A DNA stretch of 64,000 nucleotides, taken from Spirochaeta cellobiosiphila DSM 17781 (lineage in GTDB: Bacteria; Spirochaetota; Spirochaetia; DSM-17781). The position numbers and the translations under genes are program-made. The DNA lies in contig NZ_KE384555.1 of assembly GCF_000426705.1 (NCBI RefSeq), forward strand, positions 282,362 through 346,361, in the 5' to 3' direction. Shown piece by piece: positions 1 to 64,000 of this stretch. The notes below the pieces were generated by a model. It did no database searches. It was not told where the DNA came from and worked only from the letters and a program-made list of their open reading frames with translations. Position 1 is the stretch's first letter; each line of letters opens with the position of its first letter.

Positions 1-508
1 CGCTGACAAAGTGAATGAGGGGCAATCTTTATACAAGGGAAAAGGGAAGATTTATTTTGAATTACGTAAAGACTATCATTCCAATTCCCGACTATCCACT
101 TCCCAACAATACCTGGATAGGGCGGGAGGCATTAATATAGCAGCAGACAGGGAAGTCTCTGTACCCGTTCTTAGTCCTGAGTATATTGTGGATGTGGATC
201 CGGATATCATCATTCGCAGGGCAAGTGGAGATCTTAGTGCTAAGACAATGAAAGAGCTGCGCTCTTCCCTTATGAGACGACCTGGGATTGCAAAAACAAC
301 AGCAGTACAGCAGGAAAGGGTGTTTGTTATTAAGGCAGATTTATTTCTAACAGACCGTTATCCAACGGCTATTTACTATATAGCTTCCTGGTTATACCCC
401 GAAGCCTTTGCCGATAAGTCACCAGAACAATATAATGCAGAAGTAATGGACTTTCTATTTGGTTCAGGAGTTACCAATCAAACAGCAGAGATCTACAGTT
501 ACCCTTAA
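1..508 (+). CDS. ABC transporter substrate-binding protein, iron/cobalamin type (5' truncated)
   Basis: The reading frame is open to the left edge of the window, so this is only the C-terminal part, about 168 residues, of a periplasmic binding protein. The segment around SPEYIVDVDPDIII and the later run RVFVIKADLFL followed by a helix ending SWLYPEAF match the C-terminal lobe of the BtuF/FhuD/FepB class (Peripl_BP_2). It would deliver an iron chelate, haem or cobalamin to the permease encoded immediately downstream, whose start overlaps its 3' end by about 50 bp. The substrate cannot be told from this fragment. The gtg at position 11 is an internal codon, not the true start. Confidence 0.85.
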   Translation, partial: ADKVNEGQSLYKGKGKIYFELRKDYHSNSRLSTSQQYLDRAGGINIAADREVSVPVLSPEYIVDVDPDIIIRRASGDLSAKTMKELRSSLMRRPGIAKTTAVQQERVFVIKADLFLTDRYPTAIYYIASWLYPEAFADKSPEQYNAEVMDFLFGSGVTNQTAEIYSYP

Positions 509-1535
509 GAGGGAACAAAACTTTTTATTATTACCACTCCTGGCCTTTCTTGTTCTTCTAGCACTAATACTAGGTTTATCTGTGGGATCTGTCCTGCTCA
601 ATCAATGGGGAATAATTCAAGATCTATTCACAGGAAAATCTTTTGTCCCTCCTTCTGTGGATCTTAATCACCATTATATAATATGGGATATTCGTCTACC
701 TCGTGTATTGCTAGCCCTATTAAGCGGAATGGGATTAGGCATCGCAGGAGCGTCTATGCAGGGGATACTGCGCAATCCTTTAGCCAGTCCTTATACGCTT
801 GGGATATCATCAGCCGCTGGTTTTGGAGCCTCTTTATCTATATTACTCAAGAACTTTGTCCAGACTAATTTAGCTTTAGAATACCATATCTTCATGATAT
901 TCTGTTCTTTCTTCTTTGCTCTGGGAGCCTTGGCTATTGTTCTTGTAATGAGTAGAAAGAAAGGATTTAAACCTTCCATCATGATCCTAAGCGGGATATC
1001 TATGATGTATCTGTTCTCAGCGGGAACTTCTCTTATTCAATTTATGGCCTCCAACGACCAGTTAGCCCAAATCGTCTTTTGGCTAATGGGAAGTCTAATG
1101 AGCGCTGATTGGACCAAAGTAAGCCTATTGTCTGCTGTATTGCTACTGGTTACTCCCTTTTTAATTAAAATGTCATGGAGTTATAACTTACTTTCTTCAG
1201 GAGAAGAAGTGGCACAAACCCTGGGGATCAACCCTGGGCGCGTTATGATTATAACAGCTTTGTTGTCCGCTTTTTTAACGGCAACTATCATTAGTTTTTG
1301 TGGGGTTATCGGATTCATCGGCCTCGTAGCCCCTCATATGATCAGATTACTTATGGGTGGAGATTATCGTCTTATTATACCAGGTTCTGCCTTAGGGGGA
1401 GCTTTGATATTAAGTTTGTCTGATACCTTATCACGAAGCTTGTTTGCCCCTATGGAGCTCCCTATTGGTGTTGTAACAGCCTTTATTGGGGTGCCTTTCT
1501 TTATATCCCTCCTTATGCAGAGAAGGATGAGTTAA
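459..1535 (+). CDS. FecCD-family ABC transporter permease
   Basis: A 358-residue polytopic membrane protein of the FecCD/BtuC family, usual length about 330-350, which forms the inner-membrane channel of iron-siderophore, haem or cobalamin importers. Family motifs are visible: GAGLGIAGASMQ-like GMGLGIAGASMQGILRNPLA near residue 90, and GVIGFIGLVAPHMIR near residue 285, the cytoplasmic coupling region. About ten hydrophobic segments are seen. The start is a TTG inside the end of the binding-protein gene, so the N-terminus is not certain; the first hydrophobic segment begins near residue 23. The ATPase gene follows after 3 bp, so the three genes form one operon. Confidence 0.92.
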   Translation: MVQELPIKQQRSTVTLKREQNFLLLPLLAFLVLLALILGLSVGSVLLNQWGIIQDLFTGKSFVPPSVDLNHHYIIWDIRLPRVLLALLSGMGLGIAGASMQGILRNPLASPYTLGISSAAGFGASLSILLKNFVQTNLALEYHIFMIFCSFFFALGALAIVLVMSRKKGFKPSIMILSGISMMYLFSAGTSLIQFMASNDQLAQIVFWLMGSLMSADWTKVSLLSAVLLLVTPFLIKMSWSYNLLSSGEEVAQTLGINPGRVMIITALLSAFLTATIISFCGVIGFIGLVAPHMIRLLMGGDYRLIIPGSALGGALILSLSDTLSRSLFAPMELPIGVVTAFIGVPFFISLLMQRRMS

Positions 1536-1538
1536 TTC

Positions 1539-2306
1539 ATGAAGCTAGAGACGGCGAACTTATCTATCTACTACAAACAGGTTGAGGCCCTTCAGAGGAT
1601 AAACATGAATTTATCCCGGCCTGGTGTGTATGGGATCGTTGGTGAAAACGGATCTGGAAAGTCCACCTTACTCAAAAGTCTCTGTGGTCTGTGTCAACCT
1701 TCCTCGGGAGATATTCTTTATACCAACAAAGCATTAAAAGATATTCCCTTGGCAGAGAGAGCCAAATTATGGGCCTATGTACCTCAACGTAGTCATTATG
1801 ATAGAAGCATGCAGGTATATGATTATCTAATACTGGGACGTAAGCCTTATTTTACATGGACCCCATCTACTAATGATCATAATAGGGTTAAATCAGTTCT
1901 AAGCTTATATGAACTAGATCATATTGCTTCAAGAACCATGAGCCAGATCAGTGGTGGAGAAAGACAGAGAGTGGTAATAGGAAGAACAATTCTGCAGGAT
2001 ACTCCCTATGTATATCTCGATGAACCTACAAATAACCTAGATATCAAACATCAGCTCCTACTAATGAAACAACTCCAGCACTATGCAGAACAGGGTAAGA
2101 TTGTGGTGATGGCTGTTCATGATCTCAATCTAGCCCTGCGTTATTGTGACCATATCTATATATTAGCGAAGGGTGCACTTCTGGCAGAAGGAAAACCAGA
2201 AGAGGTTTTGACAGAAAAGAATCTGAATGAAGCCTTACAAATAAAAGGACAGATACATAGGGATGATAAGGGGAAGATTTATCTATATCCTGAGATTGAT
2301 ATGTAA
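1539..2306 (+). CDS. ABC transporter ATP-binding protein, iron/cobalamin type
   Basis: A 255-residue nucleotide-binding subunit of the FepC/BtuD/FhuC group that powers the upstream permease. Walker A is at residues 35-43 (GENGSGKST), the signature is ISGGERQR near residue 139, and Walker B with the catalytic Glu is in VYLDEPTNNLD, followed by the switch His in MAVHDLN. Length is normal. A purine-rich AAGGATGAG lies just upstream of the ATG at the end of the permease gene. Substrate is unassigned; no riboswitch or Fur-type box can be checked because the operon start lies outside the window. Confidence 0.93.
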   Translation: MKLETANLSIYYKQVEALQRINMNLSRPGVYGIVGENGSGKSTLLKSLCGLCQPSSGDILYTNKALKDIPLAERAKLWAYVPQRSHYDRSMQVYDYLILGRKPYFTWTPSTNDHNRVKSVLSLYELDHIASRTMSQISGGERQRVVIGRTILQDTPYVYLDEPTNNLDIKHQLLLMKQLQHYAEQGKIVVMAVHDLNLALRYCDHIYILAKGALLAEGKPEEVLTEKNLNEALQIKGQIHRDDKGKIYLYPEIDM

Positions 2307-2361
2307 CTATTCTGCTCATCAATGGTATAATTCCATAGATTCATATAAAGGAACTATTTAA

Positions 2362-3375
2362 TTGAGTGATAAGAAATCTACTTCAGAACATAAGAGATCA
2401 TCATTAATAACTTACCTACCAATTTTGTCTGTTATTATATTGATCATTATTTTTAACAGTACCCTGGTAGCCCAGGGTGAATATAAACTGGACACCTTCT
2501 TTACTATATTTCTCAGTATATTTTTAGAGGCTCTTCCTTTTTTATTACTGGGAACACTTTTATCATCAGCAATAGAAATCTTAGTATCAAAAGATTTCTT
2601 TGAACGTATGCTGCCCAAAAATCCTTATCTGGGCATTATTGTGGCCTCCTTCATGGGGATCTTTATGCCCATATGCGAATGTGCCATTGTCCCCTTAACA
2701 GGACGTTTAGTGAAAAAAGGGGTACCCCTCTATATCGCTACGACCTTATTACTTAGTGTACCAATTCTTAATCCACTTGTTCTATTAAGTACTTATTATG
2801 CCTTTAGAACCAGCTTATCCATGTTGTTTCTACGTGTCATAGGAGGAGTGATTATTGCCAATATCATTGGGATATTAACAATGATCTTCTTCCGCAAGAA
2901 AGGAGCAGAAATGCTTCTGAACAAAGAGAATCCTTTTGAAATACATAATCACAGCCATGACCATTCAAAGGAAAACAAATTAAGCGCTATCCTAGATCAT
3001 ACCTTTGAAGAGTTTTTTGATGTGGGTAAATATTTCATAATGGGAGCCTTACTCTCAGCGGCGTTTCAAACCTACCTACCTAGATCCATATTATACGGCG
3101 TAGGGGCAACCCCTATTCTTTCTGTCCTTATCATGGTTTTAGTAGCCTTTGTCTTATCGGTATGTTCGGAAGCGGACGCATTTATTGCACGATCCTATAT
3201 GGGACAATTCAGTTATGGCTCAATCTTATCCTTTCTGACTCTGGGTCCCATGATAGATATAAAAAATACCCTCATGTTAGCAGGACGGTTTAAACGAGGT
3301 TATGTCCTTTTCCTTATGGCGTCCATATTTATCTTGAACATTGCTTTTGGAATCATTGTTAATTATTTGATATAG
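2362..3375 (+). CDS. DUF318 (ArsP_2/YcgR-like) permease with His-rich loop
   Basis: A 337-residue membrane protein of the DUF318/YraQ permease family (B. subtilis YcgR type). Two related halves are visible, each with the family's acidic-cysteine signature: PICECAIVPLTGRLVKKG near residue 107 and VCSEADAFIARSYMG near residue 270. About eight to ten hydrophobic segments are seen. A cytoplasmic or periplasmic loop at residues 195-201 is rich in His (HNHSHDH), as in divalent-metal transporters. Start is TTG with AAAGGA nine bases upstream. The DUF1980 partner follows after 9 bp; this pairing is conserved in many bacteria, and the transported substrate is not established. Metal or metalloid efflux is only an inference. 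Confidence 0.88.
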   Translation: MSDKKSTSEHKRSSLITYLPILSVIILIIIFNSTLVAQGEYKLDTFFTIFLSIFLEALPFLLLGTLLSSAIEILVSKDFFERMLPKNPYLGIIVASFMGIFMPICECAIVPLTGRLVKKGVPLYIATTLLLSVPILNPLVLLSTYYAFRTSLSMLFLRVIGGVIIANIIGILTMIFFRKKGAEMLLNKENPFEIHNHSHDHSKENKLSAILDHTFEEFFDVGKYFIMGALLSAAFQTYLPRSILYGVGATPILSVLIMVLVAFVLSVCSEADAFIARSYMGQFSYGSILSFLTLGPMIDIKNTLMLAGRFKRGYVLFLMASIFILNIAFGIIVNYLI

Positions 3376-3384
3376 GAGAATTAA

Positions 3385-4227
3385 ATGAAAATTGATATAG
3401 ATAAGTTAATCAAAATTCTGATTACAGGCTGTCTGGCGATTTACTTGTTCTTTTTGGTAAGCACACAGGTGAGTCACCAATTCCTCCATCCCAGAATGGA
3501 TAAGTATTTGGTTATTGCGATTGTTCTATTAGGTATATTGACCATTACCCAGTTAAACAAAATATTTGCCTCCCAGACCAGTCCCAGAAGATATAGCTTA
3601 ATACTTTTTGTATTACCCCTCACTGTTGGCTTCCAAACAGAGCCTGCCTCCCTACAGAGTTCTATTGCCCAAAATCGGGGAGTTAAGGTTAGTCAGGGAA
3701 CAACTGTGTTTTCAGATAGTAGTCTCCAGACCCCTTCCCTTGATGAACAGCTCGCCTCTGTCAATCAGTATCTGAATAGCAATACTCAGACACAAAACAT
3801 TCCGGCAGTACCACAACAAAACAAGGTTTCCCAGTATTTTGATCAGCCCCAAGTAAATACAGATGGACTGTTGGAAATAACACCTTCTAACTATATGAAC
3901 ACCATGTATAGTATCTTTGAGGATCCGGAAGCTAAAAAAGGACAAAGGATCAAGTTAAGCGGCTTTGTTATGAGAGCAGATGAGCTAACAAAGGAGCAAT
4001 TCATCTTGTCTCGTTTAACGATAACTTGTTGTGTAGCCGATGCCTCTCTTGTGGGATTAGTCTGTGAATATCCTGATGCTGATTCTGTATTTCCCGAAGA
4101 AGGTTGGTTTGAAATAGAAGGAACTCTGACTATTGATGATGTGGATACCATGCCTTTTCCTATCATTAAGATAGCTCAATACAAGACAATCGCCCAACCG
4201 GCCCCCTCTAATCAGTATGTATTTTAG
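3385..4227 (+). CDS. DUF1980 / TIGR03943-type permease partner protein
   Basis: A 280-residue protein of the YcgQ type, the standard genomic partner of DUF318 permeases. Two N-terminal membrane segments (about residues 10-30 and 38-57) and a third weak one near 70 are followed by a Ser/Gln-rich linker (about 85-150) and a C-terminal soluble domain. That domain carries the family hallmark LTITCCVADASLVGLV near residue 213, with adjacent cysteines and an Asp that could bind metal. An AGGAG box precedes the ATG. The linker is longer and more hydrophilic than usual for the family. Function is inferred only from the pairing. Confidence 0.85.
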   Translation: MKIDIDKLIKILITGCLAIYLFFLVSTQVSHQFLHPRMDKYLVIAIVLLGILTITQLNKIFASQTSPRRYSLILFVLPLTVGFQTEPASLQSSIAQNRGVKVSQGTTVFSDSSLQTPSLDEQLASVNQYLNSNTQTQNIPAVPQQNKVSQYFDQPQVNTDGLLEITPSNYMNTMYSIFEDPEAKKGQRIKLSGFVMRADELTKEQFILSRLTITCCVADASLVGLVCEYPDADSVFPEEGWFEIEGTLTIDDVDTMPFPIIKIAQYKTIAQPAPSNQYVF

Positions 4228-4265
4228 AGACTTCAAGGGAAATCCCCCACTGTATGGACAGGATA

Positions 4266-5171
4266 TTATTCCCAGATAACCTTTCCCATATCGCTAATGT
4301 CATAGCCCCCTAGTCCTGAGATTTCTTCCTGAAATTCTGGATTGTTCAAGATGGCCAGGATGGCCTGATAGGGGGAAGTATCTTTATGTTCTTTGAAAAA
4401 GATCATATCGTAGGATTCAGTCTGGAGGGGAATAAAGTCAATACCAGCGACCAGGGCAGCACCCTTTTCACTACCGGGAGCTGTATCAACCATTCCCCGA
4501 CAGACCATACTGGCCGCTGCTGAATGGGAGGTCACTATACGATCATATCCTCTGATATCTGACTTGGGAATTTGCAAGATTCTGAGCTTTTCATCAAGAA
4601 GCACCCTAGTACCACTTCCTTTTTCCCTATTCACCATAGTGACTCCTTTCTGTTGTAGGCTTACCCAGTCCGTAATATTTTTGGGATTACCTTTTTTGAC
4701 ATACAGGCCCTGGATTCTTTTAACAAGATGCACAATACAGACATCCATTCCTGGAAGCATTTTCTGAACATAAGGTAGATTATAAGTATTAGAATGTCCT
4801 TCCCATAAATGTGCTGTAGCAACATTGACCTCATCATGATAGAGAGAAAACAAACCATTATAGCTGCCCTTATAGGACCTAACAGCCCTAATTGAGGGAG
4901 TATAAGCTTCTAAGCAGCGGGTTAGGATATCCAGGATTATATCTTGCCCGCAGATAATAATATCTCCTGAACCGGCTGGAGTCCTTATCTGTTGATCTAT
5001 GACGGGGGGCTGATTCTGTTTTAAAGCTTCAACGGCAGCCTTATCAATACGGATCTTCCTTCCCACCTTAAAAGACTGTAATTCTCCCCTTTTTATCATC
5101 TCATAGACGGTATTCTTGGCTATTTTTAAGTATTCTGCTACTTCTTTTGGGGTTAAAGACATATCACTCAT
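4266..5171 (-). CDS. Excisionase-type HTH / periplasmic-binding-fold regulator of the mod operon
   Basis: A 301-residue protein with an N-terminal helix-turn-helix of the excisionase/MerR-like (HTH_17) type at residues 5-52 (LTPKEVAEYLKIAKNTVYEMI) and a C-terminal domain (about 70-301) of the PBP-like COG1910 family, related to molybdate/tungstate binding proteins. The motif VNREKGSGTRVLLDE is typical of that domain. It has no signal peptide or membrane segment, so it acts in the cytoplasm. It is the last gene of modABC and overlaps modC by 8 bp. The inferred role is a molybdate-sensing regulator that replaces ModE. Confidence 0.9.
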   Translation of the reverse strand: MSDMSLTPKEVAEYLKIAKNTVYEMIKRGELQSFKVGRKIRIDKAAVEALKQNQPPVIDQQIRTPAGSGDIIICGQDIILDILTRCLEAYTPSIRAVRSYKGSYNGLFSLYHDEVNVATAHLWEGHSNTYNLPYVQKMLPGMDVCIVHLVKRIQGLYVKKGNPKNITDWVSLQQKGVTMVNREKGSGTRVLLDEKLRILQIPKSDIRGYDRIVTSHSAAASMVCRGMVDTAPGSEKGAALVAGIDFIPLQTESYDMIFFKEHKDTSPYQAILAILNNPEFQEEISGLGGYDISDMGKVIWE

Positions 5172-6228
5172 TTTCAGTCCTTAAGGAATGGGCTTTGAAT
5201 AAACAATAAACCTCATTACCGAGAGCTAAATTCATGTTTATGATAGCCGTTTGAGTTACTTCAGCGGCTAAGGTTACACCTGCATCAATAAAACAATAGA
5301 CACCATCACCTTTCTCAACGAATCTTGTAATGACACCTTTCAACTGATTTTGCATAGAAATACCCTGAATAAATTGGATAGAAAGGGCAATCTCTCTTGG
5401 GTGTATGACAACAGAGAATTCCTTTTTGTCCACAAAGGGAGTTTTTATCATTACTGAAGGGGCGTCCTTCAGAAGACAGTTATAAACACCATCCTTAGCT
5501 TCCTCTGTCAAGGCGACCAAATTAAGGACATTCACTAACTCATGCCCTTCTTGAGAAAATCCCCCCTGGCCAAAGAGTTCATAGACAGAGCCATGCCCTA
5601 CACACTGTCCCTTATTTATGAGATAAACATGATTAGTCAATCTTTGAATATCTGGCAAATCATGACTGATGACTAAAAGCGGGATATTAAGCTCCCTTTG
5701 TAATCGCCTTAGATAAGCAAGAATCACATGACGTAATGTATTATCAACAGCATTAAAAGGTTCATCTAATAGTAATAATTCAGGAGAGGTAAGAAGAGCT
5801 CTTCCTATGGCCACTCTTTGTTGTTCTCCCCCTGAGATCTCTACTGGCATAGACTTAAGCAAGGGACCAAGATCTAATAATTCGACTACTTTATTCAAAG
5901 ATACCCTGTTAGTGGTCGTATATTTTTGACCAAAAGTTAGATTCTTCTCTATATTCATATGGGGAAACAGTAACTTCTCTTGAAAGACAACGCCCATCCG
6001 TCGCTGATAGGGAGGGACAAAAATCTTTTTCTCAACATCCACTAAGGGACGATCGTTCAAATAAATATGCCCCGTTTGAGGATGGTCAAGACCAGCCAGA
6101 AGACGGAAGAAGGTAGTCTTGCCTGCCCCTGAAGGACCATAAATTCCCAGAACATCTTCCTCAAACTGTCCTTCCAAGTGAAGAAGAAAATCTCTTCTAG
6201 GTAGTTCCACACTAAAATCAAGACTCAT
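5164..6228 (-). CDS. modC: Molybdate ABC transporter ATP-binding protein
   Basis: A 354-residue ATPase of the molybdate importer. Walker A is GPSGAGKTT at residues 31-39, the signature ISGGEQQRV is near residue 134, and Walker B ends in LLLDEPFNAVD. The C-terminal 110 residues form a TOBE-like domain (GVITRFVEKGDGVYCFIDAG), which in ModC binds oxyanion and links activity to cytoplasmic molybdate. Length is that of classic ModC. It overlaps modB by 11 bp and the regulator gene by 8 bp, so all are translationally coupled. Confidence 0.95.
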   Translation of the reverse strand: MSLDFSVELPRRDFLLHLEGQFEEDVLGIYGPSGAGKTTFFRLLAGLDHPQTGHIYLNDRPLVDVEKKIFVPPYQRRMGVVFQEKLLFPHMNIEKNLTFGQKYTTTNRVSLNKVVELLDLGPLLKSMPVEISGGEQQRVAIGRALLTSPELLLLDEPFNAVDNTLRHVILAYLRRLQRELNIPLLVISHDLPDIQRLTNHVYLINKGQCVGHGSVYELFGQGGFSQEGHELVNVLNLVALTEEAKDGVYNCLLKDAPSVMIKTPFVDKKEFSVVIHPREIALSIQFIQGISMQNQLKGVITRFVEKGDGVYCFIDAGVTLAAEVTQTAIINMNLALGNEVYCLFKAHSLRTENE

Positions 6229-6916
6229 AAATACCAGCTCCTCGATTCTTTAATTGCTTATTAAGATAGGAAGATAAAAACAGGGAGCAAAAAGAAATCC
6301 CAATAGATATAAGAACTAATATGGCCGCATCCGAGTCTCGCCCAGGAATCTGAAGCAACGCATAGACAGCTAGAGGAATGGTACGTGTTTTCCCTTCAAT
6401 ATTCCCTGCGAAGGTCATGGTGGCTCCAAATTCACCTAAACTTCGAGCAAAACCAAGAATCATACCATTAACGATACCCGGTAGAACCAAAGGTAAGGTT
6501 ATCCGAAAGAAGACCTGCCATCTATTGGCACCTAAAGTTAGAGCCGCCCTTTCTAATTTTGGATCGATCATATCCATGGAGATACGGATACTTCTTGTTA
6601 TGAGAGGAAAGGAAACCACCATAGAAGCGATCACAGCAGCCACAGAAGTAAAAGCAATTCTTATATGGAATATCTCAAAAAGGATGGCCCCAATAAAACC
6701 TTTTTTCCCAAGAATGAGCAGAAGTAAATACCCCGTGGTTACAGGGGGCATAACCAGAGGCAGATTAATAAATCCATCAAGTAAAGTCTTTCCCTTAAAG
6801 TTCCATCTAGCCATGATATAAACCACGGCCAGAGCGAAGGGGAGATTGAACACAGTAGATAAGATTCCCACCTTAATAGACAACAATAAAGCAGAAAGGA
6901 CATGGGATACATTCAT
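6218..6916 (-). CDS. modB: Molybdate ABC transporter permease
   Basis: A 232-residue inner-membrane permease with five to six hydrophobic helices, normal for ModB. The binding-protein-dependent transport motif that docks on the ATPase is seen as RAALTLGANRWQVFFRITLP near residue 143 (EAA loop), followed by GFARSLGEFGATMTFAGN, a ModB hallmark. It lies 12 bp after modA and overlaps modC. Together with ModA and ModC it imports molybdate or tungstate for molybdopterin enzymes, none of which are encoded in this window. Confidence 0.95.
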   Translation of the reverse strand: MNVSHVLSALLLSIKVGILSTVFNLPFALAVVYIMARWNFKGKTLLDGFINLPLVMPPVTTGYLLLLILGKKGFIGAILFEIFHIRIAFTSVAAVIASMVVSFPLITRSIRISMDMIDPKLERAALTLGANRWQVFFRITLPLVLPGIVNGMILGFARSLGEFGATMTFAGNIEGKTRTIPLAVYALLQIPGRDSDAAILVLISIGISFCSLFLSSYLNKQLKNRGAGIYES

Positions 6917-6928
6917 AAGCGTACCAGA

Positions 6929-7714
6929 CTACTTTGAGAAACCATACTTGGCATACACAGCACTAGCTGCTTCTGATTCCATTAGAAATGTATAGAAGCC
7001 CTTCGCCGCTTCTGAACGATCCTTTAAATAACCACAAAAGTATGTCACAGGGGTATGGGAATCTTCAGGAAAGTACCCGACGATCTTAACATCTTCTGAT
7101 TTTTTAGCATCCGTTTCATAAACAATGCCAAAATCAGCTTCCCCCAATTCGACAACACGTAAGGCAGCACGTACATCCGCTCCCGGGAGGATTCGATCTT
7201 TTACCTGTGTGTACCAGTTGTAGTTAGTGAGAGCCTCCAGGGCATATTTACCAGCAGGGACATGTTCTGGATCACCCATGGACAAGTAGCCAGTAAATAA
7301 GGAAGGAAAGTCAGTACCCTTTTCCAGAGAAACTTCTGAGACCTCAGAATTCTCTGGAGCAATAAGGACTAGACGATTTTTGACAAAAGAGTCGCTTTCA
7401 GCCATAACATCAAGACTCAAAGCATAGTCCATCCATTTTTTAGAAGCAGAAATGTAAACATCAACTTCAGCGCCGTTTTCCATTTGTTTTGCTAATGTCC
7501 CACTGGATGCAGGATTTGATTTGATTTCGATACCAGTCTTTTCCTGATATAACACAGCCAGTTCTTCAATAATGTCCGTCGTACTAGCCGCATTAAACAC
7601 TATAATAGATTTGGTCTGTGTCTCTGTTCTGGCTTCTTTTGAGCCACCGGCAAATACAGAAAAACAGGCCAAAAACATTATAGTAACCAGGACTTCCTTT
7701 TGTTTTTTGTACAT
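6929..7714 (-). CDS. modA: Molybdate-binding periplasmic protein
   Basis: A 261-residue substrate-binding protein of the ModA family. Family elements include FNAASTTDIIEELA near the start of the mature chain, the SSGTLAKQMENGAEVDVYISA segment, PEHVPAGKYALEAL, and GEADFGIVYETDA. I place the start at the ATG at 7714 rather than the GTG nine bases earlier because GAGGAG lies eight bases before it. The signal peptide ends either at FLAC (possible lipobox, Cys 17) or after VFA (signal peptidase I), giving a mature end GGSKEA common in spirochaetal binding proteins. First gene of the mod operon. Confidence 0.93.
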   Translation of the reverse strand: MYKKQKEVLVTIMFLACFSVFAGGSKEARTETQTKSIIVFNAASTTDIIEELAVLYQEKTGIEIKSNPASSGTLAKQMENGAEVDVYISASKKWMDYALSLDVMAESDSFVKNRLVLIAPENSEVSEVSLEKGTDFPSLFTGYLSMGDPEHVPAGKYALEALTNYNWYTQVKDRILPGADVRAALRVVELGEADFGIVYETDAKKSEDVKIVGYFPEDSHTPVTYFCGYLKDRSEAAKGFYTFLMESEAASAVYAKYGFSK

Positions 7715-7833
7715 AGTAACCACTCCTCAAATTAGTATGTCCAATAAGCTACAATAACTATGCCAAACTGTTTTTTTACTTCAAAATCAAGGGAAATAAC
7801 CAATAACCCCCTCTTTTAGACGTGATATAACAT

Positions 7834-7856
7834 AACGTAACAGAACGTAACGTAAT
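7834..7856 (-). promoter_or_regulatory. Phased direct repeats upstream of modA, candidate operator
   Basis: The octamer AACGTAAC occurs at 7834-7841 and again at 7844-7851, exactly one helical turn later; a third partial copy, AACGTAAT, overlaps at 7849-7856. They lie about 120 bp before the modA start, between it and the serine dehydratase terminator. Tandem half-sites on one face of the helix suit a small excisionase-type HTH protein such as the regulator at the end of this operon. The link is inferred; chance in a short AT-rich gap is possible. Confidence 0.45.
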
Positions 7857-7935
7857 TTAAAGTGACGATAAAGAAGAATGAATCAGGAAGAAATGACAAA
7901 AAAGAAGAGTTAATGTCCTGTTCTTGTGTGCTTAT

Positions 7936-7966
7936 AAAAAAAGTCAGTCTCCTGAGAGACTGACTT
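7936..7966 (-). terminator. Rho-independent terminator of the serine dehydratase transcript
   Basis: A perfect 11-bp stem (AAGTCAGTCTC at 7941-7951 with GAGACTGACTT at 7956-7966) around a 4-base loop, followed on the minus strand by TTTTT. It begins 21 bp after the stop of the serine dehydratase gene. Confidence 0.9.
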
Positions 7967-7987
7967 ATAAGACGATAATAAGAATGG

Positions 7988-9424
7988 TTAACATTCAGGA
8001 GTACGAACAGATACATTCACAGCAAGACCACCTAAAGAAGTCTCTTTGTATTTCGTATTCATATCCTTGGCTGTCTCCCACATAGATTTAATAACACTAT
8101 CCAAACTCACAATGGCTTTGGAAGGATCCTTGCTTATGGCCATATGCGCAGCCGTTATGGCTTTAACAGCTCCCATACTATTCCGTTCAATACAAGGGAT
8201 CTGAACGAGTCCTCCAATGGGATCACAAGTAAGCCCCAAATGATGTTCCATTGCAATTTCGGCAGCCATTAAAGATTGACGGGGACTGCCTCCCATTCCC
8301 TCTGTAAGGGCGGCGGCGGCCATAGCTGAGGAAACTCCTATCTCAGCTTGACACCCTCCCATGGCAGCTGAAATAGTGGCGGAATCTTTAAATATTCCCC
8401 CCACAACTCCCGCAACAAGAAGGAAATCATTGATCTCTTTGTTACTGACTTTTAAGCCGGAAAAGGCTATATAATATAATAATACAGCAGGAATAACCCC
8501 TGAAGATCCATTTGTGGGTGAAGTAACTATGCGACCAAAAGAAGCATTTTCCTCATTAACAGCCATAGCAAAAGCACTAATTAGCTTGAGAACCTGATCA
8601 AAACTTTTAGGAGCCTTTTTGATTTGATTAATCCAACCTTCAACAGATTGATCGCACTCTTGGCATCCAATAATAGGTTGCACCATTGATCTGGCATGTC
8701 TGACAACACCCAATGGACCGGGCAGCTTTCCTACTTTTGTGCATCCCTGGAAAACAGAATCAATCATCACCGACCATATATTCTCCAGTTCAGAGTCTAA
8801 TTGAGGATATCTGCTAGCCTCATTGGCCCGGGCGATTTCAGCAATCGAAAATCCTGTCACGTCACAATGGGCCAGAACATCCAAACCAGACTTTATGGGA
8901 TAGGGAACGCTGACAACATCATCATGGGGAAGCTCCCCCTCTTGAACAACAAAGCCACCTCCTATGGAATAATAGGTTTGGGTATTAATGGTATTGTGAT
9001 CCTTGTCATAAGCAGTGAAGATCATCCCATTAGGATGGTAAGGAAGACTCTGACTCTTGAGAAGAGCTATGTCATTATTCAAATCGAAGTCTATATTTTT
9101 TACGGCTCCCAGATGAAGTTGCTTCCCTATTTGAATCTCCTGGGGTACCCTTTGAACGTCATCCACATTAACAGTAACAGGATCTGCGTTGACCAGCCCC
9201 ATAAGGACAGCAATATCCGTTCCATGGCCTAAACCAGTAAGGGCAAGAGATCCATAAAGGTCAACTTGAAGAGATTCCACTTCCTCTATCTGATCATTTA
9301 TCTTTAAATCATTCTGGAATCTCTGAGCGGCACGCCAAGGTCCCAAAGTATGAGAACTAGAGGGTCCAATGCCTATCTTAAAGATTTCCAGAACACTAGC
9401 GATTGTGTCATTCTGTATGTTCAT
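7988..9424 (-). CDS. sdaA: L-serine dehydratase, iron-sulfur dependent, single chain
   Basis: Deaminates L-serine to pyruvate and ammonia in the cytoplasm using an oxygen-sensitive [4Fe-4S] cluster. At 478 residues it is the single-polypeptide form in which the beta domain (residues 1-150, with [20 protein letters not shown]) is joined to the alpha domain. The alpha domain has [19 protein letters not shown] and the cluster-ligand cysteines in [16 protein letters not shown] and IPCIERN. ATG start. The NlpC/P60-like gene lies 31 bp upstream on the same strand and may be co-transcribed. Confidence 0.96.
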
Positions 9425-9455
9425 GACTTACTATAATATTAGGAACCTGTTTTGC

Positions 9456-10304
9456 CTATAGAATCATCACCTTTGGATGAAAAAAGGTTCCATATGAGGT
9501 TAGTGAAGGAAGAGAAAGAAAATCATTTTCCTTGGGATCTAGACTATTGATGCCCACCCCTCCCAAAGGACCAGAAGCATGAAGGACATGGTTATTGCCC
9601 AAATAGAGGGCGACATAACCAGAATAAAAGATCAGATCAGCAGGCTTTAACTCATCTCGGGAAACAGGAACAAAGGGGTATTTAAACTCGGCATCTCTAT
9701 AAATAATAGAACCACTTAGTAAATACACCAGGGAACAGAGCCCTGAGCCATCCATTCCCTGGAGAGAACGCCCACCCTGACGATACTGAACCCCTTTAAA
9801 CTCTAAGGCTTTATCTACAATTTGTTTTCGCTTTTCATCTTCCGCCATCGGCCTTGTGAGCTCTGATAGTTGCTTTATATGATCTGTGCGAATCCAGCCA
9901 GAACCACCTGTTAAAAGTTGAACCTCCAGCCACCCTTCTTTCTTCTCACCATTTAATAAGATAAAAGAACTGGCAGGAAGACATTCTATAAGGGGACTAT
10001 CATAATGAGGTTCCCTAAGGACATCTCCATAACTAGAGAGAACCATAGCCAGGTTTTCCGTTTCATCCTGAGTACACGGGATAATATCCTTTGACCGAAT
10101 CCACCCGGGATAACCATAGTAAGTTCTAAGCCAAAGCCATTCTCCATGATCTTCCAACAGGTACAAAGGAGACCCCATACAAACCTGATCTACTCTTGCA
10201 GCGTTTTCTTTAGCTTCTGAAAATAAATCAGCTAAAGGGACAGAAACAATATAATCAGCAAGGGACCATAAACGGGAGTCATTAATCTGTTCAAACTCTA
10301 TCAT
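9456..10304 (-). CDS. SH3 / NlpC-P60-like protein with degenerate active site
   Basis: A 282-residue protein resembling gamma-D-glutamyl-diamino acid endopeptidases such as YkfC: two bacterial SH3-like segments (about residues 20-75 and 88-150; each ends with GWIRS/GWIRT) and a C-terminal NlpC/P60 domain (160-282). The usual DCSG nucleophile motif reads DGSG, with Gly 186 (codon GGC) in place of Cys. The catalytic His of the HVGIYLG motif reads Tyr 230 in YVALYLG. The third residue, His 242 in LHASG, remains. No signal peptide is seen, so it is probably cytoplasmic like YkfC. It is likely inactive as a peptidase and may bind muropeptides. Cys 190 is four residues from the normal place and is unlikely to substitute. 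Confidence 0.85.
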   Translation of the reverse strand: MIEFEQINDSRLWSLADYIVSVPLADLFSEAKENAARVDQVCMGSPLYLLEDHGEWLWLRTYYGYPGWIRSKDIIPCTQDETENLAMVLSSYGDVLREPHYDSPLIECLPASSFILLNGEKKEGWLEVQLLTGGSGWIRTDHIKQLSELTRPMAEDEKRKQIVDKALEFKGVQYRQGGRSLQGMDGSGLCSLVYLLSGSIIYRDAEFKYPFVPVSRDELKPADLIFYSGYVALYLGNNHVLHASGPLGGVGINSLDPKENDFLSLPSLTSYGTFFHPKVMIL

Positions 10305-10392
10305 ATTTTATTTTCCTCATTATTAATTCACTTATAAATGCTACAGGATATACAAGATAAAGATCTATATATAATCGTAGAATAATGAGGGG

Positions 10393-11241
10393 CTATATTT
10401 TAGGAAAATCTCTTACCATCTCCCATTGATTGATATAATTATCTAAATTTAATTCCTGAAAAAGCTTATCCATATAAGAATTGGCCTCAACATTACTGAT
10501 TGTGAATTCTTCTCCATTACACAAATCAGAAATACGTTTTAAGAGTGTCTGTACAACAGAAATAGAGGGGTAATCAGGAGATACACCTAGTTGAAGCACT
10601 CTCTTATTAACTTTATTAATAATAAAATAGCCTGCAACCTGATTGTCTATCTTAAGATATTGAAAGAGGAACAAGTCCTTTCTTGTTTCAAAGGTATCAA
10701 AGCTATTCTGCCAGGTAGGTACATAGCTGCAGAACTCTTCCGTATTAAAAGAGGAAAGGCCCTCTTCATTACTCACAAAATCACCAGTTATCGAGCAAGG
10801 TTCAATATTCCTTGTTTTATAGATTCTTAAAAACCTTGTCCTTTTAAATCCCTTCTTCTCGTATAATCTTTGTGCGGGAATATTATGTTCCAGAACTTCC
10901 AAATAAAACCTGTCAATTGGCGAAGATTGAACATTAAGAATCAATTGGTCCAGTAGCTTTGATCCAATATGTCTTTTTTGCCAGGAAGGAATAACCCCAG
11001 TAGCAATATCATAAATGCAGGACTGTCCATTAATAGTTCTCATTCCTATTAAACAAAAACCAGCTAGAACTCCCTCATCAATACACCCTATAGAATGTTG
11101 TGGAGAGTAGTTCATTGTCTCTAACATTATAGAGAAATCCTCCAGGGACAGTTGTATTTTAACTTCATACTGACTAAACGCTTCCCTAAAAGCATTCCAA
11201 ATAACAGATACTTCAATGTCTGCTAAATTATTAAATTCCAT
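10393..11241 (-). CDS. GNAT-family N-acetyltransferase
   Basis: The N-terminal 145 residues form a GNAT fold: the acetyl-CoA pyrophosphate loop is seen in the stretch from IATGVIPSWQ to RHIGSKLLDQL (residues 79-100), and the C-terminal motif NIPAQRLYEKKGFKRT at 120-135. Residues 150-282 probably make a second, degenerate GNAT-like half (KIDNQVAGYFIINK, LQLGVSPDYPS), as in two-domain family members. The substrate is unknown. It follows the VOC gene by 10 bp and is the last gene of a five-gene minus-strand run. Confidence 0.85.
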   Translation of the reverse strand: MEFNNLADIEVSVIWNAFREAFSQYEVKIQLSLEDFSIMLETMNYSPQHSIGCIDEGVLAGFCLIGMRTINGQSCIYDIATGVIPSWQKRHIGSKLLDQLILNVQSSPIDRFYLEVLEHNIPAQRLYEKKGFKRTRFLRIYKTRNIEPCSITGDFVSNEEGLSSFNTEEFCSYVPTWQNSFDTFETRKDLFLFQYLKIDNQVAGYFIINKVNKRVLQLGVSPDYPSISVVQTLLKRISDLCNGEEFTISNVEANSYMDKLFQELNLDNYINQWEMVRDFPKI

Positions 11242-11251
11242 TTACAAACCT

Positions 11252-11650
11252 CTAGATCCAAAAGTCTGATGCTATCTCTATTAAGTTTCCCTCGGGATCG
11301 GCAATCATTGCAGACCTCATACTCCAAGGTTCATCCCGAGGAGCATAGATGGGCTGAGCACCTTTTTCACAAAATCTATTATAGGTATCGTCAACATTAT
11401 GGGAAGGACCTACATTAATGGATAATTCAAAACTACCATTTAACTTCTTTGGATAATCAGGAGTCTGTCCTAATAACTTTGGTAATTGAGCCCTTTCATA
11501 CATAGCGAAGCGTATTCCTTCATGAACAAACTCCGCATATGGTCCTTCGCCTGACCAATTAATACCAAGACCGATAACGTCTCGATAAAAAGCTACCATT
11601 GCTTCTAAATCTTCAACAAATAATCCGATGAGATCAAATTTGATTTTCAT
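11252..11650 (-). CDS. VOC-family (glyoxalase/bleomycin-resistance fold) protein
   Basis: A 132-residue single-module VOC protein. The beta-alpha-beta repeat begins LIGLFVEDLEAMVAFYRDVIGL and ends with the metal-ligand type segment IADPEGNLIEIASDF. The start is the ATG at 11650 because AAGGAGG lies directly upstream; an in-frame start 39 bp earlier has no such site. Family members include glyoxalases, dioxygenases and antibiotic-binding proteins; nothing here identifies the substrate. Confidence 0.87.
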   Translation of the reverse strand: MKIKFDLIGLFVEDLEAMVAFYRDVIGLGINWSGEGPYAEFVHEGIRFAMYERAQLPKLLGQTPDYPKKLNGSFELSINVGPSHNVDDTYNRFCEKGAQPIYAPRDEPWSMRSAMIADPEGNLIEIASDFWI

Positions 11651-11728
11651 AAAGCCTCCTTGAGATTTATGATACACAATGGAGCACAATTTTGCTTTAC
11701 TTTTTTGGAATACAAATATTCCCCTATT

Positions 11729-12085
11729 CTAATGACATAGATCCTTTGTATTCACAATAAATAATATCCCCACAGTCCCTTGCAGATTCTTAAAAGAATG
11801 GCGTTGCCCTTTACCTGTGATGAGCATATCCCCCTTCTGGATAATTTGTTCTTCTTGATTTTCTATAACTTGAAAAGATCCTTCTACAACAAGGCAAAGT
11901 TCATAATTATCAATATGATAATGAGTGCCAATAACAGCATGAGCCTCCACTTCAATCAGTCCCGTTAAGCCAAAGGGGTAATCAAGATCGTCCGTAGGTA
12001 CGACCTTATTCAATATGGCTTTACCAGTCCCTCCATGAAGTCCAAAAGCTTCCAAAATAGTTAAATCTTCTTTTTTGATTATCAT
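11729..12085 (-). CDS. Cupin-domain protein
   Basis: A 118-residue single-domain cupin. The two cupin motifs are visible: GTHYHIDNYELCLVVEGSF (His and Glu metal ligands) and KGDMLITGKGQRHSFKNL (third His). The ATG at 12085 follows AAGGAG at proper spacing, so I prefer it to the upstream in-frame ATG. Such small cupins are often sugar-binding, dioxygenase-like or regulatory; the substrate is unknown. It sits between the WYL regulator and the VOC gene on the same strand. Confidence 0.87.
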   Translation of the reverse strand: MIIKKEDLTILEAFGLHGGTGKAILNKVVPTDDLDYPFGLTGLIEVEAHAVIGTHYHIDNYELCLVVEGSFQVIENQEEQIIQKGDMLITGKGQRHSFKNLQGTVGILFIVNTKDLCH

Positions 12086-12137
12086 CGTGAATCTCCTTAT
12101 CACACAGAATAAGGGATAAATAGGGACAACATATGGT

Positions 12138-13037
12138 CTACTTTCTTTCCATTATTTTTACAGAATGTTCCCAGATGGCCTGTTTGAGTTTTACCGGATG
12201 AACAACCTGTGCATGACTGCCAAATCCTAAAACCCAGCGTAATAGGAAAGAATAATCAGTATATCCCCTTTCGAATAAAATATGCTCCTTATCATACTCA
12301 CTATAGGAAGCGATACCAAATTCTTCAGCAATAATATATTCAACGGACTTATCAAAAATAATTTGAACCTTATTTTCTTCAGTGAAGTATTCTTCCAAGT
12401 TAAGGTCTTTAGAAGACTTTAAGCGGAGAGTAAAATGTTCCTCTCCTTCTTCAATATCCCACATACGTCGTATTTTAAAAAGTCGATAGTCATTGGCACC
12501 CAAACAGTAGGCATACAAATACCAATCATCCCATCGATATAGGATAAAATAAGGCTCAACAGATCTTACCAAACGTCCTTTGCCAGAAAAGTAATCAAAA
12601 CGAAGTAAATGATTATTCTTAATACTTTGTCGTAATAGGCTAAATTTATCTTGGATATCAGGTTTATAGTGGGAACTTAGATTTATATCTATAGAGCTCT
12701 GTTTCTGGGCACCCATTGCTAGAAAACGTTGTATTAAGGGATTACCCTTTGAAGAGGGGAATACAGAACCCAGTCCAGATAAACCTGATAAGATATCTTC
12801 TAACTCGTCTTTTTTTAGGAATATTCTATCTAAGGAATACCCCTCCAGTAATCTGATCCCACCATGGCGCCCCAACTGGCTGTAGAGAGGGATACCCGCT
12901 CTGTTTAAAGCCTCTATATCTCTTTGTATCGTCTTAGTTGATACTTCAAATTCCTTTGCCAAAGCTTTGATTGTTACTTGTTCATTATTGAGTAAAGTAG
13001 TGAGAATAGAGAACATTCGTTCGAGCTTGTAGGACAA
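12138..13037 (-). CDS. HTH/WYL-domain transcriptional regulator (YafY type)
   Basis: A 299-residue cytoplasmic regulator. Residues 1-55 form a DeoR/HTH_11 winged helix (ITIKALAKEFEVSTKTIQRDIEALNRAG-like segment), residues about 135-215 a WYL ligand-binding domain (VEPYFILYRWDDWYLYAYC), and the end a WCX extension (RWVLGFGSHAQVVHP). The start is a TTG directly after the TAA of the LysE gene, so the two are co-translated. It most likely controls its own five-gene cluster in response to an unknown ligand. Confidence 0.9.
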   Translation of the reverse strand: MSYKLERMFSILTTLLNNEQVTIKALAKEFEVSTKTIQRDIEALNRAGIPLYSQLGRHGGIRLLEGYSLDRIFLKKDELEDILSGLSGLGSVFPSSKGNPLIQRFLAMGAQKQSSIDINLSSHYKPDIQDKFSLLRQSIKNNHLLRFDYFSGKGRLVRSVEPYFILYRWDDWYLYAYCLGANDYRLFKIRRMWDIEEGEEHFTLRLKSSKDLNLEEYFTEENKVQIIFDKSVEYIIAEEFGIASYSEYDKEHILFERGYTDYSFLLRWVLGFGSHAQVVHPVKLKQAIWEHSVKIMERK

Positions 13038-13649
13038 TTATTCCTTACCGAAAGCCAACTTGGCAGCTAGACCCAAAAACAACAGACCAAAACCTTTTTG
13101 GATTCTATTCATAAGCTGAGAAGATTCTGTAAACAGCTGTTTAAAAGAATGAGCCAGAAGACCATACACAAGGAACACAAGCAAGGTAATGCCCATAAAG
13201 AACAGACTTAATATCATCATTTGAATCTCATAGTTTGATGAATCGGATGCCATAAACTGAGGAAGAAAGGACAAAAAGAACAGAGTTAATTTGGGATTGA
13301 GTAGATTAATAAGAACCGCTTTCCCTATGATGCCAAGGGAGGACTGGGAGCTCGTCTTCACGTCCACATTAAAACCTTTGCTACGAATCATACCTATTCC
13401 CAAATAGATAAGGTAAGCCACCCCAATATATTTGATGGTAGAAAATAACAAAGCACTCGTATGTAAAAGGGCAGTTAATCCAAAAACTCCTGCTAATAAA
13501 TGGGGAACGATTCCCAAGGTACATCCTACTGCAGCCAAAATAGTGTCTTTTTTAGCAGAAGATAAACCCTTAGATAGTGTATATAAAACACCAGTTCCCG
13601 GCATAACAACAACAATAAATGAGGTGATAATAAAACTCCAACTAATCAT
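13038..13649 (-). CDS. LysE/RhtB-family amino-acid exporter
   Basis: A 203-residue membrane protein with six hydrophobic segments, the normal size for RhtB/LysE exporters. Family signatures are PGTGVLYTLSKGLSSAKKDTILAAVGCTLG in spirit of the conserved PGP-G-R-G loop, and LLNPKLTLFFLSFLPQF. It would export an amino acid or related metabolite. It is first in the run LysE-WYL-cupin-VOC-GNAT and is divergent from the GlxA-type regulator 60 bp away. Confidence 0.9.
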   Translation of the reverse strand: MISWSFIITSFIVVVMPGTGVLYTLSKGLSSAKKDTILAAVGCTLGIVPHLLAGVFGLTALLHTSALLFSTIKYIGVAYLIYLGIGMIRSKGFNVDVKTSSQSSLGIIGKAVLINLLNPKLTLFFLSFLPQFMASDSSNYEIQMMILSLFFMGITLLVFLVYGLLAHSFKQLFTESSQLMNRIQKGFGLLFLGLAAKLAFGKE

Positions 13650-13708
13650 AAACTTAATGATAACGACTGTATAATCATCTTGTCCACCACTTAGAATATT
13701 TATATTAT

Positions 13709-14689
13709 GTGACCATGAATAAAAATAGGTCTCATAGTATTTTACTACTACTTAATACCCAGGGCCTTCTCTTTGAAGGAGCGGGTATCCTAGATATATT
13801 CCACCAGGCAAATCACTACTCTGGCCAAGAATTGTATAAGATTACCATTATGGGCACAGAACCGGAGCCTCTGGTTCATGGCCGGGCTGGTTATCAGATA
13901 TTAGCGGACACCACAATTGAGGAATGGGACCTCAAAGAAAACCAGTTTGATACCCTTATAGTAACGGGAAGTGGCAGGCAAGAAATCTTTAGATCAGAAA
14001 TCATTGATTGGATTAAAAATTCCCGTAAATATTTCAAAAGAATTGTCTCAGTATGTTCCGGAGCTATTCTCCTGGCAGAAGCAGGTCTACTTAAAGGGAA
14101 AAAAGCAACGACCCATTGGCAGCTCTTGGATCAATTAGCTCAATATCCTGAGGTAACAGTAAAAGATGATCCGATCTATGTAAAAGATGGATCCATATGG
14201 ACCTCAGCAGGCGCCAGCTCTGGATTTGATATCACCCTGGCGATAGTAGAGGAAGACTATGGTTTTGAATTGGCCAAAAAAGTAGCCCAATATCTGGTGC
14301 TCTACCTAAGACGTCCTGGAGGGCAATCCCAATTTAGTACCCTTCTCACTCATCAGGTTAATATGGACAGTCCTATAAAAAAGGCCCAGGATTATATACA
14401 GGATCATCTAGGCCAAAGCTTGAAGGTTGAAGATATCGCAGACATCGTTCATATGAGCCCAAGGCATTTTGCGAGAGCCTTTAAAAAAGAAGTAGGACTA
14501 CCTCCGGGGCAATATATAGAGAAGCTTCGTCTGGACAGAGCTAAAGTTCAGTTAGAGCAATCCACAGATACCGTTGATATTATCGCTTCTGATTGCGGCT
14601 TCGAAACCCCACTAAGCTTAAGACGTTTGTTTGATAAATATCTCAAAATAACCCCAAAAGAATACCGGAATCGTTTTGGCAGAATATGA
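13709..14689 (+). CDS. GlxA-family regulator (DJ-1/PfpI domain + AraC HTH)
   Basis: A 326-residue regulator of the GlxA family. Residues 10-200 form a class-I amidotransferase-like DJ-1/PfpI domain with the nucleophile elbow VSVCSGA at Cys 116, followed by KGKKATTHWQLLD. Residues 225-326 hold an AraC-type double HTH (LKVEDIADIVHMSPRHFARAF and DIIASDCGFETPLSLRRLF). The annotated start is GTG at 13709; an ATG at 13715 is equally possible, and neither has a clear ribosome-binding site. It is divergent from the LysE gene and may regulate it. Confidence 0.92.
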   Translation: MTMNKNRSHSILLLLNTQGLLFEGAGILDIFHQANHYSGQELYKITIMGTEPEPLVHGRAGYQILADTTIEEWDLKENQFDTLIVTGSGRQEIFRSEIIDWIKNSRKYFKRIVSVCSGAILLAEAGLLKGKKATTHWQLLDQLAQYPEVTVKDDPIYVKDGSIWTSAGASSGFDITLAIVEEDYGFELAKKVAQYLVLYLRRPGGQSQFSTLLTHQVNMDSPIKKAQDYIQDHLGQSLKVEDIADIVHMSPRHFARAFKKEVGLPPGQYIEKLRLDRAKVQLEQSTDTVDIIASDCGFETPLSLRRLFDKYLKITPKEYRNRFGRI

Positions 14690-14705
14690 ACTATTAATGT
14701 CATTT

Positions 14706-14733
14706 TTGCCATAGTTTTTTTTCTTTATATTGA
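14706..14733 (+). promoter_or_regulatory. Probable promoter of the GAPDH gene
   Basis: TTGCCA at 14706-14711, a T-rich 16-base spacer and TATTGA at 14728-14733, about 20 bp before the ATG at 14753, which has AAGGAG upstream. Read by eye. Confidence 0.4.
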
Positions 14734-14752
14734 ACTCAACAAGGAGTTCACA

Positions 14753-15760
14753 ATGATAAAGATTGGAATTAATGGATTCGGAAGAATCGGAAGAAGCGTT
14801 CTAAGGGCTGCCCTTAAGAGAACAGATTTGGAAGTGGTAGCCGTTAATGATCTAACCGATAGTGCTACCTTAGCCCACCTTTTTGAATATGATACCGTAT
14901 TAGGAACCTATAGAGGTGAAGTGTCTAGTACAGATCAGGCTCTTATCGTTGATGGTAAAAGCATTCATGTCATAGCAGAAAAAGATCCTGCCCTCATTCC
15001 TTGGTCAGACTATGGTGTAGATATAGTATTGGAAGCCACTGGTTTCTTTAATAGTAAAGAAGCAGCAGCAGTGCACATAACAAAAGGGGGAGCAAAAAGG
15101 GTTATCATTACAGCTCCTGCCAAAGGGGCTGATTTAACCACTGTAATGGGTGTTAATAATGACCAATATGATCCCCAAAAACACCTGGTAGTCTCTAATG
15201 GATCCTGTACCACTAATGCTTTGGCTCCTATTGTCAAAGTCATCAATGATAAGCTTGGTATTGAAAATGGTCTTATGCTAACAACCCATGCCTACACCAA
15301 TAGCCAGGCCTTGTTGGATAAACCAATGAATAATCTCAGAGGAGCACGGGCAGCAGCAGAATCAATTATCCCCTACTCCAGTGGAGCGGCTAAAGCCATA
15401 GGTTTGGTTATCCCTGAATTAGACGGCAAATTAACAGGCTATGCCTTAAGAGTGCCCGTTCCTGTTGTATCAGCACTAGATATAACAGTAACTGTTAAAA
15501 GAGATACAAACATAGAAGAAGTGAACAAAGTACTTAAAGAAGCAGCTGATTCAGATCTTAAGGGCATTATGGAATACAATATAAAGCCACTAGTGTCCCG
15601 TGACCACCAGGGAAATAATCACTCAACGATTATCGATAGCCTATCCACAACGATGTCCGGACCAAGGCTTCTAAAAATCTTATCCTGGTACGACAATGAA
15701 TGGGGATTTTCTAACCGCTTACTAGACCTATCTGCTTATATAGCTTCCAAAGGATTATAA
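14753..15760 (+). CDS. gap: Glyceraldehyde-3-phosphate dehydrogenase, type I
   Basis: Glycolytic enzyme converting glyceraldehyde 3-phosphate, NAD and phosphate to 1,3-bisphosphoglycerate. Length 335 is standard. The NAD-binding start is INGFGRIGRSVLRAAL. The active-site loop is SNGSCTTNALAP with the nucleophile Cys 152; the second Cys common in this loop (SCTTNC) is Ala. The catalytic His lies in MLTTHAYTNSQ, and the C-terminal WYDNEWGFSNRL is intact. A strong AAGGAG site precedes the ATG. It is monocistronic: promoter-like sequence before and a terminator after. Confidence 0.97.
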   Translation: MIKIGINGFGRIGRSVLRAALKRTDLEVVAVNDLTDSATLAHLFEYDTVLGTYRGEVSSTDQALIVDGKSIHVIAEKDPALIPWSDYGVDIVLEATGFFNSKEAAAVHITKGGAKRVIITAPAKGADLTTVMGVNNDQYDPQKHLVVSNGSCTTNALAPIVKVINDKLGIENGLMLTTHAYTNSQALLDKPMNNLRGARAAAESIIPYSSGAAKAIGLVIPELDGKLTGYALRVPVPVVSALDITVTVKRDTNIEEVNKVLKEAADSDLKGIMEYNIKPLVSRDHQGNNHSTIIDSLSTTMSGPRLLKILSWYDNEWGFSNRLLDLSAYIASKGL

Positions 15761-15768
15761 TAGGAGTT

Positions 15769-15800
15769 AAGAAGAGGCCACCTACGCCTCTTCTTCTCTG
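15769..15800 (+). terminator. Rho-independent terminator after gap
   Basis: A 10-bp perfect stem (AAGAAGAGGC at 15769-15778, GCCTCTTCTT at 15786-15795) with a 7-base loop, nine bases after the gap stop, followed by a moderately T-rich stretch. Confidence 0.8.
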
Positions 15801-15809
15801 ATCTTGTCT

Positions 15810-15838
15810 TTGACAACAATGGGTCACTGTTATATAGT
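15810..15838 (+). promoter_or_regulatory. Consensus promoter of the GntR-ABC operon
   Basis: TTGACA at 15810-15815, a 17-base spacer and TATAGT at 15833-15838: a full consensus -35 and a 5-of-6 -10 at ideal spacing. The -10 lies inside the left arm of the inverted repeat at 15825-15871, so a bound repressor would block it. Confidence 0.75.
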
Positions 15839-15871
15839 GTACATATTGAACATATACACTATATAACAGTG
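15825..15871. promoter_or_regulatory. Long inverted repeat, candidate GntR (YtrA-type) operator
   Basis: Two perfect 17-bp arms (15825-15841 and 15855-15871) separated by 13 bases, ending nine bases before the GntR start codon. The inner part of the arms, TAGTGTA and TACACTA, fits the GT-n-TA / TA-n-AC pattern of GntR-family operators. It overlaps the -10 of the consensus promoter, so autorepression is the natural reading. It could also form an RNA hairpin, but no T-run follows and the left arm would mostly be untranscribed. Confidence 0.75.
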
Positions 15872-15879
15872 AGAATATC

Positions 15880-16260
15880 ATGGACATCATTATCAAGAAC
15901 AATAGCCAGCAACCTCTGTATGAACAGATTCGTACCCAAATCAAAAGCCAGATTATGGAAGGAATCCTTATGGCAGGGGACATATTGCCCTCTATAAGGG
16001 GAATGGCTAAAGATCTTCATATTAGCGTAATCACTGTACAGAAAGCCTACGAACAATTAAATCAGGACGGATTCATAGAAACCATTATTGGTAAAGGAAG
16101 CTTTGTTGCTTCACAGAACCCCCAAATGTACAGAGAAGAACAGCTAAGAAAGATCGAACATCATATAGAAAAAGCTGTCCAATTGAGTCAATCCTCAGGG
16201 GTTAAGACTGAAGAACTTGTGAGAATGATCAAGATATTCCGTCAGGAGTTTGACAAATGA
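15880..16260 (+). CDS. GntR-family regulator, YtrA subfamily
   Basis: A 126-residue regulator with an N-terminal GntR winged helix (about residues 10-75: QPLYEQIRTQIKSQIMEG, then DLHISVITVQKAYEQLNQDGF) and a short C-terminal helical dimerisation tail, the YtrA layout. Members repress a co-transcribed ABC transporter. The stop overlaps the start of the ATPase gene as ATGA, and the promoter/inverted repeat lies directly upstream. The inducer is unknown; in Bacillus related systems respond to cell-wall-active compounds. Confidence 0.92.
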   Translation: MDIIIKNNSQQPLYEQIRTQIKSQIMEGILMAGDILPSIRGMAKDLHISVITVQKAYEQLNQDGFIETIIGKGSFVASQNPQMYREEQLRKIEHHIEKAVQLSQSSGVKTEELVRMIKIFRQEFDK

Positions 16261-17120
16261 TAGATTCAATAGTCATTCAGGATCTCGTAAAAAAATACAA
16301 AAACTTCCAATTGGGACCTATCGACTTTACTCTTCCCCAAGGGAGCATCACAGGTATTATAGGTGAAAACGGCGCAGGAAAAACCAGCTGTCTTAAGGCT
16401 ATCTTAAACCTCAATCATCCCCCTAATGGTTCTGTTAAGTTCTGGGGACAGTCCCTGGACAATGAAGGGCCTAAACTCAAGAATGACATGGCTGTCATTA
16501 TGGACAATAACAGTTTTCCTGATTATGTGAATCCTCTCCAATTATCCCGGATATTGGCACCAGCTTACCTTAATTGGAATCAAAAGCAATACCTATCCTA
16601 TCTTAGGGATTGGCAACTCCCTATAGACAGGCCCCTGGGTAAATACTCGAAGGGAATGAAAGTACAATTATCCCTGGTAGTAGCCTTATCCCATCAGGCG
16701 CGACTCCTCATACTGGACGAGCCTTCTAACGGATTGGACCCCCTCATGCGCTCAAAACTATTGGATATTCTATTAGATTTTGTACAAAATCCAGATCATT
16801 CGGTTCTCCTTTCCTCCCACATGACAGAGGACTTGGAAAAGATAGCAGACAGGATACTGTTTCTACACAAGGGGCAGATTGTATTTCATGAAAACAAAGA
16901 CAAGCTTCGCTATGATTATGGATTAATCTCTTGCAGCAAGAAGGATTTCCTATCAATAAAACCAGAAGAACTATTAGCCTATAAAGAAGAAACTTACCAA
17001 TATCAGGGACTGACCATCAATCGAAAACAGTTTCAGGATAGGCATCCCCAAATAATGGTGGAAAACCCCCATTTGGATCAATTCATGGATCTTATCATCA
17101 AAGGAGATCAACCCTCATGA
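16257..17120 (+). CDS. ABC transporter ATP-binding protein (YtrB-like)
   Basis: A 287-residue ATPase. Walker A is GENGAGKTS at residues 36-44; the signature is the variant YSKGMKVQLSLVVAL; Walker B is LLILDEPSNGLDP; the switch His is in LLSSHMTEDLE. The YSKGM form of the signature is common in ABC-2-type exporters controlled by YtrA-like repressors. About 70 residues follow the ATPase core. It overlaps the genes on both sides by 4 bp and works with the next permease. Confidence 0.92.
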   Translation: MIDSIVIQDLVKKYKNFQLGPIDFTLPQGSITGIIGENGAGKTSCLKAILNLNHPPNGSVKFWGQSLDNEGPKLKNDMAVIMDNNSFPDYVNPLQLSRILAPAYLNWNQKQYLSYLRDWQLPIDRPLGKYSKGMKVQLSLVVALSHQARLLILDEPSNGLDPLMRSKLLDILLDFVQNPDHSVLLSSHMTEDLEKIADRILFLHKGQIVFHENKDKLRYDYGLISCSKKDFLSIKPEELLAYKEETYQYQGLTINRKQFQDRHPQIMVENPHLDQFMDLIIKGDQPS

Positions 17121-17734
17121 AAAGTTTACTAATCAAAGACTTCTACAGTCTCAGAAGACAAACCTTAGCCATCGTCACATTACTCTTATTTTTGCTTGGG
17201 ATTGTGATTTTCTTAGACAAGGACCCTGGATCCTATACGATTATTGCAACCCTGATGAGTACTTTAATGATCAGTGGAGTCTTTGTTCAGGAAGAGAGAA
17301 TGCAATGGCTAAGCTTCGCCTTAACAATGCCCATAGAGCGTAGAGACTACATTAGGGGCAAGTACATTCTTATCCTAATCCTTGCAGGAGGAGGATGTCT
17401 GTGGGGTAATCTCTTGGTCCTGTTTACAGGGCACATTCAGGGGGCTCTTTGGATGTCCCTCGTCGCTCTTTGTATGGCCATTGGAATCGGTAGCGGGATT
17501 ATTCCTCTTACTCTTCTATGGGGAAGCGACTATAGTCGTTATATCATAATCCTATCCAGTTTAACATTTATCGGTCTAACCCTGGGGATCATATCTCCCT
17601 ACTATTTTCTTAGTTCTGCCGCTCAAGACATCAAAGTGACTAGAGCTCTTCTATTCAGTCCTCTCTGGACCATAGTGTTTTCTCTTGTTTGTTATAAATT
17701 CAGTGTTCACATCTTTAAGAACAAAGAAATATAG
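17117..17734 (+). CDS. ABC-2-type transporter permease
   Basis: A 205-residue protein with six hydrophobic segments and no nucleotide-binding motif. The start RNA overlaps the ATPase stop (ATGA). The N-terminal LLIKDFYSLRRQ amphipathic lead and the loop ERMQWLSFALTMPIERRDYIRGKYI are typical of ABC-2 permeases of the YtrC/D or ABC2_membrane_5 kind. It completes a three-gene repressor-ATPase-permease operon. Substrate unknown; only one permease is present, so it may homodimerise. Confidence 0.87.
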   Translation: MKSLLIKDFYSLRRQTLAIVTLLLFLLGIVIFLDKDPGSYTIIATLMSTLMISGVFVQEERMQWLSFALTMPIERRDYIRGKYILILILAGGGCLWGNLLVLFTGHIQGALWMSLVALCMAIGIGSGIIPLTLLWGSDYSRYIIILSSLTFIGLTLGIISPYYFLSSAAQDIKVTRALLFSPLWTIVFSLVCYKFSVHIFKNKEI

Positions 17735-17770
17735 AAACCCTCTTGACCAATACCCCCTATAAGACTACCC

Positions 17771-17794
17771 TTAATTGTGCATATGCACACTTAA
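17771..17794. promoter_or_regulatory. Palindromic operator candidate before the NifX-like/DUF134 pair
   Basis: A perfect 14-bp palindrome TGTGCATATGCACA at 17776-17789, flanked by TTAA on both sides at 17771-17774 and 17791-17794. It ends just before the AAGGAG of the next gene. DUF134, encoded in the same operon, is a DNA-binding sigma-region-4-like protein and is the obvious candidate to bind it. Confidence 0.6.
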
Positions 17795-17804
17795 GGAGTA
17801 GAAA

Positions 17805-18191
17805 ATGAAAATAGCCCTACCTACAAATGATGGTATTAATGTGGAAGAACATTTTGGTCATTCTAAGAAATTCTTATTATGTGAAGTTGACGGAAAGCAA
17901 GTATTGAGCTCAAAAGAACTTGATCCCCCTGAACATGTTCCCGGATCTTTTCCTAAATTCCTCCATGAGCAAGGGGCTGATGTGATCATTACAGGAGGAA
18001 TGGGACAGAGAGCTGTCGCCCTTTTCGAAGCACAAGACATCCAAGTTATCCTGGGAGCTTCTGGAGATATAGGGGAAAACATCAGTAAATTTATGGAAGG
18101 AGAACTAGTATCTAATGGATCAAGCTGTTCCCATAACCACGATCACAGTCACGATCATGAACATCACCATGAGAACTGTAGCCACCATTAG
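17805..18191 (+). CDS. NifX/NifB-like (dinitrogenase FeMo-cofactor family) protein with His-rich tail
   Basis: A 128-residue protein. Residues 1-100 form the Nitro_FeMo-Co fold (MKIALPTNDGINVEEHFGHSKKF opening in parts, GADVIITGGMGQRAVALFE), found in NifX/NafY and in many non-diazotroph orphans. Residues 105-128 are a metal-binding tail with about ten His and two Cys. No nitrogenase genes are present, so a role in metal or Fe-S/Mo chemistry is inferred. AAGGAG precedes the ATG, and the palindrome lies just upstream. DUF134 follows after 64 bp. Confidence 0.88.
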   Translation: MKIALPTNDGINVEEHFGHSKKFLLCEVDGKQVLSSKELDPPEHVPGSFPKFLHEQGADVIITGGMGQRAVALFEAQDIQVILGASGDIGENISKFMEGELVSNGSSCSHNHDHSHDHEHHHENCSHH

Positions 18192-18255
18192 AATGGCTTG
18201 TCCTATCCTCTCTACCCGGTTATGATCATCGAGAAAATTAACAAGAGGAGTCACC

Positions 18256-18537
18256 ATGCCGGGTAGAAAAAAATCAAGACATTGCCGCCCCCTTCAGGGA
18301 GGACGTAACTTTAAGCCTTCTGGTATACCAGCAAGATTTCTAGAAAAAGTACTCCTTGAAATAGATGAGTTTGAAGCGATAAGGCTTTGTGATTATGAAG
18401 GATTAAATCAAATAGAGGCCGCTGAGAGAATGTCCATATCAAGAGGAACAATACAGCGGCTATTAAGTTCAGGACGATCAAAGGTGCTCGATGTTATCTT
18501 ACATCAAAAAGAACTCATCATCCCTGATGAATCCTAA
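18256..18537 (+). CDS. DUF134 DNA-binding protein
   Basis: A 93-residue protein of the DUF134 (UPF0251) family. It opens MPGRKKSRHC and has the family core FEAIRLCDYEGLNQIEAAERMSISRGTIQRLL, an HTH related to sigma-70 region 4. The family nearly always neighbours NifX-like proteins and is presumed to regulate them. GAGGAG lies before the ATG. Its stop abuts the stop of the convergent lipoprotein gene with no overlap. Confidence 0.92.
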   Translation: MPGRKKSRHCRPLQGGRNFKPSGIPARFLEKVLLEIDEFEAIRLCDYEGLNQIEAAERMSISRGTIQRLLSSGRSKVLDVILHQKELIIPDES

Positions 18538-19542
18538 TTAATCTTCGAAATGTTCATAAGCATCGATGATATCGAGGTAAACCCCATCAAAGGATGCGGC
18601 CAGTATCTTATCCAAGTAGGCATCACTATCACCATAGATAATACTTTGCCAGTCTTGACTCCAATAACGAACTTTATAATTCCCTTTCCAATCAGGATTT
18701 TCCTTATCCAGCCATAAAGGAGAACGGGAGGACCAGGAAGATTTCCAATAGTATCGATAGTCTTCTGCTTCTCCTATACTCATATAGGCAATAACAAGAC
18801 GCTTACCACCATTGGCTTTTGTCTTTAAACTATTGATCTCAGAGGCGCTAAGCTCAGTGTCTTGGGAACCGTCATAGAATAAATCCATAATAATTACATC
18901 ATAATTGGTATTAGCAAGAGCATCTAAAAAAACAGATTTGCTTGTAAAAGCACTATTTTCTGTGGGATTTAAAAGGTAAAGAAAATTCTTAGCCTCTCCT
19001 AAACTAGTTATGTCATTGCTATTAACCTTATAGGGATGAACAGGATAGGAAGGAATATGATCAAGCTCCCTGTGATCCGCAGCAAAAGAGAGATAACCCT
19101 TTGCGTTGTTTTGGGCATATGAGTCATCTATTTTTGCAGTAGTAGACACATAATCTGTTACCAGAGGAATAATATCCTGACTCTTCGCTATGTCCATATA
19201 GGTGATCATTTCCTCTCTATCAGAGGTGGGGGTCCCTTCGTCATCATTTTCATATCCATAGAATAAGTCTTCCCGCCCTACACCATCTATAGCCTGGGTA
19301 TAATTTTTATCTGCACTGGTAGTGTTATCATAAACGAGTAATTCATGTCCATTCTGGGGAATGACAATAAAATCAGAATCAGAGCTTCTGCCATAAAGGC
19401 TTATGTCTTCCACAAAGTCCCGCATAGCTTGCCGGAACGATTCTGGATTATCCAGAGCAGAAGAGCTCTCAGAATCGTGGCTTTGACAACTTGCCATAAA
19501 AAATAAACCACAAAGGCCTAAAGTTATAAACTGTCTTTTCAT
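18538..19542 (-). CDS. TM1410/MJ1477-type (GH114-like) lipoprotein
   Basis: A 334-residue lipoprotein: signal and lipobox FFMASC with Cys 19, then a TIM-barrel-like domain of the MJ1477/TM1410 family (glycoside hydrolase GH114-like, related to endo-alpha-1,4-polygalactosaminidases). Family elements are NYDVIIMDLFYDG, the stretch RLVIAYMSIGEAEDYRYYW, WLDKENPDWKGNYKVRYW and the terminal FDGVYLDIIDAY. A role in trimming an amino-sugar exopolysaccharide is inferred, not shown. Upstream lies the long hairpin of the preceding gene. Confidence 0.85.
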   Translation of the reverse strand: MKRQFITLGLCGLFFMASCQSHDSESSSALDNPESFRQAMRDFVEDISLYGRSSDSDFIVIPQNGHELLVYDNTTSADKNYTQAIDGVGREDLFYGYENDDEGTPTSDREEMITYMDIAKSQDIIPLVTDYVSTTAKIDDSYAQNNAKGYLSFAADHRELDHIPSYPVHPYKVNSNDITSLGEAKNFLYLLNPTENSAFTSKSVFLDALANTNYDVIIMDLFYDGSQDTELSASEINSLKTKANGGKRLVIAYMSIGEAEDYRYYWKSSWSSRSPLWLDKENPDWKGNYKVRYWSQDWQSIIYGDSDAYLDKILAASFDGVYLDIIDAYEHFED

Positions 19543-19601
19543 AGTCGTTTAAATATAACCACTTCTGTCAAAATAACAAATTTATTGTTTGTTACTGGAG
19601 A

Positions 19602-19664
19602 TAGATCAAAAAGGTCAGACCTTTTAGGTAAAAACCTCAGACGTTTTCGTATAAAAGGTCTGAC
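19602..19664 (-). terminator. Long-stem terminator after the DUF4469 gene
   Basis: Perfect 13-bp inverted repeat: GTCAGACCTTTTA at 19614-19626 and its complement at 19652-19664, with a 25-base loop containing a smaller AGGT/ACCT hairpin. On the minus strand the stem is followed by CTTTTTGATC. It begins nine bases after the stop of the DUF4469 gene. Confidence 0.7.
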
Positions 19665-19672
19665 AAAATAGG

Positions 19673-20365
19673 CTAAAGAGTCAGACAAAATTGATGATGA
19701 TAGCTAGTCCCTTGGGCACCGTCTTGAGTTTTCATCAACATTTGTACTGTGTAAATACCTTTTGGAAGAAAGGAAGGCCAGTTACAAAGTATGCTTTTAG
19801 GAAGAATCCTATGGATCTGGTCGACCACATAGACCTGTCCATCATCATGGATTAATTGAATCTGAAGTTTATCTTCTTCATAGGGACTATAACCATAACC
19901 TTTGATCTCACATAGTCCACCGGGAGTGATATGCCTTCCTGAGGAAGAACCAAAATCCATAATAGTATCAATGGCTATGTGGGATTTTCTTTTTTGGATG
20001 GCCGTCAAGGAAGCCAAGCGGGAGATCCTTTTCTTAAAGGATAAATTCAAATTACATAAAGCACGAAGCTGGTGCTTCTTCTTGTCATAACTTTCTGTTC
20101 TGTTCTTAAACCTCCCTCCTAAGGACAACTTAAATTGGAAGAGATTAGTCGAAATCTTATTTCCCAATAATAGTTGATCCTCTATGACTTCCTCAAATAA
20201 ATCCAGGACAACTAAAATATCCTGACGTGTAACAGTAGTATTCTTGTGGGCCATAACCTTAATAAGATCATTTTGATCCAGAACTTGATTGTGATTTATA
20301 TGAGCCACATAAGGTTCTTCCTGGTTAGTATCCAGCTCAGATTTGATAAGATAGTAGTTAATCAT
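19673..20365 (-). CDS. HU/IHF-like DNA-binding protein with DUF4469 domain
   Basis: A 230-residue protein. Residues about 1-125 fit the HU-like family of the Bvu_2165 type (HINHNQVLDQNDLIKVMAHKNTTVTRQDILVVLDLFEEVIEDQLL in outline, then FKLSLGGRFKNRTESYD), and residues 135-230 the beta-sandwich DUF4469 (GSSSGRHITPGGLCEIKGYGYSP). The combination is best known from Bacteroidetes and some spirochaetes. It lacks a signal peptide. It is flanked by terminators, so it is probably transcribed alone. Function is unknown; a nucleoid or adhesion-like role has no support here. Confidence 0.82.
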   Translation of the reverse strand: MINYYLIKSELDTNQEEPYVAHINHNQVLDQNDLIKVMAHKNTTVTRQDILVVLDLFEEVIEDQLLLGNKISTNLFQFKLSLGGRFKNRTESYDKKKHQLRALCNLNLSFKKRISRLASLTAIQKRKSHIAIDTIMDFGSSSGRHITPGGLCEIKGYGYSPYEEDKLQIQLIHDDGQVYVVDQIHRILPKSILCNWPSFLPKGIYTVQMLMKTQDGAQGTSYHHQFCLTL

Positions 20366-20449
20366 AGGACTCTCCTGTTTATGAGTATTTACTAACTACT
20401 TCTCAGCTGTTTCTGGAATATCGAGAAAAATTTTTAAACTTTTTTCTTA

Positions 20450-20495
20450 AAAATACAAAAAAGTTTCCTCCTTTCCCTTAAGAAAGGAGGAAACT
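20450..20495 (-). terminator. Terminator of the ABC exporter operon
   Basis: A perfect 14-bp stem (AGTTTCCTCCTTTC at 20462-20475 with its complement at 20482-20495) around a 6-base loop, followed on the minus strand by TTTTTGTATTTTT. It lies directly after the stop of the second exporter subunit. Confidence 0.93.
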
Positions 20496-20504
20496 ACTAA
20501 ACAT

Positions 20505-22238
20505 TTAAGTAGTCACACTTAATTGTCTTTGAATCATCTTATAATAGAGACCCTGTTTCTGTTCTAGTTCTTGAGGTGTACCCCACTCTTTTACATGGCC
20601 CTGATCAAATACGATAATCTTATCTGCCTGGGCTATTGTCCTCATGCGATGGGCGATCACCAGTACGGTTTTATTGCTGATAAGGTAAGACAGAGCTTTT
20701 TGTATTTTGCTTTCATTCTCCACATCTAAGGAAGCAGTGGCCTCATCCAGAATGACAATGGGGGCATCTTTTAAAAGAGCTCTGGCTATAGAGATTCTCT
20801 GTCGTTCTCCCCCGGACAGAGTACGTCCGTTCTCTCCGATAACCGTGTTATAACCTTCTGGCATAGACAAGGCGAATTCGTCACATTGAGCTAATTGGGC
20901 TATCCTCAACACTTCCTCATCACTGGCATCCTTACGTCCAATCCTTATGTTATCCAACAAGGAAGAGTTAAAGAGAACCACATCCTGAAACACAATGGAC
21001 AAGGATTCATAGAGGGTTTCTGGATCAACATTTTTAATATCAATGCCCCCTATGGTTATTTGTCCCTTGTTCACATCCCAGAAGCGAGCCGCTAATTTGG
21101 CAGCTGTTGACTTGCCACTTCCAGAAGGTCCTACAAGGGCGGTAACTTCCCCCTGATTCAGAGAAAAGCTCACATTATTAAGGACTGTTTTACCTTCTTC
21201 ATAGGCAAACTCTACCTTCTCAAATTGAATGTCATAAGAAGAGGGAGCAAAATCTTTGCTTCCCTCCTGTACGGGAAGTGCCTCCATTTGCTGAACCCGG
21301 GATATGGGGATATCCAGATGAAAGAGAGCGGCTAAATTATTAAGGACTTCCTGTATGGGTTCATAGATTCGAGAAGCAAAGACTAAAAAAACAAGAAAAG
21401 GGAATACTTGTGTGGAACTTTGCGTGCTTAGATAAACACCAACAAGGACCAGGGTTAGGATTCCTAGTTTTAAGACTCCCTTCGAACTGTCAAGAAAGAG
21501 TCCAGTAATCAATTCGCCCTTTCCAATGGCCTTTTCGTATTCCTTGAGCTTACGATCGGTCTCCCTACTATAGGAATCTTCCCTATTGTAAGCTTTAATA
21601 TCTTGTACATTCTCCATGCCTTCCTGGACATGGTCACTTACAGCTCGTTTCGCTAAGTAAATCTTCTCATTGTTTTTTATTTGTATCCTTTTAGATAGTA
21701 ATACAAGACCTCCTGCAACAGGAGCCACCCATAATAAGGCCAGAGCCATAGGCCAGTTGTAGATAAATAACCCAATAGAGGCCATGGCAATCGTGATAAG
21801 GGAAGCAAATAACTGGGGTACCGCATGACTAAAGGTATGTTCCAGCTCTGTACAATCACTCATGATGGTTCCTGTTAAATCACTCAAATTCTTCTCCCCA
21901 AAAAAACTAAGTGGTAATCTTCTTAGTTTTTCTCCCAAGGAAAGTCTGCGGTTAGCACTTTCTTCATAAACAGAGGTGAATGTACTTCGATATTGTCCTT
22001 TTGCGATCAACCAGGTAATCCCAAAGAAAAGCACTGCTATCCCTATATAAAGGAAAATAGGATGGGTACTTTGGGGAAGGAGGATCTTCTGTTGTATTTG
22101 CTCTGTCAAGAATACAAAGACATATAAAGCAGGAAGCATAAGAGCGATATTCAATAGTGTTGTCCAAAGCACCCCTTTGAGAAAAGACTTTGCACCCTCA
22201 GGGGACAAAGATAAACGCTGTTGCAAATACTTATACAT
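20505..22238 (-). CDS. ABC exporter half-transporter, subunit 2
   Basis: A 577-residue fusion of a six-helix type-I exporter membrane domain (1-320) and an ATPase (340-577). Walker A GPSGSGKST, Q-loop, signature TLSGGERQRISIARALLKD, Walker B VILDEATASLD with the catalytic Glu, and the switch His in LVIAHRM are all intact. It overlaps the upstream subunit gene by 8 bp. The two together form a heterodimeric exporter of the MsbA/BmrCD/IrtAB class. Substrate unknown; TetR control suggests an amphiphilic drug or lipid-like compound. Confidence 0.93.
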   Translation of the reverse strand: MYKYLQQRLSLSPEGAKSFLKGVLWTTLLNIALMLPALYVFVFLTEQIQQKILLPQSTHPIFLYIGIAVLFFGITWLIAKGQYRSTFTSVYEESANRRLSLGEKLRRLPLSFFGEKNLSDLTGTIMSDCTELEHTFSHAVPQLFASLITIAMASIGLFIYNWPMALALLWVAPVAGGLVLLSKRIQIKNNEKIYLAKRAVSDHVQEGMENVQDIKAYNREDSYSRETDRKLKEYEKAIGKGELITGLFLDSSKGVLKLGILTLVLVGVYLSTQSSTQVFPFLVFLVFASRIYEPIQEVLNNLAALFHLDIPISRVQQMEALPVQEGSKDFAPSSYDIQFEKVEFAYEEGKTVLNNVSFSLNQGEVTALVGPSGSGKSTAAKLAARFWDVNKGQITIGGIDIKNVDPETLYESLSIVFQDVVLFNSSLLDNIRIGRKDASDEEVLRIAQLAQCDEFALSMPEGYNTVIGENGRTLSGGERQRISIARALLKDAPIVILDEATASLDVENESKIQKALSYLISNKTVLVIAHRMRTIAQADKIIVFDQGHVKEWGTPQELEQKQGLYYKMIQRQLSVTT

Positions 22239-23994
22239 TTACTACCTCCTTTCCAATCTTCCAGCTTATGGATCTCTGATACTCCTCCCATAGGTAGGTA
22301 TAAAGGGATTCCTTCTGCAGTAATTCTGTATGGGTTCCTTCTTCGAGGATTTGTCCTTCCTTTATGACAAGGATTTTGTCACATTGGATAACGCTAGTTA
22401 GCCTATGGGCAATCATGAGAACAGTCTTCCCTTTGGTTAGATGGTTAAAAGCCTTTTGAATAAGATGCTCATTTTCAGGATCTGTAAATGCGGTTGCCTC
22501 ATCAAGAATAATAATGGGAGCATCTTTTAATATGGCTCGCGCCAGAGCTATACGCTGTTGTTCTCCTCCAGAGAGATAAGTTCCACCAGGACCTATTAGG
22601 CTATCAAGACCTTCAGGAAGTTTTTGAATGATATCTTCACAGTGAGCCAGAGATAAACATTGGAGTATCTGGTCATCAGTGGCCTTTGGTTTTCCTATTA
22701 ATAGATTATCTTTGATCGTTCCCTTGAATAATCGGGTTTGCTGAAAGACAAAGGATATGGAGTTCATCAATTGCTCTTTGGGAATGTCACATACATTTAC
22801 TCCACCGATCTGTACTTGCCCCTCATTGCAATCCCAAAAACGGGGAATCAAACGTGCTATACTAGTTTTACCACTTCCCGATGGGCCTACTAAGGCATAA
22901 GTAGTCCCTTCCGGTTGGACATAATTAATCTTATTAAGAACTAGGTCCTGAGAATCGGGATAAGCAAAGTTAACGTCTTGGAATGTTATAGAGTGATCCT
23001 TTAAGGTGACAGAATGGGTGGGTTCCTTTCGATCATCCGCTTTTAATAAGGTCTCAATCCGACTCAAGGCCTCTTTCGCTTGAGCAAAGGCTTCATTGAT
23101 ATGCATGGATCTCATAATGTTACTAGTAAAGATTGGTGTTATCAAAATATAAAAGAGAACATTAGTGATGACAGTCGAAGAGGGTTCTCTCGAGAATAAG
23201 AATAGAGCTAAAGGAATAAATAGATAGGCAAAACTATTGATAACCGTTGTATAAAGAGACATGGGAGTCTCCCACATGTTCGTATAACCAGCTACCATAT
23301 TCTTATAATTAATTATGGTCTTATGAAAATTCTTAAAGGAAAAGACTGATTGCTGAAAGACCTTAACAACAGGAATACCACGTACATATTCTACAGCCTC
23401 TGTATTCATGTCCTCTAAAGCACCCATATAATTCATCATAAACTGTCGTCCTTTAGGAGACATCATGGTTGTCATGAGAAAAAATGCCATAGACATGGGG
23501 ATTAAACTGACAAGACCAAACCTCCAATCGAAAGCAAAAATCATCACTAAAGAAGCAATGGGGATAACGATAGTTCCTGCTAAATCAGGTAATTGATGCG
23601 CCAGAAAACTATGGGTGATACTGACATTATCATCAATTATTTTACGAATAGCTCCAGTTGACCTTTGACTAAAGAACCCTAAAGGTTTGTTTATCATCTT
23701 TCTAATCCCCTCTGCTCTGAGGCGATTTTCTACTCTAAAGGCTGCCAAATGGGACAAACTCAAAGCAATACAGTAGCTAATAACACCACCAATACCTGTA
23801 GCGATTGTTAATAAACTTAGGTCGGTGATCGTCTTCTGAGAATAGCTTCCTCCTAGTAAAATCTTTATGATCTGCCATATAAAGATATAAGGAGCCATTC
23901 CCAAAAGAGCACTTAAGGCTGAAAATAAAAGGGCAATAGGAAGAAAGATCTTACGTCCTTCCATGTAATTTTGCAGCTTTCTAAGAGTGTTCAT
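22231..23994 (-). CDS. ABC exporter half-transporter, subunit 1
   Basis: A 587-residue half-transporter like its neighbour: six hydrophobic helices in the first 310 residues, then an ATPase with GPSGSGKTS (Walker A), YLSGGEQQRIALARAILKD (signature), IIILDEATAFTD (Walker B) and LMIAHRLTS (switch His). Both subunits keep a catalytic Glu, so no degenerate site is evident. AAAGGAGG lies eight bases before the ATG at 23994, which I prefer to the TTG three bases earlier. The TetR gene lies about 50 bp upstream on the same strand. Confidence 0.93.
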   Translation of the reverse strand: MNTLRKLQNYMEGRKIFLPIALLFSALSALLGMAPYIFIWQIIKILLGGSYSQKTITDLSLLTIATGIGGVISYCIALSLSHLAAFRVENRLRAEGIRKMINKPLGFFSQRSTGAIRKIIDDNVSITHSFLAHQLPDLAGTIVIPIASLVMIFAFDWRFGLVSLIPMSMAFFLMTTMMSPKGRQFMMNYMGALEDMNTEAVEYVRGIPVVKVFQQSVFSFKNFHKTIINYKNMVAGYTNMWETPMSLYTTVINSFAYLFIPLALFLFSREPSSTVITNVLFYILITPIFTSNIMRSMHINEAFAQAKEALSRIETLLKADDRKEPTHSVTLKDHSITFQDVNFAYPDSQDLVLNKINYVQPEGTTYALVGPSGSGKTSIARLIPRFWDCNEGQVQIGGVNVCDIPKEQLMNSISFVFQQTRLFKGTIKDNLLIGKPKATDDQILQCLSLAHCEDIIQKLPEGLDSLIGPGGTYLSGGEQQRIALARAILKDAPIIILDEATAFTDPENEHLIQKAFNHLTKGKTVLMIAHRLTSVIQCDKILVIKEGQILEEGTHTELLQKESLYTYLWEEYQRSISWKIGKEVVNV

Positions 23995-24043
23995 CAATAA
24001 AACCTCCTTTAATGAACATTGTTCTTTTTTGATTTAAAAAAAT

Positions 24044-24655
24044 TCAAACTTTCATAATTCTCTTCCATCCTGCAACAGAGAACTCCATAGCTTCTGTCAG
24101 AAAGACCTCCAGTTCATCTTCTGATAATTCGTGGGTTATAAGTTCTTTGATTACACTCATCCAGTAGGCACTGTAGGTATGTATAAAAAAAAGGGAGACC
24201 GAACCATTTACTTGTCCATATTTTTGGGACATTAACCTAATATACTCTTCTCCCATGACTGTCATTTTTTCAATGTAATGCTGGGTAATATCTCCTCTTG
24301 CCACTCCTTTGGATTTGAAGAACAGAATATATAACTCTTTCTGATGTCTACGTATAAGATGAATAAAGAAACGGATCTGCTTTTTTAGTATCTCAGAATT
24401 GTCATAGACATCCATAGTCAGATGAGATCCACGATTGTGGGCTATCATAGCTTTGTCCAATAAATGAATCACATCATGCAAGGCTTGTTCAAATATGTCA
24501 TCTTTATTGGCAAAGTAGTTATAAATATTACTGAGACTTACCCCGGCTTTATTAGCAAGAGATCGCATACTAGTCCCGTCAAACCCTTTATCAAGGAATT
24601 CAGCACGAGCAGCATCTAATATATTTGTGTAAACCTTATCCTTCTTAATCTGCAT
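24044..24655 (-). CDS. TetR-family transcriptional repressor
   Basis: A 203-residue regulator. Residues 8-55 hold the TetR HTH (ILDAARAEFLDKGFDGTSMRSLANKAGVSLSNIYNYFANKDDIF in outline), and the remaining helical domain binds an unknown ligand. It is the first gene of a probable TetR-exporter-exporter operon and is 32 bp downstream of the MscS gene. Short palindromic sequence GAACATTGTTC at 24014-24024, between it and the exporter start, is a possible binding site. Confidence 0.92.
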   Translation of the reverse strand: MQIKKDKVYTNILDAARAEFLDKGFDGTSMRSLANKAGVSLSNIYNYFANKDDIFEQALHDVIHLLDKAMIAHNRGSHLTMDVYDNSEILKKQIRFFIHLIRRHQKELYILFFKSKGVARGDITQHYIEKMTVMGEEYIRLMSQKYGQVNGSVSLFFIHTYSAYWMSVIKELITHELSEDELEVFLTEAMEFSVAGWKRIMKV

Positions 24656-24687
24656 TAACTATTATTTAAACAATGTGGTAGATAGTG

Positions 24688-25632
24688 TCAAGAGGAATGT
24701 TCCTGTTGGTACCTTCTTCTAGGTAGAGAATCTGGATATTCTCTTTGAATAAACTCTATAAGTTTTTCCCGTATAAAGACACGAAGATCCCAGGCGGTGG
24801 GAGAGTTCCTGGCACTTACCAGGATTCTGATTTCCATAGAGACTTCTGTAGAATCGGTCACTTGGAGAACATTTACTTTATGGTCCCATAAGGAGGTGCT
24901 ATTTAATAGTCTAGTTAATTCTGTTCGTATCACGTCTAAGGGGACAGAATAATCTAGATAAAGGAACACAGAACCGACAATTTCAGCATTATTTCTAGTC
25001 CAGTTCTGAAAGGGCTTTTCCAAGAAATAATTAGAGGGAAGGACCAAACGTCTTTTGTCCCATAAACGGACAACAACATATGTTAGGTGTATCTCCTCAA
25101 TCCAACCCCACTCATTTTCTACGATAACGGCATCTTCCAAACGAAAGGGTTGGGTAAAGGCAATCTGGATTCCTGCAAGAACAGCTCCTACCACTTTTTG
25201 AGCAGATAGACCAATCACAATACCAGCCAACCCAGCAGAAGCAAATAGCCCCACACCAATCTGACGGACAGAGTCAAAACTAAGGAGTATCATCCCTACC
25301 ATAAGAAGAAGGAGAAGAAAATTGAGTACCTTTTCAAGGATTCCCACTTGTGTGTGAACCTTTCTGGATTTTAGATTATCTTCATCATTGATGTTGTATT
25401 TGCTTAATAAGACATCCTTAAAGGACCGTATCAAAACTCGTAATGCCCATGTGACAGAACATATGACCAGGATAAGAGTGAGCTTTTCAATAATTAAACT
25501 AAACTGATTGTTTATAGAAAAATAACTGATTACCCATGTTCGTATTAAGACTAGGATAAGACTGAGTACAATGGGAGTAATGAGAGTTATGGTCTTTTTA
25601 ATAATAAGGGCCTCCTTAGATAGTATAATCAT
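24688..25632 (-). CDS. MscS-family mechanosensitive channel
   Basis: A 314-residue inner-membrane channel that relieves turgor in hypo-osmotic shock. Four hydrophobic segments occupy the first 150 residues; the pore helix is the Gly/Ala-rich run LFASAGLAGIVIGLSAQKVVGAVLAG, followed by the beta-domain with DAVIVENEWGWIEEIHLTYVVVR and LVLPSNYFLEKPFQNWTR. Length is slightly above E. coli MscS (286). An AAGGAGG occurs a few codons inside the annotated start without a normal start codon after it, so the ATG at 25632 is kept with some doubt. Confidence 0.92.
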   Translation of the reverse strand: MIILSKEALIIKKTITLITPIVLSLILVLIRTWVISYFSINNQFSLIIEKLTLILVICSVTWALRVLIRSFKDVLLSKYNINDEDNLKSRKVHTQVGILEKVLNFLLLLLMVGMILLSFDSVRQIGVGLFASAGLAGIVIGLSAQKVVGAVLAGIQIAFTQPFRLEDAVIVENEWGWIEEIHLTYVVVRLWDKRRLVLPSNYFLEKPFQNWTRNNAEIVGSVFLYLDYSVPLDVIRTELTRLLNSTSLWDHKVNVLQVTDSTEVSMEIRILVSARNSPTAWDLRVFIREKLIEFIQREYPDSLPRRRYQQEHSS

Positions 25633-25679
25633 AACAAAGGCGTCCTGCTAGGAAAAGGGTAATATCTGTTACCTTACAA

Positions 25680-27956
25680 ATGTTTTGGGTTCTTCTTTAC
25701 TTTCCTACGTTATTAGGCACACAAGAGACAATTCCTTACAAAAAAGTATTGCTTTTAAAAGGAACTTACTCCATTCTTGGACTTATGTTTCTGTCACGTT
25801 CTGATAAAGTTAAAGGGCAAAAAAGCTACCTTACTTATACTTTCATTAATGGTCTGGGATATAGCTTTTTGGCAGAGACCATTATCTACTTGATGGCCCT
25901 CCATTTTGGTGCAGACAATACCCAGTTAGGATATATTTCATCAACAGTTTATCTCACTGGTCTGGTGGTTTTCTTTGTTCCCCGGTATTTCCCCGGTGTT
26001 AGGATTGTTAACTTATTCTTTGGAGCATGGCTGTTACGGGGACTTGTCTGTCTGGCCTATGGAGGTGTGTTCTATCTCCCCCAGAGATATGCTGTCTATC
26101 TTATTATTGGAGTCTACACCCTATATTGCTTGCTTCGTAATGTGGCCTACCCTCTTAATCATGTTTTACAGGGAATTGTAACAAAGCCTTCTGAAAGAGG
26201 GAATTACAGTTCAAAGGTCATGGTTGTGCTCTATGCCTCTATGATGCTGTCCCGCTTTATTAGCTTCACAGGCTTATCCATTTATGAATCCAATGAGTTA
26301 AAAGGTATCTATTTTCTATTAGGTTTGGGTATTATTCTTAATACAGCCGCTTCTATAGCAGTCAAGCGTATACCTGTAAAAGATACGATTCAGAGAAGTA
26401 ACTTAGGAGAATCTTTTCAGAAATTCTTAGGTTATTTAAAAGATTCCCGACACCGTATACTTATCCTCTTATATTGCGGCGGGATGTCCCTCATTGTACT
26501 TTTTAATTTTACTGTTCCCTTTTTGCGTAAATCAGTGGGGATTCCTTCTAATATCATTTTTATCTTTACTACGATTAATTTCCTCGGGGTTATTATATCC
26601 AGTCGCTTGGCCCGTCCCTTTCTTGATCGCTTTGGCAGCAAACCCCTTTTGACAATTGTTAATCTGATTATCATTGTATTATCTCTCATATGGGTTATGT
26701 TACCTGGATCTACAGATTTGTGGATCTTCTTTCTGCTGGGATTTATTTCCCTGTTTTTTATCGGGATGATTCGTTTATTACTAGATCGTCTTATTGTTAA
26801 TTCTATTCCCGAAGATGATCGTGTTGGCTTTTCCTCCGCTGTGGCAGTGGTGTTTTCTTTAGTATCATTGGGAGTAGGACTTTTAGGTGGATACTTAGCC
26901 GATTTTTCTTCAGCACTCCACTTAGCCATTCCTCATGAATACAGTTTATCCTTTGGGCTTATGGGCTTATTGGCTCTGTTTAATTTTGCATTGTCCTTGC
27001 TTTTGCAGGAAAGAGGTAGTCTATCTGCTAATCAATTCCTTAACATTCTTATTAACCCAAAACACTTAAAGACTATTCACAATATTGACCTATTAAAGAG
27101 AACCCAAAACCAGGTAAGAAGACAGAGCTTGCTAGCAGAATTGGAATCTGACCAAAGCCATTTGGCCACACAGGAAATACAAAAGAGATTAAAATTAGCA
27201 ACCTTGCGAGATAAGGAAATGGTAATCCGCTCACTCTTTTCGAACCCTAGACCAGAATTAGAAGAGGATATTATTGAAGAAGCTATGGATAATTATTCAT
27301 GGTGGAGACAGTCAGCAATCTTTGCTCTGGGCGCCTATAATAGCCCCAAATCTAAACAGGCGCTGCGTCAAATCATGGAGGAAAGTTATCCCTATATTAA
27401 ATCTATAGCGGCAAAATCTATGGCACGTATCCATGATTATTCCTGCCATCAGGAGATACTGGACCTAGTTTATACGCCTAAGCTTGATGTCAGAACCTAT
27501 ATTAACTTGGTCATCGCCCTTTCTATTATTGAGAGGGAAGGGGGTTATTGGAAAATCATCTTTGATCTGATTCCCCGGAATAACAGTTTTCGCTTTAAAC
27601 AAAGCCTATTTATCATTGGTTCAACCAGAAACAACTTTCAGCCCCCCTTAGAAAGTCTTTTTCATGAATTAAACTTATCGGAACAAGGAGGCTTTGATAC
27701 CCTTTTTGAAGAGATCGCAGATATGTCCCTGTCAGAAGAGGAATTCACAAGACTATTCAGATTAAGTAAACAAAAGGACTATCTGGGCTTGTGGGACTGG
27801 TGTAGGAAAAGATGTACAGCTTTGACCCTATTAGAACCTTTTGAGTCCCTCAGATTGAACATCCTTGGTTTTAAGGGGAATAGCATATCTCCTACTCTCG
27901 CTTTAGCAGGATTATATTTCACTATGCACCTGGATAAAAACAATCAGCAGCATTGA
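25680..27956 (+). CDS. MFS-type transporter fused to a C-terminal HEAT-repeat domain
   Basis: A 758-residue protein. Residues about 45-440 form a twelve-helix major-facilitator-like domain (first helix around YTFINGLGYSFLAETIIYLMALHFG in outline; the loop RPFLDRFGSKPLL between halves resembles the MFS motif). Residues 475-640 are soluble alpha-helical repeats of HEAT type (WWRQSAIFALGAYNSPKSKQ and IKSIAAKSMARIHDYS are two units). The tail should face the cytoplasm. No ribosome-binding site precedes the ATG at 25680; an in-frame ATG at 25782 is an alternative that keeps every MFS helix. Substrate unknown. It is divergent from MscS. Confidence 0.82.
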   Translation: MFWVLLYFPTLLGTQETIPYKKVLLLKGTYSILGLMFLSRSDKVKGQKSYLTYTFINGLGYSFLAETIIYLMALHFGADNTQLGYISSTVYLTGLVVFFVPRYFPGVRIVNLFFGAWLLRGLVCLAYGGVFYLPQRYAVYLIIGVYTLYCLLRNVAYPLNHVLQGIVTKPSERGNYSSKVMVVLYASMMLSRFISFTGLSIYESNELKGIYFLLGLGIILNTAASIAVKRIPVKDTIQRSNLGESFQKFLGYLKDSRHRILILLYCGGMSLIVLFNFTVPFLRKSVGIPSNIIFIFTTINFLGVIISSRLARPFLDRFGSKPLLTIVNLIIIVLSLIWVMLPGSTDLWIFFLLGFISLFFIGMIRLLLDRLIVNSIPEDDRVGFSSAVAVVFSLVSLGVGLLGGYLADFSSALHLAIPHEYSLSFGLMGLLALFNFALSLLLQERGSLSANQFLNILINPKHLKTIHNIDLLKRTQNQVRRQSLLAELESDQSHLATQEIQKRLKLATLRDKEMVIRSLFSNPRPELEEDIIEEAMDNYSWWRQSAIFALGAYNSPKSKQALRQIMEESYPYIKSIAAKSMARIHDYSCHQEILDLVYTPKLDVRTYINLVIALSIIEREGGYWKIIFDLIPRNNSFRFKQSLFIIGSTRNNFQPPLESLFHELNLSEQGGFDTLFEEIADMSLSEEEFTRLFRLSKQKDYLGLWDWCRKRCTALTLLEPFESLRLNILGFKGNSISPTLALAGLYFTMHLDKNNQQH

Positions 27957-27983
27957 AGGCAGATGAAGAGAAGGCCGAATAAA

Positions 27984-28015
27984 GCTGCTGTATAGACACA
28001 GCAGCCTAAATTTTA
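27984..28015. terminator. Bidirectional terminator between the MFS-HEAT gene and putP
   Basis: An 8-bp perfect stem (GCTGCTGT at 27984-27991, ACAGCAGC at 27998-28005) with a 6-base loop lies between two converging genes; T-rich sequence follows on the plus strand and a shorter T-run on the minus strand. Confidence 0.75.
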
Positions 28016-29491
28016 TTTTGACAGAAGAGGAACTTTTTTTACCTCATGTTTGCTTTGTTCAAATACTTCTAATACTTCAGAAGATGGTTTTGGAGTAATA
28101 AGACTAACAAGTACTGTGACAATAAAAGCAAGGATAAAACCAGGAAGAAGTTCATAAAAATATTCTCCAGGAATGTTGATAAAGTTCTTAACGACAAAGA
28201 TCGTACCCGCACCTACTATCATTCCAGCCAGGGCCCCCCATTTTGATGTTCCCTTCCATAACACGCTTAAAACAATGATTGGGCCGAAGGAAGCTCCAAA
28301 TCCACCCCAGGCGTAACCAACCATACCAAGTATGCTTCCCGAATCATTATAGGCAATGAGGAATGCCAAAAGGGCAAAACCTACAACCCCAAAACGACTA
28401 ATCATAGCTTTCTTCTTGCCTGATTGACTGGCAATAAAAGGAATATCTTCTGTTAGTGAAGAAGTTAGTACCAATAACTGGGAATCCGCTGTAGACATAA
28501 CAGCAGCTAGTACAGCAGCTAATACAAAACCACCAAAAAGGGGATGAAATAAGGCACTTGTTAAGGCAAGAAAGATACGCTCACTATTCGCAGCTTCTCC
28601 ATTTAAACCTGGCAAAGGATGAATTGAGTTATACCCAATACCAATGATACCTATGACAGTAGCCAGAACTAGACACACCCCCATCCAGGTAACACCTATT
28701 CTTCTGGCGGCAGGCACATCTTTCACGTCACGAATCCCTATAAAACGAGCTAATATATGGGGTTGACCAAAATAGCCAAAGCCCCAGGCCAGGAGGGATA
28801 ATCCTGATATCCAAGAAGTTTTAAATTGAAAGGCATTTGGACTGGCAGCCAGGATTTGTGATCCTTGTCCTCTAATGGCAAAGTAAGCCAAAAGGGCACA
28901 AAAGATGAGAGCCCCCAGCATCAATAAGCCCTGAATGAGGTCAGTCCAGCAAACAGCTAGATATCCACCAAGAAAGGTATAGGAGACAACCACAGCAGTA
29001 GTGACAATTAAACCAAGATGTTCACTGGCATTGAAGGTATGAGAAAAGAGAAGGGTTCCCCCTTTCAGACCTGAAGCAACATAGAGGGTAAAGAAAAACA
29101 GAATGACAATAGTAGACACAACTTTGAGAATACCTAGCTTGTCATCAAAGCGTTTTGATATAAAGGATGGTAAAGTAACAGTGCCATAACGACCTGTCAT
29201 AGACCTTAGTCGCCCTGCCACAATCAGCCAGTTAGCATAGGCTCCTATCAATAATCCTAGTGAGATCCAGACGCCCTCCTTTAAGCCTCCTGCAAAAACA
29301 GATCCCGGTAAGCCTAGTAGTAACCAGCTGGACATATCCGAAGCCCCAGCGGATATTGCAGAGGTGAAAGGACCAAGAGTCCGTCCTCCTATGATGAAAT
29401 CACGATTGTTTCTTGTTTTGTTCATCGATATATACCCGATGACCAGCATGAGCAGTAGATATAATCCGAATTGAAGATAATACAAGATCAT
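28013..29491 (-). CDS. putP: Sodium/proline symporter
   Basis: A 492-residue sodium:solute symporter of the PutP group; imports proline with sodium. Family features: FIIGGRTLGPFTSAISAGASDMSSWLLLGLPG near residue 35 in outline, the RFIGIRDVKDVPAARRIG loop, and ADSQLLVLTSSLTED near residue 335, which contains the conserved sodium-site Ser. About thirteen hydrophobic segments are seen, as in the family. Its only ribosome-binding candidate, AGGGG, lies within the hairpin directly upstream, a strange arrangement. No putA is nearby. Confidence 0.93.
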   Translation of the reverse strand: MILYYLQFGLYLLLMLVIGYISMNKTRNNRDFIIGGRTLGPFTSAISAGASDMSSWLLLGLPGSVFAGGLKEGVWISLGLLIGAYANWLIVAGRLRSMTGRYGTVTLPSFISKRFDDKLGILKVVSTIVILFFFTLYVASGLKGGTLLFSHTFNASEHLGLIVTTAVVVSYTFLGGYLAVCWTDLIQGLLMLGALIFCALLAYFAIRGQGSQILAASPNAFQFKTSWISGLSLLAWGFGYFGQPHILARFIGIRDVKDVPAARRIGVTWMGVCLVLATVIGIIGIGYNSIHPLPGLNGEAANSERIFLALTSALFHPLFGGFVLAAVLAAVMSTADSQLLVLTSSLTEDIPFIASQSGKKKAMISRFGVVGFALLAFLIAYNDSGSILGMVGYAWGGFGASFGPIIVLSVLWKGTSKWGALAGMIVGAGTIFVVKNFINIPGEYFYELLPGFILAFIVTVLVSLITPKPSSEVLEVFEQSKHEVKKVPLLSK

Positions 29492-29496
29492 AAAAA

Positions 29497-29563
29497 AACC
29501 CCTAAGATTTTACTTATTATTAATTAAATTAAATATTAATTAATATGATTAATCTTAGGGGTT
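29497..29563 (-). terminator. Hairpin between the chemoreceptor and putP genes
   Basis: A perfect 13-bp inverted repeat (29497-29509 and 29551-29563) encloses a 41-base AT-rich loop that can itself pair (ATTAATTAA with TTAATTAAT). On the minus strand the second arm is followed by TTTTTTT and then immediately the putP ATG. It is best read as the terminator of the chemoreceptor gene, but its GGGG also serves as the putP ribosome-binding candidate. A possible promoter, TTGACA at 29576-29581 with TAAGAT 18 bases on, overlaps the first arm. Confidence 0.65.
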
Positions 29564-29589
29564 ATGAACTTTCTCTGTCAAATGCTTAA

Positions 29590-31695
29590 TTAGTCTAACT
29601 TAAATCCTGAGAATTCATTAGATAAAACTTTGACAACGTCCTGATTATTACGGGCTACACTTTGTAATTGAGTGACCAGATGTATCATTTCTTTGGTCCC
29701 TTCTGTTTGTTCCTGTGTTGCCACTTTTATTTCCTGGAAGGCTTGAGTAATCTGATCTACAGCTTGGCGCATTTCAGCATTTTTACTCATTTCCTCATTT
29801 ATCACTGTTTTAATTTTTTGTGTGGCATCAACAAGAGAGGTGATGGAACCTAGGATTTCATTGGCACCTGCACTTTGTTCATCCATGGCTGCGGATATTT
29901 CCTGGATCAATTGACTTGACCTACTGACATCATCAGAGACTCTTGTCAATGCTTTACCAGCCTCATCAGATTGAGTTACTCCATTATTAACAAGGGATAC
30001 CATTTCCTTAATATGTTCCTTGATCTGTTTGGCAGAAGTGGAAGAATTTTCAGCTAAATTCCTTACTTCCTGAGCTACAACAGCAAATCCCCGACCCGCA
30101 TCACCAGCATGGGCAGCCTCTATGGCAGCATTCATAGCTAAAAGGTTAGTTTGGGCAGCTATCTTGGTAATGACAGCAACAATTTTGTTAACTTCATCAC
30201 TAAAGGCTTCAACAGATTTAACAGCCTCTATCGATTTAAGAACAGCATTGTGTCCATCTCCAGCGACACCTTCCAATTCTGAGGATAATTTGTTCGCTGT
30301 TGAAGTGGTTTCATGAACAGATTGAATATTAGCTGCCATTTCATTGATAGAAGAAGACGTTTGTTCCACAAAAGAGGCTTGCGTTTCCACAGAAGCACTA
30401 ACAGATTCTAAAGAATCTATCATTCCTCTAAGACTGGCTCCGGTATGTTCAATTACTTCTGTTCGAGAGGTGGTTGTTTTATTGATTTGCTCTACAGAGG
30501 CGACCATCTCTTCCGTGGCAGAAGAGGTGTTTTGCAACTCTTTCAGGATGACTTCTGCAGATTGTTGAACCTGAGTAGCAGAATTCTTGACAACTAACAA
30601 TTTATTTCTCAAAGTCTCTACGAATTTATTCACATAACTTATAATGACGGCGAAGTCATCTATCTCTAATATCTTAATTTTTTTGGTAAGATCTCCATCC
30701 CCTTCTGTTAGGTCCTTCATTTTATCCTGGAGATCCTTCATTTGCCTTCTTTGCAGTATTCCTAAGGTATAATAAATAACGGCAGTCTGGATAAGTAGAA
30801 GAAAAATAAGAAGTGAATATCCTTTTCCTAAAGTATCAAGTTCAATCTGCATACCTTGGGAGTTACTCTTATCTGAGGAGGTATTTTTTATGCTTGGCAT
30901 ATCCTGACCCATGAGGGTCAACATTCGTTTCTGCATATTTTCCATACGTTGACCGGAAACATCCGTTAGACGTAGTGAAACATCTGTGAATATTAACATA
31001 GCATTCAGAATTAACAGGATAGGCAAGATAGAGTTAAAGAAGAATTGCTTTTGGGTTAATCTAATCTTTGTATTGATTTCATGCAAATCAAGAACATATA
31101 ACAAACGTCTTCTAACAAATAGCTTGAACCTTATATAGTTGAAAACCAACACAACAAGGAGTAAGCTCAATCGGGATCCAATATGAAAGACTGTTGTAAC
31201 CAGACTCGTATCGTATTCCAGTCCCCAAAGATTACCAAAAAGATAGAGAACAGACATGAGGATGGAAACATAGGGAATGTATTTATCAAACTTTTTTATG
31301 TTATTCTGATACTTATCAGAATCCACATCTTTTGTTAAAAACTGTCTTTTATATATCCTTTGAACAGGTGTCATATAAATAAAAGTAAAAGCACCTATTA
31401 TGAGCAAAGGAATTACCAAGTCCAAAAATAGAACGACCAAAAGAAATGCTACAGTCTTTTCATTCTGAACAAATCCCATTCCATGAGTTACACTAATAGA
31501 ATCCATTATTAAACTAAAAAAAACAAGAAACGTATAAGAGGACAAGCCATTAACTATAGCCTTCACCTTTAAATTAGGGAAATGTGAGCTCAAATAGGCT
31601 TCTGATTTTTTCATGGCCCTATCAATGGCTTTTTTAGCATTATTATGATCCTGCTTAGACGGATTATCTAATTTACTTTTTTCTTGATTATTCAA
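29590..31695 (-). CDS. Methyl-accepting chemotaxis protein with multi-helix membrane domain
   Basis: A 701-residue chemoreceptor. The first 300 residues hold about six hydrophobic helices with short loops and no large periplasmic ligand domain; one moderate loop (about 245-285) precedes the last helix. A HAMP-like segment ([21 protein letters not shown]) follows, then the long coiled-coil signalling domain with the conserved hairpin tip containing [33 protein letters not shown] in outline near residue 520. No CheR/CheB-tethering pentapeptide is seen at the end. It would signal through CheA/CheW encoded elsewhere. The stimulus is unknown. Confidence 0.93.
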
Positions 31696-31761
31696 GTAGT
31701 TACTCCTCTGTAAAAATCATTATCCACTTTAAATTATATAGGGTCACATGGCAAATTCATT

Positions 31762-32946
31762 TTATGACTTTTTCCATATGATATGTATGTTATGAAAATA
31801 AACAAAAACTATAACTGGGACAAGAGAAGGATTTACGAAAGCTGTCGACCATAGTCCACGAGTTATAAACCATAAGTTAAGAAGAGCAAGAAAACTGGTA
31901 AATACAAGCTTTAATTTGTTAGACTTCATGAAGGGAATTTGTATTAGTAGTAATCCCCAGGGAAAGGTCCATAAAATATTGAGGTTGAGTGCTGTAGCAC
32001 TATGGTCTGTCCCCAGCCACATGAACAGTAAGAATATTGTTAAAATGGAAAGGATAACATTGGCGACTATATCATAGATTCTTAATGAAATAATCTGCTT
32101 TCTCTCGAGATAGAATAGAATCATTCCTATTAATAAGAGGAGAATAGTATAAGGTAATGGTTGTCTATAAAAAGGAGGAACAGAGAGTGTTGTAATCCCC
32201 CTGCTTTGATAGATGATATGTTTATCCATTACGAGAGGTAACCATTGACCATCCTCGTAGACTTCGGCGTTATCGACAGCTTCCATCAGATCGTGGGGGA
32301 GAAACATTTTATTATGATTAAGGATTTCTTTATCAGATTCCTGCCCTAATATGATGTTTATTCCCATACCAGTCCATGGTTTTACTTTTAAGTGTGGTTG
32401 AATCATCCTTTGATAAGAGGTTTGACTTCCTTCATAGGGAGCATTGAAACGGACAACTTCTGGAAAAGCATTAAGAAGATACTCCCCTATCCTTGTAGCA
32501 CAGTTATCTTTAAAAAAATCATATTTGTAGAAACGATTTTCCGGTTTATATGTTTCTTTGATAAACTCAAAGAAGTCCTGTTTTTCCTCTGTATCTAATC
32601 GAAGAACTTGCTCTGTTAAAGTAAGATCTCTCATAACATACTGCTGAAGGGCATAGCGAAAAAGAGTTACATCCATTAAATAATTGAGACGTCCACGTAT
32701 AAATTTGAAGTAAAACCCTTCTGTATTAAAATCAAACTTACCCCAATCAACGGCCCAGTCAATATTATTCTCAATGTCTTTTATTCTTATTATGGTATGG
32801 CCAAATGTGGCATATAACTCAGGACCATCACTGACTGTAATTAGACTAAACTGAGCATGAGGGCCTATTTTAAATTGATCCAGATCATCTGCAAATAGAT
32901 AGCTTGAAGAGATCAACAATATAAGTATAAATATGAGCTTTTTCAT
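31762..32946 (-). CDS. DUF4105-domain exported membrane protein
   Basis: A 394-residue protein with a cleavable signal peptide (MKKLIFILILL... ending LFA). Residues 25-190 form the DUF4105 domain, an NlpC/P60-superfamily relative: GPELYATFGHTIIRI supplies the conserved His, and FFKDNCATRIGEYLL the Cys. Four to five membrane segments follow in residues 265-394. The active-site pair suggests a periplasmic papain-like hydrolase or acyltransferase anchored in the inner membrane; the substrate is unknown. It lies 47 bp after glpK on the same strand. Confidence 0.85.
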   Translation of the reverse strand: MKKLIFILILLISSSYLFADDLDQFKIGPHAQFSLITVSDGPELYATFGHTIIRIKDIENNIDWAVDWGKFDFNTEGFYFKFIRGRLNYLMDVTLFRYALQQYVMRDLTLTEQVLRLDTEEKQDFFEFIKETYKPENRFYKYDFFKDNCATRIGEYLLNAFPEVVRFNAPYEGSQTSYQRMIQPHLKVKPWTGMGINIILGQESDKEILNHNKMFLPHDLMEAVDNAEVYEDGQWLPLVMDKHIIYQSRGITTLSVPPFYRQPLPYTILLLLIGMILFYLERKQIISLRIYDIVANVILSILTIFLLFMWLGTDHSATALNLNILWTFPWGLLLIQIPFMKSNKLKLVFTSFLALLNLWFITRGLWSTAFVNPSLVPVIVFVYFHNIHIIWKKS

Positions 32947-32993
32947 CGTCTTCCTACCCTAGCACAGATGAAGATATGGAGCTAGTTGCAATT

Positions 32994-34508
32994 TTATAGA
33001 TCTTCCCAATCTAAGGTCTTACTGACTGCTTTTTGCCAGTATTTGTATTTATATGATCTTGTATGTGCATCCATCTGAGGTGACCACTCGCAATCTATAT
33101 GCCATTGTGCCTTTATTTGTTCTTTATCATGCCAATAGGAACTGCTTAAGCCTGCTGCATATGCCACGCCCAAAGCGGTTGTTTCTGTGATTTGAGGTCT
33201 TATAACAGGGACATTCAGTATATCTGACTGAAATTGCATCAATGTATGATTATTCGTCATACCCCCATCTACTTTTAAACAACCTAGATCTATATTTGCT
33301 TCTGCGGACATGGCATCAAATATTTCTTTACTTTGAAAGGCAGTAGCTTCCAATACAGCTCTGGCCAAATGACCTGAATTGACATAGCCAGTTAAGCCAG
33401 TGATAACCCCACGGGCATCAGGTCGCCAATAGGGAGCAAAGAGTCCACTAAAAGCAGGAACGATATACACACCACCCGAATCTTCAACACTTAGGGCTAA
33501 AGTCTCAATATCATCTGACTTTTCAATAAAACCAAGATTGTCCCGAATCCATTGAACTAAAGAGCCTGCGATAGCTACAGAACCTTCTAAGGCATAGATA
33601 GGTTTAGAGTTGCCTAACTGATAAGCAGGTGTTGTTATGAGCCCTTTGGTTGACTTTACTATATCAGTACCTGTATTCACTAAAAGAAAAGCACCTGTAC
33701 CATAAGTATTCTTGCAGTCCCCACGTTCATAACAGGTTTGACCAAAGAGAGCTGCTTGCTGATCCCCAAGAATAGCACCTATAGGAACCTGTGCTTGAAA
33801 AGGTCCATCTTTAGTGGTAAAGCCAAAGGGAGAAGATGGTACACTGGGATATATCCTGGGTAAATATTCTTCTTTAACTCCAAAGGTGTCCATCATATCT
33901 TTGTCCCAAGTTAAGGTATGAATATCCATTAATAATGTTCTACTGGCGTTGGTAATATCTGTTACAAAAGAGCCCCCCTGCGGACCTCCGGTCAACCACC
34001 ATGTGATATAGGTATCCATGGTTCCAAAAAGAACTTCTCCTCTGGATAAGGCCTTTTGAAGTTCTTTATTATTCTCAATCATCCAGTTGATCTTGGATCC
34101 ACTGAAATATGTTGCTAAAGGAAGTCCGGTTTTATTTTTTATAGAGGATTCTTTGTTCTGAGCCTTAATATCTTGAATAAAGGATTCAGTTCGCACATCC
34201 TGCCAAACGATGGCTCTTCCATAAGGATGTCCCGTTTGGGGATTCCAAGCTACTGTCGTTTCTCTTTGATTCGTAATACCAATAGATTGAACTTGATCAC
34301 CTGAAATACCTGCCTCTGTGAGAGTAGATCGTATAACTTGCTGAGTTCTTGTCCATATTTCTAAAGGATCATGTTCAACCCAACCTGGTTTAGGATAATA
34401 TTGTTTATGTTCTAATTGCCTGGAATAGGCAATTTTACCTTCTTTTGTGAATAATAAGAATCTTGTACTAGTTGTGCCCTGGTCGATAGATCCAATGTAT
34501 TTTGACAA
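32994..34508 (-). CDS. glpK: Glycerol kinase
   Basis: A 504-residue FGGY kinase phosphorylating glycerol to sn-glycerol 3-phosphate. The ATP-binding start is IGSIDQGTTSTRFLLF; substrate residues lie in GITNQRETTVAWN and WQDVRT; FSGLFAPYWRPDARGVITGLT and KVDGGMTNNHTLMQFQSDIL are FGGY signatures. Length matches E. coli GlpK. No glpF or glpD is adjacent; the neighbours are a PfkB kinase 55 bp upstream and the DUF4105 gene downstream. Confidence 0.97.
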   Translation of the reverse strand: MSKYIGSIDQGTTSTRFLLFTKEGKIAYSRQLEHKQYYPKPGWVEHDPLEIWTRTQQVIRSTLTEAGISGDQVQSIGITNQRETTVAWNPQTGHPYGRAIVWQDVRTESFIQDIKAQNKESSIKNKTGLPLATYFSGSKINWMIENNKELQKALSRGEVLFGTMDTYITWWLTGGPQGGSFVTDITNASRTLLMDIHTLTWDKDMMDTFGVKEEYLPRIYPSVPSSPFGFTTKDGPFQAQVPIGAILGDQQAALFGQTCYERGDCKNTYGTGAFLLVNTGTDIVKSTKGLITTPAYQLGNSKPIYALEGSVAIAGSLVQWIRDNLGFIEKSDDIETLALSVEDSGGVYIVPAFSGLFAPYWRPDARGVITGLTGYVNSGHLARAVLEATAFQSKEIFDAMSAEANIDLGCLKVDGGMTNNHTLMQFQSDILNVPVIRPQITETTALGVAYAAGLSSSYWHDKEQIKAQWHIDCEWSPQMDAHTRSYKYKYWQKAVSKTLDWEDL

Positions 34509-34563
34509 GTTATCCCCCTTTTATGCCCTATGAGGATAAATCAGGACTGTTTGGGGGTCAAGT

Positions 34564-35469
34564 TTAAACCTTTATCCACCCTGGATAGAGACTCTGAGCG
34601 TTTAAGCGTGCATATTTAAGCCCCTGCTGAAGGGATGTGGGTAAACCTTTATGACAGCTCAAAGCCTGAGCAAGGCCGGCCGTCATGGCATCCCCACAGC
34701 CTATAGGGTTTATTATGTTTTGAAGGGGAGGCACAGGTACTTCATGATACACTCCACAAGTAGCTACCAACACAGACTTTTCTTCACGAGTTATTATAAA
34801 GCTGTTGTTATATTGAAAGGATAGTTCCCTTATGAGGTCCTCTATTGAAGTGGTATTACTGAAGGTAGATAGTATTTCTTTATGATTGATTTTTACGACA
34901 TCAGGTCTTATTTCTTTGTCGATCAAACTGGCCCTAAGATCGTCTCCCTTATAATCGGCCAGAATAGGTACCCCTTTTCTCTTAGCCTCTTGGACAAGCT
35001 GGGTATAAAGAAGATCATCAAAGCCCTTTTGCTTACTTCCTGCCAATACAATAAAAGATATGTGAGGAATTAATTGCTTATACTCTCTTTTTAGCTCTTC
35101 CTGAACATCTGTTAGTTCAGCATAACTTTCATCAGCTACTATTTCGGTTACAATGTTTGTTGACCTATCAATAATAGTTGTACAGGTTCTGGTTAGTCCT
35201 GGCATAAGTTTATGAATTATATTTAATTGATCTTTTGTCTGTAATTGAAACCACTGCTTCAGGTTAATCTCACCTAAGGGAGATAATCCTATATTAGGAA
35301 CTCCTGCCTGTGTTAAAACTCTGGAAACATTTATGCTTTTACCAGCACTGACATAATGACACTCGTCACTTCTATTCACCTTGCCAAGACACCATTTATC
35401 AAATATTAATATCTTTTGTATAGCGGGATTAAGACCAACGGTTAATATAGGCTTTACCTTCACGAACAT
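34564..35469 (-). CDS. PfkB-family sugar kinase, 1-phosphofructokinase type
   Basis: A 301-residue ribokinase-fold kinase. The N-terminal LTVGLNPAIQKILIFDKWCLGKVNR and AGKSINVSRVLTQAG match the FruK/LacC/PfkB branch that phosphorylates sugar phosphates. The catalytic loop NPIGCGDAMTAGLAQAL has the essential Asp, with Cys replacing the usual Ala of GAGD. It could make fructose 1,6-bisphosphate or tagatose 1,6-bisphosphate; no PTS gene is nearby to decide. Only 8 bp separate it from the cardiolipin synthase gene upstream, so the two are co-transcribed. Confidence 0.85.
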   Translation of the reverse strand: MFVKVKPILTVGLNPAIQKILIFDKWCLGKVNRSDECHYVSAGKSINVSRVLTQAGVPNIGLSPLGEINLKQWFQLQTKDQLNIIHKLMPGLTRTCTTIIDRSTNIVTEIVADESYAELTDVQEELKREYKQLIPHISFIVLAGSKQKGFDDLLYTQLVQEAKRKGVPILADYKGDDLRASLIDKEIRPDVVKINHKEILSTFSNTTSIEDLIRELSFQYNNSFIITREEKSVLVATCGVYHEVPVPPLQNIINPIGCGDAMTAGLAQALSCHKGLPTSLQQGLKYARLNAQSLYPGWIKV

Positions 35470-35477
35470 TCCTTCTG

Positions 35478-36929
35478 CTATAAAATAGGACTAAAGATCC
35501 TAAACAAACTATTACGCAATCTAAGGAGGAGAGGCCGCTTTTGTATACTACTCAAAAAAACTTCCTTAGAAGATTCAAGATCTTTATTATAGGTATTAAC
35601 TAACTCTCTCCCGATAGTTTCATCAAAAATAAGAAGATTAGCTTCAAAATTAACTTCTAAGCTTCTAATATCCATATTACAACTACCTATTGAGATATAT
35701 TTACTATCCGCGATGACATATTTGGAATGAAGGAATCCTGCTGTATAACGATAGATGCGGACTCCAGCCTTAAGCAATCTTTCGTAATAGGTCTGACCGA
35801 CCCAATAGGGTATCCTTTTATCTGGAACTCCTGTCATCATGAGATTAACCTGAACTCCTTTCATAGCAGCCTCTTCCATGGCTCGCAACAGAGAGGCATC
35901 AGGAACAAGATAGGGGGTCTGAATATGAACAGATTCTTTGGCATTGGCAATAAGGGAAAAATAATTGATAGCAATAGAATCCCAGGGACTATCGGGACCA
36001 GAGGTAAGAACTTGTAAAGGAGTACTCCCTAAAGGATTATGCTTTGTGACAAACTGTTCCCATTGATGTTCAACCTTGCCCCCACTATTATACCAGTCAG
36101 ATAAAAAGACTGCTTGCAGTATGGATACGCCTTCACCTTCTATCTTTATCTGGGTATCCCTCCAGGACTTCATGCGTTTAGTACCACTAATATATTCCTG
36201 TCCTATATTCATCCCACCGGTATAGGCTGTATGACCATCAATAACCACAATTTTACGATGATTGCGATAGTTTACTTTAATGTTGGGTTTCAATACAGAA
36301 ATATCTAACCAATAACGGTATTCAATTCCAGAAGATAAAAGGGATTTCTTATAAGCTCTACTAATGGCACCAAAAGAGCCCCACCCATCAAAAAGGAGAC
36401 GGATTTCTACTCCTTCTGCTGCTTTTTGAAGGAGAATATCTTTTATTTCTTCTCCTAGTTGGTCCGAACGCCAAATGTAAAACTCCATATGTATTAATCG
36501 TTTGGCCTTCTTAAGTTCTTCTTTTAGATCCTTGAAAAAATCTTCACCCTTATGGAATAGGGAACATTGATTATTCAATGTCAAAAGAGAATTATTACAT
36601 TTCTGCATCATTCTTATGAGGCGTATTTTTTCAAAATCCTCTTCTTCTCCTGACGAGACAAGATCCTCTAAGTATTTTTTCTGTAACCATAAAAAAGGAG
36701 CAATCTCCTCTTTGAAAGAACTCTCCAGGTTAGTCTTCATCAGTTTGCGTTTGCGCCAATTAATACCAAAGAGTACATATAAAAGCAGACCGAAGGACTG
36801 AAGAAAGAATATGGCAAGCAACCAGGAAATCATAGAATGATCATTGTCTTTTTCTAAAAATATAGTAATGACCGCAATGATGGTAATGCCAATATTTAGG
36901 TACATCAGGATTTTTAAGAATAACTCCAT
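35478..36929 (-). CDS. cls: Cardiolipin synthase
   Basis: A 483-residue phospholipase-D-superfamily enzyme condensing two phosphatidylglycerol molecules into cardiolipin at the inner membrane. Two N-terminal membrane helices (about 5-25 and 35-55) are followed by two HKD motifs: HRKIVVIDG starting at His 224 and HSKYVIADS at His 401. Length agrees with Bacillus/E. coli ClsA. It is the first gene of the minus-strand run with the PfkB kinase and glpK; a link to glycerol and glycerol phosphate supply is plausible. Confidence 0.95.
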   Translation of the reverse strand: MELFLKILMYLNIGITIIAVITIFLEKDNDHSMISWLLAIFFLQSFGLLLYVLFGINWRKRKLMKTNLESSFKEEIAPFLWLQKKYLEDLVSSGEEEDFEKIRLIRMMQKCNNSLLTLNNQCSLFHKGEDFFKDLKEELKKAKRLIHMEFYIWRSDQLGEEIKDILLQKAAEGVEIRLLFDGWGSFGAISRAYKKSLLSSGIEYRYWLDISVLKPNIKVNYRNHRKIVVIDGHTAYTGGMNIGQEYISGTKRMKSWRDTQIKIEGEGVSILQAVFLSDWYNSGGKVEHQWEQFVTKHNPLGSTPLQVLTSGPDSPWDSIAINYFSLIANAKESVHIQTPYLVPDASLLRAMEEAAMKGVQVNLMMTGVPDKRIPYWVGQTYYERLLKAGVRIYRYTAGFLHSKYVIADSKYISIGSCNMDIRSLEVNFEANLLIFDETIGRELVNTYNKDLESSKEVFLSSIQKRPLLLRLRNSLFRIFSPIL

Positions 36930-36988
36930 GTACCAAGTGTAGACTTATTAGATACCTTTGTCATCATAGCAAATATTTTTGGAAATAC

Positions 36989-37017
36989 TTGTCTTAGAAT
37001 GGCATATTAACTACTAT
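36989..37017 (+). promoter_or_regulatory. Probable promoter of the ABC-F leader
   Basis: TTGTCT at 36989-36994, a 17-base spacer and TACTAT at 37012-37017. Transcription would begin about 20 bases before the leader ORF. Each hexamer matches the consensus at four positions. Confidence 0.4.
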
Positions 37018-37044
37018 GGGGAATATTTGAACAAGGAGAAAATT

Positions 37045-37104
37045 ATGATCATACAATTCACATCAAACATGGGAGGAAAGACAATGAAGGCTTTTAAAAC
37101 ATAG
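37045..37104 (+). CDS. Putative 19-residue leader peptide upstream of the ABC-F gene
   Basis: A short ORF of 19 codons starting ATG at 37045 with AAGGAG nine bases upstream and ending TAG at 37102. It is positioned like the leader peptides that control ABC-F and other ribosome-protection genes. The stop codon overlaps ATAGGA, which can pair with TCCTAT downstream. An inner GGAGG precedes a second in-frame ATG, so a seven-codon version could also be made. It may instead be a decayed gene end; no relative is recognised. Confidence 0.4.
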   Translation: MIIQFTSNMGGKTMKAFKT

Positions 37105-37129
37105 GACCCTCATATGATATTAGTCTAAA

Positions 37130-37200
37130 TCCTATCACAAATAGCTATAATGTCAGAGGTTCCTATTCTCACTAACCACATAGGAGAATGGTATGAACCT
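37130..37200 (+). promoter_or_regulatory. Candidate attenuator hairpins hiding the ABC-F ribosome-binding site
   Basis: Alternating short complements: ATAGGA at 37101-37106 and 37180-37185, TCCTAT at 37130-37135 and 37161-37166. In addition ATTCTC (37165-37170) can pair with GAGAAT (37184-37189), and AGGTTC (37157-37162) with GAACCT (37195-37200), spanning the GGAG and the ATG at 37193. These could sequester initiation until a ribosome stalls on the leader ORF. The stems are only six bp each. Confidence 0.4.
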
Positions 37201-39052
37201 AATAACGATAAATAACTTAACACACTCTTTCAGTGAAGAACCTTTATTTGAAAATATTTCCGTAGATATTAACAAGGGAGATAAAATAGGTCTAATCGGT
37301 CCAAATGGTGCTGGTAAATCTACTTTACTCAAAATAATATTAGGACAATTACAAAGCACAGAAGGTAAAGTAAGTACCACACCAGATATAAGTATTGGCT
37401 ATGTTCCTCAAATGCTGGCATTCAATCGAATCGGAACAATAAACGACGTCATTCTTGAGGACTATCTAAGAATCCAACAAAATATGAATATGCTCGAAGA
37501 ACAAATGGCTAACACAAAGGACCTAGATAAGGTGCTGGCTGATTACCAGAAATGTCAGGATAAGTTCGAAGCCTTGGGGGGCTGGGAAGCACAGGATAGA
37601 GCTCTGTCTTTATTACGACGGCTGGGAATGGAAAATGATCTTGATACAGATATTAGCGTTTTGTCAGGAGGAGAGCAAAGCTTACTTTATTTTGTTAAAG
37701 CTCTATTGTACCAACCAGACCTATTAATACTGGATGAGCCAGGAAATCATTTAGATTTTATTGGTTTAGCCTGGCTTGAACAATTCCTTAGAGGATACCC
37801 AGGGGCCGTTTTGGTTATATCTCACAATCGGTATTTATTAGAAAAAGTTACTGATGAGCTTTGGCATATTGAAAGGGGACAATTCAACCATTGGAAAGGT
37901 AAATATTCCCAATATAGAATTCAATTACTCCAATCCCAACTTCAACAAAAGAAAGCGATTGATCATCTAGACAAGTCTATCCATGAAACAACTAGCGAAG
38001 TAAAGCAGCTCCAAGCAAGAGCCTCAAGTTCCTATAATCCGCCAGTAGGTGTGCTAAAGTTACTGAACACAGCAAAAGTGAAACTTAAGCAGCTTCAAGA
38101 GGAAAGAAACAAATTAAACATTCATCAAGAATCAGCTATCAAGATCAATCTTCAAGGGCAGAAACATAGAAGTGATATTGCCTTAAAAGTTCAAGAATAT
38201 AGTTTCTGTTATTCTGACAAGACTATTTTTAAGGATATAAATTTTGAAGTATTTTCCTCTGAAAGAGTTGCCCTTATCGGTGCTAACGGTTCAGGAAAAT
38301 CAACACTTATTAGAGAAATCCTTGATAAAGGAGATTGGGAAAACTCGCTTATAAGGCTGAATCCAAGTACAAAGTTAGGATATATAGGACAAGATATCAA
38401 ATTTGATACAGAGGATGGAACAATTGAAGAAGAGGTCAGAACATGGGGAAGTCTTTCTCAATCACAGGCTTTTAATGTAATGGCCCCCTATCAATTTGAT
38501 TATCAAGAGATGAATAAAAGCATCAAATTATTATCAGGAGGAGAGAGACAAAGGCTTCAACTGGCCAAGCTATCTTATCTGGAAACGAATTTTCTTATAT
38601 TAGATGAACCAACAAACCACTTGGACATCAAAAGTAGAGAGATACTAGAAGACTGCTTGAAAGATTATCCCGGAACTCTGTTTATAGTATCCCATGATAG
38701 GTACTTCTTGGACCGTGTTATTGAAAGAGTTCTTTTTATTGAAGAAGAAAAAATCCATTCCTTTTATGGGTCTTTTACAGACTTTTTCAGGAAAAGATAC
38801 CAACAGTTACCCCATATGGGGAACAGACTTCACAATAGACGAAGGACCAATACGGAAGACAAGACCTTTCAGGATCAATCTTGGGAGACGAAAATAACAC
38901 AATGGGAAGTAGAAAAAGAAGATCTTCAAAGAGAGATTGATAGTCTAACTTTAAAAAATAAGTTTACAGAAGCTCTTGCTATGACTAATAGATTATCTAA
39001 ACTTCAGAAAAAATTAGACATAGCCTACTCTCAATGGGATCATGAACTTTAG
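37193..39052 (+). CDS. ABC-F family ATP-binding protein
   Basis: A 619-residue cytoplasmic protein of two ABC ATPases and no membrane part. The first domain has GPNGAGKST at residues 36-44, VLSGGEQSLLYFVKAL and LLILDEPGNHLDF, where Gly replaces the usual Thr of EPTNHLD. The second has GANGSGKST, LLSGGERQRLQLAKL and FLILDEPTNHLDI. A charged helical linker (about 230-320) joins them, and a C-terminal coiled coil (about 575-619) follows. ABC-F proteins bind the ribosomal E site and act in translation or antibiotic resistance. The leader region upstream hints at the resistance type. Convergent with the flavoprotein gene, stops 1 bp apart. Confidence 0.92.
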   Translation: MNLITINNLTHSFSEEPLFENISVDINKGDKIGLIGPNGAGKSTLLKIILGQLQSTEGKVSTTPDISIGYVPQMLAFNRIGTINDVILEDYLRIQQNMNMLEEQMANTKDLDKVLADYQKCQDKFEALGGWEAQDRALSLLRRLGMENDLDTDISVLSGGEQSLLYFVKALLYQPDLLILDEPGNHLDFIGLAWLEQFLRGYPGAVLVISHNRYLLEKVTDELWHIERGQFNHWKGKYSQYRIQLLQSQLQQKKAIDHLDKSIHETTSEVKQLQARASSSYNPPVGVLKLLNTAKVKLKQLQEERNKLNIHQESAIKINLQGQKHRSDIALKVQEYSFCYSDKTIFKDINFEVFSSERVALIGANGSGKSTLIREILDKGDWENSLIRLNPSTKLGYIGQDIKFDTEDGTIEEEVRTWGSLSQSQAFNVMAPYQFDYQEMNKSIKLLSGGERQRLQLAKLSYLETNFLILDEPTNHLDIKSREILEDCLKDYPGTLFIVSHDRYFLDRVIERVLFIEEEKIHSFYGSFTDFFRKRYQQLPHMGNRLHNRRRTNTEDKTFQDQSWETKITQWEVEKEDLQREIDSLTLKNKFTEALAMTNRLSKLQKKLDIAYSQWDHEL

Positions 39053-39053
39053 T

Positions 39054-40256
39054 TTATAGAGCTTGAGAGATGGTATAGGCAGAGGAAAAAGCGGCTTGTA
39101 AATTATACCCACCAGTATCCCCGTCTATGTCCATCACCTCCCCGGCAAAGTATAGTCCAGGAGATATACGACTCTCCATAGTTTTGGGGTTGATCTCTTT
39201 CAGATCAACCCCGCCTGCTGTTACCATGGCTTTTTTCCATCCACCTGTTCTTGCTATAGTATATTTTGTATTCAGAAAGGCATTAATTATCATTTTTCGA
39301 TTCTCTTTACTAACATTAGCTGATTGAAGATCTTGGTTGATACCATGAAGCTTAAGTACTATCTCAACGAAATGTTGGGGTAGATCAAATGTTTTCAATA
39401 AGTTTAGAATACTCTTATTGGGGTGATTTCTAAGAGCTTCAACTATCATAACGACAAATTCATCTCCATATCCAGTAAAATCAGGTATGAGGACATCATG
39501 TTTGTTCATAAATCGACTGTTATTGAGAATAACAGGACCTGAAAACCCTACATGAGTAATCAATAGATCACCAACATAACTATTAACTTTTTTCCCCTCT
39601 CTCCAATGTCCTAATCTTAAGCTTCTAAAAGATAATCCGGAACAGTCATTAAGAGGAAAATCCTGTATATGAACATCTACTAAGGCTGGTTTTGGAGAAA
39701 TAATTTTGTGGCCTAAAGATTTAGCCAAACCATAGCCATCGCCTTCACTACCTGTAGCAGGATAAGACATCCCTCCTGTGGCGATGACAACATAATCATA
39801 TATTCTTGTTACATTATTTGTTTTCACTTCAAACTTATCCTCTATATGACTGATGCCTTGTACTTTTTGATTATTAAGAACTTGGACCTTACTTTTGAGA
39901 CACTCCTTTTCTAAACAACTAAGGATCTCTCCTGCTTTAAGAGATTGAGGAAAGACTTTCCCTTCTTTTGTAATGGTGAGTTCAACACCTCTAGATCTGA
40001 AAAATTGCATCAAATCAGATGAAGTATAATGGTACAGAGCATTGCGTAGAAAACGGGAATTACCTCTATAATTTAAAAGCATTTCTCTTGGTTCCTCATC
40101 ATGGGTGATATTACATTGGCCAGAACCTGTAATCATCAGCTTCCGGCCTAATTTGCTTTTTTTTTCATAGAGAGTAACTTGTGCTTTATGGCTAACATTA
40201 ATGGCAGTAAATAACCCAGCAGGGCCACCACCTATAACAGCTATATGAGGTAACAT
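39054..40256 (-). CDS. HI0933/YhiN-family FAD-dependent flavoprotein
   Basis: A 400-residue flavoprotein. The FAD-binding Rossmann motif is IAVIGGGPAGLFTAI (residues 5-19), followed by GRKLMITGSGQCNITHDE, the HI0933 signature. The end ISPGLYFAGEVMDIDGDTGGYNLQAAFSSAY is the second conserved block. Family members are about 400 residues; the reaction is unknown, with reported relatives reducing or dehydrogenating unidentified substrates. The gene stands alone. Confidence 0.92.
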   Translation of the reverse strand: MLPHIAVIGGGPAGLFTAINVSHKAQVTLYEKKSKLGRKLMITGSGQCNITHDEEPREMLLNYRGNSRFLRNALYHYTSSDLMQFFRSRGVELTITKEGKVFPQSLKAGEILSCLEKECLKSKVQVLNNQKVQGISHIEDKFEVKTNNVTRIYDYVVIATGGMSYPATGSEGDGYGLAKSLGHKIISPKPALVDVHIQDFPLNDCSGLSFRSLRLGHWREGKKVNSYVGDLLITHVGFSGPVILNNSRFMNKHDVLIPDFTGYGDEFVVMIVEALRNHPNKSILNLLKTFDLPQHFVEIVLKLHGINQDLQSANVSKENRKMIINAFLNTKYTIARTGGWKKAMVTAGGVDLKEINPKTMESRISPGLYFAGEVMDIDGDTGGYNLQAAFSSAYTISQAL

Positions 40257-40479
40257 AGTTGATTGTCCTTATTTATTCTTTTTATACATTTCACCAATAC
40301 AATAGCAGATTTCCCTGTTTTTTTTAAATATTTTATATTTATTGATCATTAGAATAAAGCAGTCCACCAAATTCATATTATTTATTCCCATATATATATT
40401 TATACAAGATCAACCAATCAATTATAATAACTTCAACTGATTCTTCATAATATCTTTTTATGTTTTTTTGCAAGATAAG

Positions 40480-40508
40480 TTGAAATATGAATACGATTAC
40501 GCTATTAT
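40480..40508 (+). promoter_or_regulatory. Promoter of the TRL-like lipoprotein gene
   Basis: TTGAAA at 40480-40485, a 17-base spacer and TATTAT at 40503-40508, both five-of-six matches, 34 bp before the ATG. The remainder of the 285-base gap from 40257 is AT-rich and shows nothing else. Confidence 0.65.
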
Positions 40509-40541
40509 TTGTGAAAACTAATTTTATGAAGGAGATTAAGA

Positions 40542-40820
40542 ATGAAAATCGGAAAATTCTTAACGGCATTGGTGTTATTTGCATCAATCATGAGTTGTAC
40601 AATTACTACTCCAGGAACAGCTACTTCAAATCCAGTTGGATCTAAAACTGGTGAAGCAACTGGATCTTTTATCTTTGGTATTCCAATGGGAACTAACCTA
40701 GATATGGGTATCCAAAAAGCTGCTCTTAACGGTGGTATTTCTACTGTAAGTACTGTAGATGTTAAATACACATGGTTGGTTGTATTAACTAAGGTAACTA
40801 CAGTTGTTACTGGTGAATAA
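40542..40820 (+). CDS. TRL-like family small lipoprotein
   Basis: A 92-residue lipoprotein with lipobox SIMSC (Cys 19). The mature part, including GSKTGEATGSFIFGIPMG, NLDMGIQKAALNGGI and STVSTVDVKYTW, fits the TRL-like protein family (PF13146), short outer-membrane-associated lipoproteins of unknown function found in spirochaetes and proteobacteria. AAGGAG lies seven bases before the ATG. A strong promoter and a terminator immediately after indicate an abundant single-gene transcript. Confidence 0.87.
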   Translation: MKIGKFLTALVLFASIMSCTITTPGTATSNPVGSKTGEATGSFIFGIPMGTNLDMGIQKAALNGGISTVSTVDVKYTWLVVLTKVTTVVTGE

Positions 40821-41322
40821 ACAAAAGGAGGCCATTATATGGCCTCTTTTTCTTGTCTTTTTTGTCTCCCTCTTAATATCGTCATGTGCTACCCAACCTC
40901 CTGTAAAAGTTTATTTTGTAGAAAATGGACAATTACAATATTACTTAAGGCCAACCAAATTAAATGGAGATGGATCTAAAGCATTTATTGATCTTACCTA
41001 TAGAGAAGGGACTAATGAAAATCTTGGGTTCATAACCTGTAACTTCACAATTGATGGAAAATCTTTAACGAATATTGATGAGGCTTATTTCTTATTTGAA
41101 GGAAAAAAGTACAGTCTTGCAGATTTAGCATCGATTTATGTTAAAAGAAACGAAAAAATTATACGATACACTACAAAATGGGACAAAGATTCTTTCTTCG
41201 AATGGTTAAGAACGGATAATTTCACATTTGTAATTAGTTCAAGTGGGGAAACTTTTGAATATAAACCAACCAAATCTTTTCAAAAATCTAAGCACTATCT
41301 TTCATACGAATTATTACCATAA
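40813..41322 (+). CDS. Small lipoprotein of unknown family
   Basis: About 169 residues. The hydrophobic stretch WPLFLVFFVSLLISSCATQ is a lipoprotein signal with Cys 25 when read from the GTG at 40813, which overlaps the end of the TRL gene by 8 bp and lacks a good ribosome-binding site. The AAAGGAGG at 40824-40831 points instead to the ATG at 40838, which is out of frame by one base; loss of one T from the T5 run would give MASFLVFFVSLLISSC. The mature part is charged and shows no recognised domain. The signal coding overlaps a terminator hairpin. Confidence 0.65.
   Translation: MNKQKEAIIWPLFLVFFVSLLISSCATQPPVKVYFVENGQLQYYLRPTKLNGDGSKAFIDLTYREGTNENLGFITCNFTIDGKSLTNIDEAYFLFEGKKYSLADLASIYVKRNEKIIRYTTKWDKDSFFEWLRTDNFTFVISSSGETFEYKPTKSFQKSKHYLSYELLP
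40822..40854 (+). terminator. Terminator after the TRL-like gene
   Basis: Seven-bp stem GAGGCCA (40828-40834) / TGGCCTC (40840-40846), loop TTATA, with A-run before and TTTTT after. It lies two bases after the TRL stop and inside the signal-peptide coding of the next gene. Confidence 0.85.
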
Positions 41323-41335
41323 TACTATCTTAATT

Positions 41336-41809
41336 ATGTTGGTTTTTGTGCTGGCTAGTTGTAATGCAGCTGGTGCAAATAAAACATTCCACTCAGAGAA
41401 TTCCCAATTAAACTTTAGTTCAAAGTGGAGTTGGCAAATTTTGGATGATCAAACTAGCAAGAGCCAAATAGCAAATGGTGATATATGGGTATATGGAAAA
41501 AACACAGTTTTGACTATTGAAGACAAGGAAGGAAGAATTTCAGAAGAGGCGATATATGATTCTTTTGATGTTTTTAAAAATTCTTTAGATAATAGTGATG
41601 CATATACATCTAATTACGATACAAACCAATTTAATTTTCATATTCTGAGACTGCTTACAGATGCTAATCTTGTCTATAAGTGTTATGCTATAGACATTAT
41701 TACACAAGACTACTATGAGATAACCTTCATTAGTAACAATGAATCGGAATCCCAGATTCTGTCTGACAGCTCTGAGTTTGCAGAAATATTAAATAGTTTA
41801 AGTAAATAA
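41336..41809 (+). CDS. Small putative lipoprotein of unknown family
   Basis: About 157 residues from the ATG at 41336. The lipobox FVLASC is preceded by only a short hydrophobic stretch; reading from an upstream in-frame GTG at 41243 adds 31 residues, including the hydrophobic NTILIMLVFVL, but overlaps the preceding gene. The mature part (FHSENSQLNFSSKWSWQILDD, then IWVYGKNTVLTIEDKEG) looks like an all-beta secreted domain, similar in length to its neighbour; I do not recognise it. No ribosome-binding site is obvious. Confidence 0.6.
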   Translation: MLVFVLASCNAAGANKTFHSENSQLNFSSKWSWQILDDQTSKSQIANGDIWVYGKNTVLTIEDKEGRISEEAIYDSFDVFKNSLDNSDAYTSNYDTNQFNFHILRLLTDANLVYKCYAIDIITQDYYEITFISNNESESQILSDSSEFAEILNSLSK

Positions 41810-41818
41810 TTTTACTAC

Positions 41819-43180
41819 TCAAAGGAGTTCTGCAGCTAGTTCAGACAAAGGACTCCTTTCTGACTTTTCCAAAGTTATATGACCATATAAAGGTTGTCCT
41901 TTTAAAGTCTCAACTAAATAGGTTAAACCATTCGAATTAGAATCCAGATATGGACTATCTATCTGATACGGATCTCCAGTTAATACAACTTTCGAACCTT
42001 GACCTGCCCTACTAACTATTGTCTTTACCTCATGTGGTGTTAAATTCTGTGCCTCATCTATGATGATGAATTGACGGGGAAGACTTCTCCCTCGTATATA
42101 AGTTAGAGCTTCAATTTCAATTGTTTTTGTTTTTAACAATTGATCCAGACTTTTAAGATTTTGGCTTTTGTATACGTTCATAATGTATTCAAGATTATCA
42201 AAAACAGGTTGCATCCAATGACTTAGTTTATCATCCTTACCACCTGGTAAATAACCAATATCTTTTCCCATAGGAATGATAGGTCTACTTATTAACATCC
42301 TTGTGTAGACATGTCCTTCTAATATTTTGCGCAAGCCAGAAGCTAAAGCTAATAAAGTTTTACCAGTTCCTGCTTTACCGACTAAAGACACTAACGGAAT
42401 ATCATCATCTAATAGTAAATTAAGAGCCATAGTCTGGCGTACATTCAAGGGATGAATATTACATGCTCGAGGTGTAGGATCACTTAATAAATGTAAACCT
42501 CCTACATTTTTATTATGTCGAGTGAGTTTAAATGATTTATCCTCTTTCCATTTAAGTAAAGCAAATTCATTTTCCAACATTTCATGTTCTGAATCCCAAC
42601 CAACGTATTCACTTAGATTTTCTATTACATCTTCTTTTACCAGGATCTCTCGATATCCCTGAAAAAGTGTATCGATATTTACTTTCTGTTTCTCATAATC
42701 TACTGCTTTGATTCCAAGTGCAGCGGCTTTAACGCGTGCATTGATATCTTTAGATACAAAAAAAACTTGATTCCACCCTGTTTTATGTAGATTGTAAGCT
42801 ACTAGTATAATTTTGTTATCAATTTTATTGAGATCCATATCAATGCCTGAGGCAGGAGCATGTCTAGTGGCAATACGGAGTATGGAATTGTTTTCCATTT
42901 TTACTCCCTTAGTAAGATCCCCTTTTTCAGCATATTTATTTAGTATACGGATAGCATGCCTTGCATTTCTTGCTCTTTCTTCATGGCCTATTTTTAATTT
43001 ATCTAGCTCTTCTAATACCCATAAGGGAATAACAATTTCATTATTTCGAAAAGACATAATGGCATCTGGACGATGAATAAAAACATTAGTGTCTAGAACA
43101 AACTGTTTAATACGTTCTTTTTTCGGTTTTGGTTGAGGATTGGACTCTGGATACTCATATAAGTTATTTGCTGCAGACAT
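41819..43180 (-). CDS. PhoH-family ATPase with N-terminal PIN domain
   Basis: A 453-residue protein of the PhoH2/YlaK type. Residues 24-170 form a PIN-fold RNase domain (FVLDTNVFIHRPDAI supplies the first acidic Asp), and residues 240-453 a PhoH P-loop helicase-like ATPase (GKAGTGKTLLALASGL; FIIIDEAQNLTPHEVKTIVSRAG; VVLTGDPYQID). Such fusions are RNA helicase/RNases in other bacteria. It is the single gene of its strand here and convergent with the small lipoprotein gene. Confidence 0.93.
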   Translation of the reverse strand: MSAANNLYEYPESNPQPKPKKERIKQFVLDTNVFIHRPDAIMSFRNNEIVIPLWVLEELDKLKIGHEERARNARHAIRILNKYAEKGDLTKGVKMENNSILRIATRHAPASGIDMDLNKIDNKIILVAYNLHKTGWNQVFFVSKDINARVKAAALGIKAVDYEKQKVNIDTLFQGYREILVKEDVIENLSEYVGWDSEHEMLENEFALLKWKEDKSFKLTRHNKNVGGLHLLSDPTPRACNIHPLNVRQTMALNLLLDDDIPLVSLVGKAGTGKTLLALASGLRKILEGHVYTRMLISRPIIPMGKDIGYLPGGKDDKLSHWMQPVFDNLEYIMNVYKSQNLKSLDQLLKTKTIEIEALTYIRGRSLPRQFIIIDEAQNLTPHEVKTIVSRAGQGSKVVLTGDPYQIDSPYLDSNSNGLTYLVETLKGQPLYGHITLEKSERSPLSELAAELL

Positions 43181-43274
43181 GAAGAACTCCTTTGGAATGG
43201 GCTTCTTAAGAATTCTAGTACTTATATTATAATATTACCATAAAGTATTTATTGGAGTATATAGTGATTTAGAA

Positions 43275-44411
43275 TTACACTTTTTTTATAAAAGTGGCAA
43301 TTCTATCAAGGGCAATGGATAAAACATCATCTGGACAAGCAAGATTCAATCGACACCACCCTTGTCCCTCAGATCCAAACCAAGTACCAACATTAAGTTT
43401 AACACCACCTTCGTCTTCAAGTTTATCCAAAGATCTATCTGTTACTTCACCAAGTTTTAACCAGGCAAGATAAGTCCCTTCTAAAGGAGACAAAGGAATG
43501 TGATGTGATTCACAGAAAATCCGTAGAGATTCATAATTTTCTGTAATTTTATTTAATATTGACCTTAACCAATCATTACCTTGCGTGTAGGCAGCAAAAG
43601 CCGCAACTTCATTTAAAGGATCATTGTGGCCTTTATACCCATACGGTAAGATACGATCAAAAGCGTTCCTAAGCACAGGATTTTTAATAAAGGCACGTGC
43701 CGAGTTTAATCCTGGGATATTAAATGTTTTTCCTGTGGCTGTTAGTACAATAGAAATATCATCACCACCAACGGAGAAAACACTGCAATGTGAATGTCCT
43801 GGCATAGTAAGATCACAATGAATTTCGTCACTAACAAGAATAACATCATTTTTTCTACATAAGTCTACTATTTTTTGTACTTCATTCGGAGTCCACACTC
43901 GACCTACAGGATTATGAGGATTACATAAAATCATCACTTTATTATTGATGTCAGCTAATTTTACTTCCAGATCTTTCCAATCTATATCCCAATGATCTCC
44001 ATTCCATTTAAGAGAGTTTTTTATTGTTTTACGTGATCGAGAATAAGATGCTTGTCTAATGGGATTGTAAACTGGAGGTTGGTGAATTATACCATTACCT
44101 ACATCCGAAAAGGCTTCTACTGCACCATAGATAGCAGGGACAACACCAGAGGTAGGAATAATATCTTCAGGAGTTAACGTATACCCATGTTTTTTATTAA
44201 ACCAGTCAATAATAGCGCTATTAAGTTCTTTGGGAACTAGACTATAACCGAAATAAGGATGTTGTATTCTATGTAATAATGCATCTTGAATATTTTTATC
44301 TATAGGGAAGTCCATTTCTGCTACCCATAAAGGCAAGGTATAACCAGGTTGAACAATACTATCCCATTTTGCACTATTGGTATTAATTCTATCATTGAAC
44401 ATGAACTTCAT
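43275..44411 (-). CDS. PatB/MalY-type cystathionine beta-lyase (C-S lyase)
   Basis: A 378-residue PLP enzyme of fold type I. The N-terminal FNDRINTNSAKWDS and LPLWVAEMDFPI are the PatB/MalY signature; the PLP region has ILVSDEIHCDLTMPGHSH and the Schiff-base Lys in TATGKTFNIPGLNSARAFI. It would cleave cystathionine or cysteine-S-conjugates to a thiol, pyruvate and ammonia. The ATG overlaps the stop of the upstream lipoprotein gene (ATGA), so translation is coupled. Confidence 0.93.
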   Translation of the reverse strand: MKFMFNDRINTNSAKWDSIVQPGYTLPLWVAEMDFPIDKNIQDALLHRIQHPYFGYSLVPKELNSAIIDWFNKKHGYTLTPEDIIPTSGVVPAIYGAVEAFSDVGNGIIHQPPVYNPIRQASYSRSRKTIKNSLKWNGDHWDIDWKDLEVKLADINNKVMILCNPHNPVGRVWTPNEVQKIVDLCRKNDVILVSDEIHCDLTMPGHSHCSVFSVGGDDISIVLTATGKTFNIPGLNSARAFIKNPVLRNAFDRILPYGYKGHNDPLNEVAAFAAYTQGNDWLRSILNKITENYESLRIFCESHHIPLSPLEGTYLAWLKLGEVTDRSLDKLEDEGGVKLNVGTWFGSEGQGWCRLNLACPDDVLSIALDRIATFIKKV

Positions 44412-45268
44412 TCTCCCTTCTTAATAACTAACTTATATGATTGTTTTTTTTGCCTGTTTGAGAATACTTCAATAAAATAGGGCGTATGGGCTTTTAACAC
44501 CATATTAATCTGTCCTTTTTCATCAGCCGAAGCAATGACAGACATATCCTCGTTTAAAACCCTAAAATAGTAAACATTGTCAGGAATAGAAAAGATAAAG
44601 GGGCTGTCCTCTGTAGGTTGATAAACATAATAATCATTGTTCTGTGGAGAAGAATAAGGACCATTTTCTCCAACGTTAAGAGGATAAATCTTAGTTGATT
44701 CTACGAGCTCATCCTCAACCCAGTGAAAACTATCCTCATTTTCCTCAGGAGAGTTTACAGGCGATGTATCAAACCGACCATCCCTTGCCCCTGCTAGATA
44801 GGCTAATAAAGAAACTGCCGCGACTGGCAGTTCATCTCCTGAGACTAATAATTCCACATTAGTAGTACCCAAATATTGGCGGAAAGAAATTTCACCTTCC
44901 TGATAGGCTTTGGTATTTGCTAAAACAAAATGAACTGTAAACAAACTTTTGTTATCCATTACTGTGATAGACAATCTGGTATTTTCTCCAAACGTGTCCA
45001 AACCCTCAAATGCTGCTTGTTGCCAGAAATAAAGAATTTCCTCTGGATTTTGAGAGTAGTCAAGATGATGAATCAAAGTTAATTCATTATCCTCATACTG
45101 AACGCTTATATTGCTAGAAGGATTTAGTTTATTCAAATAGTTTTCTATTAGTGATGTATCTTCTACTGTCACTTTAATTGAAGGTGGGGGCGTATTAACC
45201 TGTTCTGTTCTATGACAAGATAGAATTATCGTTAAAAATAGTAATATTAGGCAGTTTTTCACATACAC
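44408..45268 (-). CDS. Lipoprotein of unknown function
   Basis: A 286-residue lipoprotein (lipobox ILSC, Cys 18). Residues 30-160 look like an alpha/beta domain with sequence ISVQYEDNELTLIHHLDY; the C-terminal 90 residues (YVYQPTEDSPFIFSIPDNVYYFRVLNEDMS, in outline, to SYKLVIKKG) look like a beta-sandwich similar to bacterial pre-peptidase domains. I do not recognise a family. It is translationally coupled to the C-S lyase gene and divergent from the Mla-type operon. Confidence 0.75.
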   Translation of the reverse strand: MYVKNCLILLFLTIILSCHRTEQVNTPPPSIKVTVEDTSLIENYLNKLNPSSNISVQYEDNELTLIHHLDYSQNPEEILYFWQQAAFEGLDTFGENTRLSITVMDNKSLFTVHFVLANTKAYQEGEISFRQYLGTTNVELLVSGDELPVAAVSLLAYLAGARDGRFDTSPVNSPEENEDSFHWVEDELVESTKIYPLNVGENGPYSSPQNNDYYVYQPTEDSPFIFSIPDNVYYFRVLNEDMSVIASADEKGQINMVLKAHTPYFIEVFSNRQKKQSYKLVIKKGE

Positions 45269-45353
45269 TCCTTTTCAATAAGAAAAAAAACACATACATT
45301 AAGTATTGCTAAAATACTCCTTGAACAAAAAGGATTCAACCCAGGAATGAATT

Positions 45354-46139
45354 ATGCCCAACTTGGGAATTAAAAAAATTACAAAGACTATTGCTAGTCA
45401 CTTTGAAGTACTAGGTCGATTTTATGCCTACCTAATGCAGGTCGTTCGATGGATGTTTACTCCTCCTTTCAGAATAGGAAGGATATTTGAGGAATTGGAA
45501 AAGATAGGTGCGAATTCTTTTCCTGTTATAGCTCTGTCCAGTACTGCTATTGGGATGATTTTTGCCTTACAATTAAACTATCTTTTAGGCATTTTTCGTT
45601 CAGAAATATTGATTGGTGCGGCTGTAGGCTTAACTATGGCCAGAGAATTGGCACCTTTTATAACCGCATTAATGCTTGTTGCAAGGGATGGTTCAGCAAT
45701 GGCTGCTGAAATTGGTACAATGAAGGTTACAGAGCAATTAGACGCTATGGAAACAATGACAATAAACCCGATACATTTTCTGGTTGTTCCTAAAGTGTAT
45801 GCAGCGCTTATAGCTTTTCCACTATTAACAGGAGCATCAAATTTAATGGGTGTTGCAGGAGCTTATCTCGTTGGAGTGATAGGTCTTGGAGTTGATTCTA
45901 GTGGTTTTTTTGATCAAATGTACTGGTTTTTAGACCCAACAGATATATTATCAGGTCTAATAAAATCAGTTGTATTGGGATTCTTTATTTCAATTATCTG
46001 CACTTTTTATGGTTATTATACAGAAAGAGGTGCAAAGGCAGTAGGAGAATCAACGACTAAAGCTGTTGTAACTTCCGCATTAATGATATTTTTTGCAGAT
46101 TATATTATGACAGATTTGATGTTAAAGTTGTTATATTAA
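45354..46139 (+). CDS. mlaE: MlaE-family lipid ABC transporter permease
   Basis: A 261-residue permease with about five to six hydrophobic segments. The MlaE/TtgB family motifs are visible: MARELAPFITALMLVARDGSAMAAEIGTMKVTEQLDAMETM in outline (residues 95-135) and the end GYYTERGAKAVGESTTKAVV. AGGAA lies eight bases before the ATG. It forms the inner-membrane channel of a glycerophospholipid transport complex with the next two genes. No mlaB or mlaC homologue is adjacent. Confidence 0.94.
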   Translation: MPNLGIKKITKTIASHFEVLGRFYAYLMQVVRWMFTPPFRIGRIFEELEKIGANSFPVIALSSTAIGMIFALQLNYLLGIFRSEILIGAAVGLTMARELAPFITALMLVARDGSAMAAEIGTMKVTEQLDAMETMTINPIHFLVVPKVYAALIAFPLLTGASNLMGVAGAYLVGVIGLGVDSSGFFDQMYWFLDPTDILSGLIKSVVLGFFISIICTFYGYYTERGAKAVGESTTKAVVTSALMIFFADYIMTDLMLKLLY

Positions 46140-46151
46140 AGTAAGTAGCTT

Positions 46152-46919
46152 ATGAAAGAATTTTTATCAGTAGAAAATCTATACAAATCATTTGGTCCCA
46201 AAGAAGTCCTTAGAAACATAAATTTGAACTTTGAAGAAAAGAAAATTACTGTAGTTATCGGAAAAAGTGGGACAGGAAAATCAGTTCTAATTAAGAATAT
46301 TATTGGTATCTTAAATCCTGATTCTGGAGATATTAGGTATCGAGGTAAAAGCATGATTGGTGCAACATCAAAGGAATTGATGGAATTCAGGAGACACTTT
46401 GGCTTTTTGTTCCAAGAGTCAGCGCTCTTTGACTCGATGACAGTTGAAGAAAATATAGCTTTTCCCATAATACATGTTCAGAAGATTCGAGATCGTAAAT
46501 TTATTAACAAGAAAGTCGCTGAAAAATTAGATTGGGTCGGTATGCAGGGTATTCAAAAATCATACCCAGCAGAACTTTCTGGAGGAATGAAAAAAAGGGT
46601 TGCCTTAGCAAGAGCTCTAACAATGGATCCAGAAGTTTTACTATTTGATGAACCTACTACTGGTTTAGATCCCATTTTAAGTGAGAGCGTTGATAGCTTG
46701 ATATACAAAGTAAATAAAGAGCTTGGATTAACCTGTATTGTTATCAGCCATGACATTCCAGCTACATTTAGAATCGCAGACAAAATAGCATTTCTTCATG
46801 AAGCAGAGATTCACTTCTTTGGAACACCATCAGAAGCAGTAAAAGATACTGATCCTACACTAAAAAAGTTTATAAGCAATAGTTTTACCTCAGTTGAAAG
46901 TATAGGAGAAGAGGAATGA
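46152..46919 (+). CDS. mlaF: MlaF-family lipid ABC transporter ATPase
   Basis: A 255-residue ATPase. Walker A is GKSGTGKSV (residues 37-45), the signature ELSGGMKKRVALARAL, Walker B LLFDEPTTGLDP and the switch His in VVISHDIPATFRIADK. The SGGM signature and a length of about 255 are typical of MlaF. It follows mlaE by 12 bp and overlaps the MCE gene by 4 bp (ATGA). It energises lipid movement between the inner and outer membrane. Confidence 0.95.
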   Translation: MKEFLSVENLYKSFGPKEVLRNINLNFEEKKITVVIGKSGTGKSVLIKNIIGILNPDSGDIRYRGKSMIGATSKELMEFRRHFGFLFQESALFDSMTVEENIAFPIIHVQKIRDRKFINKKVAEKLDWVGMQGIQKSYPAELSGGMKKRVALARALTMDPEVLLFDEPTTGLDPILSESVDSLIYKVNKELGLTCIVISHDIPATFRIADKIAFLHEAEIHFFGTPSEAVKDTDPTLKKFISNSFTSVESIGEEE

Positions 46920-48394
46920 GTAAATATGTAAAAATTGGAATGCTAGTTTCATTCTCTGTTCTAGGTGTAATAATGTTTATGCTGCTAACAGCAGAATCAA
47001 TCAATAAAGGAGACACTATATTAGTTACTGCTTACTTGAATGATGCAACAGGATTATTACCCGAATCAAAAGTTAGGATACACGGTGTTGTAGTCGGAAA
47101 TATTAAAGATATTGTACTAGAAGATGGAAAAGCTAGGGTAGATATGGAGATAAGTAGAGATATTCCTTTATACGAAGATGCTAGCTTTGAGAAAAAGATG
47201 GAATCACTTTTAGGTACAGCCTCAGTATCTCTGGAACCTGGTACAGCTACTCACACACAACTTAAAAAAGGTGCTGTGATTCATAATGTACAATCAGGAA
47301 CAGCAATGGAACAAACTATGGATACGCTTGAAGAAGTAAGTGGTATATCCTCTGACTTTATCAAGCAAATCATTAATCAAGTACAGGGACGCGACGGACA
47401 AATCGGATATAATAATACTGCTAATTCCGACTCATACAATGTTTTAACAAGTTCTATTAAAAGTATAAATATGATCTTATCTAATATGGAACGAATATCT
47501 TCAAGTATGAGTAGTAACTCTGATGCTAGTATACAACAGTTTAATCTTTTAATTGAAAGCCTTAACCAACTTACCTACAATCTTAATAGAATGATGGTAC
47601 AGAATGAAGGAGAAATAAATTCCTCCCTGCAAAGTATAGATCAATCATTAGCATTACTGGCAAAACAAATGGAATCAGGAAAGGATATTCTCGCACAGGT
47701 TCAAGGTATTACAACAGCCATAGAATCAGGCCAAGGCAACCTTGGTAAACTAATAAATGATGATGAATTATACAATAGAGTAATCAATTTGACAGAGACA
47801 GCAGAAGACACTATTAACTCAACAATAGGAATTGATCTTGGAATAGACTATCACACTGATTATTTAGTAAATCAAAATTCAGGTAGAACGGAAGTGGGAT
47901 TAAAATTAACTCCAAGAAATAAAAATAAATACTATGCATTAGGTCTATCCTATTCCCCCTATACAGAGAAAATAGAAACAACAACAGCAGAAACAACAGG
48001 AGCCACTACAGAGACAACAGTCACAACAAAAGTATCATCAACATGGGCACCTTATATTCAATTAGCCTATATATATGGTCCATTGACATTAAGAGGTGGC
48101 TTGATCGAAGGGAAAGGTGGATTTGGGGTTGATTATCAACCTGTAAATTTTGCTGATTTATCTATTGAAGCCTTTGATTTTGATCCTATTCAACAACCAA
48201 AACTTAGAATTGGTTCAACATTGACCCCTTTTATGTCTTTCGATCCCAATAACCCATTATCATGGGTCTATATTACTGGTGGGGTAGATGATATCTTGGG
48301 ACAGGACCAAAGAGATTATTATTTCGGAGCAGGACTTCACTTTACAGATAATGACTTAAAAGGTATATCATCCTTTGCATCTATTCTTAATTAG
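46916..48394 (+). CDS. mlaD: MCE-domain (MlaD-like) protein with C-terminal beta-barrel-like domain
   Basis: A 492-residue protein. One N-terminal membrane anchor (7-27) is followed by the MCE/MlaD domain (about 35-115: AYLNDATGLLPESKVRIHGVVVGNIKDIVL in outline), a helical region rich in Ser/Gln (125-290) and, from about 300, alternating short beta strands ending in a run such as YYFGAGLHFTDNDLKGISSFASILN. The last part resembles an outer-membrane barrel or a beta-rich periplasmic domain. A Thr-rich linker (residues 355-378) interrupts it. Classic MlaD is only about 180 residues, so this is a fused or extended form. Confidence 0.85.
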   Translation: MSKYVKIGMLVSFSVLGVIMFMLLTAESINKGDTILVTAYLNDATGLLPESKVRIHGVVVGNIKDIVLEDGKARVDMEISRDIPLYEDASFEKKMESLLGTASVSLEPGTATHTQLKKGAVIHNVQSGTAMEQTMDTLEEVSGISSDFIKQIINQVQGRDGQIGYNNTANSDSYNVLTSSIKSINMILSNMERISSSMSSNSDASIQQFNLLIESLNQLTYNLNRMMVQNEGEINSSLQSIDQSLALLAKQMESGKDILAQVQGITTAIESGQGNLGKLINDDELYNRVINLTETAEDTINSTIGIDLGIDYHTDYLVNQNSGRTEVGLKLTPRNKNKYYALGLSYSPYTEKIETTTAETTGATTETTVTTKVSSTWAPYIQLAYIYGPLTLRGGLIEGKGGFGVDYQPVNFADLSIEAFDFDPIQQPKLRIGSTLTPFMSFDPNNPLSWVYITGGVDDILGQDQRDYYFGAGLHFTDNDLKGISSFASILN

Positions 48395-48432
48395 GCTTGC
48401 CCATATAAGCTTACTTTAGTATTCTGATCTTT

Positions 48433-50115
48433 ATGGTTGCAAATGAATATAAACCCTTGATTGTTCAAGGAGATGGTTCTCTCTTATTGGATGTTCATGA
48501 TCCTGGTTTTGTAGAAGCAAGAAGCTATATAAGCCCTTTTGCAGAATTAGAAAAATCTCCTGAACATATGCATACATACAGAATAACTCCTCTGAGTTTA
48601 TGGAATGCAGCTTCAGCTGGCTTATCTAAAGATACTATACTTGAGAGATTGTCCAGCTATTCTCGATATCCTGTCCCCTCAAATATTGAATACATGATAA
48701 GTGATCTTATTTCCAGGTTTGGAGTTATAACATTAGAAGCCTCAGAGGATGATGAGAAAACTCTCTATCTTAAAATTAAAGACAATTTAATAAAGCAAGA
48801 AATTGAAAAAGATATAAAACACTTTCCTTACTTAACACCTGTGTCCGGTGGATTTTATTTACCCTTATTAGAAAGAGGTAGGGTCAAACAAAAACTATTA
48901 ACACGCGGCTACCCTGTTGAAGACTTAGCCCCATTAAAGAAGGGTGACCCGTTAATATTTAAACTGAGAAAACAGACAAGACAAGGTAGAGACTTTATCC
49001 TAAGAGATTATCAGATAGAAGCAAGAGATAGTTTTTATGGAATGGAACAACCAGGAAATGGATTTGGTACTATGGTATTACCATGTGGTGCAGGAAAGAC
49101 TGTCATAGGTCTATCCGTTATGGAAAGATATCAAACAAAAACTCTGATCCTAGCGCCAAATGTAGCATCAGTTCATCAATGGATTGATGAAATACTAGAT
49201 AAAACAGATCTTACAGAAGAGCATATTGGTGAATACTCTGGTGATAAAAAAGAAATTAAACCTATTACTATAGCTACTTATCAGATATTAGTATGGAGAA
49301 AGGATAAGACAAGTGATTTTCCTCATTTTGATATTTTTCTAAAGGCTAACTGGGGACTAGTAATCTATGATGAAGTCCATCTTCTCCCTGCTCCCGTTTT
49401 TAGAGTAACCGCTGAGATACAAGCTATGAAAAGATTAGGCCTGACCGCTACACTAATTAGAGAAGATGGAGCGGAGGAAGACGTTTTTAGTTTAGTAGGT
49501 CCTAAAAGATATGATGTTCCATGGAAAGAATTAGAAGCTAAGGGCTTTATTGCTGAGGCCAATTGCTACGAAATACGAATTGATTTACCAGAAACAGAAA
49601 AGCCAATATATGCCATTAGTGATCAACGAAAGAAATATAGGATTGCAGCCGAAAATCAGTATAAGATTCCTATCGTTAAAAATCTTGTGGACAACCACAA
49701 AGAAGATTCTATATTAATTATTGGACAATACTTAAATCAACTTCAAGCTATAGCTAAATATATGAAAGCTCCTTTAATCACAGGAAAAACCTCGAATAAA
49801 GAAAGGGAAGTTATATACAACAATTTCAGAGCAGGAAAGATTAGAGTTCTTGTTGTATCAAAAGTGGCTAATTTTGCAATTAATCTACCAGATGCATCAG
49901 TAGCAATACAAGTATCAGGTTCTTTTGGATCTAGACAAGAAGAGGCACAACGTCTTGGTAGAATACTTCGCCCCAAAGAAAAAAACAGTTTCTTTTACAC
50001 AATAATTAGTCGCTACACTATTGAAGAAACATATGGAATGAATCGACAAAAGTTTTTAGCAGAGCAGGGATATAAATATAAGATTGATTTTTGGGATACT
50101 AAGGAGTTAATTTGA
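48433..50115 (+). CDS. Bacterial XPB-type DNA helicase
   Basis: A 560-residue superfamily-2 helicase. Residues 20-160 form an N-terminal DNA-damage-recognition-like domain. The helicase motifs follow: LPCGAGKT (motif I, 216-223), DEVH (motif II, 313-316), LTATLIREDGAEEDV, in which RED is the XPB hallmark, and the C-terminal QRLGRILRP (motif VI). Bacterial XPB homologues unwind DNA and are found in spirochaetes and actinobacteria. The next gene, overlapping by 4 bp, encodes its presumed partner. Confidence 0.93.
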   Translation: MVANEYKPLIVQGDGSLLLDVHDPGFVEARSYISPFAELEKSPEHMHTYRITPLSLWNAASAGLSKDTILERLSSYSRYPVPSNIEYMISDLISRFGVITLEASEDDEKTLYLKIKDNLIKQEIEKDIKHFPYLTPVSGGFYLPLLERGRVKQKLLTRGYPVEDLAPLKKGDPLIFKLRKQTRQGRDFILRDYQIEARDSFYGMEQPGNGFGTMVLPCGAGKTVIGLSVMERYQTKTLILAPNVASVHQWIDEILDKTDLTEEHIGEYSGDKKEIKPITIATYQILVWRKDKTSDFPHFDIFLKANWGLVIYDEVHLLPAPVFRVTAEIQAMKRLGLTATLIREDGAEEDVFSLVGPKRYDVPWKELEAKGFIAEANCYEIRIDLPETEKPIYAISDQRKKYRIAAENQYKIPIVKNLVDNHKEDSILIIGQYLNQLQAIAKYMKAPLITGKTSNKEREVIYNNFRAGKIRVLVVSKVANFAINLPDASVAIQVSGSFGSRQEEAQRLGRILRPKEKNSFFYTIISRYTIEETYGMNRQKFLAEQGYKYKIDFWDTKELI

Positions 50116-52040
50116 CCAATATAAATATCGACCATTGGAAGACGAATCTACTATTACTCCCGGATAGTACTTTCTTTGATATTATGCGCTGTTATCTAGG
50201 AGAACTTCAGACCCCTTTCAATAAACATAAAATGATTCAACAAATTCAATCGTTCTTATTACAAGAATCAGTGCAAGATAATATTATTTCTATGCTTAAT
50301 GAAACAGACCTCAAAGTACTAACAGTTATCGCCTATCATTCAAAACCATCATTAAATACTATGTCTCTCTTTTTTCAATCTCAATTGTCTTTTTTGGAGA
50401 TACATCACCAAGTTATCAATATGGAAGAACGTTTGTTGATATATTCTGATGATCAAGGACAGTATAGATTAAATCCCCTACTAATCGATAAGATACAACC
50501 TTACTTAAGTATCAATTGGTTGTGTAGTTCCACTGTTGCCAAACCCATATATAGTCAAAGTGTGCTTTTGAATGACTATTTTATTTTTGGTTTTTTAACA
50601 TTGATAGATGGCGAATCTCCCCTAAAAATTGATGGTACATGGAAAAAAAAGTGGCTTGAATCGCTTTCTCATCAATTAAAGACAACTAACAAAGTTCTTA
50701 TACATCTTATGGATTCTTGTATAAATAGTAATTGGATTAAATTTGATAATGGAAACATTACTGTAAATAAACAAGAATTATTAACGATCAAAGATCTATC
50801 CCACCAATCAAGGTATTACTATTATCTTTCAGCAGGAATTACAGAGAATCCAACAATGGAGAAAGTTAATAACCTTCAGAATTTTATTCAGAGCCTCCCA
50901 ACTGATAGAATACTAGACTTTGAGGGGATCATAAATTTAATGCACCTATTCCTAGAAGGTATCGATGTAAATAAAACACTTACATGTTTACTAAGTTATG
51001 GTATTTTGAAAGAAGTGGCGAATGGATATCAGCTAAACAGCTCTTATTTGATTCCCAATGATGAAAACTATCCAGGCTCGGCTATTGTTGAGGCCAATTT
51101 GGAGATGAGACTACCTCCTGGATTATGTTTTGAATTAATATCTTATGTATTAGATTTTGCTGTTATTAAGAACGTAGATATTATGCCATTATTTGAAATA
51201 TCTAAGGATAAAGTACTATTAGCATTGAGTCGGGACTGTAAAATTGAGAATATTATTGAAAACTTAAAAAAGTTGACAGAGCCACTACCTTTAAACCCAA
51301 TGATAGAATCAACCCTATTAGAATGGGGAAATAGTTATGAATCAATTCAAATTTATGAAGGAATTGTTCTTTGTATTACAGAAGACAGATTGAGACTAAT
51401 AGAAAATGATCCAGAAATAAAAAATAGTATCCTAAAAAGACTTGGAACTGGCATATTTTTAATGAGTAGTAAAAATGTTAATCAGTGGAAAAAGGCTTTA
51501 GAAATACTAAGTAATCAAAAACAACCTATCCAAAGAGAAACAGCACCCAAGAGTGTTTCAGGATTAACAACAATGAAAGCTCAGCAATTAAAGAATCCTA
51601 TTGAATATAGTTGGCAAGAAACATCATTACCTGTCAATCAATACGATAGTGAATACTTCTCACAATATTTGAAGCATCAAAAAATACCTTCTGACAAACA
51701 ACGAGAACTGGAATCAAGACTTGAGCGTAGGCTCATATTAGTACCAGCGCAAATTAATGAGAAAGCAGTAAAAATAGTTAAGAGGGAGGCTCGAGGGCTA
51801 GATTTCCAAGGGAAACTTTCACTTATCAATCAGAGTATAAAAGAATCCAGAGATATACTTGAATTTCAGATGAGATTAGGAAGGGAAAGATTTTTATTTC
51901 ATGCTCAACGTCTAAGAAAAGTAGGTACAGACTATGAAATAACAGGAGTGAAACTCCCAGGTAACGAAGAAGTGATGTACAAGTTGAGTGAAATCTCATT
52001 AGTTAGAAAAGTTAGAAGCGGCTTAGTATACAGCTTGTAA
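50112..52040 (+). CDS. Helicase_C_3-type partner protein of the XPB helicase
   Basis: A 642-residue helical protein without helicase motifs. It resembles the XPB/Ssl2-associated Helicase_C_3 (PF13625) proteins: the C-terminal part (QLKNPIEYSWQETSLPVNQYDSEYFSQ in outline; VRKVRSGLVYSL) and a middle with LPPGLCFELISYVLDFAVIKNVDIMPLFEISKDKVLLAL match. Its start codon TTG overlaps the XPB stop. A role as a DNA-binding or regulatory subunit is inferred from the conserved neighbourhood. It is convergent with the AroDE gene 7 bp away. Confidence 0.82.
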   Translation: MTNINIDHWKTNLLLLPDSTFFDIMRCYLGELQTPFNKHKMIQQIQSFLLQESVQDNIISMLNETDLKVLTVIAYHSKPSLNTMSLFFQSQLSFLEIHHQVINMEERLLIYSDDQGQYRLNPLLIDKIQPYLSINWLCSSTVAKPIYSQSVLLNDYFIFGFLTLIDGESPLKIDGTWKKKWLESLSHQLKTTNKVLIHLMDSCINSNWIKFDNGNITVNKQELLTIKDLSHQSRYYYYLSAGITENPTMEKVNNLQNFIQSLPTDRILDFEGIINLMHLFLEGIDVNKTLTCLLSYGILKEVANGYQLNSSYLIPNDENYPGSAIVEANLEMRLPPGLCFELISYVLDFAVIKNVDIMPLFEISKDKVLLALSRDCKIENIIENLKKLTEPLPLNPMIESTLLEWGNSYESIQIYEGIVLCITEDRLRLIENDPEIKNSILKRLGTGIFLMSSKNVNQWKKALEILSNQKQPIQRETAPKSVSGLTTMKAQQLKNPIEYSWQETSLPVNQYDSEYFSQYLKHQKIPSDKQRELESRLERRLILVPAQINEKAVKIVKREARGLDFQGKLSLINQSIKESRDILEFQMRLGRERFLFHAQRLRKVGTDYEITGVKLPGNEEVMYKLSEISLVRKVRSGLVYSL

Positions 52041-52047
52041 AAATGGA

Positions 52048-53481
52048 TCATCCCATAAATAACTGATGTTGTTCTCTAGCCTGTTCGACTAACATTTTAT
52101 ATCCATTAATAATCGTGCCACCATGTTTAACAGCATTTTTTAGAAATATAGTCTGTTCAGGAACATATATTATATCATAGGCTATTTGTATATCCTTATA
52201 AGAATAGTGAGGGATGGGAGTCTCTTGTTCCCAAGGATGCATACCTACAGAAGTAGTTTGAATAATTATGCTTCCGTATTCTTCTAATTTGTCATATTCA
52301 TCTTCAGACAAGGGTGACCAATGGCAATCAAATTGGTCTGCTAATTGTTTGGCTTTGCTTATGGTTCGATTAAAAATACAAATATTAGCCCCCTCTTTTT
52401 TTAAAGCGTAAATAATGGCTTTTGCGGCCCCACCAGCTCCAATTACAGCAACTTTAGTTCCTCTAAGATTTTGAATTTCCTCTAGTAGTGGTGAGAGAAA
52501 ACCAGCCCAATCAGTATTCCTACACGACCACTTCTCACCATCACTATTAGAGAACAAAGTATTACAAGCACCTATTGCTTTGACATCCTCTTGAAGATCT
52601 AAACTATGCACTTCCTTCATTATTGTTTCTTTAAAGGGAATAGTAACGCTTAGGCCATTAATTCTCATCTCCTTTGCAAAAAACCAGAAGTCTTTTATAT
52701 CTTCCACAAAAAAAGGAATGTATATAGCTCGTCTTTCTTCAACTCTATAGGCTTCATTATGTATTACGGGAGACTGGGAATGCATAACAGGATTACCAAT
52801 TATTCCATTAATTACTTCATCTCCATTAAGGCTTTTGAAATTATAGACATCACATAAAATTTGTGGATTTATCTGGCCTGGAGCACCAAGGGTTTTGCCT
52901 CCCGATGCGAATGTTAACAACGAGCCTAAACGCTCTGCTAATATACGAGTAGAAAAACCGATATCACCCATAGCTAGTAGTATTTTACATCTATTATCTA
53001 ATAGCTTCGCTTCTTGGTAAAATCTAGCTAACTCTTTATAACTTTTAGGATAGAAGGCGCCTTTCACAATATCAGCATCGAGGTGCTTTAATCTTTCAAC
53101 CCAATCTTTTGGTAAACCATTAAAATCGTGTATAGAACGAATGATCTTGGAACCATTACTATTTATCTTACGCTCCCCTTCAGGCCAATGACAGTCTTCT
53201 TCCAAATCAACATATGCCCATGGATACTCTAGTAATTCAAACAACCTGGACCGTCTTATAGATTCCTCCCCAGCCCATGCGCCCCCATCTCGTTTTTGTC
53301 TATAGGTCAATATTAATTCAAGTCCAATTTTTGATGCAAAATCCAATATTTCTGTTTTGTTGTACTCATTAAGAAGATCAATTCTGAGTTCGGCCATATC
53401 TATATATGATCTGTAGCTTTCTATTAGTTTATTATTCTCTTCTATACTTTTTCCGGTTAATGTAAGACATACCTTTGACAT
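52048..53481 (-). CDS. aroDE: Bifunctional 3-dehydroquinate dehydratase / shikimate dehydrogenase
   Basis: A 477-residue fusion for two consecutive steps of the shikimate pathway. Residues 1-215 are type I dehydroquinase (ELRIDLL; catalytic His 118 in RSIHDF and Schiff-base Lys 140 in DIVKGAF). Residues 225-477 are shikimate dehydrogenase: GNPVMHSQSPVIHNEAY, catalytic Lys 284 in SVTIPFKET, Asp 324 in RNTDWAGF, and NADP motif VIGAGGAAKA near 347. This fusion order is known from spirochaetes, chlamydiae and plants. The small exported protein gene lies 1 bp upstream on the same strand. Confidence 0.95.
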   Translation of the reverse strand: MSKVCLTLTGKSIEENNKLIESYRSYIDMAELRIDLLNEYNKTEILDFASKIGLELILTYRQKRDGGAWAGEESIRRSRLFELLEYPWAYVDLEEDCHWPEGERKINSNGSKIIRSIHDFNGLPKDWVERLKHLDADIVKGAFYPKSYKELARFYQEAKLLDNRCKILLAMGDIGFSTRILAERLGSLLTFASGGKTLGAPGQINPQILCDVYNFKSLNGDEVINGIIGNPVMHSQSPVIHNEAYRVEERRAIYIPFFVEDIKDFWFFAKEMRINGLSVTIPFKETIMKEVHSLDLQEDVKAIGACNTLFSNSDGEKWSCRNTDWAGFLSPLLEEIQNLRGTKVAVIGAGGAAKAIIYALKKEGANICIFNRTISKAKQLADQFDCHWSPLSEDEYDKLEEYGSIIIQTTSVGMHPWEQETPIPHYSYKDIQIAYDIIYVPEQTIFLKNAVKHGGTIINGYKMLVEQAREQHQLFMG

Positions 53482-53482
53482 T

Positions 53483-53911
53483 TCAGAGATCCCCCCTATA
53501 GATGTGAATCCATATATCGTCGTCCCTTTTATGCACTTGTAATCTTATAGGAAAACCATTGCCTTTTAATTGATAAACTTTACTTGCACCCTTCTCCCAT
53601 AAAAGACGTTGATAGGGATCGCTTTTAATAAGACTTTCAGCTTCATCTATTGAATTAACAGTGAAACTAATTTTCCATACATGATCAGTGTAAATTCCAA
53701 GTTGAAGATTATTATCGTATAAAAAAACACAGTCATCTTCTTCTGGAACAGAACCTCGTCTAGGTAATACTTTAATAGGTGTACCCATGTCATTTATTAC
53801 ACTTGCAAGGTCATTCCCCAAATATGATTTGTATTCTTCCAAAGATGTTTCTGCCGAAAGTGAACCTACTAGAATTAAAAATAAAATAGTTACTGCAGTA
53901 TGCCTTACCAT
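53483..53911 (-). CDS. Small exported protein of unknown function
   Basis: About 142 residues from the ATG at 53911, which sits in the end of the upstream TPR lipoprotein gene; a GTG 21 bp earlier is also in frame. A signal peptide ends in LVGSLSA. The mature part (YKSYLGNDLASVINDMGTPIKVLPRRG, then DCVFLYDNNLQLGIYTDHVWKISF) looks like a short SmpA/OmlA-like beta domain: the opening helix followed by strands recalls BamE-type folds, but I cannot confirm it. It lies in the TPR lipoprotein-AroDE cluster. Confidence 0.75.
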   Translation of the reverse strand: MVRHTAVTILFLILVGSLSAETSLEEYKSYLGNDLASVINDMGTPIKVLPRRGSVPEEDDCVFLYDNNLQLGIYTDHVWKISFTVNSIDEAESLIKSDPYQRLLWEKGASKVYQLKGNGFPIRLQVHKRDDDIWIHIYRGDL

Positions 53912-55506
53912 GTCTCTAACAACCTTTTCCACTTATTATCTTTTCTATCTAACAAGACTAATTGTTTCATATAAAATTTAGCATGAAATTTATCGTCCTT
54001 TAGATAATAGATTTCTGCTAATGCAGATAGTGTTTTTATATTAATGGGATTATAGCTTAAGCTATTATTCAATAAATTCAGCTTTTCTGATTCGGTATTA
54101 ACAAACAAAAAAGAGTAGTATAAATAATCACTATGTAATTCTGAGGGCCAATTGCTATTTGGTGTTCTAGATTTGAGATCTACTTCAAGTCTGGACAAAT
54201 TATTTGTTTCAAATAAAGCAGTCCAATAAGATTGTAAATGAGACAAAGAAACAGATTTATTTCGTGATAAACGAACTATTCCACTCCAATTTTGTTGAGC
54301 GGCCAACAACTCCCATTCATAGGGGAAATCATCAGGAACTATATCGGGATAATCTTTAGCATATAAAACTGCGGACTTCCAATCATCATTCAGGATAGCC
54401 AACTGAAACCTTCTGGAAGCCAATTCTACATCTGTTAATATACTACCTTTAATTTGTAGTAACCCTTTTATCCTTTCTCGATCTTTTAAATCAAAAAGTA
54501 TATCTAAAGATTCATTTAGGAATTTTTTTTCAAGAGGGAATGCATCCATAGCCAAACTTAGATAACTCAATCTTTCTTCAGGTTGAATGTTAATTCTTTT
54601 TTGATAATCATTGTACAAAATCCAAAACTCTAAAGGCATATTTCTACTTAAAATGGAATCCATGTATGTTATACCTTCAGACATCTGATTGATAAAACCA
54701 AAAGATTCAGCTTTACGATATTGATCTTCTAATGGTAGTTGAATAACCTTATTATAGATATCAATTGCTTTTTGATAATTACCCAAAAAATATTCCAACC
54801 TTCCTCTTAATAAATTTATAGATTGTTGATTGGGATACTTTTCTTCTAAATTTTCTAATTCAACTTTAGCAGATTCAAATTCCTTTAATTCGATAAGGAT
54901 CAATGCTTTGTAATAGGTACCCTGACTCAAAGGATTAAGATTCAATGCAATATTTATATCTCTTAAACCTTCTCTAGTATTGCTCAACTTATATTGAATA
55001 ACCCCTCGTAAAAATGGAATAACAAAAGAATCTCCCCATGCCAAATCAGCACTAATTAATAAATCATCTGCATCTAGTAAAACATTAGGACTATCTGTAT
55101 ATAAAACAGCAAGAGGTGCAAAATTTAAATAAATAAGGCTATATTCTGGTCCTAAATTCGTAGGAATTGTACCACTTCTAATCTGATTGAAGAATGAAAT
55201 AAGAGGATTATCTCCTGTAAGAGAATATGGACGTGCATACCCATCCCAAGGATAAAGGATAGCTCTAATCTCCTGCATGACATATAGTAAATTCTGGGCA
55301 TATGGATCATTTCTCTTTTTTAATAATTGTTCTTCTGACCAAGTAAGATCCTTAATAGTGCCTAATACTAACCGCGGTTGAATATTTTGCAGGATTGATA
55401 CATCACCTTGACTTTGATCTAATACATTATTCAAATCCACTAGTTGCTGCTGACTAGTACAACTGGTAAGAAGAAGAAGCAATAAAAAGTACTTAGTTCT
55501 GATCAT
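53905..55506 (-). CDS. TPR-repeat lipoprotein
   Basis: A 533-residue lipoprotein from the ATG at 55506 (lipobox LLTSC, Cys 16); a longer in-frame start would remove the signal's N-terminal position. The body is alpha-helical with several tetratricopeptide-like units, the clearest at AKVELENLEEKYPNQQSINLLRGRLEYFLGNYQKAIDIYN in outline and again near the end, ALAEIYYLKDDKFHAKFYMK. It likely scaffolds an envelope complex. It overlaps the LiaF-like gene by 14 bp and the next gene by 7 bp. Confidence 0.85.
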   Translation of the reverse strand: MIRTKYFLLLLLLTSCTSQQQLVDLNNVLDQSQGDVSILQNIQPRLVLGTIKDLTWSEEQLLKKRNDPYAQNLLYVMQEIRAILYPWDGYARPYSLTGDNPLISFFNQIRSGTIPTNLGPEYSLIYLNFAPLAVLYTDSPNVLLDADDLLISADLAWGDSFVIPFLRGVIQYKLSNTREGLRDINIALNLNPLSQGTYYKALILIELKEFESAKVELENLEEKYPNQQSINLLRGRLEYFLGNYQKAIDIYNKVIQLPLEDQYRKAESFGFINQMSEGITYMDSILSRNMPLEFWILYNDYQKRINIQPEERLSYLSLAMDAFPLEKKFLNESLDILFDLKDRERIKGLLQIKGSILTDVELASRRFQLAILNDDWKSAVLYAKDYPDIVPDDFPYEWELLAAQQNWSGIVRLSRNKSVSLSHLQSYWTALFETNNLSRLEVDLKSRTPNSNWPSELHSDYLYYSFLFVNTESEKLNLLNNSLSYNPINIKTLSALAEIYYLKDDKFHAKFYMKQLVLLDRKDNKWKRLLETW

Positions 55507-56044
55507 CTTTATAAGAGCTATGCTCTTTAACAAAGTAGGCAATAATGATGATCAACCCGAAACCTATAAGTAAAATAGGCCACCACTTGATAACAAAAGA
55601 CACAAAGGATATTTCGACGAAACCAAAACTAAAGGGTATAAATAGTAATGAGAAAAAAATTATCACTAACGATGGTATTAGTATTGATATTCTGGCACTT
55701 TCATTAGAGGCCAAGGCGTATGGAACCATAGAGATTCCTATTAGAGCCATATATATTGGCCATACATTTTTAATGTTCCAATGTGGCAAAATAGTGTTGT
55801 TTAGCAAGGCCATAACACCAATAAAACACCCTGCAAAACCAATAAAGATATATTCCTTTCTATCTGATTTAAAATATCCCCAGTTCAAACAAAATAGTCC
55901 AGACAGAAAGACTAGAACAGGCCAAAAAGCTCCTATATTCGGTAAAGACCCCAATGAAAAAGCTAAAAAAGCTACTCCTAAAATCAAAGCAGCAGCACCT
56001 AATATCAGCATTGTGGGAATGCTTTTGAATTTATTCTTTTCCAT
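55493..56044 (-). CDS. LiaI/LiaF-like membrane protein
   Basis: A 183-residue membrane protein with six hydrophobic segments of about 20 residues and short connecting loops. Repeated motifs GAFWPVLVFLSGLFCLNWGY, NVWPIYMALIGISMVPY and KWWPILLIGFGLIIII each contain the W-P-[IL] pattern of the LiaI-LiaF-like transmembrane region (PF18917). No C-terminal LiaF sensor domain is present. It heads the run of four minus-strand genes to AroDE and is divergent from the TPR lipoprotein at 56180. Confidence 0.82.
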   Translation of the reverse strand: MEKNKFKSIPTMLILGAAALILGVAFLAFSLGSLPNIGAFWPVLVFLSGLFCLNWGYFKSDRKEYIFIGFAGCFIGVMALLNNTILPHWNIKNVWPIYMALIGISMVPYALASNESARISILIPSLVIIFFSLLFIPFSFGFVEISFVSFVIKWWPILLIGFGLIIIIAYFVKEHSSYKDDQN

Positions 56045-56179
56045 TGTCTACCCTTTAATCAATAAGCAATTTGGTTTGTTATCAATATAACAAAACCCTA
56101 CAGCACTATCAAGCTTAGATAACAGGATCTCCACTTGTTTTAGATAGGACCTCATGATAAACTCACCATGAGTTGAACT

Positions 56180-57238
56180 ATGAAAATAACCTATGCCTTT
56201 TTATCATTCTCATTGCTATTTCTATCTTGTTCATCACAAGATTCGAAAAATGAACCTATCTCTCCAAGTCTCAAGAAAGAGATGAACCAAAGGCTTTATC
56301 AAGATAATCAAACAGAAGAAACAAGATTTTACATTCTCATGTCCTTAGTTGATAAGTTACAGAAAAACAATTCATTGAGTGAGGTAACCCAATTAATTAA
56401 TAATCAATTGAGCCACAATCCAGAAGATTACTATAACGGATATTATTTATACCTTCTTGGTCAAAGCTATGAACAAATGGGTAACGCCCCATTCGCAAAC
56501 TACTATTATAGACAGGCTTTAATGAATTATCCTGATATGGTGATCAAAGACAAGAAACTTCATCAAACATTGCTGGAAAGTCTCAGTAGTTCAGAAAAAG
56601 ACCCTTATGTTAGAAAAAAATATTATGTTGATCTCGATTTAAATTTTGATTTGACAGGTAATCCAGGTCAGACTTCATTCTATTTGGCCCAAACACTAGA
56701 AGAATTAGGAGAATGGGATTCTGCGATCAAGTACTATTCTATTTTTCTCAGATATCCTAATACTGTTATATATGGGAATCCTTTAGCTAATCAGAAGATT
56801 AGAGAAAAAGTGGCTTTCTATAATTCTGATAAGAGCTGGACGACAAATAACATTGATACATTAATCGATAATATAAAAAACGCTGTATGGCGTCAAAATA
56901 TATCAGCTTTAGATAGATATAGATCCAAATCCAGTTTTTTTGCACAAACCTGGGAACACAAAGATTCTTTACTTGGTCATGATGAAGACTTCAATGCCCA
57001 TGATTTCTTATTAGAGTTTTTAAGAAAAAGCCGTTTATCTTCAGGTTATTCAACTGTAAGATTTTCAAATACTCTTGATGTTGACAGTAATCAAAATGAA
57101 GTATACTTAAGATCAGAAGGGTGGTATTACCGTATACCAATTTGGTATCTCTATTTTCAGAAAGTAGATTATCCAAAAGATCCAGAAATAAATGGAAGGT
57201 GGGAATGGGCCGGTATATATTTTGGCGAAAAATTGTAA
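56180..57238 (+). CDS. Lipoprotein with TPR-like repeats
   Basis: A 352-residue lipoprotein (lipobox LFLSC, Cys 17). Helical repeat segments YYLYLLGQSYEQMGNAPFANYYYRQALMNYP and AQTLEELGEWDSAIKYYSIFLRYPN in outline are TPR-like. A C-terminal segment (about 250-352) contains ERYRSKSSFFAQTW-like and beta-type sequence. A candidate promoter (TTGTTT at 56135, TAAACT at 56158) lies upstream. The lytic transglycosylase gene starts within its last 34 bases, implying co-translation. Confidence 0.85.
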   Translation: MKITYAFLSFSLLFLSCSSQDSKNEPISPSLKKEMNQRLYQDNQTEETRFYILMSLVDKLQKNNSLSEVTQLINNQLSHNPEDYYNGYYLYLLGQSYEQMGNAPFANYYYRQALMNYPDMVIKDKKLHQTLLESLSSSEKDPYVRKKYYVDLDLNFDLTGNPGQTSFYLAQTLEELGEWDSAIKYYSIFLRYPNTVIYGNPLANQKIREKVAFYNSDKSWTTNNIDTLIDNIKNAVWRQNISALDRYRSKSSFFAQTWEHKDSLLGHDEDFNAHDFLLEFLRKSRLSSGYSTVRFSNTLDVDSNQNEVYLRSEGWYYRIPIWYLYFQKVDYPKDPEINGRWEWAGIYFGEKL

Positions 57239-58470
57239 TTCTTATTTTTGTAATAACACAAGCTACTTCATTATTTGCTGATGTCTATAGACGCAATCCA
57301 GAAGACTACTTTATACAGAATCAAACGAAACCATTATCATTACAAGGGATCGATCATCCTCGAACTGTCAAATACCTAAATAAATACGGACAAGGTGAAG
57401 GATTAGAGTGGGTAAAAAGAGCTCTTAAGAGAGCAGAACCCCTATTACCATTTATTCAAGAAGAAGTCGAAAAAAATGGAATACCTCCCGAAGTGACCTA
57501 TCTACCTGTTATAGAGTCAGCCTATAGAAGCATAGCAACTAGTCATGCAGGAGCGGCAGGTCTTTGGCAATTTATTCCATCAACAGGGACCCTCTTTGGT
57601 CTAACGATTAATGAATGGATTGACCAGAGAAGAGACTTCTATCAAGCTACTTTAAGCGCCATGAAAACTCTAAAATACAATTATGCTCATACAGGAGATT
57701 GGTTATTAGCATTATCGGCCTATAATGCTGGTTTAGGTAGAATCCAACGTATCATAAAAGAAAACAATAGCAATGATTATTGGCATCTAGCCGATATTGG
57801 TGCATTACCAATTGAGACCAGAGACTATATCCCTAAACTTTTAGCGGTATCCTACATTGCAAGCCATAAAATGAAATATCAAATACAACCAAACTGGAAT
57901 ACAGAAACGAACTGGACACCAATAGAAGTCACAAAAGCTATTGATTTACGTATTTTGTCGGAAAAATCAGGAGCCTCTTACAAGGAATTAAAGAGCTTAA
58001 ACAGTGAGCTATCCTTTCATATAACTCCACCAATTGTTAAAACCTATTTCCTAAAAGTACCTAAGAGTTATTCCTCCAAAATCAATGAATTATTACAGAA
58101 CTCAACAGAAATGATCCCCTTTAATGTATATAGAATAAAATCAGGTGATACTTTGAGCGAAATTGCCGATTATTATGACATAACTTTGGGGATGCTCTAT
58201 CAATATAATACAGGTTTAAATCCTAGAAGATTGCAATTAGGGCAAAAAATCCTAATTCCTAATCTTAAAGACAAACCTACTTACACTGGTGTTATCAAAA
58301 GTTTTGCCTCTTATAAAGAGGTCCCAGGAGCAACATACACTGTTAAGGCAGGAGATTCTCTGTGGAGTATTTCTCAATCTCGGGGGATTTCTATAGAGGA
58401 ACTAAGGAAAATAAATAATCTTAACACAACAAATGTTATAAAAATTGGTTGGAAGCTAAAAGTCCCTTAG
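57205..58470 (+). CDS. LysM-containing lytic transglycosylase (MltD type)
   Basis: About 421 residues from the ATG at 57205; an upstream in-frame start would overlap the previous gene by over 100 bp and hide the signal peptide. The signal ends LFA. The SLT domain (about 80-220) has catalytic Glu 104 in PVIESAYRS, followed by SHAGAAGLWQFIPSTG and LALSAYNAGLGRIQR. Two LysM repeats at about 305-348 (YRIKSGDTLSEIADYYDITLG) and 378-421 (YTVKAGDSLWSISQSRGIS) bind peptidoglycan. It cleaves glycan strands to 1,6-anhydromuropeptides. Confidence 0.93.
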   Translation: MGRYIFWRKIVILIFVITQATSLFADVYRRNPEDYFIQNQTKPLSLQGIDHPRTVKYLNKYGQGEGLEWVKRALKRAEPLLPFIQEEVEKNGIPPEVTYLPVIESAYRSIATSHAGAAGLWQFIPSTGTLFGLTINEWIDQRRDFYQATLSAMKTLKYNYAHTGDWLLALSAYNAGLGRIQRIIKENNSNDYWHLADIGALPIETRDYIPKLLAVSYIASHKMKYQIQPNWNTETNWTPIEVTKAIDLRILSEKSGASYKELKSLNSELSFHITPPIVKTYFLKVPKSYSSKINELLQNSTEMIPFNVYRIKSGDTLSEIADYYDITLGMLYQYNTGLNPRRLQLGQKILIPNLKDKPTYTGVIKSFASYKEVPGATYTVKAGDSLWSISQSRGISIEELRKINNLNTTNVIKIGWKLKVP

Positions 58471-58480
58471 GAGTAATATT

Positions 58481-59335
58481 TTGTGTCTAAATAAAATAAC
58501 TTTTATCTATCTATTTGTCTTTATCACACTGAATTCATGGACACAAAATATAACTAGTTCTATAGATTGGGAGAAACAAGCAATAGAAATAACAATTGTA
58601 GAAGTGCTGAATAAAGAAAATGGATTTCTTCCTATGCAAAAACAATTAGCAGAAGATAATGTCAATGAAGATTTACCTATGTACTTATCACATAGCCTTT
58701 CCGGGCTTACTATTGATTCCCAAACAAACTATTCTGAATTGATCATTAATAATCCTCAGTATTTATCATTATTACCAGAACTTGCTGTTAAAACAGAATT
58801 AGTACAATCAAGATTATTCCCAGATTTTAGTGCTGTTGAATTAAGATATAAGCTCCCTTTTTATCCCTATTTATCAAAGGCTTTCCCTATAAAAGAACAC
58901 AAACAGATTCCCCCATCTTATATTAAATGGTCCCCGACAGATCAATATACGGGAATGGTAATATATGTCAAAGGGAAACTACCTTTATATGGATCGACCT
59001 TTCAAGCTAGTTATAAACCAAGTTTATATCCTAAGTTAATGACATATGAAGGCAAAATCCTCTATGAACCGGGGATGACTAAAGAACAATTTGTTAATCA
59101 ATGGGGCGTTGTAGGAATAACAAACAATTTAGATAATTTGGATATATACTATGATAGAATAGGTTCAAAACCAATATATACTATTGCCACTCAAATATAT
59201 GGTATCAACAATACTGATTTGGTAATACCAGAGAGAACAGTACGCCAAATACGACAAGATAAACTCGCCAATAAAATTTTTGAACAGGGTCGAGTCCTTA
59301 TAATATTTGATCAAACTGAAGAAAAGGAGAATTAA
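58481..59335 (+). CDS. Exported protein of unknown function
   Basis: A 284-residue protein starting TTG with GGAG nine bases upstream. A signal-type hydrophobic region (residues 6-19, TFIYLFVFITLN) is present. The rest is mixed alpha/beta, with SHSLSGLTIDSQTNYSELI and a later ATQIYGINNTDLVIPERTVRQIRQDKLANKIFEQGRVLIIFD in outline; the last part resembles a BON/FlgT-like or SIMPL-like strand-helix pattern. I do not recognise the family. It overlaps the fructokinase start by 1 bp. Confidence 0.75.
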   Translation: MCLNKITFIYLFVFITLNSWTQNITSSIDWEKQAIEITIVEVLNKENGFLPMQKQLAEDNVNEDLPMYLSHSLSGLTIDSQTNYSELIINNPQYLSLLPELAVKTELVQSRLFPDFSAVELRYKLPFYPYLSKAFPIKEHKQIPPSYIKWSPTDQYTGMVIYVKGKLPLYGSTFQASYKPSLYPKLMTYEGKILYEPGMTKEQFVNQWGVVGITNNLDNLDIYYDRIGSKPIYTIATQIYGINNTDLVIPERTVRQIRQDKLANKIFEQGRVLIIFDQTEEKEN

Positions 59336-60231
59336 TGTCAGCTTTATATGGAGCTATAGAAGCAGGGGGAACAAAATTCGTATGCGCAGTTGGGCATGGT
59401 CCAAATGAGATCCTGGAAGAAGTCAGATTCCCAACAACGAATCCTAAAGATACCCTACAAAAAACAATCCAATTCTTCAAAGAACAAGAAGAAAAAAGAA
59501 AACAGAAAATATCAGCAATGGGAATTGGTTCATTCGGACCACTAGATCCTGTATTGACTTCGGATACTTATGGATATATCACTTCAACACCAAAGAAAGG
59601 ATGGCAAAATACAGACTTTATTGGAACAATGAAGGAGCATTTCCCAATACCGATGGTATTTGATACTGATGTCAACGGTGCCGCACTAGGGGAAGGAGAA
59701 TGGGGGGCTGCTAAAGGTTGTCACAACTTCATATACCTAACTATCGGTACGGGTATTGGTGGAGGTATTGTCATCGATGGAAAACCTCTCCAAGGATTAA
59801 TTCACCCAGAAGTTGGTCATATGCTTATTACTAAGGCTGACAATGATAACTATAAGGGGACGTGTCCTTTCCATGAAAATTGTTGGGAAGGCTTAGCTGC
59901 AGGTCCGGCATTAGAAGGACGGTGGAATATGCCAGGCAAAGATCTTCCATCAGACCATGAAGCATGGAATCTAGAGGCAGAGTATATAGCACAGGGATTA
60001 ACCAATTTATTGATGATTTTAAGTCCTGAAAAAATCATCCTTGGTGGGGGAGTCATGCATCAAAGGCATCTTTTTACTAAAGTAAGAGAACTAGTAAAAA
60101 AGAAAGCCGCTGATTATATTTCACATCCTCATTTGAAAGGAGATCTATCGAACTGGATAGTTCCACCACAATTAGAAGACTTAGCTGGTATTACTGGAGC
60201 ATTCATTCTTGCGTTAAGAGCTTCACAATAA
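59335..60231 (+). CDS. ROK-family fructokinase
   Basis: A 298-residue sugar kinase of the ROK family. The ATP-binding N-terminus is YGAIEAGGTKFVCAVG; the sugar site is TDVNGAALGEGEWGAAKG; the second ATP loop is LTIGTGIGGGIVIDG; and the zinc-binding motif HPEVGH...CPFHENC with EG is intact. This form (ScrK-like) phosphorylates fructose, sometimes mannose. It is the last gene of a co-linear run beginning at 56180, although no metabolic link to those envelope genes is evident. It overlaps the convergent M20 gene by 29 bp. Confidence 0.93.
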   Translation: MSALYGAIEAGGTKFVCAVGHGPNEILEEVRFPTTNPKDTLQKTIQFFKEQEEKRKQKISAMGIGSFGPLDPVLTSDTYGYITSTPKKGWQNTDFIGTMKEHFPIPMVFDTDVNGAALGEGEWGAAKGCHNFIYLTIGTGIGGGIVIDGKPLQGLIHPEVGHMLITKADNDNYKGTCPFHENCWEGLAAGPALEGRWNMPGKDLPSDHEAWNLEAEYIAQGLTNLLMILSPEKIILGGGVMHQRHLFTKVRELVKKKAADYISHPHLKGDLSNWIVPPQLEDLAGITGAFILALRASQ

Positions 60232-61426
60232 TTTCACTATCTTTAACAATGGATTTGAGGGAAGTGTATTCGTTTGGTTGATGAGCAGAATCAGCAATAG
60301 TTGACCAAACGGCTGCATCAATCCCCTCTCTTCTTAAATAACTGGCAACAGTTCCCCCCCCCACACCAATTAACTTTGGTTCTATATCCATCTGAGATAG
60401 AGCAGAACCTAACTCTCGAACAATTAAAGCATTACTGGCTGTTGAGGAAGCAGCTACGGAATCAAATATTGAAACTTCAACTCTTGATTTTAAAGTTTTC
60501 CCTTCATGATCTAGATGAGAATGGATCCAGGACATAACTTGCTCGATAGTATATTCAGGTAAAATTCTACAATCAAAATAGACAGCCATTTCCCCGGGAA
60601 TAGTATTTATACTAACATCAGGAAACTCAAGCTTTGTAGGTTCAAAAGTACTTCTACTTGGATTAAAAAGATCATTGGTATTTGGGAAGTTTAATTCAAG
60701 CCCTGACTTTAGATTATGGATAATTTGTGATATTTCAGCCAGAGCATTGATACCTTCATCAGGCATGGAACCATGACATTGCTTTCCTTTCACAGATATT
60801 TTAAGCCAGAGTATCCCTTTTTCAGCAATACAAATCTCATTACCCTCAGGATTACCACCATCTGGAACTAAAGCCATATCAGATGAATTAAAAACACCTT
60901 TTTGTTTCAATACATGCAGAATACCAAATTCATTGCTTACTTCTTCATCTGATACAAAAAGTAACTTTGTTCGATATTTCAATTTTTGACCTTTAGTCAC
61001 AATCTCCAAAGCGGCCATTACAGAGGCAACTAAGCCATGATGATTATCTTCAACCCCTCGACCGATAAGAGTGTCACCTTCAATATATAAAGAGAAGGGA
61101 TCCTGATTCCATTTACTTAAGTCTCCAGGAGGAACAACATCTAAATGAGAAAGTATCCATAACGTGGGTCCCTCAAGTGGACTTCCTGGTAAGGTGACAG
61201 CAAAATTAGGACGAATTCCTGAAGGAACATGTTTATCTGTACAAGGCCATTCCTCTATATTTAATAAGCCATGACCTATTAAATATTGTTTCAGTTTCTC
61301 AGCTTTTTCAAATTCACCTGTGCCACCTGCTTGAGGATCATAAGCTGGTGTTGATACTAATAACTTCATCAATTCAATTATCTTTTCTTTCACATTCACC
61401 TTACCTTTTGGTATCACCTTTTCCAA
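60203..61426 (-). CDS. M20-family metallopeptidase (Sapep/ArgE/DapE-type)
   Basis: A 407-residue zinc hydrolase. Metal-site motifs are ILSHLDVVPPGD (His, Asp), GRGVEDNHHG (Asp), FVSDEEVSNEFG (catalytic and ligand Glu) and the C-terminal SAHQPNEY (His). A dimerisation domain with KGKQCHGSMPDEG lies between. The annotated TTG at 61426 has no clear ribosome-binding site; a GTG at 61393 after AAAAGG is a likely true start. Substrate is a peptide or acyl-amino acid, not determined. Its end overlaps the fructokinase end. Confidence 0.92.
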   Translation of the reverse strand: MEKVIPKGKVNVKEKIIELMKLLVSTPAYDPQAGGTGEFEKAEKLKQYLIGHGLLNIEEWPCTDKHVPSGIRPNFAVTLPGSPLEGPTLWILSHLDVVPPGDLSKWNQDPFSLYIEGDTLIGRGVEDNHHGLVASVMAALEIVTKGQKLKYRTKLLFVSDEEVSNEFGILHVLKQKGVFNSSDMALVPDGGNPEGNEICIAEKGILWLKISVKGKQCHGSMPDEGINALAEISQIIHNLKSGLELNFPNTNDLFNPSRSTFEPTKLEFPDVSINTIPGEMAVYFDCRILPEYTIEQVMSWIHSHLDHEGKTLKSRVEVSIFDSVAASSTASNALIVRELGSALSQMDIEPKLIGVGGGTVASYLRREGIDAAVWSTIADSAHQPNEYTSLKSIVKDSEIIVKLLTQE

Positions 61427-61437
61427 TTAGAAAACCC

Positions 61438-61466
61438 TTGATATACTACCCGTCAGAGATTAACTT
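61438..61466 (+). promoter_or_regulatory. Promoter of the SH3 lipoprotein gene
   Basis: TTGATA at 61438-61443, a 17-base spacer and TAACTT at 61461-61466. The leader would be about a dozen bases and includes AAAAAGG before the GTG start at 61486. Confidence 0.5.
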
Positions 61467-61485
61467 ACGAAAAAGGTAATGACAA

Positions 61486-62787
61486 GTGAGAATAAAGAAA
61501 TCATCTTATACTTTCCTAATACTATTAGGACTTCTATTAACATTAAACTCCTGTGGACCACGTAAAATTGGTTATGGTGTTATTTTGTGGTCTGACAATG
61601 AAGAGGTTCTTCCAACAGGATCATATGTTTGGGTTCTTAGAGAAAGTAACATAAGAGATACTTATACAGTAATGCAACCCTCTTCAAAAGATGAATATGA
61701 ACTTGATAAATGGCGAATTCATTTTTCTGAAAAAGAACAAGAGGCTAAAGACTATAAAAAGCAATTCACTCCCTATATAAGCTACTATGGAATAAGTGAG
61801 AAAGCCGGGCACGCTATAAGAGATGATAAAAGAGCAGACTCTGAACGTGTTTACAAACTTAGAGAAAATCAAGAAGTAAAAGTCATAGGACAATCTAAGG
61901 AGAAGGAAAAGATTGGCTCTTTTGATGAATATTGGTTCTATGTGTTAACTGAAGATGGTTATACTGGTTGGACTTATGGATCCTACTTAAAACCGTATAC
62001 AAATGATGCTAATGCCGAAGCCATCGTAGAGGAAAAAGAAGCAAACCCACTTGTTGAAACATTCCTGAATAATACTTGGAGACCAGAATATTTTCTTTCC
62101 ATGATGAATCAGGGAACCATTGATTTAAATGAATTTAGACCTGAATATGGCCTCTTTCCACTACGTGATACAAAACAAATTTCTATTGTTCTGCCCAATC
62201 GAAGCTTAACAGAAGAATATACGGATATAGCGAAATTAGGATATAGCCATTACGCGGCAATGGGAACCAAAATACAAATAAGGTTTTATGGGGATAAAAA
62301 AATAAGTGTTCAGTATAATTATAATGGTCGAGAATATTCAGAAGTATTCATACGTACAGACCAAGATATACAGGAAATAATCCTAAAAGAAAAAACAAGA
62401 AGACAGGTAGAATATAATACACTAATTAGCAAGGGCAAATTACTTACAAGTACAGCCTATGGAACCCTTGTTTTTGATGATAATAATCAATTCAACTGGC
62501 AAGACTATAACAGACTAGTACCAGACGTTATACCACAGGGGTTAACAGGAAAAGGCTTTGTGCGTTTTGATGTCTTCCTCTCTTCCCAAATGAAACACAA
62601 CTATCAAGGGGCAATGACCCTTAATTTTGATAGTTTAACAGGATCTAAATCTGTTGTGTTTATGTTTAACTATACGTCATCAGGAATCCAACTCGTCTAT
62701 GTCCCTAATAAAAATATGCGAGGGGATATGATCTATGATGAAGCTTTTAGTCCCACAGTTGTATTCTTTAACTACTCGGAGCAATAA
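61486..62787 (+). CDS. SH3-like-domain lipoprotein
   Basis: A 433-residue lipoprotein (lipobox LTLNSC, Cys 23). Residues about 95-175 hold a bacterial SH3-like domain (VYKLRENQEVKVIGQS, then GYTGWTYGSYLKPY) that may bind peptidoglycan. The remainder is beta-rich, with GKGFVRFDVFLSSQMKHNYQGAMTLNFDSL. Start GTG with AAAAAGG upstream. Function is unknown; related proteins occur in spirochaetes. The ABC-F gene follows without gap. Confidence 0.82.
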   Translation: MRIKKSSYTFLILLGLLLTLNSCGPRKIGYGVILWSDNEEVLPTGSYVWVLRESNIRDTYTVMQPSSKDEYELDKWRIHFSEKEQEAKDYKKQFTPYISYYGISEKAGHAIRDDKRADSERVYKLRENQEVKVIGQSKEKEKIGSFDEYWFYVLTEDGYTGWTYGSYLKPYTNDANAEAIVEEKEANPLVETFLNNTWRPEYFLSMMNQGTIDLNEFRPEYGLFPLRDTKQISIVLPNRSLTEEYTDIAKLGYSHYAAMGTKIQIRFYGDKKISVQYNYNGREYSEVFIRTDQDIQEIILKEKTRRQVEYNTLISKGKLLTSTAYGTLVFDDNNQFNWQDYNRLVPDVIPQGLTGKGFVRFDVFLSSQMKHNYQGAMTLNFDSLTGSKSVVFMFNYTSSGIQLVYVPNKNMRGDMIYDEAFSPTVVFFNYSEQ

Positions 62788-64000
62788 GTGATCCAATTAA
62801 CTAAAGTCTCTCTAGCATTTGGTGATAGGGATATATTAAAAGAGGTATCTCTCCAACTATCAAAAGAGGTTAAATCTGCCCTATCTGGTGCTAATGGAGC
62901 TGGAAAATCAACTTTACTAAAAATCGTTGCTGGGATAGTGAGCATCGATTCAGGAACGGTCTCATTATCAAAAGACTTTAGATTAGGATATCTACCACAA
63001 GGTGGTTTAGAAGCAGAAAACGGTCTTTCTCTGTGGGAAGAAACGGAGAAAGCCTATAGTTTCTATAAAGAGCTTGAGATACAAGCCCATAAAATAGCAG
63101 AGCAACTAGCAACGGAAAAGGATCCAGACAAACAGTCCCAGTTGATTCTGGACCATCATAACCTCCAAGAAACCATTCTCCACAGCGGGTATTATGAAAA
63201 AGATCAATCCATTGGTACTATCCTAAATGGTTTAGGATTTAAGAGCGATGATTATAATAAAGAAGCGGCTTCCTTCTCTGGTGGCTGGCAAATGCGTATT
63301 GCCCTCGCCAAGGTATTGCTTGAACATCCAGATTTCCTTCTTTTAGACGAACCAACTAACTATTTAGATATAGAGGCAAAAGATTGGCTCCAAAGTTTTC
63401 TTTCAGCTTATGAGGGAGGATTTCTATTGGTTAGTCATGATAGACACTTTCTTGACCAATGTGTAAATCAAGTTATCGAAGTTTTTCATGGTGGATTGGA
63501 GATATACAAAGGAAACTACTCCCAATATCAGAGTAAAAGAGAAGAAGAACTGAAATCTCTTATGTCTGAATATGAGAAACAACAGGAGGAGTTACAAAAG
63601 CTCGATGATTTTATTAGTCGATTTAGATATAATGCCAGTAAAGCAAAGTTGGTACAAAGCCGTATAAAACAACGAGATAAAATCCAACTTATTCAAATAC
63701 CAGAAGGAATGATTCCCATACATTTTCATTTTCCTCCTCCTCCACATTCAGGCAAGCAAGTATTAGATTTGGAAAATCTGAATAAATCCTATGGAAACCA
63801 CAAAGTTTTAGTCGATGTCAATTTAAATCTAACCCGAGGGGAGAAGTTGGTTATAACTGGTGTTAATGGTGCAGGAAAGTCTACTTTAATGCGGATTTTA
63901 GCTGGTGAGGACACAAACTTCCAAGGTACCGTTAAATGGGGAACTGATGTAAAAATCGGTTATTTCAGTCAAGATCATGAAAATAAATTAAAACCATCAA
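62788..64000 (+). CDS. ABC-F family ATP-binding protein (3' truncated by window end)
   Basis: A GTG start directly after the TAA of the lipoprotein gene opens a frame that continues past the right edge, giving 404 codons here. The first ABC domain is complete: GANGAGKST near residue 34, FSGGWQMRIALAKVLL and FLLLDEPTNYLDIEAKDWL. The linker has the basic, helical ABC-F cross-domain with KAKLVQSRIKQRDK and a proline-rich FHFPPPP. The second domain starts with GVNGAGKST. Uup/YdiF-type linker sequence suggests a housekeeping translation factor rather than a resistance protein. Confidence 0.93.
   Translation, partial: MIQLTKVSLAFGDRDILKEVSLQLSKEVKSALSGANGAGKSTLLKIVAGIVSIDSGTVSLSKDFRLGYLPQGGLEAENGLSLWEETEKAYSFYKELEIQAHKIAEQLATEKDPDKQSQLILDHHNLQETILHSGYYEKDQSIGTILNGLGFKSDDYNKEAASFSGGWQMRIALAKVLLEHPDFLLLDEPTNYLDIEAKDWLQSFLSAYEGGFLLVSHDRHFLDQCVNQVIEVFHGGLEIYKGNYSQYQSKREEELKSLMSEYEKQQEELQKLDDFISRFRYNASKAKLVQSRIKQRDKIQLIQIPEGMIPIHFHFPPPPHSGKQVLDLENLNKSYGNHKVLVDVNLNLTRGEKLVITGVNGAGKSTLMRILAGEDTNFQGTVKWGTDVKIGYFSQDHENKLKPS

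Follow-up and report, generated by a model that had tools for sequence, protein, structure and literature searches.

A YkfC-type NlpC/P60 protein of Spirochaeta cellobiosiphila in which the catalytic cysteine and histidine are replaced

Here, a gene of Spirochaeta cellobiosiphila DSM 17781 (P0001; 9456..10304, minus strand) is identified as encoding a 282-residue YkfC-type protein without the Cys/His dyad, an assignment made from its frame and translation, Pfam matches and best solved relatives. The window, i.e. the whole stretch of DNA that was analysed, is 64,000 nucleotides long. Judged from its sequence, P0001 is very likely a catalytically dead enzyme. That it is a cytoplasmic YkfC-type protein of this kind, most likely binding a wall peptide or related ligand without hydrolysing it, is a reading with about an even chance of being right, and slow decay of an orphan gene is its main rival.

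The catalytic triad of Bacillus cereus YkfC is Cys238-His291-His303, according to part of the structural report (PMC2954226). Motif 1 of P0001 reads GMDGSGL, with Gly186 (codon GGC; 9747..9749, minus strand) in place of the catalytic Cys, and motif 2 reads SGYVALY, with Tyr230 (TAT; 9615..9617, minus strand) in place of the catalytic His, while the third triad residue, His242 (CAT; 9579..9581, minus strand), is kept. The corresponding columns are C in 29/29, H in 29/29 and H in 28/29 of the aligned YkfC-type relatives, which were chosen from 59 full-length hits among 90 loci; when the count was repeated on all 90 loci, the catalytic Cys and His were present in each of the 91 NlpC/P60 domains. 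The initial annotation of this DNA had read both replacements and the surviving His from the letters alone, and the alignment and codons bear it out on all three. It did not include a third change, the replacement of an invariant pocket residue, Trp228 of B. cereus YkfC, by Gln176 (CAG; 9777..9779, minus strand). This column is W in all 29 aligned relatives and across the 90 loci holds 77 W, 8 Y, 4 F, 1 L and 1 H but never Gln. Conserved positions near the His motif are also unusual, namely Ala222 (Gly in 28/29 relatives) and Tyr227 (Phe in 27/29). Loss of catalysis is well supported, since both the nucleophile and the general base are gone and Chlamydia YkfC carrying Cys172Ala no longer functions in E. 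coli (PMC9928106, in part).

Across the host genome and other genomes of its class and phylum, both columns were legible in 78 distinct NlpC/P60 domains (90 rows less 11 duplicates and one with a gap), of which 75 carry Cys and His and only P0001 (G/Y) has both columns changed. The remaining two NlpC/P60 proteins of the host keep Cys and His and appear to be exported. Single changes of the catalytic Cys were seen in the second NlpC/P60 domain of a tandem frame (L104, G288:C39; Ala, with His kept) and in a domain from the same class (L033, G140:C268; Asp, with His kept).

The rest of the protein is that of a YkfC-type enzyme. Pfam places an SH3b1 (SH3_16) domain, which includes Tyr65, at residues 27-74 (10083..10226, minus strand; 41.4 bits) and an NlpC/P60 domain (NLPC_P60) at residues 171-256 (9537..9794, minus strand; 44.5 bits), both over cut-off, the latter also being identified by structural overlays. 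The SH3b-SH3b-NlpC/P60 architecture is that of the gamma-D-glutamyl-diamino-acid endopeptidase YkfC, and among solved structures the best sequence matches are to dipeptidyl-peptidase VI (3pvq and 3npf), over residues 19-261. The AlphaFold model, built on alignment A3 (25 rows), has a mean pLDDT of 87.4 and a pTM of 0.86, and it overlays solved YkfC-type enzymes from end to end (Z 25-28), for example 3pvq_A with Z 27.7 and an rmsd of 2.4 over 259 residues. The overlay on YkfC that the initial annotation proposed gave a full-length match to the B. cereus enzyme (3h41; Z 25.1, rmsd 3.1, 253 residues). Pfam, the model and the overlays thus agree on SH3b domains preceding NlpC/P60 within a full-length YkfC fold.

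Most of the substrate pocket is also preserved. In B. cereus YkfC, Tyr118, Tyr226, Asp237, Ser239, Asp256 and Ser257 contact or shape the dipeptide site (PMC2954226, in part). This numbering was mapped onto P0001 by motif and spacing, with Glu83 and Thr84 left unmapped, and the commonest residue among the 29 relatives is found at 8/9 mapped substrate-site positions: Tyr65, Tyr174, Gly177, Asp185, Ser187, Arg203, Asp204 and Ala205 are kept and the Trp alone is lost. Tyr65 lies in a column that is Tyr in 28/29 relatives and, by motif and column, we infer that it is the counterpart of the substrate-binding Tyr118. The YkfC paper defines the subfamily by the pair Asp256 and Tyr118 (PMC2954226, in part), and the alignment gives P0001 the same pair as Asp204 and Tyr65, the latter through this inferred match. 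The Trp228 of the S1/S2 site, replaced here by Gln176 and W in every aligned relative, lines both subsites, so the old ligand may not fit. The suggestion of the initial annotation that P0001 binds muropeptides therefore stands in part, with 8/9 mapped pocket positions in its favour and the lost S1/S2 Trp against it; binding of a muropeptide-like ligand is a tentative prediction from sequence, somewhat short of an even chance. For a role in sensing, which it also raised, and for any connection with serine dehydratase, no support was found beyond the 31-bp gap between the genes.

In the reading preferred here, P0001 descends from an enzyme that cleaved the gamma-D-Glu-diamino-acid bond of wall peptides whose N-terminal L-Ala was free. 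On the lineage of P0001, Gly took the place of the nucleophilic Cys, Tyr that of the His acting as base and Gln that of the pocket Trp. The fold, the order of SH3b1 and NlpC/P60 and the greater part of the pocket for L-Ala-gamma-D-Glu persisted. Today the protein would most likely bind such a peptide, or a ligand related to it, without hydrolysing it, in buffering or signalling, and retention of P0001 as a muropeptide-binding protein is plausible on these features.

The alternative that survives best is that the recycling pathway has gone, leaving a YkfC enzyme without use that drifts with its frame still unbroken; such decay is a substantial possibility, though held at less than even odds. 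In the 96% complete draft of the host genome, Peptidase_S66 (LdcA, LD-carboxypeptidase) has no match, the sole MR_MLE_C match reads as enolase instead of dipeptide epimerase, and nothing scores over cut-off for Mpl, so that the muropeptide recycling pathway, which supplies the usual partners of YkfC, looks absent from the host. That LdcA, dipeptide epimerase and Mpl are not seen fits a gene made redundant, as do the unusually many departures of P0001 from conserved columns: it differs at 7/20 columns conserved at 90% or above, tying for the most with L099 (7/24). In the first tree its end branch, of 2.17 changes per column, is longer than any other, which relaxed constraint would also produce, and no full-length relative appears among the matches listed from other genomes of the class.

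Against such decay stands the condition of the gene itself. The frame runs from ATG to TAG on the minus strand over 282 codons without an internal stop, as the initial annotation had described, and a Shine-Dalgarno-like GAGG lies upstream of the ATG. Synonymous codon usage is ordinary (rank 29 of 57 ORFs in the window). In a neutral simulation that started at the present sequence and allowed substitutions only, indels being left out, the frame stayed free of stops with a probability of 0.021-0.035 given changes in three of the eight invariant codons, and of 0.08-0.10 given changes in two; the resulting 2-4% for the three changes observed, with indels uncounted, speaks against drift. A confident full-length predicted fold and the keeping of most pocket residues do likewise. 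The earlier description of P0001 as retained is therefore moderately supported by its intact frame, ordinary codon usage, SD-like GAGG, confident fold and low no-stop chance, and continued selection is, on balance, somewhat probable. The identity of the lost residues adds nothing significant: the chance that three changed columns out of eight invariant ones include both catalytic ones is about 0.11 (6/56, counted by hand), and the idea that these residues were statistically singled out was dropped.

The open stretch between flanking stops is only 283 codons, which leaves no room for an added upstream signal peptide, and P0001 is accordingly predicted, from frame length, to be cytoplasmic. Upstream, 88 bp before its start, lies a GNAT acetyltransferase gene (10393..11241, minus strand; Pfam Acetyltransf_1). 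Downstream, 31 bp after its stop, is the gene for a single-chain iron-sulfur L-serine dehydratase (sda_mono; 7988..9424, minus strand), recognised by TIGR00720 at 550 bits and by Pfam SDH_alpha/SDH_beta, in agreement with the neighbour named by the initial annotation. A terminator-like hairpin (7966-7941) follows the dehydratase gene, and an Rfam search of the whole window gave no match.

The loss of the catalytic residues is derived and occurred on the branch of P0001 itself, because its sister pair is intact. These sisters, L132 and L133, come from rumen clostridial metagenome bins, have intact active sites and join P0001 with support of 95/95 in the tree of 30 rows and 97/94 in that of 31 rows. 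Their genes have malic enzyme on one side and a radical-SAM/UPF0004 gene on the other, beyond which L132 carries mutS and mutL. Closer relatives were also sought. A scan of genome contigs with P0001 as the single query gave no relative, and in a search of 394 genomes of the class, the host included, none of the matches listed elsewhere reaches before model position 132. Among the matches listed from phylum searches (2 x 392 genomes), a protein of genome G412 is the only one from another genome to span SH3b and NlpC/P60, and two other rows (G478 and G440) cover the SH3b part alone. Neither a close orthologue nor an orthologue with the same substitutions was found among the matches listed from the class and phylum genomes. 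The initial annotation had held that orthologues retaining Cys and His would point to recent decay or a sequencing error; homologues do retain them, but they are only about 22-30% identical and belong to other lineages, and since none is a close orthologue they cannot separate old retention from later decay.

It is very unlikely that P0001 remains active through a rearranged site in which, for instance, Ser187 or Cys190, the latter a helical turn further along, works with His242. Cys190 does lie four residues past Gly186 and His242 is kept, but the column at +4 is small and mostly hydrophobic in relatives (mostly V/T/A/I), the catalytic base is lost and such an arrangement is seen in no relative. 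Cys190 was rejected as a moved nucleophile on the composition of this column and the missing base. Least probable is that a sequencing or assembly error altered an intact gene: the genome is a draft of 29 contigs and Gly186 and Tyr230 are each one base from the expected codons (TGC for Cys and CAT for His), but separate substitutions, with no indel, strike three invariant sites on a long contig of 506 kb, and the CAG of Gln176 is two bases from the TGG of Trp, so a recent point error was rejected.

Non-catalytic NlpC/P60 proteins are already known. In RipD of Mycobacterium tuberculosis (Rv1566c; 4jxb and 4lj1) the triad has become Ala-Ser-Glu and the protein is reported to be non-catalytic and to bind peptidoglycan (PMC12067865, in part). 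P0001 resembles it in keeping the NlpC/P60 fold with nucleophile and base replaced, and the model overlays 4jxb_A with Z 15.2 and an rmsd of 1.9 over the 111 residues of this domain. It is not a RipD, scoring 17.4 bits with NCBIfam NF033743, whose cut-off is 215. Of the two, only P0001 has SH3b domains ahead of NlpC/P60 and a YkfC ancestry, whereas RipD carries C-terminal pentapeptide repeats (PMC12067865, in part). With YkfC and dipeptidyl-peptidase VI (3h41, 3pvq, 3npf and 4r0k) it shares the SH3b-SH3b-NlpC/P60 architecture and fold and conserved residues of the pocket, among them the Tyr/Asp pair indicative of a free N-terminal L-Ala, and like B. subtilis YkfC it has no signal peptide (PMC2954226, in part). 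It differs from YkfC in the replaced catalytic Cys, His and pocket Trp, and in adjoining L-serine dehydratase instead of dipeptide epimerase. Because the defining catalytic residues fail (Gly186 and Tyr230 for the Cys and His of the subfamily), P0001 is classed not as a YkfC peptidase but as an NlpC/P60 protein that descends from YkfC and is non-catalytic. The literature searched on NlpC/P60 pseudoenzymes gave no cytoplasmic dead form derived from YkfC, and no dead case of YkfC type was found in the part of PMC10318531 consulted.

If it is retained and does bind, P0001 would represent a recycling enzyme turned into a pseudoenzyme that binds muropeptides in the cytoplasm. The NlpC/P60 fold would then have a second route to a receptor besides that of RipD, and the sensing of wall turnover would become directly testable in a bacterium seemingly without the usual recycling genes. 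If the gene is instead decaying, the case is one of ordinary enzyme loss.

The G412 protein, L215 (L215:1529-3271 on G412:C245), is a second dead YkfC-like protein, from the same phylum as the host but a different class. As in P0001, both SH3_16 and NLPC_P60 score over cut-off, the DCSG motif has become DGSG and the catalytic His is missing. It is more degenerate, with Gly at both His places, so that all three triad residues are lost, and with the pocket Tyr and Trp gone; it also has a signal-peptide-like start and a long C-terminal extension, unlike P0001. No full-length orthologue besides itself was found in 198 genomes near and including G412. The tree does not join L215 with P0001, although the AU test does not reject their grouping (p-AU 0.083) and the branches are long. 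A catalytic loss common to both by descent was set aside, P0001 being placed with the intact L132/L133 (97/94) and the joint clade standing at p-AU 0.083; YkfC catalysis has probably been lost at least twice in the phylum. A bolder proposal is that dead YkfC proteins arose repeatedly in the phylum, as P0001 and L215, and act as muropeptide receptors, the P0001 receptor being cytoplasmic, possibly with a ligand preference shifted by the Trp to Gln change, and perhaps linking the supply of wall peptides to the neighbouring L-serine dehydratase gene. This is an unlikely extension of the binding reading.

Elsewhere in the window, a molybdate transport cluster (modA-modB-modC; 4266-7723) includes a regulator that combines HTH_17 with PBP_like and overlaps modC with its frame. 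Among the relatives, a dipeptide epimerase gene lies near the YkfC-type genes of L091, L092, L094, L096 and L098. Haloarchaea, which are without peptidoglycan, account for the intact YkfC-type genes at L092 (Natrialba magadii plasmid pNMAG01), L091, L097, L098 and L135. At L092 a diaminopimelate decarboxylase and a D-aminoacylase are found nearby, besides the epimerase, and the haloarchaeal YkfC/epimerase neighbourhood looks like a muropeptide-scavenging cluster.
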